Source of the DNA: Candidatus Poribacteria bacterium
GTDB lineage: Bacteria; Poribacteria; WGA-4E; WGA-3G
NCBI GenBank assembly: GCA_009841255.1
Contig: VXMD01000037.1
Span: forward strand, 1 to 39,492
Length of the DNA: 39,492 bases
Direction of reading: 5' to 3'
Within the stretch, counting starts at the first letter, position 1; each line of letters begins with the position of its first letter. Below the pieces are notes generated by a model, which did no database searches, was not told where the DNA came from, and saw only the letters and a program-made list of their open reading frames with translations. A program made the translations under genes and the position numbers. This document shows, piece after piece, positions 1 through 39,492 of this stretch.

Positions 1-617
1 TCAAGTTATTTATGTGTCATGTGGATAAAGCTGCGTTGGCAGGCACTGCGGCGTTAGAATACATTGAGTGGGGTGAGAAACAAGGGTATCATCAGAGACC
101 GAGTTGCCGGGGACGGGCAAGATGGTGGGATTTGGGGCAATGGAACTATCCTGATATGCTATGGTCAGATGCCTACAATGTCCGATTTGGATGCTTTGAA
201 AATGCGGGCGATTATTTTGCTGACAAAAGGTTTTTCGTTATAGAATTCAATGAGAAAAATTCGGCAACCTATGCTTATTTAAACAGTACTATCATTCCGC
301 TATTGATTGAAACAGAAGGCATCGCGAATTTAGGTGAAGGCGTTATTTATACAAATGTCTATTGGTTAAAGACGCTCCCCATATTGGAAGAAAGCCACAT
401 CGCAAAAGAGATTCACCAATGCTATGAAAACATAAAAACGCGTGAAATTCTTCCTATCTTTGATGAGATCCACCAACCCGACCGTCTTGCACTTGACGCA
501 ATCATCTTTGATACCCTTAGACTTACCCAAGGCGAGCGAGATGGTGTGTATGCAGCGGTTGTTAATTTAGTGGAATCTCGGTTACGGAAGGCGCGGAGTT
601 TGAAGGGGAAAGGATAG
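1..617 (+). CDS. C-terminal part of a DNA N6-adenine methylase-like (R-M) protein, cut by window edge
   Basis: The reading frame is open to the left edge without a stop, so this is the 3' end of a longer gene; the ATG at 12 is internal. The visible ~204 residues are not the catalytic methyltransferase core. They resemble the C-terminal target-recognition/tail region of Eco57I/TaqI-like DNA methylases and type IIG enzymes: an RARWWDLG segment, a region ending PILEESHIAKEIHQ, then the tail DAIIFDTLRLTQGERDGVY. The family assignment is from recall of that tail pattern. No DPPY-type motif is visible because the N-terminal part lies outside the window. It probably belonged to a restriction-modification or BREX-like locus to the left. 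The frame looks intact to its TAG stop. Confidence 0.6.
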   Translation, partial: KLFMCHVDKAALAGTAALEYIEWGEKQGYHQRPSCRGRARWWDLGQWNYPDMLWSDAYNVRFGCFENAGDYFADKRFFVIEFNEKNSATYAYLNSTIIPLLIETEGIANLGEGVIYTNVYWLKTLPILEESHIAKEIHQCYENIKTREILPIFDEIHQPDRLALDAIIFDTLRLTQGERDGVYAAVVNLVESRLRKARSLKGKG

Positions 618-620
618 GTT

Positions 621-664
621 GTCTGAATCGCGGATTAGGCGGATTACACAGATTTCGCGGATTA
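621..664. repeat. dispersed repeat, 'CTGAATCGCGGATTA' type, left copy
   Basis: Starts GTCTGAATCGCGGATTA and continues with further GGATTA/GCGGATTA units. The reverse complement of the same motif set ends with GTGATTCAGAC at 2549-2593, so two inverted copies bracket the coiled-coil gene and the broken small gene. The stretch 665-740 that follows holds two CCAGCGGAGCGG / CCAACGGAGCGG hairpin motifs like those at 2225-2296. No gene is visible between 618 and 876. Confidence 0.6.
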
Positions 665-740
665 TGCTCCAGCGGAGCGGCATTTCTATAATATGTGGAC
701 ATTTCCAATTTTCCGTTCCAACGGAGCGGTATATGGCTTT

Positions 741-769
741 TTGAAAACTCACTAACAGTGTGGTATAAT
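741..769 (+). promoter_or_regulatory. sigma70-type promoter for the coiled-coil membrane protein
   Basis: TTGAAA at 741-746 and TATAAT at 764-769 are separated by 17 bases. TGG directly before the -10 box makes it an extended -10 (TGnTATAAT). Transcription would start near 776, giving a leader of about 100 bases before the GTG at 877. Confidence 0.6.
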
Positions 770-876
770 TTAAAAAATAGGCACGTTTAATTGGACATCA
801 CCGCTTACTGTACCGTTGTTTGATCTGATTTGAACTAGCATGAGAGAATCTTATAGTCTATATTATGGAGGCTTTT

Positions 877-2214
877 GTGGCACAAATAAATCTGGTTTTT
901 ACTTGGGAATTGGAATCGTTTAGTGAAATTGCAAAACAGCCCAATTTACTCAGATTACGCAATGAATTTAAAATGAGAGGGCATTTGCTTTCTCAGAGTT
1001 TATTGATTTGGGAAAAAGTCGGAGTAGCCGGGAGTTGGTTATTGGCAGACTTTAGAAATAAGAAAATTTATCATATTGACAAAAGAAACGACCCGGAAAT
1101 GGAAGTATCGGAAGCATCCTGGGATCCGAAAAATCTGATATCTCGTTTTGCACAAGAGGTTCGTGGAACCCATGAGGGATTTATTGACTGGCTAAAACTG
1201 TTCAATCTGGCCAAGTCTGACCTAGAACAATTGAAGCGCACCGATTTATTGGAAAGAAGACTCGCCCTTGAAATTACACATGATGATTTGTTAGCAGCTT
1301 ACGAACTATTACGAGAGATTCTCACATCTCCGCGCGGATGGCTTGTTGGTTTATCAAAAGACAATATTCAAGAAATCAGGGAATGCTTAGGGAAATGGTA
1401 TGAAATGGAAGAGACAATTCACGGTATTAGTTTATCCACCTCTAAAGAGAGACATACGGAAATTTCACAGCAAATTTTTCAATTCTGTGATGAGGTTAAG
1501 CAACGACTAGGGCAAGTTGTAACTCATTTAAAATCAAAGAAATTAGAACAACTGGAAACCCAAGTGAATGCAACTGTTGATGAGGTTGTGGAAGATCTCA
1601 AAACGGAGAAGGAGCTCTTACAAAAGCAACGTGAAGAGGCAGAACAGAATGAATCTACAAGACAAAAAGAGTTTGCTGAACTTAAAGAAAAGGTAAATGA
1701 AGAACTCCTACAAAAAAAGGTTTCCCAACATAAAGTGATTTTTGCTGAGCAAACCCAAAGACATCAAAGGGCAGCGTGGGGATGGCTTTTTATGTCAAGT
1801 TTATTGGTTATTGGACTTGTAGTCGGAATCATTTCTTTTGGGTTGCTTGATATTTTAAAACTTGAAGGGAGCGCGTGGACAGTAGTGTTGCAAAATATTT
1901 TTAAAAAAGGATCTGTGCTTACCTTGTTTTACTTTGCCCTTAATCGTTCACTTAGGAATTACACTGCTCAGAAACATTTAGAAATTGTGAATCGACATCG
2001 CCAAAATGCCCTTGAAACCTTTGATGAGTTTAGAGATGCCTCAAAAGATAATCCGGAAACACATGACGCTGTGTTGTTAGCGGCAACGAACGCTATTTTT
2101 GATGCAAATCAGAGTGGTTACTTATCAACGAAAACGAAAGGCACCGAAAGCGTGAATCCAATTCAACAAGTATTTGGGGCAACGCGCAGCTCATCAACAA
2201 GGTCTGAAGATTAA
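877..2214 (+). CDS. coiled-coil protein with C-terminal membrane segments, function unknown
   Basis: About 445 residues. The N-terminal ~210 residues look globular and helical. Residues ~215-290 are a charged coiled coil rich in E, K and Q. Residues ~302-325 form a clear transmembrane segment (AAWGWLFMSSLLVIGLVVG), followed by a second hydrophobic stretch near 344-356 and a ~75-residue soluble tail. I do not recognise a family. Start choice: an ATG at 865 is in frame, but GGAGG (867-871) is a good Shine-Dalgarno sequence 5 bases before a GTG at 877. The ATG overlaps that site, so GTG is the likelier start. It sits alone behind its own promoter, between a methylase gene and gene remnants, and is bracketed by inverted repeats. 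This accessory setting is compatible with a defence or stress role, but nothing in the protein proves one. Confidence 0.75.
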   Translation: MAQINLVFTWELESFSEIAKQPNLLRLRNEFKMRGHLLSQSLLIWEKVGVAGSWLLADFRNKKIYHIDKRNDPEMEVSEASWDPKNLISRFAQEVRGTHEGFIDWLKLFNLAKSDLEQLKRTDLLERRLALEITHDDLLAAYELLREILTSPRGWLVGLSKDNIQEIRECLGKWYEMEETIHGISLSTSKERHTEISQQIFQFCDEVKQRLGQVVTHLKSKKLEQLETQVNATVDEVVEDLKTEKELLQKQREEAEQNESTRQKEFAELKEKVNEELLQKKVSQHKVIFAEQTQRHQRAAWGWLFMSSLLVIGLVVGIISFGLLDILKLEGSAWTVVLQNIFKKGSVLTLFYFALNRSLRNYTAQKHLEIVNRHRQNALETFDEFRDASKDNPETHDAVLLAATNAIFDANQSGYLSTKTKGTESVNPIQQVFGATRSSSTRSED

Positions 2215-2224
2215 TTGGGTTTGT

Positions 2225-2296
2225 CACATACCGCTTCGCTGGAGCGGGGGTTGGGGATCCATCGTTTTCTACAGACATATCGCTCCGCTGGAGCGA
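2225..2296. repeat. two copies of the CGCTCCGCTGGAGCG hairpin repeat
   Basis: Copy one (2225-2250) contains CCGCTTCGCTGGAGCGG. Copy two (2266-2296) reads TTCTACAGACATATCGCTCC followed by GCTGGAGCGAA. The core GCTCC-GCT-GGAGC forms a short stem-loop. A related copy in the opposite orientation (GCCCCAGCGGGGCGAAATG then TCTGTAGAAA) lies at 34219-34252, and degenerate cores lie at 667-731. This is a dispersed REP-like family. Confidence 0.7.
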
Positions 2297-2314
2297 AAGC
2301 GTGAAAAACCGATA

Positions 2315-2535
2315 ATGATTCAGAACAATCAAGAGTTTGAAGCAACGCTCACGCGCATCAGGCACTTTCAAAAACAGGTTGAAAACTCCAAAAGATTGAA
2401 ACCAATCCGTAAAATTATCGACTCTCCGCGGGTGGATTTCTTGCTGAAATTGATCGGATGAATCTGGATATGAGAGAATATCTCTCAATTCATCCGAGCG
2501 AATTGAGAGAAGAAATTGCTGAAAGCAGTACGTAA
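2315..2535 (+). pseudogene. small conserved-looking gene broken by a frameshift and an in-frame stop
   Basis: An ATG at 2315 opens MIQNNQEFEATLTRIRHFQK and runs in one frame to a stop at 2461. The protein continues sensibly only in another frame: from about 2389 that frame reads KIETNP, a TAA at 2410-2412, then NYRLSAGGFLAEIDRMNLDM and REYLSIHPSELREEIAESST to a stop at 2533-2535. The joined product (~73 residues) resembles a family of short proteins starting MIQNEQE and ending in an AEIDRM...REYLSLHPSE segment, which I recall as widespread and uncharacterised. One base lost near 2386-2392 plus a change to TAA explains the sequence, so the gene is doubly damaged. The region immediately upstream is repeat DNA, so no partner gene is evident. 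Confidence 0.65.
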
Positions 2536-2548
2536 AAATAAGCAGGAT

Positions 2549-2593
2549 CAATCCGCGTCATCCGTTTAATCCGTGAAAATCCGTGATTCAGAC
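2549..2593. repeat. dispersed repeat, right (inverted) copy of the 621-664 element
   Basis: Runs of ATCCGCG, ATCCGTTTAATCCGTG and AATCCGTGATTCAGAC are the reverse complement of the motif order at 621-664. Together the two copies form a ~1.97-kb inverted bracket. From 2594 to about 2815 I see only short open frames (for example 36 codons from 2630) that I cannot assign. Confidence 0.55.
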
Positions 2594-2818
2594 GATTGCA
2601 AAACTTCATGCTCAAAAGAAGTTGCCATAATGGAAAACGCCAATACGAATGGTAACCTGAGAGCAAAGGCTGCCAAAATGTGGTGGATGATATCTGAACA
2701 GTTATTGGCCAGAGGCAAGCTCAGGCGGACCCTCATCTGAGAGATCCCAAAATAGACGATTAGTTCAATGGGCGTTCCAACAAAGTAACTTCCTGCTGAT
2801 GCTGAAACAAATCAATGG

Positions 2819-2937
2819 TGGTTTTGATAACGCCATAAAGGACTATATCCGATTTGGAAAAAGAGATTGATAAACGTGTGTATGCCTTGTATAATTTAAC
2901 ACAAGAACAGATTGCTACTGTAGAAGAGGAAAAATGA
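2819..2937 (+). pseudogene. gene remnants: TPR fragment joined to the last codons of a methylase-like gene
   Basis: Bases 2821-2847 (GTTTTGATAACGCCATAAAG and following) nearly match the TPR-coding stretch at ~3236-3263 of the next gene, so this is a broken piece of a TPR unit. From 2839, in a different frame, the sequence encodes RTISDLEKEIDKRVYALYNL then TQEQIATVEEEK and a TGA at 2935-2937. That is the characteristic tail of Eco57I/BREX-PglX-like DNA methylases (pattern EID..VY.LY.LT..EI..VE, from recall). A TAA at 2836-2838 closes the frame upstream, so only the tail survives. The TGA overlaps the ATG of the TPR gene. Confidence 0.6.
2867..2895 (+). promoter_or_regulatory. sigma70-type promoter for the TPR-doc pair, inside the methylase remnant
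   Basis: TTGATA at 2867-2872 and TATAAT at 2890-2895 are exactly 17 bases apart. The expected transcript start (~2902) is about 32 bases before the ATG at 2934. AGAGGAAAA just before that ATG gives a ribosome binding site. The whole promoter lies within the old methylase tail codons. Confidence 0.6.
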
Positions 2938-4259
2938 TGCTACAATCGAATCTAAATCACCTTGCCTCCAATGCTGCTTCAATCCCGCTTAATAGCTATA
3001 TAAGCCCGCGTAATCGGAATGATGTTGCGGTGAATGACCCTAAATATATAAGCATGTTCAATAAAGATAATATTGGAGTGAATGAGGCTAGTATTTATAA
3101 CTACCGTGGTATTGATTGCTGCGAAAAGGGCAAATTTGACGAAGGGATTGAACATTTTAACACGGTGATTGCACTGGTTCCGAAATTTGCTGGTGCCTAT
3201 TACAATAGAGGCACTGCTTACGCCCAGAAAGGCGATTTTGATAACGCCATAACAGACTATACGAAAGCAATAGACCTCAAATCTGATTATGTCGCTGCTT
3301 ATATCAATCGGGGAAATGCTTACGACAAGAAAGGCGATTTTGATAAGGCTATTGAAGACCATACCAAAGCGATACACCTCAACCCCGATGATGCCAATGT
3401 TTATTACAATAGGGGAATTGCTTACGCCGACAAAGGCGATTTTGATGCTGCTATAGGTGACTTTACTAAGGTGATACACCTCAACCCCAATGATACCTAT
3501 GCCTATTGCAATAGAGGCACTGTTTACAGTAGGAACGACGAATTTGACCTTGCTCTTGAAGACTTTAACACGGCAATAGGTCTAGATCCAAAGTTTGCTG
3601 CTGCATACTTCCAGCGTGGAATCGCTCATGACAGTAAAGGTGAGAGTGAGAAAGCCCTTGAAGACTATAACACGGCTATAAAACTCGAACCCAATTTCGC
3701 CCCTAGTTACAATCTTCGCGGTTTATATTATTCTGCGAAAGGTGAGTACAAGCAAGCGATTAAGGACTTCAGTAGAACTATAGAATTGAAAGAAGACCTT
3801 AGTGGGATCGGTGCCTTGGGTTTTGAAATTGTTGTCTTTGCCTACATGGCCTATTGTGTCCGTGGGATGATTTACCATAGCAAAGGTGAAATTGACCTAG
3901 CTATTACTGATTTTACCAAGGCAATAGAACTATATCCAAAGTTTGCGGAGGTCTACGTCAGGCGCGGGATAGAACTAAATCCAAAATTGGAGGAGGTTTA
4001 TGTCAGTCGTGGGATGGCTTATACGAAAAAAGGCGAGTTTGAACGTGCTATCGTGGACTATGCCGAAGCCATAGCACTCAAACCCGATGATGCCGATGCC
4101 TATTACAGACGTAGCAAGGTTTGGTTGCATCTCGGACAACCCGAAAAAGCGAAAGCAGATATGCAAACTGCCAGCAAAATAGGGATAAACAGCAGTACTG
4201 CCTTAGACGAAACATTACAAAACTACGATCGCGCGTGGAAAGCCCTCGGTAACCTATGA
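2934..4259 (+). CDS. tetratricopeptide repeat (TPR) protein
   Basis: 441 residues. A ~50-residue non-repetitive N-terminus is followed by about ten TPR units from residue ~53 to ~430, each of the form YYNRGxAYxxKGDFDxAIxDxTKAIxLxP. TPR arrays are protein-protein interaction scaffolds; no catalytic domain is present. No signal peptide or membrane segment is visible. Near residues 345-360 one unit is shortened (VRRGIELNPKLEEVYVSRGM), which looks like an internal deletion between neighbouring repeats. The stop overlaps the next gene's start by four bases (ATGA), so the Doc-family protein downstream is translationally coupled. In a standard doc operon this position is held by a small antitoxin, so this protein or a diverged function of it may take that place; that is inference only. 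Confidence 0.85.
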   Translation: MMLQSNLNHLASNAASIPLNSYISPRNRNDVAVNDPKYISMFNKDNIGVNEASIYNYRGIDCCEKGKFDEGIEHFNTVIALVPKFAGAYYNRGTAYAQKGDFDNAITDYTKAIDLKSDYVAAYINRGNAYDKKGDFDKAIEDHTKAIHLNPDDANVYYNRGIAYADKGDFDAAIGDFTKVIHLNPNDTYAYCNRGTVYSRNDEFDLALEDFNTAIGLDPKFAAAYFQRGIAHDSKGESEKALEDYNTAIKLEPNFAPSYNLRGLYYSAKGEYKQAIKDFSRTIELKEDLSGIGALGFEIVVFAYMAYCVRGMIYHSKGEIDLAITDFTKAIELYPKFAEVYVRRGIELNPKLEEVYVSRGMAYTKKGEFERAIVDYAEAIALKPDDADAYYRRSKVWLHLGQPEKAKADMQTASKIGINSSTALDETLQNYDRAWKALGNL

Positions 4260-4627
4260 GATATTTGACAACCGCGGAGATCCTGGAAGTTGTCGAGGGA
4301 CATGTTGGGACCTACCACTTGCTGGATGAAAGTCGGTTACACTACTTGGTTGAAGCGGTTAAGGGGAAATTTGGTGATACAGAACTCTATCCAACTTTAT
4401 TCCAGAAAGCCGCTGTATATGCCCACCATATCGTTACCGGACATATATTTCTCGACGGAAACAAGCGTGTCGGCATGCATTGTGCAATCTTGTTTTTGGA
4501 ATTTAACGGTTGCGCCCTGCGTCTTGACATTGAGGATTCAATCATTGAGCTCGGTTTCAAAATTGCCGATGGCACCATCACGGATATTGAGGTCATCGCG
4601 GCCCACATAGAATCATGGGTTTTGTAA
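4256..4627 (+). CDS. doc: Doc/Fic-family (death-on-curing) toxin-like protein
   Basis: 123 residues, the usual length of Doc toxins. The Fic-fold catalytic loop is intact: HIFLDGNKRVG at residues ~62-72 matches the HxFx(D/N)(G/A)NKR consensus that carries the catalytic histidine and phosphate-binding residues. Doc of phage P1 phosphorylates elongation factor Tu; other Fic proteins AMPylate targets. By family, this protein is likely to modify a translation component. No Phd or AbrB-like antitoxin ORF lies next to it; upstream is a TPR gene overlapping by ATGA, and downstream is a promoter for an unrelated gene. I could not find a clean Fic inhibitory motif (S/T-xxx-E-G/N) in this protein or the TPR protein. 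The nearest is TALDET at the TPR C-terminus, which does not fit fully. Confidence 0.85.
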   Translation: MRYLTTAEILEVVEGHVGTYHLLDESRLHYLVEAVKGKFGDTELYPTLFQKAAVYAHHIVTGHIFLDGNKRVGMHCAILFLEFNGCALRLDIEDSIIELGFKIADGTITDIEVIAAHIESWVL

Positions 4628-4721
4628 CAAACAGATATTGATGCTGTCGTAATACCGAGAACCAGAGCCTATGTCATTAACCCTCCTCGACTCACTACCC
4701 TGACAGCCCCCAAAAAGTGAC

Positions 4722-4750
4722 TTGACAAAACCTGTCTAAAATGATAGACT
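4722..4750 (+). promoter_or_regulatory. sigma70-type promoter for the phosphomannose isomerase-like gene
   Basis: TTGACA at 4722-4727, 17-base spacer, TAGACT at 4745-4750. The start of transcription would be near 4757, about 58 bases before the ATG at 4815. Confidence 0.55.
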
Positions 4751-4814
4751 GACTTTAAACAAGGGAACCTGAAATCTATGCCCTTAGTTCTTAAAGAAAA
4801 AGAAAGGAAGCAAT

Positions 4815-5921
4815 ATGGCATCACAAAATGAACTGCGGTCAATGTTAGACGCACCCGTTGGCTTAGCCCCAAATACCTACCTACATTTTTATAACGGTGG
4901 AAAGCTCCGTGCCGAGTTTATGGGTGAACCCGATCCGAAAGATGATTATTACTCCGAAGAATGGATCTTTTCCACAAACCGGGCAATCACACCCGGCAGA
5001 GAGAATCCACCCGACAAAGGACTCAGTCGCATCCAACTCCCCGGTGGCGAGATCGTCCTGCTGAAAGCACTGCTGGACGCATTTCCGGAAGAGACACTCG
5101 GTAGCGCGCACGTCGACAAATACGGCACTGAATTGGGTGTACTTCTCAAGATTTTTGATGTCGGTGAAGGGGCACATATCCCCATCCATTGGCATCCAAA
5201 CCCCGACTTCTCCCAAAAACACCTCAATTCTCCCTTCGGTAAGAACGAAGCGTGGATCCTCATCGGCACCCGTCCGGGCGCGAAGGCGTGGATAGGTTGG
5301 AAAGAGGCGATAGACAAAGCAGAATTCCGCCGCCTGATGGAAGCGCAAGACGTGCCAACGCTACGGAGTCTGATGCACGTTGTAGAACCGAAAGTTGGCG
5401 AAGTCTATTTTTTACGGACACCGATTGTCCATTCACTCGGCACAGGACTCTGCGTTCTCGAACCACAAGAGCCGACCGACTGGAACATCCTCGCGGAATG
5501 GGAAGGTTTTCCGTTTGAAAGGGATGATGGGCACCTCGGACTCGGATGGGATCTCGCCGTAGATGCCGCTGAGTTTGATAAATTGGAACTCGACTATCTC
5601 AACAACTACATCCGCCGCACACCGGAACCCGTCCGAGCGGAAGGCGATAACCGAGAGGATCGGATCGTGCCGGAGGAAGCCTCGAAATTCTTTGGATGCT
5701 CGCGTCTAACAGTGAATTCGACGCTCAGTATGCCAGCAGACAAAGGGTTTTACGCGCTCGTGACTTTGGGCGGCGAAGGCGTGCTGCGTGGCGATTTTGA
5801 GGATGTCCCGCTCAAACGCGGCAAATCTGTCTTTATTCCACGATGCTTGTCGAGTTATGTCATTGTTAGCATAGGTGATACACCGATGGAGATCATCTGT
5901 TGTTACCCGCCAAGCCTTTAA
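4815..5921 (+). CDS. class I phosphomannose isomerase-like cupin protein
   Basis: 368 residues. The class I mannose-6-phosphate isomerase (ManA) layout is visible: a first cupin with metal-binding residues HIPIHWHPN (121-129) and GKNEAW (142-147, Glu145), a 'TPIVHSLGTG' histidine region near 205, and a C-terminal cupin half. ManA interconverts mannose-6-phosphate and fructose-6-phosphate in the cytoplasm. The metal-binding segment differs slightly from the canonical QxHP form (here HWHP), so the exact sugar substrate is uncertain. AGGAAG before the ATG is the ribosome binding site. It is transcribed alone from its own promoter and followed by a repeat. Confidence 0.75.
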   Translation: MASQNELRSMLDAPVGLAPNTYLHFYNGGKLRAEFMGEPDPKDDYYSEEWIFSTNRAITPGRENPPDKGLSRIQLPGGEIVLLKALLDAFPEETLGSAHVDKYGTELGVLLKIFDVGEGAHIPIHWHPNPDFSQKHLNSPFGKNEAWILIGTRPGAKAWIGWKEAIDKAEFRRLMEAQDVPTLRSLMHVVEPKVGEVYFLRTPIVHSLGTGLCVLEPQEPTDWNILAEWEGFPFERDDGHLGLGWDLAVDAAEFDKLELDYLNNYIRRTPEPVRAEGDNREDRIVPEEASKFFGCSRLTVNSTLSMPADKGFYALVTLGGEGVLRGDFEDVPLKRGKSVFIPRCLSSYVIVSIGDTPMEIICCYPPSL

Positions 5922-5923
5922 AA

Positions 5924-5989
5924 GTAGCAGGCACACACCGCGTGCCGTAACAGCACTAAAAATAGCAGGCACGCGCCGCGTGCCATAGC
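5924..5989. repeat. tandem pair of GGCACGCGCCGCGTGCC palindromes
   Basis: Two direct copies (5924-5950 and 5961-5989) of TAGCAGGCAC(A/G)C(A/G)CCGCGTGCC. In the second, GGCACGCG-C-CGCGTGCC is a perfect 8-bp stem. They fill nearly the whole gap between two genes and may act as a transcription attenuator or be a parasitic repeat. Confidence 0.7.
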
Positions 5990-6000
5990 AATAGCGCGCA

Positions 6001-7218
6001 ATGTTAGATTTTAAACCTCCTAAGCCGAATACGGCTCTGATTCAGGTTGCGAAAGGACTTGTCCCGCTCGTCAACCGCTTATTTTTGAAGGGGTTAACGC
6101 TGGATATAGACGCAGAATCCATTGCTCGTCTAAAAAAAGTAGATGGACACCCTACTGTATTAGCCCCGAACCACGCGGCGCGCGCTGACCCTGCTGTTAT
6201 GTTTCTTTTGTCCAAACGGCTCTCTCAGCAGTATTACTACATGACTGCCCGCGAGACCTATGGCACAGGGAAATTCGGGGGCTTACGCGGTTTTCTGATG
6301 CAACGATTCGGGGCGTATTCCATCGTGCGTGGCACTGCTGACCGGAACGCATTTCGCACAACACGGGAGCTCCTATCAGAACGCGATTCGTCCCTTGTTA
6401 TTTTCGCCGAAGGCGAAATCTCACGGCAGAACGATACCGTCATGCGTTTTGAGAGAGGCATCGTTCAGCTCTGCTTCTGGGCTTTGGACGATATGGCGAA
6501 GGCGGAAGTTGACAAACCGCTGTATATGGTTCCGATCGGGATCAAATACCATTATCCACGGGACATGTGGGACAACATTGATGCCGCCCTCACGGAATTG
6601 GAGCGGAGCATTCTCCCCCCTGCGGATCGAACCCCGATTGAACGCTATGAACGGTTACGGCGTATCGGTGTGGCGATATTCAAAACGCTTGTAGCGGAAT
6701 ACCAATATAAAGTGGACGAGACCGTGCCGCTCGATATACACATCCAGAAGATGAAAGAACAGATCTTGTCCCATGCCGAACAGATCATGGGTATCCACTC
6801 CGATGCCGACGTTCTCACGAGAGTGCGGGCATTGAAAAATTTGGTCGATGCCGAGGTCTATAAGGACATCGAGCAGATGACGGCGTATGAGCGGAAGATA
6901 CACGAAGAACTGCTCCAGAAATTCCAGCGATTCTATCCCGATCTGGAGCGGTTAATTAATTTTATAGCGATTTCAGATGGATATGTCGCAGAAGAACGCT
7001 CCCCTGAGCGATTTCTTGAAGTGATTGTGCGTCTGGAGAGAGAAGTCTTTGGCACGTCAAAAATCCGGGGACCGCGGGTCGCATCCGTCCGTGTCGGTGA
7101 ACCCAAAAATCTCCGAGATTGTTACGATACCTACAAGGCACAGAAAAGAGAAACGGTGGAGCAGATAACCCTTGAACTTGAAACAACGGTTCGGACGTTG
7201 GTCACGGGTGTATCCTAA
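6001..7218 (+). CDS. PlsC-like glycerolipid acyltransferase
   Basis: 405 residues. The N-terminal half is an LPLAT/PlsC domain: the catalytic HX4D motif is NHAARAD (His58, Asp63), and FAEGEISRQN (135-144) stands where FPEGTRS is found in 1-acyl-glycerol-3-phosphate acyltransferases. Such enzymes transfer a fatty acyl chain to lysophosphatidic acid or a related acceptor at the inner membrane face. The C-terminal ~190 residues are helical and charged and exceed the ~240-residue core; I do not recognise a second domain. No strong transmembrane segment is visible. No good Shine-Dalgarno sequence precedes the ATG, which directly follows the palindrome pair. The next gene begins 44 bases downstream, so the two may be cotranscribed. 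Confidence 0.75.
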   Translation: MLDFKPPKPNTALIQVAKGLVPLVNRLFLKGLTLDIDAESIARLKKVDGHPTVLAPNHAARADPAVMFLLSKRLSQQYYYMTARETYGTGKFGGLRGFLMQRFGAYSIVRGTADRNAFRTTRELLSERDSSLVIFAEGEISRQNDTVMRFERGIVQLCFWALDDMAKAEVDKPLYMVPIGIKYHYPRDMWDNIDAALTELERSILPPADRTPIERYERLRRIGVAIFKTLVAEYQYKVDETVPLDIHIQKMKEQILSHAEQIMGIHSDADVLTRVRALKNLVDAEVYKDIEQMTAYERKIHEELLQKFQRFYPDLERLINFIAISDGYVAEERSPERFLEVIVRLEREVFGTSKIRGPRVASVRVGEPKNLRDCYDTYKAQKRETVEQITLELETTVRTLVTGVS

Positions 7219-7225
7219 TTCTGCT

Positions 7226-7247
7226 GCGCCGCAAGGTAAAATTAAAA
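7226..7247 (+). repeat. 3' block of the composite CCGCAAGG element
   Basis: GCCGCAAGGTAAAATTAAAA begins 10 bases after the acyltransferase stop and ends 15 bases before the isomerase ATG. It is the same 3' block found at 8409-8428, 9406-9427, 13023-13043 and 19076-19097. The 5' block (AGCCCGTAA...) is absent here. A Shine-Dalgarno sequence (AAGGAG) follows it. Confidence 0.7.
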
Positions 7248-7262
7248 GTAAGGAGAGAAACA

Positions 7263-8176
7263 TGGCAAAAAAATTGTCCATTGGAAGTTGGGCGTATGCC
7301 TTTGGTCCCTATGAAGACAATCCGATTCCGTTTGATACCGTCGTCAAGACGCTCAGCGACCTTGAGTTCGATGGTATTGAAATCGGAGCATTTAAACCGC
7401 ATATTGATATTAACGATTACCCGATGAAAAGTGATCGTGATGCCGTCAAAGGATTAATCTCCTATTACGGTTTGGAAGTCTCAGGATTAGCCGCCGACTT
7501 CTGGTCGCACCCCGGTCCCGCTACGGATGAGGGGCAGGAGGACGACAGATACTACAAGTTGTTCAAAGAGAGTCTCCAACTCGCCTTGGATCTCGGATCG
7601 CCCGCGATTCGTGTGGACACAGTAGATGATCCCGAAGCCGGAATTCCGGGCGTTGAGCCTGAGAAAGCCTGGGATCGGATCGTCTCCGTCTGGAGACGTT
7701 GTGCACAAGTCGCCGAAGATCACGGCGTGTTAATGCTCTGGGAATTTGAACCCGGATTTATGTTCAACAAACCCAGCGACATTGTCAATATGCCACAAGC
7801 AGTGGGGCATTCCAATTTCAAGGTGATGTTCGATACCTGTCACGCACAAATGTGTGCAGTTGTCGGTGCCCGGCAGCCCGGAGAGCAGGAGACCCTCGGC
7901 GATAATGGAGTCATTGACTTGGCGCGTCAACTCAAGGGTCAGATCGGTCACTTCCACCTCATCGATTCCGACAACACGCTCCATGGCGACGAAACAAGCA
8001 CACACGCGCCTTTCGGAGATGGTGTGCTTGATTTTGACGCGATTATTCCGGTCATCATGGATGAGACTGGCTACGACGGGGATTGGTTCTCTATCGATCT
8101 CTGTTTCTGGCCCAACGCCTGGGATGTCACGGAAGACGCAAAGAAATTCCTAACCCCGTATTTGGAAAGGTATTAG
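7263..8176 (+). CDS. sugar phosphate isomerase/epimerase (xylose isomerase-like TIM barrel)
   Basis: 304 residues. Start ATG at 7263 is preceded by AAGGAG; the open frame extends upstream but lacks support. It belongs to the AP endonuclease 2/xylose isomerase-like TIM-barrel family. Probable metal-binding positions are WEFEPG, MFDTCHA and HFHLIDSDN, with the final acidic ligand in the segment WFSIDLCFWP. Family members isomerise or epimerise sugars or sugar phosphates, or act on inositols; the substrate cannot be read from the sequence. No signal peptide, so cytoplasmic. A second, unrelated-by-context paralogue lies at 31138-31929. Confidence 0.75.
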
Positions 8177-8253
8177 GGTTTCTAATTTAATTTATGGTCA
8201 CCTGACCTGCACTCCATCATATTACGCGTAAGTTCTTGGTTAAATTGTAGTAG

Positions 8254-8272
8254 GGGCGAGGTCCCCTCGCCC
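8254..8272. repeat. GGGCGAGG-TCC-CCTCGCCC hairpin repeat
   Basis: A perfect 8-bp stem with a 3-base loop, within TAGTAGGGGCGAGGTCCCC. It shares its layout (GTAGGGGC, stem, reverse stem) with 16304-16322 and, in reverse orientation, with 18968-18990. It lies 78 bases after the isomerase stop and could terminate transcription, although no T-run follows. Confidence 0.65.
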
Positions 8273-8296
8273 TATATGCGAGTTTAACAAGACCAT

Positions 8297-8428
8297 AGCC
8301 CGTAAGCGTAGCGGAGGGGTGTTTTTGCTTGGGTGTTTCTGCGTATTGCTTGGGTGTTTCTTCTAGATCTACGGAGAGGATCGTTGGTCATTCAACGCAC
8401 CTGACCGACCCGCAAGGTATAATTAAAA
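8297..8428 (+). repeat. composite element, full copy, ending at the nadC start codon
   Basis: 5' block AGCCCGTAAGCGTAGCGG (8297-8314), a ~95-base variable middle, then the 3' block CCCGCAAGGTATAATTAAAA (8409-8428). The 3' block touches the ATG at 8429. It contains TATAAT (8418-8423) five bases before the ATG, so if this is a -10 box the nadC mRNA would be leaderless. Otherwise AAGG serves as a distant ribosome binding site. The -35 region is weak. Confidence 0.7.
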
Positions 8429-9274
8429 ATGCTGAATCTGCGTTCATTAGATCCTCTCATCGAACTTGCCTTTGAAGAGGACATCGGTATCGGTGATATA
8501 ACAACAGAAGCAACAGTGCCGTCCACACAGGCGGGGATAGGAACCCTATTCGCTAAGAGTGATGGCAGTGTCGCAGGACTCCCAGTCGCCGAACGCGTCT
8601 TCGCAAAATTAGATGAGACCCTGGCGTTTCGTGGGCTTGTCGCTGATGGGGACGCTGTGAAGGCGGGGACACCGATTGCCGAGGTGCAAGGGAGTGCCAA
8701 AACCATTCTCATCGGAGAGCGGACGGCACTCAACTTCCTGCAACGGCTCTCTGGGATAGCGACCCTCACAGCACAATTTGTTGCGGCAGTCGCCGACTCT
8801 GATACCAAAATCGTGGATACTCGGAAGACGGCAGCGGGATGGCGGGCGGTTCAGAAATACGCCGTGCGTGTCGGCGGCGCACAAAACCATCGCTTTGGGC
8901 TTTACGACGGTGTATTGATTAAGGATAACCACATTGTCGCTGCTGGGGGTATTGGTAAAGCCGTGCAGCGTGCCCGACAGGTTGTTCCACATACTGCCAA
9001 GATTGAGGTTGAAGTTGAAACCGTCGAGCAGGTCGACGAAGCGTTAGAAGCAGGGGCGGATATCTTACTCCTTGACAACATGCCTCCGCGGATTATGGAG
9101 CGTGTTGTTCAAGAGGTGGGAGACCGCGCAGTGACAGAAGCCTCCGGTGGCATTACACTTGAGCAGGTCAAAACTGTCGCTGCAACCGGCGTAAATCTCA
9201 TCTCCGTTGGGGCGTTGACACATTCAGCGATGCCGATGGATATTAGTCTGACCCTGACGCTCATTGCTGGATAG
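8429..9274 (+). CDS. nadC: nicotinate-nucleotide pyrophosphorylase (carboxylating), quinolinate phosphoribosyltransferase
   Basis: 281 residues, the normal size for NadC. It converts quinolinate and phosphoribosyl pyrophosphate to nicotinate mononucleotide, CO2 and pyrophosphate in de novo NAD synthesis. Signature segments are present in order: EDIGIGDITTEA near the N-terminus, RTALNFLQRLSGIAT (~91-105), DTRKTAAGWR (~129-138), VRVGGAQNHRFGLYDGVLIK with DNHI (~146-169), and the C-terminal barrel LLLDNMPP and EASGGI. The usual TRKTTPG has become TRKTAAG, a mild change. nadA and nadB are not in the window. The start codon abuts the composite repeat element and there is no ordinary Shine-Dalgarno sequence. 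Confidence 0.93.
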   Translation: MLNLRSLDPLIELAFEEDIGIGDITTEATVPSTQAGIGTLFAKSDGSVAGLPVAERVFAKLDETLAFRGLVADGDAVKAGTPIAEVQGSAKTILIGERTALNFLQRLSGIATLTAQFVAAVADSDTKIVDTRKTAAGWRAVQKYAVRVGGAQNHRFGLYDGVLIKDNHIVAAGGIGKAVQRARQVVPHTAKIEVEVETVEQVDEALEAGADILLLDNMPPRIMERVVQEVGDRAVTEASGGITLEQVKTVAATGVNLISVGALTHSAMPMDISLTLTLIAG

Positions 9275-9290
9275 GTATCAGTCGTCAGTT

Positions 9291-9322
9291 AAGAGGTATT
9301 CGTCTAACAAAGGATACCTCTT
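9291..9322 (+). terminator. hairpin after nadC, inside a 'TATCAG..CAGTTAAGAGG' repeat
   Basis: AAGAGGTAT (9291-9299) and ATACCTCTT (9314-9322) form a perfect 9-bp stem 17 bases after the nadC stop. No T-run follows, so termination would be weak. The flanks (GGTATCAGTCGTCAGTT and GAGATAAC) belong to the same repeat family as 10482-10535 and 25278-25375. Confidence 0.45.
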
Positions 9323-9341
9323 GAGATAACATCAAACCGGT

Positions 9342-9427
9342 AGCCCGTAAGCGTAGCGGAGGGCGGATTTGAGGATCGGACATCAAAGTTGAAACACACA
9401 TTATTCCTCCGCAAGGTAAGATTAAAA
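9342..9427 (+). repeat. composite element, full copy, upstream of the YbhN-like gene
   Basis: 5' block AGCCCGTAAGCGTAGCGG from 9342, 3' block CCTCCGCAAGGTAAGATTAA through 9427. The ATG of the next gene is 17 bases downstream, with AAAAGGGAG between as a possible ribosome binding site. Confidence 0.7.
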
Positions 9428-9444
9428 GGGAGATTTCGCTGGTA

Positions 9445-10479
9445 ATGCAGGAATTCTTGAGCCGCGAAAACGTGGCTCGTGGAACACTTTTCTTTCTGCT
9501 GTGTACATTCGCTGGGTTATTTCTAAGTTTTTTGTGGGGTGGTACTCAAGATATAAAGCAAGTTTTTCGCGAGATGCAGGTTGAGATGCTACTGGGCGCG
9601 TGTCTGTGTATGTTCACAGATTGGGGGTTCGGGGCACTGCGCTTCCATATTTTTATTCGAAAAGTTAAACCGGACATTAGATTCCGAGACAGTCTTCGCG
9701 CAAACTTAGCGACCCTCTGTGTTTCCTGTATTACACCATTCCAGACAGGCGGAGTGGGGCATCTCTATATCTACACGCGAGCAGGCGTACCGTTATCAGC
9801 ATCGATAACATCAGGCATCATCTGTTTTCTCTCCACGATAACCACGCTCATGTTCTTCGCAGTTGGCATTGCATGGTTAGATCCCCCTTTTTTACCGAAG
9901 GGGGCTACATGGGTGAGTCTATTCAGTTGTTTGATGTTCGGTTTGGTATTTATAGGCTTTCTGTTACTGCTTTTCAAGCCCGAGTTCGTTTTTCGTGTTT
10001 TTCATTGGCTCTGCAATGTTGCGCAACGGAAGTTCACTCGCCTCACGCCTATTCTTGAGCGTGTTACTTCTAAAGTGGAAGCACTCGTTATTGAGCATAA
10101 GTCGTTTGCGGTAATGTTCTTGCGTTACCATAAGTGGACGTGTGCATTCAGTGTGCTCTTGACCTGTGGTTTCTTCGGCGCACGGATTGTTGGCAGTTAC
10201 ATAGTCGTGGCGGCACTCAACGGGGAGACGACCCTATGGGAACTCAGCATTGTTGGGTTGCTCCTGAATTTCGTCGTGCTCTTTGCACCAAGTCCTGGGG
10301 CAAGTGGGGTGGCAGAGGTTGTAACCCTCGGGTTGATGGAAAATCTGATTCTCAAAGAATTGATACCGCTCTATGTGTTGTTGACGCGATTTTTCGCTAT
10401 CTATTGTGCTGTGGTCGTCGGGGGTATTGTCATTGGTTCGCAATTAACAAAGGATTTTAGAAAGCGCACAAAGACATAA
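9445..10479 (+). CDS. YbhN/LPG-synthase transmembrane-domain (flippase-like) membrane protein
   Basis: 344 residues with about eight hydrophobic segments and no soluble domain. It matches the lysylphosphatidylglycerol synthase transmembrane region / UPF0104 family in length and in conserved patterns: RANLATLCVSCITPFQTGG near residues 91-109, and LNFVVLFAPSPGASGVAEV near 272-290. Family members are thought to move lipids across membranes or to be the membrane part of MprF; this one lacks the MprF catalytic domain, so aminoacyl transfer is not expected. Bases 9887-9910 (ATCCCCC...GAAGGGGGC) encode DPPFLPKGA in a loop and look like a short palindromic repeat fixed in frame. It follows a composite repeat element that may supply its promoter. 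Confidence 0.75.
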   Translation: MQEFLSRENVARGTLFFLLCTFAGLFLSFLWGGTQDIKQVFREMQVEMLLGACLCMFTDWGFGALRFHIFIRKVKPDIRFRDSLRANLATLCVSCITPFQTGGVGHLYIYTRAGVPLSASITSGIICFLSTITTLMFFAVGIAWLDPPFLPKGATWVSLFSCLMFGLVFIGFLLLLFKPEFVFRVFHWLCNVAQRKFTRLTPILERVTSKVEALVIEHKSFAVMFLRYHKWTCAFSVLLTCGFFGARIVGSYIVVAALNGETTLWELSIVGLLLNFVVLFAPSPGASGVAEVVTLGLMENLILKELIPLYVLLTRFFAIYCAVVVGGIVIGSQLTKDFRKRTKT

Positions 10480-10481
10480 AT

Positions 10482-10535
10482 CTCTTAACTGACAACTGAC
10501 AGGATTTTTCTACGAAAAATCCGATCTGATAACTA
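10482..10535. repeat. 'CTCTTAACTGACAACTGA' repeat copy with hairpin
   Basis: CTCTTAACTGACAACTGAC is followed by GGATTTTT-CTACG-AAAAATCC (10502-10522), an 8-bp stem, and then ATCTGATAACTA. It begins 3 bases after the preceding stop codon. Related copies are at 9274-9332, 25278-25375, 27241-27286 and 28811-28918. Confidence 0.65.
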
Positions 10536-10552
10536 CTAAAAAAAGGAAAGTT

Positions 10553-11470
10553 ATGGAAACTACCACATTGAAAATTGAACCCGCAACAACGAAACTCGGT
10601 TGGATTGGGACGGGTGTAATGGGCCGGTGGATGTGTCAACATCTGATGGACCTCGGATATGGAATGACCGTCTATAACCGGACGAAATCAAAGGCTGATC
10701 CGTTACTGGAAGCGGGTGCAGCATGGGCAGATTCTCCGAGCGAAGTTGCAGCCGTCTCTGATGTTATCTTCACGATTGTCGGTTTTCCCCCCGATGTCAG
10801 GGAAGTCTACCTCGGTGACAGTGGGATTTTAAAGGGGGCGACACCCGGAAGTATCATCGTTGATATGACCACGACGGAACCCTCTCTCGCACAGGAGATT
10901 GATGCCGCCGCGCAGGCACAGGATGTCTCAGCCATCGATGCCCCTGTTTCAGGCGGAGATGTCGGTGCGCGAGAGGCGCGTCTCTCTATCATGGTCGGCG
11001 GCGATGAGGGTGCTGTGCAAGCCGTTATGCCCCTCTTCGAGGCGATGGGGGGAAACATCGTCCATCAAGGGGGCGCGGGTGCTGGACAGCACACTAAAAT
11101 GTGCAATCAGATCACGATTTCGGGGACAATGATCGGGGTCTGCGAAGGGTTAATCTACGGCTACAGAGCTGGATTGGATCTGGAGACGATGCTGTCCTCG
11201 ATTAGTGGCGGTGCAGCTGCGTGTTGGTCTCTGGACAATTTAGCCCCACGGGTTCTTCAGCGGAACTTCGACCCTGGCTTCTTTGTAGAGCATTTTATCA
11301 AGGATATGAGCATCGCTTTAGACGAGGCACGCAAGATGAATCTGAGTCTCCCAGGGCTTGCGTTGGTGCATCAACTTTACACAGCTGTTCAGGCACAGGG
11401 GCACGGTAGGTTAGGCACACAGGCTCTGATGTTGGCATTGGAGCAGATGTCTGGTGTGGAAGTCAACTGA
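10553..11470 (+). CDS. NAD(P)-dependent beta-hydroxyacid dehydrogenase (3-hydroxyisobutyrate dehydrogenase family)
   Basis: 305 residues. The Rossmann dinucleotide loop is GTGVMG (19-24). The substrate-binding segment is [11 protein letters not shown] (129-139), and the catalytic lysine is Lys182 in [11 protein letters not shown]. This order defines the GarR/MmsB/GlxR family, which oxidises 3-hydroxyisobutyrate or reduces tartronate semialdehyde in the cytoplasm. Asn41-Arg42 after the second strand (VYNRTKSK) suggests NADP preference in this family. The exact substrate is not determined. AAAGGAAAG precedes the ATG. It is preceded by a repeat and followed by the dnaN-facing inverted repeat. 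Confidence 0.85.
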
Positions 11471-11492
11471 AGGTTAGTTCGTTGTGATAACG

Positions 11493-11616
11493 GCTTCGCT
11501 GGTGTGGTGTTTTTACTTGGGGTCTTTGCAATGTAATACAAGGAATGGATTTAGTCTATTCCCAGACTAAATCCGGTATTTCTGCGGATTTCCCTTAGAA
11601 ACCGCACCAGCGAAGC
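11493..11616. terminator. nested inverted repeat between convergent genes (likely bidirectional terminator)
   Basis: Inner stem: GGATTTAGTCT (11547-11557) and AGACTAAATCC (11564-11574), perfect 11 bp with a 6-base loop. Outer arms: GCTTCGCTGGTG (11493-11504) and CACCAGCGAAGC (11605-11616), perfect 12 bp. The structure lies between the dehydrogenase (plus) and dnaN (minus) stop codons. No long T-run is present, so the terminator role is inferred from position and symmetry. Confidence 0.55.
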
Positions 11617-11646
11617 ACTGGTATAGTGGAGCGATTTACAGTTCTC

Positions 11647-12759
11647 TTAGGCTGAAGCAGGATCCAAGCGCATGGGCATGATGAGGGAGACGTAGTTATC
11701 GTCGCCTACCGGCTTCACAAGAACCGGATTCAACTCGCCTGAAAATTCCAGAGCCAAGGACTCGGTTTCGATGTGAGCCAACGCCTCTATCAATAACCGA
11801 GCGTCGAAACCGATCCGCACGTTTCCCGTGCTGGATTCCACAGGCAGCGTCTCATACGCTTCCCCTAATTCCGGGGTCCTCGCGGAGACTTGAACCTGTT
11901 CTGTATCGATTTCTAAGCAGATCGAATAATTCTTCGGATTCGACAACAGTGCAACCCGCCGCGTCGCACTTAAGATTCCCTCTTTTGAAACAACGGTTCT
12001 GCCTTCGCTCGATTCGGGAATGATTTTCTCATAGTTCGGATAATCACCCTCCACAAGTCGCGTCGTTAAGGTGGCGTTCCCATCGGTAAAGAGGATTTGG
12101 TTCTCAAAAATTGAAATGCTTACCTCACCCGCATCGGGGAAGGTCCGCGCAATCTCGCGAACGGCTTTCAACGGAACGATGAATCCGTTGGCTTCTCCCG
12201 GCGGGGCAAGCGGTTCACAGCGGGCTAAGGCAAGACGTTTTCCATCCGTGGCAACGACTTCAGTCCCATGCTCAAGAAAATTGAAATAAAGCCCATTTAG
12301 GAAGTAACGCACTTCTTCTGTAGAGGCGGCGAACTCCGTCTGCTGAAGGACATTGCGCAATGTCTCTCCACCGATCTTCAGCGGTTCCCCTTCAACTGAC
12401 GGGAGTTGTGGGAATTCTTCGTCGGACAGTCCGATGATTTTGTAGACCCCCTCTCCGCAGGTAATCTCAACGCGGTCGTTTGCGGTCGTTGCTAAATGTA
12501 TCGGTTTATCCGTCGGTAATTCCTTGACAATATCCCCTAACTTTTTAGCGGAGACGGTAATCGCGCCCTCCTCTGTGATTGTGCCTTCGACACTCATTCT
12601 AATACCGACTTCCAGATCCGTTGCCATGCACTCAATCGTGCCGCCAGTGGCATTGATGAGGACATTTGAGAGGATTGGTAAGGTAGTACGTCCACTCGCG
12701 ACCCCTTGCAGTACCTGTAAGGCGTCCAAGAGATCATCCCTTTCAAAAGTTAATTCCAT
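11647..12759 (-). CDS. dnaN: DNA polymerase III beta sliding clamp
   Basis: 370 residues, the normal length of the clamp. It is a head-to-tail dimeric ring that tethers replicative polymerase to DNA. Family landmarks are visible: the N-terminal MELTFERDDLLDALQVLQGV, LPILSNVLI (~27-35), the central EFPQLP segment, a 'RYFLNGLYF' stretch, VATDGKRLALA in the middle domain, and the C-terminal VLVKPVGDDNYVSLIMPMRL tail that forms the peptide-binding pocket. GGAAGGAG precedes the ATG by a normal spacing. It is not next to dnaA, gyrB or recF, its frequent neighbours, and is transcribed alone. No oriC-like DnaA-box cluster was noticed nearby. Confidence 0.97.
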   Translation of the reverse strand: MELTFERDDLLDALQVLQGVASGRTTLPILSNVLINATGGTIECMATDLEVGIRMSVEGTITEEGAITVSAKKLGDIVKELPTDKPIHLATTANDRVEITCGEGVYKIIGLSDEEFPQLPSVEGEPLKIGGETLRNVLQQTEFAASTEEVRYFLNGLYFNFLEHGTEVVATDGKRLALARCEPLAPPGEANGFIVPLKAVREIARTFPDAGEVSISIFENQILFTDGNATLTTRLVEGDYPNYEKIIPESSEGRTVVSKEGILSATRRVALLSNPKNYSICLEIDTEQVQVSARTPELGEAYETLPVESSTGNVRIGFDARLLIEALAHIETESLALEFSGELNPVLVKPVGDDNYVSLIMPMRLDPASA

Positions 12760-12902
12760 TCTAAACTCTCCTTCCTAAGTTATAGCATGAAAAACACCCG
12801 TAAAATTCAATAGTTTTTTTATGGTAGATCTTAGAACTTATATACCATGATAGACCGAGTTCTCTATTTTTGCGTAGGTCCTAAAGTAAATAACGAAACC
12901 CA

Positions 12903-13043
12903 AGCCCGTAATGAAATGGAGGGGTTTTTGCTCGGGGGCTTTGCTTGGGTGTTTCTGCGGATTTCTGCGGATTTCTTCACCGCTAAAGCGGAAAAATCCG
13001 AAGTATCACAGACCGAGACTTACCCGCAAGGAAAAATTAAAAA
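12903..13043 (+). repeat. composite element, full copy in the dnaN / DUF6785 intergenic region
   Basis: 5' block AGCCCGTAATGAAATGGAGG (12903-12922), a middle with repeated TTTCTGCGGATTTCTGCGG, and the 3' block CCCGCAAGGAAAAATTAAAA to 13043. Unlike other copies it is 232 bases from the next start codon, and a promoter-like TTGACA follows three bases later. The 516-base gap 12760-13275 otherwise holds no convincing gene. Confidence 0.65.
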
Positions 13044-13045
13044 CC

Positions 13046-13074
13046 TTGACAAACTCCTCTATTCAGTATAACAT
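13046..13074 (+). promoter_or_regulatory. sigma70-type promoter upstream of the DUF6785 gene
   Basis: TTGACA at 13046-13051. The -10 is either TATAAC at 13067-13072 (15-base spacer) or TAACAT at 13069-13074 (17-base spacer). It lies immediately after the composite element and about 200 bases before the start codon. Confidence 0.45.
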
Positions 13075-13207
13075 ATTTAACGTATATAACAAAGGAAAAT
13101 TTTGCTTAAACACGGGCTCACACTTCGCGTTTTTCGATAGAGCCGATACACGCTGCAATGCCCTGTCCACTCTACAACTCAAGTTCTCCTAACCAAGAAT
13201 ATATTAA

Positions 13208-13255
13208 AGCGATTTCGTTTCGAGGTGTCACGGTCGATCAAAAAATGAAATCGCT
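13208..13255 (+). other. long-stem inverted repeat in the leader of the DUF6785 gene
   Basis: AGCGATTTCGTTT (13208-13220) pairs with AAATGAAATCGCT (13243-13255): 13 bp with one G-T pair, loop of 22 bases. It ends 20 bases before the ATG at 13276, which has no clear Shine-Dalgarno sequence. It could be a translational control structure or an operator. Confidence 0.4.
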
Positions 13256-13275
13256 ACCGTTCTTCTCCTGAGAAT

Positions 13276-15207
13276 ATGCACACTACAGACTCGCACGCCT
13301 CGCAGACAATCGCGAAACGGGCAGTGCTGATTGGTACTGTTTTGATTATCGCGAATAGTTACTGGATAGCCTATGTCGAAATGATTTGGCATACCGCGCA
13401 TCTGACAACGGTCGCGATGTCGGTCAACGTCATGTTCGGCATTATAGCGATGACATTTCTGAACATGCTCGTGCGGCGTATCTTTCCACGCGTCGCCCTG
13501 CAGCCGCGTGATCTACTTGTCGTTTTTAGCATGCTCGCTGTAGGGAGTGCTTTTTCAGGACACGATTGTATTCCACGTTTAATGGGACTTATCCCGTATG
13601 CATTTCGCTTCGCTACACCCGAAAATGATTGGGAGGCACTGCTCTTTCATTACCTTCCCGAATGGCTTGTGGTGAAAGACCCGAAAGCAGTCAATGATTT
13701 CTATGAGGGCAAGGTCAACTTTTTTACAGAGGGGTATGTTCAGTATTGGATCGTGCCGATTCTCTCTTGGTCAGTGGTTATTTTCCTGTTAATGCTAATC
13801 TTTTTATGTTTGACGTCCCTGATTCGCAAGCAGTGGATAGAAAATGAGAAACTCGCGTATCCGATTATTCAGATTCCCCTTGAGATTACCACCAACCGAC
13901 GTATCTTCACAAATCGCTTGCTCTGGCTCGGCTTCGGAATCGCCATGGGTATCAACCTACTTAATGGGTTACAGTTCTTCTATCCCGTTCTTCCGCAGAT
14001 TCCTGTCCGGAAATACGACCTCAACATCTACTTCACACAGAAACCGTGGATTGCAATGGGCAGTACGCCGCTCAGGTTTCATCCGTACATAATTGGCTTC
14101 TCGTTTATTTTGCCCTTGGATTTGGCGTTTTCCTGTACCTTCTTCTATTTCCTGAAGAAAGTACAGTTGCTCTTTGGAAGTGCTGTGGGTGTTTCAGCAT
14201 TGCCGGGCTATCCGTTTTTGGGGGAACAAGGCGCGGGGGCATTGCTCGCACTGCTTGCGATTGCCTGTTGGAATGCACGAAAACATTTTTCCGGTGTGTT
14301 GTCACAGGTAATCCGACCCGATCGAGAGGCCTCACGAACAGAGGCGATCTCACATCGTGCTGCCGTTATTACGTTAGGGATATGTCTGCTTTTATTGGCG
14401 GTTTTCTGTGTTCGGAGTGGAATGACGCTATGGGCATTTGCGATTTTTATCGCCGTCTATCTCATGATTGTGGTGGGTTTAACCCGAATGCGGGCGGAAT
14501 TAGGACCCCCAATTCATGCGATTGGGTATCTAACACCGCAATATATGATAATTTCACTGCTTGGCACGCGACGTTTGCGGGCGGGCAATCTAACGATGCT
14601 TTCGTTGATGAATTGGTTGAGCGGTGCAAGTTATGCCTCCTTTCGGACACATCCGATGCCCGATCAACTCGAGGCGTTTAAACTTGCGGAGCGCACCGGT
14701 ATCCGAAACCGAACGATGTTCGGCGTGTTGGTCATCGCGAGTCTTGTTGGCATCCTATCAAGTTTAATTTTATATCCGTATGCGATTTACAGTGAGGGGG
14801 TAGCGGCGGGTTCGGAGCAGATTCATGCGGGTGGCGCGGATACATACAATTTTCTTTCTTCGTGGTTAGTGAATCCGAAGCCAACGGATTGGCTGGCGAC
14901 CTCGGTGTTGGGCTTAGCCTTCGCCGCGAATTTAGGTATCATCTTTCTGCGTTCACGTTTTGTGTGGTGCCCGTTGCATCCGGCAGGATATGTTATCGGC
15001 GTTGCGCCGGGGACAACAGATGTTATCTGGTTTCCGCTGTTTCTGGCGATGGTCGCAAAGTGGGTTATCTTGCGGCACGGCGGTATCAATGCATATCGAA
15101 AAGCGATACCGTTCTTTATTGGATTGGTGTTAGGTGAAGCGTTGATGGGGTGTTTTTGGCCCCTGCTAAGCCTTGTATTAAGATCAGCGGTGTATAGTTG
15201 GATTTGA
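13276..15207 (+). CDS. DUF6785-family polytopic membrane protein
   Basis: 643 residues with about 13-15 hydrophobic segments. It matches, from recall, the DUF6785/DUF6784 proteins common in Poribacteria, Planctomycetes and relatives: an N-terminal helix with NSYWIAYVEMIW, the segment GSAFSGHDCIPRLMGLIPYA with FRFATPENDW (~95-125), WLVVKDPKAVNDFYEG (~136-151), RKQWIENEKLAYPIIQIPLE (~184-203), and a C-terminal half with ELGPPIHAIGYLTPQ. Function is unknown; the topology is transporter-like. It is transcribed alone, after a promoter and a stem-loop leader, and is followed by the promoter of the ABC operon. Confidence 0.8.
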   Translation: MHTTDSHASQTIAKRAVLIGTVLIIANSYWIAYVEMIWHTAHLTTVAMSVNVMFGIIAMTFLNMLVRRIFPRVALQPRDLLVVFSMLAVGSAFSGHDCIPRLMGLIPYAFRFATPENDWEALLFHYLPEWLVVKDPKAVNDFYEGKVNFFTEGYVQYWIVPILSWSVVIFLLMLIFLCLTSLIRKQWIENEKLAYPIIQIPLEITTNRRIFTNRLLWLGFGIAMGINLLNGLQFFYPVLPQIPVRKYDLNIYFTQKPWIAMGSTPLRFHPYIIGFSFILPLDLAFSCTFFYFLKKVQLLFGSAVGVSALPGYPFLGEQGAGALLALLAIACWNARKHFSGVLSQVIRPDREASRTEAISHRAAVITLGICLLLLAVFCVRSGMTLWAFAIFIAVYLMIVVGLTRMRAELGPPIHAIGYLTPQYMIISLLGTRRLRAGNLTMLSLMNWLSGASYASFRTHPMPDQLEAFKLAERTGIRNRTMFGVLVIASLVGILSSLILYPYAIYSEGVAAGSEQIHAGGADTYNFLSSWLVNPKPTDWLATSVLGLAFAANLGIIFLRSRFVWCPLHPAGYVIGVAPGTTDVIWFPLFLAMVAKWVILRHGGINAYRKAIPFFIGLVLGEALMGCFWPLLSLVLRSAVYSWI

Positions 15208-15252
15208 GGTTTGTCGTGTCGGAATAATCGTGAATTGAGCACCAACTTTTTC

Positions 15253-15281
15253 TTGACATTCGGAAAATTTTGTGTTACTAT
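15253..15281 (+). promoter_or_regulatory. sigma70-type promoter for the Gld-type ABC operon
   Basis: TTGACA at 15253-15258, 17-base spacer, TACTAT at 15276-15281. Predicted transcript start near 15288, about 70 bases before the ATG at 15358. Confidence 0.6.
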
Positions 15282-15357
15282 TTTATAAATATATCCTATT
15301 TTTCACGGGCATCGGTGACATTTCTTCTCGCCGACTGTCTGCTACGTTATTAATAAT

Positions 15358-16299
15358 ATGATCGAAGTTAGAGAACTCACAAAGTCGTATGGTACGACGG
15401 TTGCTGTCGACCACGTTTCGTTTGACGCACATGCTGGTGAAGTGTTGGGTTTCCTCGGTCCCAATGGTGCAGGGAAAACGACCACGATGCGTATTCTCAC
15501 CTGCTATCTTTCTGCGGATGCAGGGAGTGCTACCGTTGCGGGATATGATGTATTTGAAGAATCGGTTGAGGTCAGGAAGCAGATTGGCTATCTCCCTGAA
15601 AGTGCTCCACTCTATGCTGACATGGGGGTCATTGAATACCTCAACTTTATGACGCAGGTGCGGAACCTCCCAAAGGACCAGCGGAAAGAGCGGATTCGAG
15701 CGGTTATCGACATCTGTGGACTTGAAGACGTTATCCAAAAAGACATCGGCGAACTCTCAAAAGGCTATCGTCAGCGTGTCGGTTTGGCACAAAGCCTCAT
15801 CCATGATCCACCCATCCTGATTTTAGATGAACCTACCTCTGGGTTAGATCCGAGCCAAATCATTGAGATCCGTAATTTAATCAAAAACATCGGGCAGGAG
15901 AAATTGGTGCTCTTCAGCACACATATTTTGCCTGAGGTCTCTGCGACCTGTAGCCGAATCCTAATTATCAACAACGGGAAGATTGTCGCGAACGGGACAC
16001 CGGAGGAACTTGCGAGTCAGGCGAAGGGTGAAGAAATTGTCCATATCGCCATCCGCGGTTCACAGGAAGCGATTGAGGCACAACTCAACGAATTGGATTT
16101 CGTTTCGCAGTGGAATCGTGTGGACACGGACAACGGGATCGCTGGCTATCAGATACATGCCGATCAAGGGAGTGATGCTGCGGAGGCACTCTTTCACGTC
16201 GTTGTGAAGAATGGATGGAGCCTCACAGAACTCCGTCAAGAATCCGTGGATTTGGAAGATGTCTTCCTTAATTTGACGGACAGGGAGCAAGTGGAATAG
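15358..16299 (+). CDS. ABC transporter ATP-binding protein, GldA/NatA-like
   Basis: 313 residues. Complete nucleotide-binding domain: Walker A GPNGAGKTT (34-42), ABC signature LSKGYRQR (133-140), Walker B LILDEPTSGLD (154-164) and the switch histidine in LFSTHI (~186-191). A C-terminal ~90-residue extension is typical of ATPases that drive ABC-2 permeases. With the permease, GldG-like and DUF4340 genes downstream it forms a cluster known from gliding bacteroidetes (gldA-gldF-gldG) but also found in many non-gliding bacteria, where the exported substrate is unknown. No classic Shine-Dalgarno sequence is seen before the ATG. Confidence 0.9.
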   Translation: MIEVRELTKSYGTTVAVDHVSFDAHAGEVLGFLGPNGAGKTTTMRILTCYLSADAGSATVAGYDVFEESVEVRKQIGYLPESAPLYADMGVIEYLNFMTQVRNLPKDQRKERIRAVIDICGLEDVIQKDIGELSKGYRQRVGLAQSLIHDPPILILDEPTSGLDPSQIIEIRNLIKNIGQEKLVLFSTHILPEVSATCSRILIINNGKIVANGTPEELASQAKGEEIVHIAIRGSQEAIEAQLNELDFVSQWNRVDTDNGIAGYQIHADQGSDAAEALFHVVVKNGWSLTELRQESVDLEDVFLNLTDREQVE

Positions 16300-16303
16300 G
16301 TAG

Positions 16304-16322
16304 GGGCTGGGTTACCCAGCCC
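16304..16322. repeat. GGGCTGGGT-T-ACCCAGCCC hairpin repeat
   Basis: A perfect 9-bp stem with a 1-base loop, 4 bases after the ATPase stop codon, within GTAGGGGCTGGGTTACCCAG. Same layout as 8254-8272. The 235-base gap 16300-16534 otherwise contains no convincing gene; this hairpin may reduce read-through to the permease. Confidence 0.65.
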
Positions 16323-16534
16323 GTACAAGGCTTTTCGGATGTAAGATGGGAGACTACTTGTGTATTCCCGAAAAGATTTTGAACCCTCCCAGTCGCACCC
16401 GTTGACAGTTGTATGATTCTTTTGAAACCAAACCTGGTTTTCGTACCCATTAACAATTCAATACCAACTTGGACCGAGACTGATGGTTTGCCCAACGTGC
16501 ATATTGTCATGATGGTCCCTATAGTTAAGAGATC

Positions 16535-17251
16535 ATGACGAACATTACCCCTATCCTTAAAAAGGAATTTAGAAGTTATTTCAATTCGCCCATCGCGTAT
16601 ATTTTTATCACCTTCTTCCTCGGTATCTCCGCATGGCTTTTCTTCAGAGGGTTTTTTCTCGTTAATCAAGCTGAGATGCGCGGTTTTTTTGGATTGATGC
16701 CGTGGATTTTCCTGTTTTTCATCCCCGCTGTTACGATGAAGCTCTGGGCTGAAGAAAAAAAGCTCGGTACCGTAGAAATCCTGATGACACTCCCGATTCG
16801 AGATTATGAGGTCGTCATTGGGAAATTCTTGGCAAGTTTTGCCCTTTTTACTGTAACGGTGTTACTCTCACTCGTTCTTCCGCTTTCGGTCATGTACTTA
16901 GGGAATCCGGATGGTGGGACGCTCATCGGAGGATACATTGGGCTCCTGTTGATGGGTGGGGCATATATATCCGTCGGGCTTTTCGCCTCAACGTTAACTG
17001 AAAATCAGATTATCGCCTTTATTTTTGGGATTACTGCGTGTTTCGTGTTGCTTATCATCGGTGAGGACATTGTGCTTTTCAATACGCCGAATTGGTTGTT
17101 CCCGATTTTCAGTTATCTGGGGCTCGGCGCACATTATAGCAGTATTCTTCGAGGCGTGCTTGATTCCCGCGACATTATCTATTATCTGTCGCTCATCGGT
17201 TTTTTTCTCTATTTAAGCACATTGTCGGTTGAAAGCCGCAAATGGCGGTAA
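16535..17251 (+). CDS. ABC-2 type permease, GldF-like
   Basis: 238 residues with six predicted membrane segments. The N-terminal TNITPILKKEFRSYFNSPIA and the WAEEKKLGTVEILMTLP loop (~70-86) are the characteristic ABC-2/GldF pattern: a re-entrant region followed by the E-x-x-x-G-T-x-E-x-L-x-T-L-P segment. It should form the membrane channel for the ATPase encoded upstream. It is separated from the ATPase gene by 235 bases but only 17 bases from the GldG-like gene. No Shine-Dalgarno sequence is obvious before the ATG (AGTTAAGAGATC). Confidence 0.88.
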   Translation: MTNITPILKKEFRSYFNSPIAYIFITFFLGISAWLFFRGFFLVNQAEMRGFFGLMPWIFLFFIPAVTMKLWAEEKKLGTVEILMTLPIRDYEVVIGKFLASFALFTVTVLLSLVLPLSVMYLGNPDGGTLIGGYIGLLLMGGAYISVGLFASTLTENQIIAFIFGITACFVLLIIGEDIVLFNTPNWLFPIFSYLGLGAHYSSILRGVLDSRDIIYYLSLIGFFLYLSTLSVESRKWR

Positions 17252-17268
17252 GAAAGGAGTAAGCTGTT

Positions 17269-18894
17269 TTGGTTAATAAACGGATCAAATACGGTGGCAA
17301 CACCCTCGCTTTTGTCGCAATCATCTTCGGCATCCTCGTACTGATTAATTTCCTATCGACGCGTCGCTTCATTCGCGCCGATCTCACCGAGGACAAGCGT
17401 TATACCATCTCACAAGCCACAAGGAATGTGCTGGACACGTTAGATGATATTGTGACGATCACCACTTACTTTTCCACGAATCCGGCGGAAGTCGCGCAAA
17501 TCCGTCGCGACGTCAGAGACGTACTCGATGAATACAACGCATTCTCCAAAAGACTCCAGATCGATTTTGTGAATCCCGCGGATTTCGACGATGGACAGAA
17601 ACAGGAACTCCGTTTCAAGGGTATCCCGGAAGTCCAAATCAATGTCGTGAAAAAGGATAAAGCGGAAATTGCGAACGTCTACATGGGGATCTCTATCGGC
17701 TATAGCGGTAAAGAGGAGATCCTGCCCGTTGTGCGATCAACCGCTAATTTGGAGTACGAACTCACTTCTACTATTCTCAAAGTTACCACCAAAGAGGCGA
17801 AGACGGTAGGATTTCTGGCTGGACACGGTGAATTTGATATCAACGCTCAAAACTATCAACAATTCCGCCAGCTTTTGGATAAAAACGCACAAGGGCAATA
17901 CAATCTCACCTCTGTCAGTCTGCAAGACGGAAAAGCCGTTGACGATAGCGTCGCGACGCTGGTTATTGCTGGCGTCCAGCAACCGTTGACGGAACGCGAT
18001 AAATATGAACTTGATCAGTTTATCATGCGTGGGGGGAGAGCGGTATTCTTGGTCGATCCGATTCAGTTACAGCCCGGGACATTGCAGGGTGCCCCGTTGA
18101 GTACCGGTCTGAACGACCTCCTGGAACATTATGGTGTGAAACTTGGGAACAATCTTTTGCTTGATGCCAGATTCCATGACACCGCCCGGTTCCAACAAGG
18201 GTTCATGACCGTTATTCAGCCGTATCCGTATTTTGTTAAAATCGTAAAACCGAATTTTTCCACGGAACACAGCATCACCAACCAGTTGGAGGCGTTGACA
18301 TTACCGTGGACGAGTTCTTTAGGGATGCTGACAAAAGAAGGTATCACTGCAACGGCATTGGCAAAGACGAGTGAAGCGGGACGGAGCATCCAAGGCTATT
18401 ACAATCTAATGCCGAACGCGCCGATTCCACCGAATGCTGAGTCACAAATTTATACGACTGCTGTTGCTTTGGAAGGCAAATTCAAGAGTTTCTATGCCGG
18501 TAAAGAAATTCCGCCAGTCTCAATCCCAGCTACAGACGGAAGCGAAACACCTACCCCAGTGTCAGACACAGAGGGACGAATCACCAAAACTGAGAGTGAA
18601 CAGACCCAAATTGTTGTGGTAGGCACGGCGCAGTTTCTCACGCAATTACGTCCTGATGGTATTAACTTTTTCTTAAACACCGTAGATTGGTTGACGCTTG
18701 GTGATGCACTCATCGGTATTCGCTCACACACCATTACGGATCGACCGCTGCGTGAGGTTTCTGAAATTGAGAAAAACTTTGTGAAGTACCTATGTATTGT
18801 CGGGGTTCCACTGATAGTTATTGTTTTTGGGCTCCTTCGATACTTCCTAAAAAGACGAGCAAAAAGGTTCGTGGAGACTTACGGTTCTGTATAA
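17269..18894 (+). CDS. GldG-like auxiliary component of the ABC system
   Basis: 541 residues beginning with TTG at 17269; AAGGAG (17254-17259) lies 9 bases upstream, which supports this unusual start. One transmembrane helix near residues 13-28, a large extracytoplasmic region, and a second helix near 505-525 followed by a basic tail give the GldG topology. Conserved-looking segments include LTEDKRYTIS (~36-45), GFLAGHGEFDIN (~180-191), and FLVDPIQLQPG (~260-270), where GldG proteins carry an ABC-type 'uncharacterised transport system' domain. It presumably works with the ATPase/permease at the membrane. The next gene, DUF4340, follows after a 203-base gap filled with repeats. Confidence 0.85.
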   Translation: MVNKRIKYGGNTLAFVAIIFGILVLINFLSTRRFIRADLTEDKRYTISQATRNVLDTLDDIVTITTYFSTNPAEVAQIRRDVRDVLDEYNAFSKRLQIDFVNPADFDDGQKQELRFKGIPEVQINVVKKDKAEIANVYMGISIGYSGKEEILPVVRSTANLEYELTSTILKVTTKEAKTVGFLAGHGEFDINAQNYQQFRQLLDKNAQGQYNLTSVSLQDGKAVDDSVATLVIAGVQQPLTERDKYELDQFIMRGGRAVFLVDPIQLQPGTLQGAPLSTGLNDLLEHYGVKLGNNLLLDARFHDTARFQQGFMTVIQPYPYFVKIVKPNFSTEHSITNQLEALTLPWTSSLGMLTKEGITATALAKTSEAGRSIQGYYNLMPNAPIPPNAESQIYTTAVALEGKFKSFYAGKEIPPVSIPATDGSETPTPVSDTEGRITKTESEQTQIVVVGTAQFLTQLRPDGINFFLNTVDWLTLGDALIGIRSHTITDRPLREVSEIEKNFVKYLCIVGVPLIVIVFGLLRYFLKRRAKRFVETYGSV

Positions 18895-18967
18895 CTCGCG
18901 TTTTACAATGTGCTTGTGAATACCTTTTGACAAACGGTTCTTAACTTATCAAGTACGGGAAAGGATC

Positions 18968-18990
18968 GCGAGTAAAACTCGCTCCTACAA
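18968..18990. repeat. GCGAGT-AAA-ACTCGC hairpin repeat
   Basis: Perfect 6-bp stem at 18968-18982 followed by TCCTACAA: the reverse-orientation form of the GTAGGxGC hairpin family at 8254 and 16304. Confidence 0.6.
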
Positions 18991-19010
18991 GATCCCACAC
19001 TAAAACCGAT

Positions 19011-19097
19011 AGTCCGTAATGAAATGGAGGACGACTCCTGAGCATAGCACATCAAAGTCCTAATCCCCGTCGTTTCTCCGCAAGGAATAATTAAAAA
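19011..19097 (+). repeat. composite element, full copy, ending at the DUF4340 start codon
   Basis: 5' block AGTCCGTAATGAAATGGAGG from 19011, 3' block CTCCGCAAGGAATAATTAAA and final As to 19097, directly abutting ATG at 19098. AAGGA is 11 bases from the ATG; AATAAT could be a -10 box. Confidence 0.7.
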
Positions 19098-20063
19098 ATG
19101 AAAACGAAACAACTCCTTATTTTAGGTGTTATTTTTGTTATTTTGGCAATCGTTGTCATTGTTACTGAGAACCCTTTTGGGAAGAGTGAGTACGAAAAGA
19201 AGATTGAAACATCAGCCCCTCTGTTCCCAAGCTTCGACAAAGAACAGGTTGTGAAAATAGAAATCACTGCCACAGGTGAAACTACAATGCTTTTAAAACA
19301 GAATGGTGGTTGGGTGGTAATTTCCATGGACAATTACCCCGCAGATAGCGAAGGTGTCACAGAATTACTCTCCAAGGTGGCGGAGTTTAAAAACACACAG
19401 CGCGTCTCCAATAACCCAGAAAAGCAGTCAGAATTTGAGGTAGATAGCACGGGTGTCGAAGCGAAATTGATGGATGTAAACGATAAGGTGTTAGCACATC
19501 TGTTTGTAGGGAAAACGACCCCCGGTTTTCTGAGTAGTTACGTGCGTCCCGCTGATTCCAACGATGTCTATGTAGCGCAGGGGTATCTCCAGTCTGTCTT
19601 TGATAAAGGCACACGTACGTGGAAGGATCGGACTATCTTCAATTTTAACAAAGGGATTGTTACACAGCTTAACATCATTTCACCGGAGGAGACGGTCGAA
19701 CTGCGTCTCGATGCGGAGGGTGCATGGCAGATGCGCAAGCCTGTAGCCGCTGTTGCGAAAACGACAGAGGTTGACGCGCTTCTGACCACTTACAGCGAGT
19801 TGGACACGGACGATTTCGCTGAAGCGACGGATGACCTTGCTGAATACGGCTTAGGTACACCCCAATCTACCATTTCCGCTGTGCTCAACGATGGCACAAC
19901 GGCAACCCTACACGTTGGGAAAGAGGAGGAGGGTAAACTTTACGTCAAACGGGACGACGCGGAGACTGTCTTCAGGCTTTTTAAGTCAAATGTGGATCGG
20001 CTCATAAAGAAATCCGATACGCTCAAGGCGGAGGAACCACCCGTAGGAGTTGCAACTGAGTAA
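19098..20063 (+). CDS. DUF4340 domain-containing protein
   Basis: 321 residues. One N-terminal transmembrane helix (residues ~5-22) anchors a secreted/periplasmic domain. The body shows the DUF4340 repeat style: VVKIEITATGETTMLLKQNG, then GWVVISMDNYPADSEGV, and a second half with ETVELRLDAEGAWQM and GTATLHVGKEEEGKLYVKRD. DUF4340 proteins regularly sit directly downstream of GldG-like genes, and this gene completes that cluster. Function is unknown. It may also be transcribed independently from the composite element that ends at its start codon. Confidence 0.85.
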   Translation: MKTKQLLILGVIFVILAIVVIVTENPFGKSEYEKKIETSAPLFPSFDKEQVVKIEITATGETTMLLKQNGGWVVISMDNYPADSEGVTELLSKVAEFKNTQRVSNNPEKQSEFEVDSTGVEAKLMDVNDKVLAHLFVGKTTPGFLSSYVRPADSNDVYVAQGYLQSVFDKGTRTWKDRTIFNFNKGIVTQLNIISPEETVELRLDAEGAWQMRKPVAAVAKTTEVDALLTTYSELDTDDFAEATDDLAEYGLGTPQSTISAVLNDGTTATLHVGKEEEGKLYVKRDDAETVFRLFKSNVDRLIKKSDTLKAEEPPVGVATE

Positions 20064-20122
20064 ACAAACCTATTAACGCATACAATATTGTGGTGCGGTT
20101 GCCGTACCAAAAGGAATGTATC

Positions 20123-20860
20123 GTGAAGAGATTAAAACTTTTATATTCGGGGTTGAGCGCATTAATTGCCATGACGCTCACTGGGTGCGAACCACAAATT
20201 ATAGGACCTTTATTACAGTCGCAGGAGAGTGGAAAAATCCACGTGACAGGAAGTGGTTCGGTCGTCGGTGAACCGGATATAGCAACGCTGCATTTAGGTG
20301 TGTCTGTCGAGAAAAAGACGGTCGCAGAGGCACGGGAGGCAGCTGCCGTCGCAATGACAGCGGTGATAGACGCGCTGAAAGCCAGCGGCCTCGCTGAAAA
20401 CGATATTCAAACGGAAAGATTTAGCATCTATCCACAGTATGACTACACGGACAATGGACGTGTCCTTCGTGGATATAGTGTGAACAACAGCGTCAGTGCC
20501 AAGGTGCGAGAATTAGAGAATCTCAGTGAGATCATTGATGCTGCTGCCGAAGCGGGTGGAGATATTATCGTTGTGAATTCTATCCGATTCATGATTGAAG
20601 ACCCCACACCCCTGCAGACGCAGGCGCGTGGCTTAGCCGTGAAAAATGCAGAGTCAAAAGCGCAGACCTTAGCGGACGCGAGCGGTGTTACGCTCGGAAA
20701 ACCCCTCACGATCAGCGAAACCTCGCACGCTACAAGTCCTCCGATCGCCTATGCTGAAGAAGCAGCATTCGCTGATGATAGTGCGCGCAGTAAAACCCCT
20801 ATTGAAGCCGGTGAACTCACTGTCACCGTGAATATCACAATAGTCTATGAAATCGATTAA
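20123..20860 (+). CDS. SIMPL-domain (DUF541) lipoprotein
   Basis: 245 residues from a GTG at 20123; AAAAGGA lies 7 bases upstream, and this start yields a clean lipoprotein signal peptide (KRLKLL basic, hydrophobic core, lipobox LTGC with Cys22). An upstream in-frame start at 20090 would spoil the signal. The mature part is a SIMPL/DUF541 domain: IHVTGSGSVVGEPDIATLHL at the start, then EAREAAAVAMTAVIDALK and the C-terminal VTVNITIVYEI strand. Family members are periplasmic or outer-membrane proteins with roles in oxidative stress or signalling; the function here is open. It ends at a convergent terminator-like hairpin. Confidence 0.85.
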   Translation: MKRLKLLYSGLSALIAMTLTGCEPQIIGPLLQSQESGKIHVTGSGSVVGEPDIATLHLGVSVEKKTVAEAREAAAVAMTAVIDALKASGLAENDIQTERFSIYPQYDYTDNGRVLRGYSVNNSVSAKVRELENLSEIIDAAAEAGGDIIVVNSIRFMIEDPTPLQTQARGLAVKNAESKAQTLADASGVTLGKPLTISETSHATSPPIAYAEEAAFADDSARSKTPIEAGELTVTVNITIVYEID

Positions 20861-20881
20861 CGTTCTCTCAACAATGCTGTA

Positions 20882-20911
20882 GGGACAGATCCAAGCCTGT
20901 TCCATTTTTCT
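20882..20911 (+). terminator. Rho-independent terminator after the SIMPL gene
   Basis: GGGACAG (20882-20888) pairs with CTGTTCC (20897-20903), 7 bp including one G-T pair, 8-base loop, followed by ATTTTTCTT. It lies 21 bases after the stop and before the convergent restriction gene. Confidence 0.6.
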
Positions 20912-20948
20912 TGAATTACAGGTGGAAGAGTCTATAGGGCTGACTTTA

Positions 20949-21806
20949 TTAATCATCTACCAATAAACTCGTCTGAAAAATGAGGAATTTTCCATTAAAA
21001 TGGTGTTGGAGAACAAAAATTTCCATCTGTGAAAATAACTCGCCACATTCCATTTCCTGAAAGGCTATCTTCATCTGGTCATGTTGTTGGTTCTGCTCGG
21101 TGTCGCCATGACATGGAACGGCAAAGTTCAATGTATTGTCCCCAATTTGGGGATACTGATTCGGATTCAAGATATTTGCGCCAGCCTTAACCTCGGTCAT
21201 AATACGGAAACGCAGCCTTACTGAGGCATTATCCACATTTCTCGTTCTACTAAAGGTTTGCTGTTCACTAAGCAAATACAATTTCTCTTTCATTGATACT
21301 GATAAGGATTCTCCAAGTTCATTTAGTCGTTCCTCTAGGGCTTGGCTGAAAGACTCTGAAATCAAGGTTGAAACGGGAACCGTCTCAAAAAACTTTCCGT
21401 GAGTCAAGCAGGTTTTCACATTTGATTGTTTCCTACCGCGAATCAGATAAAAAACTTGGCGAATGGGTAAGGAAAGTATATTGTTTCCTGCTTCTTGCAT
21501 CTGTGTTCGGATAGTGTTTGTTTTCCCTTCGGTTAAGGTCCTAATATCCTTCTCACCTGTCGGAATTGTTGAATTAAAGGAAGCCACCGAATATTTATTT
21601 TTGCTCTCCTTAAGCTCAATTAATTCCCCACCAGTAAACTGTTCATTATCGTTGTTGAGTTTAATGGCTAAGTCGGGAAATTTACCATCACCGACACAAG
21701 AAAGCATTTGTTCATCAAATGGGAAACTCTCAAGTTTCTTTTCTGAGAAGAATTCCTGTTTTTTCTCGCACAAATCGGCGAAAAAGTGATAAATTGAGTA
21801 AGTCAT
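20949..21806 (-). CDS. type II restriction endonuclease (putative, PD-(D/E)xK)
   Basis: 285 residues. A PD-(D/E)xK nuclease signature is visible: FPDLAIKL (Pro44-Asp45) then GGELIELKESK (Glu64-Leu-Lys66). It starts 3 bases after the stop of a DNA methyltransferase gene on the same strand, the standard layout of a type II restriction-modification pair. Together these make a cognate restriction enzyme likely. I recognise no specific subtype, so the recognition sequence is unknown. The gene looks intact. The downstream end faces the SIMPL gene. Confidence 0.75.
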   Translation of the reverse strand: MTYSIYHFFADLCEKKQEFFSEKKLESFPFDEQMLSCVGDGKFPDLAIKLNNDNEQFTGGELIELKESKNKYSVASFNSTIPTGEKDIRTLTEGKTNTIRTQMQEAGNNILSLPIRQVFYLIRGRKQSNVKTCLTHGKFFETVPVSTLISESFSQALEERLNELGESLSVSMKEKLYLLSEQQTFSRTRNVDNASVRLRFRIMTEVKAGANILNPNQYPQIGDNTLNFAVPCHGDTEQNQQHDQMKIAFQEMECGELFSQMEIFVLQHHFNGKFLIFQTSLLVDD

Positions 21807-21809
21807 TTA

Positions 21810-22724
21810 TTAATCTGATTCAAGAAAAGCCATTTGTTTGGTGGTGGGTCCATCGGAGGATGCGAATTTGCCGTTTAGCTTGTGTTCTCCCCAAATTGCT
21901 TCTAAGTCTGGGGTACATGTGTAGTCCTTGAAAAAGCGCGAGACATCGTCTGATTTTCTCTGTTCAGTGAGTCTATCTTGGATAAGCGTAACATTGCGAG
22001 AATCAAGTTCAATCCCTATCGAATGTCGTCCCAATTGTTCCGCTACAACCAATGTTGTCCCTGATCCGGCGAATGGGTCAAGGACGACATCACCTGGATT
22101 GGTGGAAGAGAGGATAATCCGAAGGAGCAGTTGAATGGGGGTCTGCTGTTTGTGCAAGCGATTCCCTGCGGCATCTCGTAAGGCTTCATCACCCGCAAAA
22201 TAGCCGGAAGTCAATTCTCGGATGTCGTCCCACACATCAGTAACAAACATACCGTTTTCTCGGGCGTGTTTGTAATCTGCAGGCAGTGGTGGGTCGATGC
22301 GTAGACGGTGGAAAACCCGTGGCGTTTTGCCTTTCGTTGCAAACGCGATGACTTGGTAGTGTTTGCCAAAACGTTTCATTCCTGGCACTGCCGAAGTTTT
22401 CTTTTTCCAGATAATCAGATTTTGGAAAGTCCATCCTGTATCGCGTAAACATTGCAGGACGAATTCAGTATTCTTCTCGCGCTGCATGAAATAAATGGCT
22501 CCACCATCAGAAGTTAAGGCATACACCTTCGCACAAATTCCACGCATCCATTCCCAATATTCCTCTGGGGGTAGGTTATCATCCCAAGCATTGTAGGCTT
22601 TATCCTGATTGAAAGGAGGATCAAGAAAGGAGAGGTCTATTCTTGGTGCGGAATTGCTCCGATCCAAGGCAGTTGTGCAACTCTCATGAAGCACAATAGG
22701 GTTTTTTTCGAATGAATTGTCCAT
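21810..22724 (-). CDS. type II DNA methyltransferase, beta class (N6-adenine or N4-cytosine)
   Basis: 304 residues. Catalytic motif IV DPPF (35-38, in DLSFLDPPFNQ) comes before the AdoMet-binding motif I DPFAGSGTT (216-224). This order defines beta-class amino-methyltransferases such as M.MboII/M.RsrI; DPPF favours N6-adenine methylation. It protects host DNA from the restriction enzyme encoded next. The segment HKQQTPIQLLLRIILSSTNP before motif I is also typical. The ATG at 22724 has no obvious Shine-Dalgarno sequence, and a small gene ends 21 bases upstream, so translation may be coupled. Confidence 0.9.
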   Translation of the reverse strand: MDNSFEKNPIVLHESCTTALDRSNSAPRIDLSFLDPPFNQDKAYNAWDDNLPPEEYWEWMRGICAKVYALTSDGGAIYFMQREKNTEFVLQCLRDTGWTFQNLIIWKKKTSAVPGMKRFGKHYQVIAFATKGKTPRVFHRLRIDPPLPADYKHARENGMFVTDVWDDIRELTSGYFAGDEALRDAAGNRLHKQQTPIQLLLRIILSSTNPGDVVLDPFAGSGTTLVVAEQLGRHSIGIELDSRNVTLIQDRLTEQRKSDDVSRFFKDYTCTPDLEAIWGEHKLNGKFASSDGPTTKQMAFLESD

Positions 22725-22745
22725 GGTGTTTACATGTTCTCGCGG

Positions 22746-22934
22746 TTAGGATGTGTCTGGATTGGTTTCCTCTGAAGGCTTTCCCCAAGGTTCGTTCTCG
22801 AAATCACGAACCGCGGCACCGAGTTCACCCCAGAGATACTCGTCCCATAAATCCTCGGAAATCATTTCCAATTGTCGGTGTCGGATGTAATCGCGGAACT
22901 GATCGCTTTCGGGGGTTTGTGCTTCTTCTTTCAT
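22746..22934 (-). CDS. small acidic protein of unknown function upstream of the R-M pair
   Basis: 62 residues, acidic, rich in Glu, Trp and Asp (SEDLWDEYLWGELGAAVRDF). AAGGA lies 11 bases before the ATG. It has no helix-turn-helix that I can recognise, so it is not evidently a C (controller) protein of the R-M system, although its position directly upstream of the methyltransferase is where one would sit. It also lies 62 bases downstream of the deacylase gene, on the same strand. Could be an unrelated small gene. Confidence 0.5.
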   Translation of the reverse strand: MKEEAQTPESDQFRDYIRHRQLEMISEDLWDEYLWGELGAAVRDFENEPWGKPSEETNPDTS

Positions 22935-22996
22935 AATGCGTGGATTCCTTGCAAAAGATGCGTTTGACGCAAAATCGTTTGATGCGCCTACGAGTC

Positions 22997-24691
22997 TTAA
23001 ATCCGAATGAGCTTCCCAACGAGACGACCCGTATGGTTGTCGTTCTCGACGACAACTTTGCCGTTTACCAGAGTATAGTCATAACCCTGCGCTCGCTGCG
23101 TCCAACGTCCCGCACCGACAGGTAAGTCATACACAAATTCAGGGACTTCCATGCGGAGATTTTCTGCGTCAATCACATTGACATCGGCGTAATACCCTTG
23201 CTTTAATAACCCGCGCTCAGGGATTCCGAAGGCTTCTGCGCCATCAGAAGTCAACCTGCGAATCGTCTCTTCCAAACTGAACACGTGTCGTTCACCGTGC
23301 CAAAATGTCAGGGCATGCGTTGAGAGAGAGGCGTCGCAGATGGCGTTTACATGGGCACCTGCATCACCGAGACCGAGGAGCGTGTCGCGGTAACGCACGA
23401 CTTCCTCAACGTGGGCGAGATTATGATTGTTCGTTGCGAAGGCAAATAACTGTCGTCCGCCAGTTTCTTGGAATAACCGAACGATTGTCTCTATCGGGCG
23501 TTCGTTGTTTTCATCGGCAATATTGCGTAACAAGTTCTCCGATTTACGGACATATTCGCACGCTTCCGGTCCGAAACGGTATAACATTTTACCGAGACGT
23601 TCATCACTCTCGGCAGGAATATCTAACAGTCCCGCACGTATCTTTTCGTCTTGGATTGCTGTCAATCGGTCGGGATACGGAAGACTGTATAATTCACGCC
23701 ACGCACTCACGTCGCGAATCGGCATCCAATTGCAAAGTCCAACCATCACCGTGTTAACGCGGGAAGAGACCATTGGACGCGCCTGCGCCCCGGCGGCTCG
23801 TTCTTCATCGAGCCACCCCAAATATAGCGTCTGGATCGTCGGGACGGCTTCATGGGTGAACGCGCTGAAAATCACAGGACACCCACTCTGCCGATTCACT
23901 TCAGCAATACGGTGGATCTCCTTTCGCGTTTCTGGATACTCGGTTGTCGGATAGTCCTCATATTCCCCAAAACCGGGTGCCCATTGGAAAATCCCTTTGT
24001 TATGGCTTCCAACGGCTTGTGCGAGCGCGACAAGCTCATCAAGATGTGCGAATGTGCCGGGAATCGGAATGCCTTCAGAGGTTTTGTGGGTGAGGGTTCG
24101 AGAGGTGGAGAATCCCAACGCCCCTGCCGCCATCGCTTCATCAACGGAGGCTTGCATTACCTTCATTTCATCGGGAGTTGGATTTCTGTCTCTTTTTAGG
24201 CTTTCTTCCCCCATTGCGTGGTAGCGTGTCGCCGCATGCCCAATCATACCGCAGACATTCACGCCCTTCGCGCACGCATCCAACGCGTCGTAGTACTCAC
24301 CGAAAGTTTCCCAATTCCAACGCAGACTGGACATGATGCTTTCCGCAGGAATCCCTTCAACACTTTCAAGGACCTTCGCTAAAACCGTGTGGTCGGCTTG
24401 TTTAACGGGCGCGAAACTCACACCGCAACTTCCAAGGATCAGTGTGGTGATACCGTGCCAGCATGTCGGTGTGCCAAGAGGGTCCCACATGAACTGGGCA
24501 TCCATATGTGTATGTGTATCTATAAAGCCGGGTGTGACGAGCCTGCCCGTTGCGTCAATTGTATGGTACGCCGCGTCAGGAAGAGTGCCAATCTCTGTGA
24601 TCCGTTCACCCTTAATAGCGATGTCGGCTTTGAAACCAGGCTTACCCGTTCCATCGATAACCGTTCCGTTGCGGATAACAAGATCGTACAC
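22997..24691 (-). CDS. N-acyl-D-amino-acid deacylase (D-aminoacylase), amidohydrolase family
   Basis: 564 residues. Starts with GTG (24691), with AAAAGGAG a normal distance upstream. The amidohydrolase fold is clear: an N-terminal beta domain (YDLVIRNGTVIDGTGKPGF), GFIDTHTHMDAQFMWDPLGT with metal ligands His60 and His62, ILGSCGVSFAP (~86-96), and a C-terminal LLKQGYYADVNVIDAENLR segment. These match D-aminoacylases, which hydrolyse N-acyl-D-amino acids to D-amino acids in the cytoplasm. Possible roles are salvage of D-amino acids from cell walls or host peptides; the exact substrate is not visible. Related dihydroorotase/hydantoinase-type hydrolases are the main alternative. Confidence 0.85.
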   Translation of the reverse strand: MYDLVIRNGTVIDGTGKPGFKADIAIKGERITEIGTLPDAAYHTIDATGRLVTPGFIDTHTHMDAQFMWDPLGTPTCWHGITTLILGSCGVSFAPVKQADHTVLAKVLESVEGIPAESIMSSLRWNWETFGEYYDALDACAKGVNVCGMIGHAATRYHAMGEESLKRDRNPTPDEMKVMQASVDEAMAAGALGFSTSRTLTHKTSEGIPIPGTFAHLDELVALAQAVGSHNKGIFQWAPGFGEYEDYPTTEYPETRKEIHRIAEVNRQSGCPVIFSAFTHEAVPTIQTLYLGWLDEERAAGAQARPMVSSRVNTVMVGLCNWMPIRDVSAWRELYSLPYPDRLTAIQDEKIRAGLLDIPAESDERLGKMLYRFGPEACEYVRKSENLLRNIADENNERPIETIVRLFQETGGRQLFAFATNNHNLAHVEEVVRYRDTLLGLGDAGAHVNAICDASLSTHALTFWHGERHVFSLEETIRRLTSDGAEAFGIPERGLLKQGYYADVNVIDAENLRMEVPEFVYDLPVGAGRWTQRAQGYDYTLVNGKVVVENDNHTGRLVGKLIRI

Positions 24692-24750
24692 TTTTTTCTC
24701 CTTTTAATAGTTTTCAGGGCGAGTTGCGTAGCAGGCGAACCGATAACTAT

Positions 24751-25260
24751 TTAGACGGTATACTGTTTGAGCGTATCGTCATCTAAATTCTGCAAGACAT
24801 CTTTCGTGTCAGGTTTTTGTCCTCTGTCGAGTTCCTGTTCAGAGAATCCCTGCTCTGCGAGCACCTCTTCAACGACATAGATAGCGGCTTCGCAGCGAAG
24901 CGCAAGCGCGATTGCATCACTGGGACGGCAATCCACCTCGATATTGTCCCCTTTCACGTCCAATGTCACGTGTGCATAGAAAGTCCCCTCTTCGAAAGCG
25001 TGTACACACACGGCTGTAACTTTAGCTTCAAGGGTTTCAATCATAGTCTTGAGCAAGTCGTGTGTCATTGGGCGCGGAAGTTGGATTTTCTCTAAATGCA
25101 TCTGGATAGCCGCTGCCTCGGATTCCCCGATCCATATCAACAGTATCCGATTTGAATCATCCTCTTTTTCCTTCAGGACGACGATTGGCGCGCCTGTGCC
25201 ACGATCAATTGAGAGGAAGTTGACTTTAACTTCAACTCTTGCTTGTTTCTCTTTTTCCAT
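24751..25260 (-). CDS. bifunctional nuclease (BFN, DUF151) domain protein
   Basis: 169 residues. The BFN domain fills most of the protein: RTGAPIVVLKEK-like start (GTGAPIVVLKEKEDD), LLIWIGESEAAAIQ (~41-54), RPMTHDLLKTMIETL (~63-77), and CRPSDAIALALRCEAAIYV (~113-131). Homologues in Thermotoga and plants show DNase/RNase activity or stress-linked regulation. The ~30-residue C-terminus is acidic. AAAGG lies 8 bases before the ATG. It is followed after about 60 bases by the deacylase GTG and preceded by a 98-bp inverted-repeat element. Confidence 0.88.
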   Translation of the reverse strand: MEKEKQARVEVKVNFLSIDRGTGAPIVVLKEKEDDSNRILLIWIGESEAAAIQMHLEKIQLPRPMTHDLLKTMIETLEAKVTAVCVHAFEEGTFYAHVTLDVKGDNIEVDCRPSDAIALALRCEAAIYVVEEVLAEQGFSEQELDRGQKPDTKDVLQNLDDDTLKQYTV

Positions 25261-25277
25261 CTGTTCATCCTTTCGTA

Positions 25278-25375
25278 ATATTGGCTATCAGTTTGCTGGC
25301 TATCGGTTCTCGGTTTTCAGTTAAAGAGTGATTTGCTAAAAGAAAACCTCTTAACTGACAACTGATAACCAATAT
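25278..25375. repeat. 98-bp element with 16-bp terminal inverted repeats
   Basis: ATATTGGCTATCAGTT (25278-25293) and AACTGATAACCAATAT (25360-25375) are inverted with one mismatch. Inside, CAGTTAAAGAG and CTCTTAACTG form a second inverted pair. The interior repeats (TCTTAACTGACAACTGATAA) tie it to 9274-9332, 10482-10535, 27241-27286 and 28811-28918. It ends one base before the flotillin stop codon. The layout is MITE-like, but no target duplication is certain. Confidence 0.65.
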
Positions 25376-25376
25376 G

Positions 25377-27218
25377 CTATTCTTCTGAATCCGATTGGGC
25401 ATTGACTGCCATGTTGGAAGCATAATCGTGAATCGTCTGTGCAATCCTTTCAGTATCTAAACCGCTGAACCCGACAATTTCCTTCAGCAGCGGCACTGCC
25501 GCACCGGCGTTCACAATTGAGCTGAGAATCCGGTTCATACCGTTGCTGCCATTTCCATTGCCCCCACCGCCGAGGTCAAGCACGCGGATGCTTTCAATAC
25601 GCTCGGCTGGTTTCATCAGTTCATTCGTTACTTCAGGTAGGGATTCCACGAGTGCTAATATGGCATCGCTAACGAGAACTTTGGAATCCGCCTGATTTTT
25701 CGCCGCAATCGATGCCTCTTCACCATCGGCTTTTGCCTTCGCTTCCACAAGGAATGCTTCTGCGAGAATTCTTTGTGCTTGTGCTTTGACCTCGGCGGCT
25801 TCAAGTTCCGCCTTAGCGGATTCCACAACGGCGTAGGCTTCGGCATCAGCAGCGCGTTCTTTGGCGATTCGCTCCTCGTCCGCTTCCTGTTCGGCGCGGA
25901 TCAGCGCGATTTTACTTTGCCGTTCCGCTTCCTCAACGGCTTCAGCAGTTAAAACACTCGCTTCAGCTTTCGCCTTTTGCGCGCTAACATCTAAAAGTTC
26001 TATCAGAGCTGCTTCGCGTTCTTTCTCCTTCATTGAGATCTGAATTGCGTTTGCGGCTTGTGCCTCTTTTTCCTCGCGTTCTTTTTCAATAAGGACGATT
26101 CTGCTGGAAATACCCGCCGCTTCAACAGTGCGCTGCTGCTCAATCTTGGCTTTTTCAACGGTGAGTTCTCGTTGGATCTGTGCTTCTTCGATCTGCTGTT
26201 CCTGTTCGACGCGTGCGATTTCGACCGCTTGCTTCTGGGAGATCTCCGTTTCTTGGACTTGGCGTTCCTGTTCAATCCTCGCTGTATCGAGCCGCTGCTT
26301 CTGGGAGATTTCTGTAGATTTTACCACTTCTTCTTGCTTGATTCGCGCTTCTTCAACAGCTTGTTGCTGTTCAAGTTTATGCGCCTCAATCTCGCGTTCC
26401 TGTTCCGCTTTGTTCGTAGCGATTGCTTTGCGCTGCTCTTCCTGCGCGAACTCAAGCCGTTTCGCAACTTCTAAAGCTTGGCTCTCCGTCTCCTCTTCGC
26501 GCTGTTTGATTTCCAGTTCGGCTTTGAGTCGGTTCTCTTCGCGTCTCACTTGGTTCTCGTGCTCGATCCGGGCGGTTTCCGTTTGCCTATCCTCGACCTC
26601 TTGCTTGATAGTTTGAATTGCGACGACATCAAACCGGTTGTTCTCGTCAAGTGCCTCAAGTGGCGTCTGGTCGAGGTTGGTTACGGCTACGCTTTCCAAC
26701 TTGAAGCCGTTCTGTTCGAGGTCATCTCGGCATGCCTCCTGAACTTGATCAGAAAACTGTTGGCGTTTTTCGTGTAATTCCTGCAGATCCATCGTTGCGG
26801 CGACGCTTCGAAGAACACCGACGAGTTTACCTTCAAGAAGTTTATTAACTTCGGCGGGTGTTAAGGTTTTGTCCCCAAGACTCGCCACTGCTTTGAGTAC
26901 ATCTTGTTCGTTCGGTTCAATTTTGACATAGAATTCTGCTTCCAAATCAACCCGTAGACTGTCTTTCGTAATCAGCGCGGCTTGTCCTGTTCGTTCGACG
27001 GGAAGTTGGAGCGTATTCAGGGAAATGAGCTGGCTCGTGTTCGTCAGTGGATTGATAAGGCTGCCACCAAAAACAGCACGCTTTTTACGTCCGCCAGAGA
27101 TGACTAATGCCGAGTCTGCTGGTGCTTTTTTGTAGAAAGATCGATAGATTAACAGGAAAATGACCAATAAGGCACCCACGCTGCCGACAATAGTGATGAA
27201 TAAATTGGCATCCAACAT
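25377..27218 (-). CDS. flotillin/SPFH-family membrane scaffold protein, YqiK-like
   Basis: 613 residues. One N-terminal membrane helix (~7-26), an SPFH/band 7 domain (~30-195, with LPVERTGQAALITKDSLRVD), then a long helical coiled coil (~200-500) rich in Glu, Ala and Gln. The coil shows near-repeats of about 30 residues such as EISQKQRLDTARIEQERQ and EISQKQAVEIARVEQEQQ. A short GGGGNGNGSNG linker leads to the C-terminus. Flotillins organise membrane microdomains. AAAGGAG precedes the ATG. It lies directly downstream of an NfeD-like OB-fold protein, the standard partner, as in the E. coli yqiJ-yqiK pair. Confidence 0.9.
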   Translation of the reverse strand: MLDANLFITIVGSVGALLVIFLLIYRSFYKKAPADSALVISGGRKKRAVFGGSLINPLTNTSQLISLNTLQLPVERTGQAALITKDSLRVDLEAEFYVKIEPNEQDVLKAVASLGDKTLTPAEVNKLLEGKLVGVLRSVAATMDLQELHEKRQQFSDQVQEACRDDLEQNGFKLESVAVTNLDQTPLEALDENNRFDVVAIQTIKQEVEDRQTETARIEHENQVRREENRLKAELEIKQREEETESQALEVAKRLEFAQEEQRKAIATNKAEQEREIEAHKLEQQQAVEEARIKQEEVVKSTEISQKQRLDTARIEQERQVQETEISQKQAVEIARVEQEQQIEEAQIQRELTVEKAKIEQQRTVEAAGISSRIVLIEKEREEKEAQAANAIQISMKEKEREAALIELLDVSAQKAKAEASVLTAEAVEEAERQSKIALIRAEQEADEERIAKERAADAEAYAVVESAKAELEAAEVKAQAQRILAEAFLVEAKAKADGEEASIAAKNQADSKVLVSDAILALVESLPEVTNELMKPAERIESIRVLDLGGGGNGNGSNGMNRILSSIVNAGAAVPLLKEIVGFSGLDTERIAQTIHDYASNMAVNAQSDSEE

Positions 27219-27240
27219 GTTTCAATTCTCCTTTTTTACT

Positions 27241-27286
27241 AGTTATCGGTTGTCGGAAGAATGGTTTTCAGTTGTCGGTTACAAAT
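27241..27286. repeat. partial copy of the 'TTATC..TTGTC' repeat spanning the NfeD stop codon
   Basis: AGTTATCGGTTGTCGG and TTTTCAGTTGTCGGTTAC are two related half-units. Read on the minus strand the second gives GTAACCGACAACTGA, which encodes the last residues VTDN and the stop of the NfeD-like gene. Confidence 0.5.
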
Positions 27287-27981
27287 TCGCTTTTTTGGAC
27301 ATCAAATATCCGTTTTGTCCGGTCATAATTTATGAGGATGACAGTATCTCCTTTGACGGGAGTGTCTTCATCCGGTTTGGCACGGCAACTAACCGTTAAT
27401 TGCGGTCCGTCCGGAACTCGGACGCGAGCCGTACCAAAGGTGGTTGTAATCTGTCCACTGATAACTCGTCCACTGAGACCGAGTAACTGGACATCAGTGA
27501 TGGCTTTTTCGCTCTCTGGCAACAGTTTTGAGAGTGCGATGGAAATATACCGAGTTCCTAAGAAACAACAGAAAAGCGCAATGATACACGATATCCAAAC
27601 CCAGTGTGGGTTTTCCGGGATGTTGAGAAGCGCATTGGCGATGAGCCCAGAGATTCCCCATGTCACAAATAGCGACATCAGCACAATCATCAAGGGGACC
27701 CTGCCGACGTTCAGAAACCCAAACATATCTCCGAAGGAGGGACTCTGCGTGCCTGTATGTGTGTCCATATCAGCCTCTACATCTGCGTCGGCGTCTATAT
27801 CCATATCGGCATCCATGTCCGCATCCATATCGACATCTGTGTCCACATCGCCGAAGTCCATTGCACCTGTGGCAAGTCGGAAAAGTGCCAATAGGAACAC
27901 AATCGCTAACGGGGCTGTAAACCAAACATTATACGAAACGATGAGATAGTTCAGGAATTCTATCATGGCATCCCTTTTCAT
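27268..27981 (-). CDS. NfeD-like/YqiJ OB-fold membrane protein
   Basis: 237 residues from ATG 27981 (an alternative ATG at 27966, with AAAAGGG upstream, would give 232). Order: an N-terminal membrane helix (~14-35), an Asp-rich stretch (~42-75) made of repeating D-x-D steps (DVDTDVDMDADMDADMD), two further membrane helices (~90-110 and ~125-150), and a C-terminal OB-fold domain (~165-237; GLSGRVISGQITT, GTARVRVPDGPQLTV). This is the YqiJ architecture. NfeD/YqiJ proteins pair with flotillins, and the flotillin gene follows. The start overlaps the stop of the upstream gene (ATGA). The last codons and stop are inside a dispersed repeat. Confidence 0.85.
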   Translation of the reverse strand: MKRDAMIEFLNYLIVSYNVWFTAPLAIVFLLALFRLATGAMDFGDVDTDVDMDADMDADMDIDADADVEADMDTHTGTQSPSFGDMFGFLNVGRVPLMIVLMSLFVTWGISGLIANALLNIPENPHWVWISCIIALFCCFLGTRYISIALSKLLPESEKAITDVQLLGLSGRVISGQITTTFGTARVRVPDGPQLTVSCRAKPDEDTPVKGDTVILINYDRTKRIFDVQKSEFVTDN

Positions 27982-28415
27982 CCTGCTCCGGAGGGCACGC
28001 GATCACAATCATCGTGGTGATGCGCCTCCGAGAGCTGCTCAGTGATGCACGCGTAAGCACATTGTGCTGCACGGAAGTTGATATTGTCGATCCAGTGAAC
28101 ATTACGTACGACACTAATTTCAAGTTTTGCTTGGCGGAAGAGCCGATGCTTAAGATGCCGAACTAACTTAACACCGCTGATTTCTGTAAACAGTAGATTG
28201 CACCGAACATTCGCGTAGGAAACAGCGATGCCCCCTATATATCGCTCATCTAAGACTAACACCCGGCGCGACGTAATGAAAACATAGTCTGGACGCAGCA
28301 AACTGGAGCGACCGAGGACGCACAAATATACATGTTCATCCTCACCTATATGCGCTTGCACAATCTTTTGGATACGAGGTGGCATGTTCGCGAATTCAGC
28401 CATGTTATTTTGCAA
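27978..28415 (-). CDS. PH-domain-like (bPH/YdbT-type) small protein
   Basis: 145 residues. The core (residues ~20-125) alternates strands: DEHVYLCVLGRSSLLRPDYV, FITSRRVLVLDERY, FTEISGVKLVRHL and LEISVVRNVHWIDNINFRA. This pattern of 'F.T..R......' and 'I..V......' resembles bacterial PH domains (bPH_2), often found with membrane organisers. I infer that from pattern only. An alternative start at ATG 28403 is possible (neither has a clear ribosome binding site). The stop overlaps the NfeD-like start by four bases, so it heads the flotillin operon. No membrane helix. Confidence 0.6.
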   Translation of the reverse strand: MQNNMAEFANMPPRIQKIVQAHIGEDEHVYLCVLGRSSLLRPDYVFITSRRVLVLDERYIGGIAVSYANVRCNLLFTEISGVKLVRHLKHRLFRQAKLEISVVRNVHWIDNINFRAAQCAYACITEQLSEAHHHDDCDRVPSGAG

Positions 28416-28455
28416 GCAATATGTGGCTGATAAACACGGAATAACGCTGTAGAAA

Positions 28456-28807
28456 TGGAGGTGGCGGGAATCGAACCCGCGTCCGAAGGCAGTTCAATAG
28501 AGGCTACTACATGCTTATCACAGGTTTTAAGATTCGCCTATCAGACTCCCCTGTGCAGGATTCATAAGAGACTATCTCAAAAAGTGTTTCGCGGCACGCC
28601 CCTTGAGAATGAGCGAGCGGCTAAGCCCGTATTGCGACGCTTTTGCTTCCCTGACGGGCGGCAGGTCGGCAAAGCGTAGCTACATTAAGCAGCTAATGCT
28701 AATTCTTCATCAGCATTTATAAATGTTCCGCCTATTTAACGAGGCCTGCGGAGACCTCGGCATGCAACCTATATCTCATTTACCTTCGTCGAAACCTTTA
28801 CACCCCC
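28456..28807 (-). ncRNA. ssrA: transfer-messenger RNA (tmRNA)
   Basis: 352 nt. The 5' end GGGGGTGTAAAGGTTTCGAC and the 3' end GGGTTCGATTCCCGCCACC plus TCCA (read on the minus strand) form the tRNA-like acceptor: GGGGGUG pairs with CACCUCC, with A as discriminator. CCA is not encoded. The tag reading frame is at 28685-28729: after AAATAGGC it encodes GTFINADEELALAA and a TAA stop (resume codon GGA by analogy; the tag could start later). The LALAA end is the normal degron. The smpB gene lies 113 bases upstream on the same strand. tmRNA with SmpB rescues ribosomes stalled on broken mRNAs. Confidence 0.95.
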
Positions 28808-28810
28808 AAG

Positions 28811-28918
28811 AGAGCCATCAGCCATCAGTAAAGAGGATTTCGTTTAAAAATAACCGCTTGTTACTGACAACTGACAACTGAAAGGATTTTGTTTAACGAC
28901 AATCCGTGCTGATAACCA
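28811..28918. repeat. tandem 'ACTGACAACTGA' repeat region between smpB and ssrA
   Basis: AGCCATCAGCCATCAGT, then TTACTGACAACTGACAACTG, an AAAGGATTTTG...AATCC stretch and GCTGATAACCA. It belongs to the 25278-25375 family and occupies almost the entire smpB-ssrA spacer. Confidence 0.6.
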
Positions 28919-28920
28919 CG

Positions 28921-29379
28921 TTAATTGTATGCTCTTATCTCATTCGCACCCGCTTCACGCTCAAGTTTGTCGCGTTTATCATAAAGTCGCTTACCCATAG
29001 CAACAGCTAACTCCAGTTTCACCTTGCCATTGCTAAAATAGGCGCGCGTTGGAACGATAGTCATCCCTTTTGAACGGAGCGAGCGTTCAAGCTTAATGAT
29101 TTCTCGTCGATGCAATAAAAGTTTCCGTTTCCGCTTCGGCTCGTGATTTGCCATATTTCCATGTTCGTAAGGACCAATATGAGCATCAATCAGGAACACT
29201 TCTCCATCTGTTATCTGTGCGTAACTATCTGCCAAGTTGAGCCGTCCTGCGCGAATTGCCTTTACTTCTGTGCCTTGCAGAGCGACACCGGCTTCATAGC
29301 GATCGCGCAGGTGATAGTCATACCGCGCTTTTCGATTCACAGTAATCAATGGAGTTGTAGAATTTTTGGCATTTTTCAT
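28921..29379 (-). CDS. smpB: SsrA-binding protein
   Basis: 152 residues from ATG 29379 (the frame stays open to 29418, but those extra residues do not look conserved). SmpB binds tmRNA and delivers it to stalled ribosomes. Family motifs are visible: NRKARYDYHL near the N-terminus, GVALQGTEVKAIRAGRLNLA (~32-51), DAHIGPYEHGN (~63-73), KRKLLLHRREI (~82-92), and the basic C-terminal tail with GKRLYDKRDKLEREA. There is no Shine-Dalgarno sequence. A strong promoter (TTGCAC-17-TATACT) places the transcript start a few bases before the ATG, so the mRNA may be nearly leaderless. It precedes ssrA. Confidence 0.97.
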   Translation of the reverse strand: MKNAKNSTTPLITVNRKARYDYHLRDRYEAGVALQGTEVKAIRAGRLNLADSYAQITDGEVFLIDAHIGPYEHGNMANHEPKRKRKLLLHRREIIKLERSLRSKGMTIVPTRAYFSNGKVKLELAVAMGKRLYDKRDKLEREAGANEIRAYN

Positions 29380-29389
29380 CGTGGTGTTA

Positions 29390-29418
29390 AGTATAACATA
29401 GAACTGACTTGAGTGCAA
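29390..29418 (-). promoter_or_regulatory. sigma70-type promoter for smpB (near-leaderless)
   Basis: On the minus strand, TTGCAC (29413-29418) and TATACT (29390-29395) are separated by 17 bases. The expected transcript start (~29383) is only about four bases before the smpB ATG. Confidence 0.6.
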
Positions 29419-29488
29419 GAAAAACTTCAGGAATCATTAAGTCCCGAAAAATATGAACTTTTTTCGCAAAATAGGATTTTAGTAGAAA

Positions 29489-29516
29489 ACGACACACAAA
29501 TCTGATAAACTATACT
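29489..29516 (+). promoter_or_regulatory. possible promoter for hflX
   Basis: TATACT at 29511-29516 with ACGACA at 29489-29494 (16-base spacer). The -10 is good, the -35 weak. It lies about 67 bases before the hflX ATG, divergent from the smpB promoter. Confidence 0.4.
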
Positions 29517-29582
29517 ACACGTTGGCAAAACCAGGGCATTGTGCCTTGATATACCCGTAGAACTCAGGAAAGGAGTTTCTTG

Positions 29583-30875
29583 ATGCAAGAACTTTATGAT
29601 ACACGTGCACCAAATCCGCCTTCACGTGCAATTTTAGTGGGCGTAAAACTCCGAAATAATTCAATTGATGAAACCGAAGAATCGCTACAAGAGCTCCAGC
29701 AACTCACAGAGACTGCTGGTATTGAAGTCGTTTGTAAGACAATTCAACCACGCAATGCACCAAATCCAACCTATTTCATTGGTGAAGGCAAGGTTGAAGA
29801 AGAACTCAAGCCTCTCGTTGAAGAGTTAGACGCAGACGCGATTATTTTTGACGAGGAACTGTCACCAGCACAAAATCGGAATCTTGAGAGGGCACTTGAG
29901 GTCGCTACAATTGACCGGACGGGGCTCATTCTTCAGGTTTTCGCGCAACGCGCACTTACCAAGGAAGCGCGCTTACAAGTCGCATTGGCGCAACTCGAAT
30001 ATGCACTTCCACGCCTCACTCGGATGTGGACACACCTGTCACGACTTGCGACGGGTGGCGGTGGCAGTAGACGTCTCCGGGGTCCCGGCGAAACGCAGCT
30101 TGAAATGGACAGACGCTGGGTCCGCGGGAATATCGCACATGTTAGAAAAGCACTTGATGCCGTTGAAAAGCAACGCCATACGCAGCGGCGAAATCGGTCT
30201 GAAAAAATCAAGGTGTCTCTCGTGGGGTATACCAATGCGGGGAAATCAACGCTATTTAACGTCCTAACAGGCGAAGCCGTTTTGGCTGAGGATAAATTGT
30301 TCGCGACTTTAGATTCTACCACGCGGAAGGTGGATTTGCCCCAAAAGCAACAAATTCTGTTGAGCGACACCGTCGGATTTATCAAGAAATTACCACACCA
30401 GTTAGTCGCGGCATTCAAGGCTACGCTCGAAGAAGTCTTAGAAGCAGATCTTTTGCTTCATGTTATCGATGTGAGTCACCCAGAAGCAGAGGCGCAGATA
30501 GCGGCTGTGAATGTAGTCCTTGAAGAATTGGATGCTACCGATATTCCGATGTTCATGGTTTTGAATAAAATTGATAGGCTCAAAAATGATGAGGAATTGC
30601 ACCTCTTGCAGTGCCAATATCCAGAGGCTTTGCCGATCTCAGCACAACGCGGCGATGGCATTCCAGCGTTAATAGATGCTTTGGCACATCGTTTTGCTGA
30701 ACGTGGCACGGAACTCTCTCTCTGTATTCCGTATACAGAGGGGAAAGTGCTCGACTTATTGCATAAGCACGGTATAGTACTTGAGACTGAATACGCAGAT
30801 GAAGCCGTTCATGTCAAAGCACGCTTGCCGAACCGTTATCTCAAATCGGTCTCTCAATTTTTGGTTTCTTCCTAA
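29583..30875 (+). CDS. hflX: GTPase HflX
   Basis: 430 residues from ATG 29583, with AAGGAG 7 bases upstream; a TTG one codon earlier is less likely. HflX is a ribosome-splitting GTPase that rescues stalled or heat-damaged 70S ribosomes. The N-terminal HflX domain (PTYFIGEGK, 62-70; FDEELSPAQNRNLE, 89-102) is followed by the helical linker with GGGSRRLRGPGETQLEMDRR (158-178), a diagnostic segment. The G domain follows: G1 GYTNAGKST (215-223), G3 DTVGF (262-266), G4 NKID (328-331). Placement beside ssrA and smpB groups three ribosome-rescue genes. Confidence 0.96.
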   Translation: MQELYDTRAPNPPSRAILVGVKLRNNSIDETEESLQELQQLTETAGIEVVCKTIQPRNAPNPTYFIGEGKVEEELKPLVEELDADAIIFDEELSPAQNRNLERALEVATIDRTGLILQVFAQRALTKEARLQVALAQLEYALPRLTRMWTHLSRLATGGGGSRRLRGPGETQLEMDRRWVRGNIAHVRKALDAVEKQRHTQRRNRSEKIKVSLVGYTNAGKSTLFNVLTGEAVLAEDKLFATLDSTTRKVDLPQKQQILLSDTVGFIKKLPHQLVAAFKATLEEVLEADLLLHVIDVSHPEAEAQIAAVNVVLEELDATDIPMFMVLNKIDRLKNDEELHLLQCQYPEALPISAQRGDGIPALIDALAHRFAERGTELSLCIPYTEGKVLDLLHKHGIVLETEYADEAVHVKARLPNRYLKSVSQFLVSS

Positions 30876-30889
30876 GAAAGGCGTTGATA

Positions 30890-31141
30890 ATGCGATGGCT
30901 CGACCAGACCGACATCGGTCACGACTTACAAATCTGCCCAGATTGTGACAGAGCGTACGAGGTGCTTGACCAGTTTTTGGGGAGTCCATTAGGGGATCGT
31001 GCACGTGACAATTTGATTGATACCGTGTTCAACGACGCTTATTATGTCGCGATTCGGTGTCCGCAATGTCTTGAAATTCGGCACCTCTGCATACAATCTC
31101 TAACAGCCACGCAATTTCACATCGAAAAGGAGAGAAAATGA
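30890..31141 (+). CDS. small protein with two CxxC motifs, function unknown
   Basis: 83 residues from ATG 30890, with AGAAAGG 8 bases upstream. CPDC (~16-19) and CPQC (~62-65) suggest one zinc site formed by two CxxC pairs, or a redox pair. No known family recognised. It starts 14 bases after hflX and its stop overlaps the next ATG by four bases (ATGA), so it is likely cotranscribed with hflX and translated together with the isomerase. Confidence 0.6.
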   Translation: MRWLDQTDIGHDLQICPDCDRAYEVLDQFLGSPLGDRARDNLIDTVFNDAYYVAIRCPQCLEIRHLCIQSLTATQFHIEKERK

Positions 31142-31929
31142 AGATAGGTGTTACGCAAATTATCCTTGGCGGTATGTCACTGAACGATACGCTTTCCCTC
31201 TGTCAAGATGCCGGTTACGATGCCGTTGAACTCACTTTCAGTGAGGGACAGGACACCGACATCAATATGAGCGATACGGAGTTACGCGGCATTGCCGATA
31301 CATGTGAAAACGCAGGTATTGAAATCAGCAGTATCACAGCAGGGTACGCGGATCGCGGGAATTTGCTTAGCTTGGATGCCACCCAACGTGAAAAGGGAGC
31401 GGTCTCTCTCGCTCGCGGTGTGGAAGTCGCGGGTGCACTCGGTGTCGGTGGTATTTTACTGCATCCAGGACAACTTACTGTTGAGGGAACTTACCAACAG
31501 GTCTGGGATAACCTCGTGGGTGTATTGAAAGATCTGGCACCTTCCGCGGCGGCGCACCAAGTCGCAATCGGACTTGAGAACGTCTGGAACAAATTTCTAC
31601 TCAGCCCGAAAGAGATGCGTGATATTGTAGACGAGGTAGACAGTGATTGGGTAGGCACTTATCTTGATACTGCGAATATGATGGCTTACGGTTACCCGGA
31701 GCATTGGATCCGTGAACTCGCACATCGCATCAAGCGGGTACACTTCAAGGATTTCTCCCGTGGGGCGCACCAGTTTGTTAATCTCTTAGATGGCGATACA
31801 GATTGGCAAGCGGTTATGGCGGCGTTCCGTGCGATCGGTTACGATGGCTATGTTATCCACGAAGTCGGTGGCGATAGAGACGCACAAATTGACCTCGCGA
31901 AGCGGATGCGTGAAATCGTTGCGATGTAA
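31138..31929 (+). CDS. sugar phosphate isomerase/epimerase (AP endonuclease 2-like TIM barrel)
   Basis: 263 residues. TIM-barrel pattern with putative metal ligands: Glu in GLENVWNKFLLSPKEM (~141), Asp in YLDTANMMAYG (~179), His in RVHFKDFSRG (~202), Glu in VIHEVGGD (~241). These correspond to the E-D-H-E set of the hexulose/xylulose 3-epimerase group. Related enzymes interconvert L-ribulose or D-tagatose phosphates; the substrate here is unknown. Cytoplasmic. Its start overlaps the CxxC protein gene. A terminator hairpin follows. Confidence 0.8.
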   Translation: MKIGVTQIILGGMSLNDTLSLCQDAGYDAVELTFSEGQDTDINMSDTELRGIADTCENAGIEISSITAGYADRGNLLSLDATQREKGAVSLARGVEVAGALGVGGILLHPGQLTVEGTYQQVWDNLVGVLKDLAPSAAAHQVAIGLENVWNKFLLSPKEMRDIVDEVDSDWVGTYLDTANMMAYGYPEHWIRELAHRIKRVHFKDFSRGAHQFVNLLDGDTDWQAVMAAFRAIGYDGYVIHEVGGDRDAQIDLAKRMREIVAM

Positions 31930-31936
31930 TCCGAAC

Positions 31937-31969
31937 AGAAAAGGCGATGGCTTATGAGAAACCATCGCC
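31937..31969 (-). terminator. Rho-independent terminator for tRNA-Leu (also in reverse for the isomerase)
   Basis: On the minus strand GGCGATGG (31962-31969) pairs with CCATCGCC (31943-31950), an 8-bp stem with an 11-base loop, followed by TTTTCTGTT. It begins 3 bases after the tRNA end. Confidence 0.75.
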
Positions 31970-31972
31970 GCA

Positions 31973-32057
31973 TGCCGGAGGTCGGACTCGAACCGACATG
32001 GACCTAGGGCCCGCGGGATTTTGAGTCCCGTGCGTCTACCAATTTCACCACTCCGGC
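31973..32057 (-). tRNA. tRNA-Leu (anticodon CAA)
   Basis: 85 nt with a long variable arm. Acceptor stem GCCGGAG / CTCCGGC with discriminator A; anticodon stem CGGGA / TCCCG with loop CTCAAAA, giving CAA. The T-arm is GTCGG-TTCGAGT-CCGAC. Reads TTG codons. CCA is not encoded. It has its own promoter and terminator. Confidence 0.95.
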
Positions 32058-32079
32058 GACTCTATCATTGGCAACATAT

Positions 32080-32108
32080 ATTATACTATATTCTCGGCGA
32101 AAAGTCAA
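32080..32108 (-). promoter_or_regulatory. strong sigma70-type promoter for tRNA-Leu
   Basis: On the minus strand, TTGACT (32103-32108), 17-base spacer, TATAAT (32080-32085). The transcript would start near 32073, about 16 bases before the mature tRNA. The start of the hypothetical gene at 32135 lies just outside. Confidence 0.75.
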
Positions 32109-32134
32109 ATTTACGCCGAACACCCCTACAAATC

Positions 32135-32986
32135 ATGGCGAACGAACAACGGGATCTCGCATCTCAAAACATATTCCAACGTCTCTTTGTGGTCGTGCAA
32201 GCACTTGTTGGTCAATTGCGTGAGAGAGGGACATGGCAGGCTTTATGGAATTGGGGACTGTGGCGGATTATGCCCAAACGCCGACGTATCTTCAAATTGA
32301 TACGCGAACTCCAACCCCTGGATCCAAGTGCCCCGACTGAGATGCGAGCCGTCCGTGATGAAGTCTTCGCTAAAAGTTGTTTAGAACTGCAACACATCGA
32401 AGAAGCACAGATCCTCTCGGATATCCTAAGGCATGTACGTCAACCGCTCGGGTTTGAGCAAATCTTTTTCGCGGCGATCTACCCGGTTTTAGTTAAACGC
32501 GACATGGAGGCGATCCCGATTCTGACCGAAGATAGGCATCGGCTTGATGTAGAGATTGGCTACCTTGGATACAATGAGGATTATTTTTTTTGGGTGTTTG
32601 AGATTGATGGTACAAAAAATCTCAGTCTCGACTCGCCGCTCGTCCCAAGACTGGAAATGCGAGACGATAAACGCTACGTAGTCTATTCGCTCGGGAGTGC
32701 AGGACTCGTTGATGTGGACTATGCCGAGTATGCGGGACAGTGGCTTCTCGACTCGCCGCGTTTAACAATGGCACTTCCGTTGCTCTCCGTGGCGTACGCG
32801 GAACAGTGGATCCTTAACGCACGCGTCTACTTTTCACACATTCTCACAGATTTGAAGAAACGGAATTATCAAGTTACAGCAACGGCAATACCCGATTTTG
32901 AACGGGCGCGGTTGTCACTTTTACGCCGTCTCTCCCTGGACCGGCTAAGAAAACGTCAATTTCTGTCCGAACGCCGAAGTCGGTAA
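32135..32986 (+). CDS. hypothetical protein, no recognised family
   Basis: 283 residues from ATG 32135; the frame is open further left but that part overlaps the tRNA-Leu gene and promoter in antisense, so it is rejected. Mixed alpha/beta composition, no membrane segment. Notable stretches: EAQILSDILRHVRQPLGFEQ, and FWVFEIDGTKNLSLDSPLVP. The C-terminus is basic (RLRKRQFLSERRSR). The last 113 bases overlap the 3' end of the M24 peptidase gene tail-to-tail; the basic tail is the antisense of the conserved FGVRTEIDVF end of the peptidase, so the true stop of one gene may have moved. No Shine-Dalgarno sequence is obvious. Confidence 0.6.
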   Translation: MANEQRDLASQNIFQRLFVVVQALVGQLRERGTWQALWNWGLWRIMPKRRRIFKLIRELQPLDPSAPTEMRAVRDEVFAKSCLELQHIEEAQILSDILRHVRQPLGFEQIFFAAIYPVLVKRDMEAIPILTEDRHRLDVEIGYLGYNEDYFFWVFEIDGTKNLSLDSPLVPRLEMRDDKRYVVYSLGSAGLVDVDYAEYAGQWLLDSPRLTMALPLLSVAYAEQWILNARVYFSHILTDLKKRNYQVTATAIPDFERARLSLLRRLSLDRLRKRQFLSERRSR

Positions 32987-34106
32987 GGTAGATGCCCGGC
33001 TCAATCGAAAAACAGATCCCAGAAATCAACGCACGCGCATCGCGCGTCTCTAAGTTATCTAAATTCACACCGTTCCCGTGGATAACTGTGCCGATGTTGT
33101 GTCCCGTGCGGTGAATAAAGAATTCTCCGTATCCTTTTTCAGTGATATACCCTCGGACGCAGTCGTCCACTTCGTAACCGTGAATCGGTGCATCGGCAGC
33201 CCATTTCTCACGGATGAACTGCACGGCTCTATCCCGTGCCTCCTTGACAATATCGAAGATTTCGACATATCTCCCCGGAACCGTTTTACCCGCATAAGCC
33301 ACCCATGTTGTATCTGCGAAGACCGCATCGGGATCTTTCTGTTTTGCCCATAAGTCGATTAAGATAAAGTCGCCGATTTTAATCTCTTGGGTGTCTGTTG
33401 AAGTCGGGGCATAATGCGGATCGCTGCTCTTGGCGTTCGCAGCCACGATCGGTGGGTAATCCGTAACTAAATCCATCTCATCGAATTGTCCGAGAATCAC
33501 TTGCTGAACGTCATATTCCGTAATTGTTTTTCCATCACGCAGTTGTGAACCGATCCATTTAAAGGCATAGTCTTTCGCCTGTAGCACGAGGCGTGCGGAT
33601 GTCTGATGTCCGGTTGCCTGTGCCTCACTCAGACGCGCTTCCATCCGCTGTGCGAGTTCCGCGGATGTGTGCACCGCAACGCCCATCGAACGAATCCACT
33701 CCAAAGTGCCGGCATCTACCCGTGAAACATAAGGGATTTCAGCGTTTGGCGAATACTCCATTGCAACGGTTTTGATACCGGAATCTCCGTCTTGCCCCCC
33801 TGATAAGGGGGGTTGGGGGGTTGCAAGCAGTGCACGCATCTTTTTGTTAAGCTCTTCCCAACCCGCATAAAGCGCGACGGTGCCTTGGACACTTGTGAAG
33901 TTAGATGTCTCAATCTTATGGACCAGCCACCGCGGTTCACCCTGTGCGGGGATGAGACAGAACCAGCGACGTGTTATATGTGCTTCTGCTAAGCCTGCCA
34001 CGTTCTGTGCAATCGGGTTTATCCCACGGAAATCGTAGAGGAGCCATCCATCTAATCCTAACGCTGCCAATTCAGCTTGAATCTCTGTTGTTTTCATATC
34101 CGTCAA
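32874..34106 (-). CDS. Xaa-Pro aminopeptidase-like M24 metallopeptidase
   Basis: 410 residues from TTG 34106 (AAGGA 5 bases upstream); ATG 34097 is an alternative that would need a distant site. The N-terminal creatinase-like domain (~1-165) precedes the 'pita-bread' domain. The five metal ligands are present: Asp251 (ILIDLW), Asp265 (FADTTW), His336 (RTGHNIGT), Glu369 (SIEPG), Glu382 (VRTEID). Members remove N-terminal residues before proline or cut X-Pro dipeptides in the cytoplasm. Residues 96-104 (TPQPPLSGG) are encoded by a C6/G6 palindromic repeat in frame. A gene remnant's TGA overlaps the TTG start. Confidence 0.85.
   Translation of the reverse strand: MTDMKTTEIQAELAALGLDGWLLYDFRGINPIAQNVAGLAEAHITRRWFCLIPAQGEPRWLVHKIETSNFTSVQGTVALYAGWEELNKKMRALLATPQPPLSGGQDGDSGIKTVAMEYSPNAEIPYVSRVDAGTLEWIRSMGVAVHTSAELAQRMEARLSEAQATGHQTSARLVLQAKDYAFKWIGSQLRDGKTITEYDVQQVILGQFDEMDLVTDYPPIVAANAKSSDPHYAPTSTDTQEIKIGDFILIDLWAKQKDPDAVFADTTWVAYAGKTVPGRYVEIFDIVKEARDRAVQFIREKWAADAPIHGYEVDDCVRGYITEKGYGEFFIHRTGHNIGTVIHGNGVNLDNLETRDARALISGICFSIEPGIYLTDFGVRTEIDVFLAGPGRDGVKVTTAPVQNRVLPLL
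33795..33820. repeat. CCCCCC-TGATAA-GGGGGG repeat inside the M24 peptidase gene
   Basis: A perfect 6-bp G/C stem (33795-33812) followed by TTGGGGGG. The sequence style (runs of C, TTATCA or TGATAA, runs of G) is that of dispersed intergenic repeats. It encodes a Pro/Gly-rich loop without disturbing the frame. Confidence 0.65.
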
Positions 34107-34220
34107 AATTTTCCTTCTCTTTTTAAGTCAGATCGAATTTCTTGATAGTCCCGGAAGTCTATAGCAGTTTCAACGGCTGAATCCATCTCTAAAATGTCCT
34201 CTAAATCCTCCGGCTGCCTT
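34103..34220 (-). pseudogene. C-terminal remnant of a gene, 5' part replaced by a repeat
   Basis: Minus-strand codons ALRQPEDLEDILEMDSAVET then AIDFRDYQEIRSDLKREGKF run to a TGA at 34103-34105. It reads like real coding sequence (amphipathic, charged, RQPEDLEDI), but no start lies upstream: the hairpin repeat 34219-34252 and the NTPase stop are there. A short form from ATG 34186 would be 27 residues. Most likely the tail of a lost gene; a functional microprotein is a weaker alternative. Confidence 0.5.
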
Positions 34221-34252
34221 AAAGCCCCAGCGGGGCGAAATGTCTGTAGAAA
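34219..34252. repeat. TCTACAGACAT..GCCCCGCTGGGGC hairpin repeat at the border of the SIR2/NTPase operon
   Basis: Minus strand: GTTTCTACAGACATTTCGCC followed by CCGCTGGGGCTTTA. Stem GCCCC-GCT-GGGGC. Same family as 2266-2296. It starts two bases after the NTPase stop codon and could act as its terminator. Confidence 0.65.
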
Positions 34253-34253
34253 C

Positions 34254-37200
34254 CTACCGAAAAACCTCATCAAGCCGCCAAACGAGTTTAAGCGCGTCCG
34301 TCCATCCTATTTTGGCAAAAAGATCTAATAGATTGAGTAGGTCTTCCAAAGCTTCACCGTCGCGCACTTCATGTCGGTAATCAGCAAGGACAAGTTCAAC
34401 GAATTCGACAACCTCCATAACCGCAAGAGTATCAAGAGTATAGCCGAACTGTTCACTTGATTTTACAACTCCTGCTGCCAAATGCAAGACCTCTTTCGGA
34501 TTGCAGTCGAGGAAACTCCGTAAAAGTTGCATAAAATAGTACGCTGTCGGTGCAAACATAATACCACTTGCTGGATCTTGTGCGAAAGCAATAACTTGTT
34601 GCATCAAAGGTTTGACTTCATTGTAGTAATTACGGCGTAAGTCGTCGGAAATTTCCTCAACAGGTTCCTCAGACTGCTCTCTTTTATAGGCAACAGCAAA
34701 ATAAAGACGTGTAATAACTTCATTAATCACGTTGTACGTATCATGTAACTTTTTCACATTTTCTTCAGTGTCATCTTCCTTGACTATACGATACAATCCC
34801 TTAATTTTATCAGAAACCAAATCAATCACTTGTCCTAACCATCCAATAGCCCGTTTTGCTCTTCTGCGTCCTTCATCCCTTTCGAGGTGCTTCGGAAGGA
34901 CGTAATCTCTTACAACCTCAGACACGGCACGACTCAACGGATTAGCGAACCAGATCGGGTCTTTGAAGTATGTATCTTCAATTGTTTTCGATGCCCATGA
35001 ATTTTGGCGATCAATGATCAACCACATCAACAAAACGATGAACGAATCTGATGGTTCTAATCCTTCTATAGGTGGTGGTGTGTGCTCTAACAGTTTTGCC
35101 ATAACACGGGTCGTTTTGTCTTCATTTTCTTTCTCCCTTGCGACCACCTGAGTCAATGTATTATAGAGATACTTTTGCACGACGCGATTTTGTTCATCCA
35201 CTGATCTATTGTCCATAATGTGCCAGAATATTTCAGGTGCTTTGTTATAAACTCGGAACAACTCCATTGCCGTTACCATCCGAACGGATGGTACAGGATC
35301 ACTTGCAAGTCTTTCGATTGCATCCAATATTTCCGGATCAGGTTGGTAAAACACAAACCGGAGTAGCCCGCGAGCTGCTTCATGTCGTGGAAATGGAGAA
35401 TAACCTGGACCATCGAATTGATCATCGTATTCAGGATTTGGTTTGGGTTCTTCATGTTCTGCCCCTTCTAAAAGCACTTGTCGGCAAAAAGTAAAGAAAT
35501 CACTCTCAAGATTGTTAGCAATCCGACCGAGAATTGCCACACAATCGGTTAGATTACGCCAGAGTAAATTGATTACCTCCTGATCGGCTTCTGTATCACT
35601 TTTTAGTTTAGTGTATACCTCCTGTAACTTCGGTAAAATTAACCTAACAGCTTCCTGAGTCGGTGCATCATTTAGCCAATCTGAACTGAATTTATTGAGA
35701 GGTTCGGACAAGCGTTGTAAATCTTGATTTTCAGGTATAGTTGTGTCAACACCTTGTGTTTGAAGCCACTTTTCCTCGGTAACGGGGCCCCACGAGGTGC
35801 TAAAACTAACCAATGGTCGATTTTCCTGAATATCGTTTTCACGCACCATCTTTTTTCGGATTTGTCTCGCTTCATCCGTAACCAGCAGATTCTCAGGAAT
35901 TCGTTCAAGAAGCCGATTTCTTCGATAGACAAGCGCATTGTGTAAATCCTCATCTGTCGCTTCTATCGGAAGTGCCAAGATACTCTCTTCAATCCGACGA
36001 AGTTGGTCTGAGCTAAACTCAGACGCAGCAGCCTCTAAAAACTGACCGAGTTCATAACGGGTATCGTTACCTCTCAGGATTGGTTTCGCTATGCACAATT
36101 CAAACAAATGCGGCGCGAATATCTTCGGAAATTGTGACGCAGTCCCTAAAAGTCGTTTCCAGAAGAACGCTACTATCACTTCATCACGAAAAATGTTAAG
36201 CAGCGAATCAAGATGCGGAAGTGATTTTTCGGATTCCGTCAATTCTGAAATAAACTTAAATAGCGCATCTGCCATTTCAATAGGTTCATCAGAGGAATTT
36301 CGCGCATCCCATATATAACTGCCATCTTCGATAAAATAAACGGGTTTTCCACGAAAATTGAAGGGCTCTATTATATCCTCAAGTTTCACACCTTCTTTAA
36401 GGTATCGGGCAACATATTCTCCAACAATAAAAACATTTAAACTTCGGATTACCGATTGTGCTGCCGGGAATGGAGTCGCTTGAAGAAAACCAGGAAAATG
36501 TTTTATCAACCGATATCGGCACATGCTGTAATCCTGTCTGCGAGTACTTGTCATAGCTAAAACGCCGCTACTCAGACTTGTTTTTGCCTCGCTGGATTCA
36601 TTGTGATGGAATACGGTGTGATAAATTGATTTGACAAATTCAGGATCACGCTTCCAAATTTTGTCAACATGTTCAGTCAACCATGACAAGAAGGTTATCG
36701 GGAAATGATCCTCCTGCGGTAGTTTAAGAATCTTTTCAAGAAGCATTCGAGATTCTTCAGGCTTCGTGTGATATGTTTGAGAAACAAGCGGGACTGCCCA
36801 ACATCCACCAAACCGGTCATACCAAGTACTTTTGCCTGCTGTTCTTTTTTCCCATACCCATTCAAGTAAATGTCGTCCAATTCGTCCACAAGCATCTACA
36901 ATCTCTGAATTTTCGGATTCACCTACTCGTTCAAGAATAGCCGAGGTGAGGTTTGCCAAATCCCAGGCAAAGTCCTCATGCAAGTGCTGCGAAACCTGAT
37001 CGAAAAAATTGATCCAGAGAGTATCACATTTAATTTTTTGTAGAGTTTGCAGTGCCTGCAGGAGCCGTGTTACTGCTTCGTTTGCGATTTCTCTCTTTTC
37101 AGCGTTCCTTAATCCCTCCAAAAGTGGTTTTAATTCGTCAATTTTGTGTGCTTCATTTGCAATAACACTTGTCGGAATCAAACGCGCAACAAGCTGTAAA

Positions 37201-38315
37201 TGGACAGACCGATTACTTGGGAAAATATGCCAAAAAGCCCTCCAAAAACTTTTAGGGTCATGGTACCAAAGGCGTGTGAAAAAGTAAGTGAGACTCGGGC
37301 GTAGAAAGAGCGGACGGGACGTATCCTCAAGAATAAAATTTTCAAGGTGTTGAGGTTCATCATCAATAAGCAGAACGCTAATTGCATAGTCAAAGAGAAT
37401 ATTGTGAGAAAAAGCAATCCGTTGTCTAGACGAAGATATCTTTGACAGGATTTCATCACTCTGGAGTTTATCCCAAGCGTTTTTTTGCACTAGTTTATCA
37501 AGGTCTACATCGTCATAAACGTCATCTACTCTAACACTCAATGAACGTTCGTGAACCATCTTGCCTGCGATTTGCCGCAGAAGGTGCTCACTGTTTTCGT
37601 TCTCAATTCGTCGTTGCCAAAATAGGTCGAGTAATTGGACTTCAGAACGGATCTGACTGAAATCAGGAACATTCTTTGATGTCTGCATAATCTTTTCCAG
37701 CAACCAAAGATTAAAGAGATTTGAGAGAATGTTTTTAAAGTCCTGAGAACCATCATTATAGATAGATTTCGGACATCCAATCTGGTCGAACGCTTGTAGA
37801 ATCTCGTCTTTGTTGAAAGATGGAATTGTGAAATGGCGGCATAAGATGTTTTCACTGTGATAGTGGTTGTCATCAGGATTGCCAAACAGATCTAAGAGTT
37901 CTTGTGATTTCTTCGCGTCATAGGTACGGACTGTGACAATGACATTCCAAGATTCCTTGAGCTCACGAACTGCACTTTGAATCAGGCGTAGAAAATTTTT
38001 GCGTGTCCCTTCATCTCGAGCGGCATCAAATGCATCAAACAATAAAATTGCTTTCTGATCCGAAATAGGGACGGATTTTAACCTCTCAATCAAATCGCCT
38101 TCATAAGACAGCTCACTTTGTAAAGTTTCATCAGTGCCATCCGCGAGTTGGTCAATAGGCAAGAAAAGCACAGGTATTTCGACAGATTCTAAACTGCGAA
38201 GGAGTTCTTTTAGTAAGTATGTTTTCCCGATGCCTGGGCTCCCGATAATGATTCCGTTTCCTCGCAAAGCAAAATCTTGCAAGTTATTCAGTAATTTCTT
38301 CCGCTTAATCTTCAT
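34254..38315 (-). CDS. large STAND-like P-loop NTPase, partner of the SIR2 protein
   Basis: 1353 residues from ATG 38315, with AAGGAG 8 bases upstream; a TTG two codons earlier is too close to that site. Walker A is GSPGIGKT (25-32) and the Walker B-like strand is AILLFDAFDAARD (89-101), followed by a VIVTVRTYD sensor-like strand (~125-133). This is an AAA/NACHT/STAND-type NTPase module. After residue ~300 the protein is a very long helical solenoid-like region (many ALI.RL...-type helices, TPR/HEAT-like in feel) that would fit a ligand sensor. No N-terminal effector domain is fused. The start overlaps the upstream SIR2-like stop by 11 bases, so both are translated together. Function as an antiphage or stress sensor is inferred. 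Confidence 0.75.
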   Translation of the reverse strand: MKIKRKKLLNNLQDFALRGNGIIIGSPGIGKTYLLKELLRSLESVEIPVLFLPIDQLADGTDETLQSELSYEGDLIERLKSVPISDQKAILLFDAFDAARDEGTRKNFLRLIQSAVRELKESWNVIVTVRTYDAKKSQELLDLFGNPDDNHYHSENILCRHFTIPSFNKDEILQAFDQIGCPKSIYNDGSQDFKNILSNLFNLWLLEKIMQTSKNVPDFSQIRSEVQLLDLFWQRRIENENSEHLLRQIAGKMVHERSLSVRVDDVYDDVDLDKLVQKNAWDKLQSDEILSKISSSRQRIAFSHNILFDYAISVLLIDDEPQHLENFILEDTSRPLFLRPSLTYFFTRLWYHDPKSFWRAFWHIFPSNRSVHLQLVARLIPTSVIANEAHKIDELKPLLEGLRNAEKREIANEAVTRLLQALQTLQKIKCDTLWINFFDQVSQHLHEDFAWDLANLTSAILERVGESENSEIVDACGRIGRHLLEWVWEKRTAGKSTWYDRFGGCWAVPLVSQTYHTKPEESRMLLEKILKLPQEDHFPITFLSWLTEHVDKIWKRDPEFVKSIYHTVFHHNESSEAKTSLSSGVLAMTSTRRQDYSMCRYRLIKHFPGFLQATPFPAAQSVIRSLNVFIVGEYVARYLKEGVKLEDIIEPFNFRGKPVYFIEDGSYIWDARNSSDEPIEMADALFKFISELTESEKSLPHLDSLLNIFRDEVIVAFFWKRLLGTASQFPKIFAPHLFELCIAKPILRGNDTRYELGQFLEAAASEFSSDQLRRIEESILALPIEATDEDLHNALVYRRNRLLERIPENLLVTDEARQIRKKMVRENDIQENRPLVSFSTSWGPVTEEKWLQTQGVDTTIPENQDLQRLSEPLNKFSSDWLNDAPTQEAVRLILPKLQEVYTKLKSDTEADQEVINLLWRNLTDCVAILGRIANNLESDFFTFCRQVLLEGAEHEEPKPNPEYDDQFDGPGYSPFPRHEAARGLLRFVFYQPDPEILDAIERLASDPVPSVRMVTAMELFRVYNKAPEIFWHIMDNRSVDEQNRVVQKYLYNTLTQVVAREKENEDKTTRVMAKLLEHTPPPIEGLEPSDSFIVLLMWLIIDRQNSWASKTIEDTYFKDPIWFANPLSRAVSEVVRDYVLPKHLERDEGRRRAKRAIGWLGQVIDLVSDKIKGLYRIVKEDDTEENVKKLHDTYNVINEVITRLYFAVAYKREQSEEPVEEISDDLRRNYYNEVKPLMQQVIAFAQDPASGIMFAPTAYYFMQLLRSFLDCNPKEVLHLAAGVVKSSEQFGYTLDTLAVMEVVEFVELVLADYRHEVRDGEALEDLLNLLDLFAKIGWTDALKLVWRLDEVFR

Positions 38316-39366
38316 CGCCAATTCTCCTTACCATACGCTGGCTTATTTGTTTTAGCCAATCCAATATATCTCTTGACCTACGAGTAGGTTCCGGTTCTTT
38401 GTCTTCGGAGCGACTTTCACCACGAGACAGGTCTTCGGACATGAGCATTGATTGTCCCTCACCGCCACACGCTACATAAATCTCACTGATAATATCGATC
38501 AAACCTTGATGTAAGTTGTCAGAATCTTTGTAGAATACCGTATCAACGCCATACTCTCTTCTAAGTCCGTCAGCTCTGGTTTTTGAATTTTCAGCATTTG
38601 TAGAAGAAATACTCATGATCGCGAAGTGAATCGATTTGTCCCATCTCCACAAGTCGGCACTGACAGTTTCTAACATCTCGTTAAAATAGGGATCATTCAT
38701 ACTGAAACCGATAAACACTACACGGCGAGTAGCCAACACAGCCCATAATAATTTCCTGTACAACGTCCATTCAAAATCTTTCTGAACATGATCTGGAACA
38801 TGATTTGCAGCAATCCTTAAACCATAAGCTCTATGGTAGTCTTCAATACTCAGAATTATACTGCCGGGTATGTTAAATCTCCCGTGTAAGTGTGCAATCC
38901 GCCGAGTCATTCTTGTATCATTATTCATTGCCATCAGAAATTCATTTACTTGTCCAGCAGAATTCTCGTCAATAACTAACCAATTATCATAAGCAAAGCG
39001 CGGTTCAATATTACCTAACGCAGCTTCAAGCACAGTATCATAATTTGTAGTCAGGATACCCCTGAACGGCAATGAGACAAGTTTCTTATGAAAATCTTCA
39101 AACGGCGGATCTTTAGGACTGAATAGATTCTGAAGCAAAGCATAGTATCTGCTTAGGTCCCCCGTTTTATTCTGGATGTGTGATTTAATGTCTTTAGCGT
39201 ATGCTAATTTATCACTTTTCCGAGTTTGATCAAGACCGGCACCGCATCTATTGGCTAAATCTTCCAATTCTTCCAGAAGACCGTTCCAAGTCACGTAACC
39301 CACACGCGCACTACTTCCGGATCCAACCATGAGTATAGCCTCTCCCAAAGCAACAAGTTCAATCAA
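38305..39366 (-). CDS. SIR2-like (SIR2_2) NADase-type effector protein
   Basis: 353 residues from TTG 39366. SIR2-fold motifs in order: GSGSSARVGYVTW (15-27, nucleotide-binding loop), ILTTNYDTVLE (104-114), LHGRF with His161 as candidate catalytic histidine, SIILSIEDYHRAYG (~168-181), and VVFIGFSMNDP (~214-224). These are hallmarks of the SIR2_2 group found in bacterial defence proteins (for example those in DSR, Thoeris and SIR2-STAND systems), where the domain depletes NAD. The C-terminal ~70 residues are charged. The start is unsure: the frame is open for 30 more codons upstream (to 39456, with ERDENEERKRE) but without a standard start codon. Overlaps the NTPase gene. Confidence 0.8.
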   Translation of the reverse strand: MIELVALGEAILMVGSGSSARVGYVTWNGLLEELEDLANRCGAGLDQTRKSDKLAYAKDIKSHIQNKTGDLSRYYALLQNLFSPKDPPFEDFHKKLVSLPFRGILTTNYDTVLEAALGNIEPRFAYDNWLVIDENSAGQVNEFLMAMNNDTRMTRRIAHLHGRFNIPGSIILSIEDYHRAYGLRIAANHVPDHVQKDFEWTLYRKLLWAVLATRRVVFIGFSMNDPYFNEMLETVSADLWRWDKSIHFAIMSISSTNAENSKTRADGLRREYGVDTVFYKDSDNLHQGLIDIISEIYVACGGEGQSMLMSEDLSRGESRSEDKEPEPTRRSRDILDWLKQISQRMVRRIGDED

Positions 39367-39482
39367 CTCACGCTTTCGCTCTTCGTTTTCGTCTCGTTCC
39401 TCAGGTGTAAAAATTTCGGTTGTAATTTCTGGATTGTTTGTACTGCACGCGGTTTTTTAGACCACTCCCTAAAGGAAGATTG

Positions 39483-39491
39483 TGCTATAAT
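39483..39491 (+). promoter_or_regulatory. extended -10 box at the right edge, divergent from the SIR2 gene
   Basis: TGCTATAAT matches the extended -10 consensus (TGnTATAAT). No -35 is seen. It would drive a plus-strand gene beyond the window. Confidence 0.3.
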
Positions 39492-39492
39492 G

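Follow-up and report, generated by a model that had tools for sequence, protein, structure and literature searches.

Why does the end of a methylase gene stand directly before an operon of a TPR gene and a doc toxin-like gene, and does it serve that operon? The question is raised by contig C37 (the window, 39,492 nucleotides), one of 87 contigs of a 5.73-Mb genome from a sponge-associated Candidatus Poribacteria bacterium. Along the window, the end of a first methylase gene (methylase A) is followed by an open reading frame, ~700 bp of decayed sequence, the TPR gene and doc (Table 1). The reading we favor, and hold to be probable with moderate confidence, is that the piece directly before the TPR gene (tail B) is all that remains of a Type IIG methylase gene, namely its end, that this tail has long been the leader of the TPR gene and most likely provides its promoter, leader and ribosome site, and that doc was gained by a crossover within the TPR repeats.

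Table 1. Features of the window around the TPR-doc operon (positions are those of the window).
Feature	Positions	Strand	Remarks
Methylase A, C-terminal part	3..617	+	Open frame running in from the contig edge; ends ..RSLKGKG
GCGGAT-rich dispersed repeat	about 620..660; 2550..2609		
ORF, 449-aa protein	865..2214		Hydrophobic stretch near residues 305-325
Small-gene remnant	2311..2540		
TIR-TPR gene remnant	2632..2852	+	End of TIR domain at 2632-2733, first TPR at 2730-2852; stops and a frame change
TPR fragment within the TIR-TPR remnant	2820..2846	+	In frame with the 2730-2852 remnant
Tail B	2848..2937	+	Last ~28-29 codons and stop, left from the 3' end of a Type IIG methylase gene
Putative -35, TTGATA	2867..2872	+	At -67 from the TPR start codon
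Putative -10, TATAAT	2890..2895	+	Spacer of 17; predicted start near 2902
Putative ribosome site, GAAGAGGAAAA	2923..2933	+	Purine-rich; codons EEEK of the tail
TPR gene, 441 aa	2934..4259	+	Chimera; Pfam TPR; front ~2934-3400, back from ~4026
doc (Fic/DOC family), toxin-like	4256..4627	+	Start overlaps the TPR stop by 4 nt

Read in the frame of its TGA, tail B encodes the peptide SDLEKEIDKRVYALYNLTQEQIATVEEEK followed by the stop (2848-2934), which aligns with the C-termini of ~1200-aa methylases from many Poribacteria genomes. Compared with the intact 1237-aa gene of the congener G005, positions 2851-2929 are 91% identical at the DNA level (79 nt, E 2e-25, blastn), a match that rules out chance and confirms, in a genome with the intact gene, the methylase origin put forward in the initial annotation. 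The ~32 surviving codons counted there correspond to the open frame, of which the last ~29 are recognizable as methylase. The intact relatives are of Type IIG: one of them (L136) matches PF07669 (Eco57I, E 8e-36) and PF12950 (TaqI_C, E 3e-11) in Pfam, the class model REase_MTase_IIG of PADLOC is matched with E 5e-161, and the Eco57I N6-methylase core and C-terminal specificity domain typical of the class are found within ~1200 aa; the window holds the tail only. A DNA pattern search for the tail gave 16 matches, 15 of them in Candidatus Poribacteria MAGs and one in a Gammaproteobacteria MAG. The genome of the window itself carries two copies of tail B, in the window and on contig C29, both orphan, and a search of this genome for an intact methylase with tail B found none.

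Before the tail lie the remains of another gene. When the three frames of this stretch were compared with the ORFs of relatives (blastp), the TIR part was recovered with E 1e-6 (L025/L167) and the TPR part with E 9e-8 (L052); against L052, the remnant is also 74% identical over 169 nt (blastn). TIR-TPR genes are a common layout in these islands. A TPR fragment preceding the tail had been described as nearly identical to part of the next gene, and it does match 3234-3260 at 24 of 27 positions, but TPR repeats in C29 and G048 match it slightly better (25 of 26). Thus, based on these alignments, the fragment is best read as the last visible part of the decayed TIR-TPR gene. Its derivation as a duplicate of the segment in the next gene was rejected, given the better matches elsewhere and the TIR-TPR remnant around it.

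Farther upstream, methylase A lacks its 5' part, which lies on another contig (C13 or C26). Near-identical copies of methylase A are found at two contig ends (L197, on C26, and L198, on C13) and at two contig starts (C37 and C29, the latter at L007 1-614). Since two contigs end and two begin inside this gene, the genome contains two or more methylase A loci, each followed by different cargo, and the window lies behind one of them; for the same reason, it is unlikely that C29 and the window are two haplotypes of one locus. The same C-terminus is also present in G029, on a 771-aa methylase frame directly 5' of its TPR gene. The 449-aa protein encoded downstream of methylase A had no Pfam match above cut-off and only a weak match in PADLOC (LeoBC, E 4e-4), and no Rfam match to an RNA element was obtained within 2000-5000. 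The small-gene remnant (MIQNNQEFEATLTRIRHFQKQVE...) has 73% DNA identity to a copy in G045 (L092), which sits just downstream of another orphan methylase tail. The GCGGAT-rich repeat (TCTGAATCGCGGATTA...) is found at many loci and often starts exactly at the stop codon of a methylase gene.

The joint between tail and TPR gene recurs at four loci besides this one, spread over three genera (g1 to g3), namely on C29 and in G027, G039 and G038. On C29, the TPR protein has 728 aa and ends in a UPF0175 domain (PF03683), and its gene is followed by a DUF3368 (PIN-like) gene. In G027 and G039, a tail stands before a TPR gene whose C-terminal end is similar; genes of other kinds lie on both sides, and the 8.5 kb examined contained no methylase. 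In G038, an intact methylase is followed by a TIR-TPR gene, a 76-aa tail, a TPR-UPF0175 gene and a PIN-like gene; this tail is nearly identical to the end of the methylase, which lies 1.3 kb upstream. An intact methylase upstream, as a lost gene at this site would lead one to look for in homologous loci, is seen in G038, but not in the surroundings of G027 and G039. After C29, the TPR fronts closest to the window are those of G029 and G011 (81% identity), where homology to the window begins at the ribosome site and the tail is absent. Because the more distant fronts of G027 (69%) and G039 (44%) carry the tail, the simplest reading is that of an ancestral tail, later exchanged for another sequence in G029 and G011. 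By these comparisons, the tail-TPR joint is old, an inherited travelling unit that predates the operon.

The operon itself is composite. At the front, with the tail (2851 to about 3400-3500), it shares 80% identity with C29, and from 2919 onward 85% with G029 (blastn), the counterparts in both being TPR-UPF0175 genes. Its back, from ~4026 through doc, is 83% identical to G008 (to 4640) and 86% to G017 (to 4542; blastn), where short TPR genes overlap doc by 4 nt. The amino-acid identity profile switches sides within the TPR array. As judged from these alignments, the operon is a chimera of a TPR-UPF0175 front and a TPR-Doc back, joined inside the TPR repeats at about 3.4-4.03 kb. The initial annotation had proposed that recombination rewired a toxin operon onto the end of a lost restriction-modification gene. 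A dead tail does precede the operon and recombination did bring doc; however, the event was assigned to the wrong place and time, since the tail was already attached and the crossover that brought doc falls inside the TPR array. As the joint recurs on C29 and in G027, G039 and G038, the one at 2848 did not arise from the loss of a methylase before this operon.

The doc product has a Fic/DOC domain (PF02661, E 1e-10; TIGR01550, DOC_P1, 56 bits for a cut-off of 38.65) and, with HIFLDGNKR in its translation, the HxFxxGNKR motif of Doc proteins. Among 20 Doc loci of the relatives, an overlapping upstream ORF was found in 14, and every one of these partners is a TPR protein ending in LDExLxxYxRAWKxLGN or close to it. 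A Phd/YefM-type antitoxin gene was not found upstream of doc, where Pfam identified the TPR gene only. The TPR protein before doc is, on this sequence pattern, a possible TPR-type antitoxin. Poribacterial doc genes (window 4256-4627; L239-L256) are preceded, with a 4-nt overlap, by a TPR gene ending in LDETLxNYxRAWKxLGN that takes the place of Phd.

Could the tail drive this operon? The hexamers TTGATA-17-TATAAT match the sigma-70 consensus at 11 of 12 positions, with a spacer within the 16-18 nt range. A site this good was present in only 3 of 400 dinucleotide shuffles of 2215-2933, and the plus strand of the 39-kb window has three. The TPR start codon (ATG, 2934-2936) overlaps the old methylase TGA (2935-2937); promoter match, ribosome site and overlap are all present at 2867-2937 as first described. 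The ribosome site is homologous to GAGGAGGAAAA, which stands 5' of the TPR gene in G029 and G011, where the remainder of the tail is missing. Of the five tail-TPR copies, four keep the 11 of 12 matches at -67 to -69 (-35 at -67 in G039 and G038 and at -69 in G027, with the -10 kept in all three), the exception being C29, where an in-frame 12-nt deletion in the tail has removed the -10. The orthologous TPR genes in G029 and G011, which lack the tail, carry a different pair of hexamers at -68, TTGACA-18-TATCAT or TTGACT-18-TATCCT. The TIR genes of the islands likewise have two kinds of upstream sequence, either a methylase tail with TTGATA-17-TATAAT at -66/-67 or a free promoter, TTGACA-18-TAT(T/C)AT with an extended -10, at -67/-68; several TIR genes, family f4 among them, have neither. 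Mainly because two unrelated upstream sequences place good hexamers equally far from the start codon, it is plausible that the methylase tail serves the TPR-doc operon as promoter and ribosome site. Two findings speak against this: the TPR gene of C29 is intact although its -10 is deleted, and the hexamers double as codons of a conserved protein motif (EIDKxVYxLYNLT), with the same bases at these positions in intact methylase genes of the same lineage. A translated leader peptide was set aside as a candidate, its frame having TTG/GTG starts only and lying mostly upstream of the predicted transcript start. The TTGACA-18-TAT(T/C)AT promoter with an extended -10 at -67/-68 recurs in L213, L219, L223, L226, L232 and L073 (~5712, minus strand), upstream of several TIR genes and of the G029 TPR gene.

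Under the favored reading, a sigma-70-type polymerase would bind TTGATA-17-TATAAT, the transcript would begin near 2902, and ribosomes would take GAAGAGGAAAA and initiate at the ATG at 2934, with translation of doc coupled through the ATGA overlap at 4256 and the TPR protein and Doc acting as antitoxin and toxin. Tail and TPR front travel as one inherited unit, and a crossover within the repeats of the TPR gene, at about 3.4-4.03 kb, swapped the original UPF0175-PIN back for a TPR-Doc back and so brought doc under the tail leader.

The behavior of methylase 3' ends across the phylum brings in a second reading. We searched the same 146 genomes with 26-aa queries for the tail and for two mid-gene segments. 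Orphan pieces (frames <130 aa, away from contig edges) accounted for ~28 of 128 tail matches versus 2 of ~300 mid-gene matches (Fisher P 5e-14; tail counts made by hand from the list of matches). For 5' methylase pieces, 5 of 35 were in short frames, and those of G001:C7 and G000:C26, directly before long methylase frames, look like frameshifts. We also compared 41 methylase 3' ends with one another. In pairs whose bodies share 20-40% identity, the excess of identical synonymous codons was 0.05 for the body, where synonymous sites are saturated, versus 0.40-0.48 for the last 26 codons, and the onset is abrupt. The excess in the tail is 0.51 with an adjacent gene and 0.42 without one; promoter constraint as the sole cause was rejected, as the conservation holds equally in both cases. 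It reaches 0.71 in same-genome pairs versus 0.43 in different-genome pairs, although same-genome bodies are also somewhat more alike (0.16 versus 0.05). Since the block is conserved with or without a neighbor, and more so within genomes, it behaves as a recombination or conversion joint among paralogs, and the last ~26 methylase codons resemble a joint of this kind in addition to a promoter.

The tail might then be mainly such a joint, its shared last ~26 codons being used in homologous recombination to swap recognition domains and downstream genes, with orphan tails as leftovers of exchange and the promoter match as a by-product of the codons. Besides the synonymous conservation, this is favored by methylases with other C-termini that stop right where an orphan tail starts (G009, G025, G014 and G047) and by the order in G038, with a tail copy between the TIR-TPR and TPR-UPF0175 genes. 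It leaves unexplained why the tail is kept before a TPR gene with no methylase nearby, as in G027 and G039, and why alternative promoters occupy the same -67/-68 position where the tail is absent. As a replacement for the favored reading we thus consider it rather unlikely, but the two are mutually compatible. It is possible, and proposed here tentatively, that the ~26 codons closing the Type IIG methylase genes of Poribacteria form a portable cassette of dual use, at once a C-terminus and a promoter, leader and ribosome site, which outlives the methylase and is recombined before TIR, TPR and toxin-antitoxin genes throughout the phylum.

The left borders of several orphan tails lie just upstream of the -35, a clustering compatible with selection to keep the promoter but partly a detection limit; the search is blind to relics shorter than about 24 codons, and the sharpness of the border is for this reason not proven. 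Tails persist next to sequences of different kinds, namely an IS-like end on C29, the stop of another methylase in G009, G025, G014 and G047, and the TIR-TPR remnant in the window. Given this variety and the invisibility of short relics, a single site-specific integration at the methylase 3' end is not claimed. The genome carries nine copies of the IS-like end (ATCTTGGTTTAG...GGCAGTACAA; L007 3959-4001, L199-L207). Three lie at most 60 nt from the start of a contig, and on C23 the IS-like end is located where a methylase frame breaks off.

It is improbable that the tail is merely non-functional debris, with the operon transcribed from elsewhere. The intact TPR gene of C29 would fit such a passive relic, and another site with 11 of 12 matches, TTGAAA-17-TATAAT at 741, or upstream read-through could supply transcription. 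Yet hexamers and spacing are kept in G039, G027, G038 and the window, the shuffles rarely produce such a site, and 700 bp of decay separate the operon from the last intact gene upstream. Finally, an accident confined to this genome, in which the methylase before the operon was deleted and the operon rewired to its end, would agree with the local decay of the upstream remnants and the missing intact methylase with tail B, but is very improbable, given that the joint recurs at four further loci spanning three genera.

Several known systems offer comparison. In recognition-domain exchange (DoMo) of Type I/III/IIG restriction-modification genes, segments recombine at short conserved flanks (PMC3077401, PMC3983042). 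As in DoMo, a conserved block flanks a variable C-terminal region; here, differing methylase C-termini abut the conserved 3' block across genomes, and recognition domains may have been swapped at it. In contrast to DoMo, the block forms the very 3' terminus of the methylase gene, is left behind or carried before unrelated downstream genes, and holds a promoter and ribosome-site match. The UPF0175 (COG2886) antitoxin and the PIN (VapC-like) toxin are described toxin-antitoxin composites (PMC6929052). The C29 locus resembles them in pairing UPF0175, the last domain of its TPR protein, with a PIN-like gene downstream. It differs in that a long TPR protein carries the antitoxin-like domain, which in the window gives way to a Doc-type back. 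Phd-Doc is a type II toxin-antitoxin module. The Doc homologue of the window shares with it the HxFxxGNKR motif and the translational overlap with the preceding gene, whereas the upstream partner, a putative antitoxin, is a TPR protein ending in LDETLxNYxRAWKxLGN rather than Phd. In promoter capture by fusion to the 3' end of a neighboring gene, a coding end gives the next gene its expression signals. Unlike plain promoter capture, the coding end has here outlasted its gene and is found at several loci with the same kind of gene behind it.

The locus thus offers a concrete and testable route by which defense and toxin-antitoxin genes could gain expression signals behind the 3' end of a restriction methylase and keep them after loss of the enzyme; it shows, too, toxin modules being exchanged through the TPR repeats with no change at the promoter end. 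It also suggests that conserved methylase 3' ends can mark recombination points in defense islands. In G038 (L186 2624-14363), four ORFs of 450-500 aa come after a 1683-aa methylase and have in common their N-terminus and a methylase-type C-terminal tail, an arrangement that resembles an array of recognition-domain cassettes.
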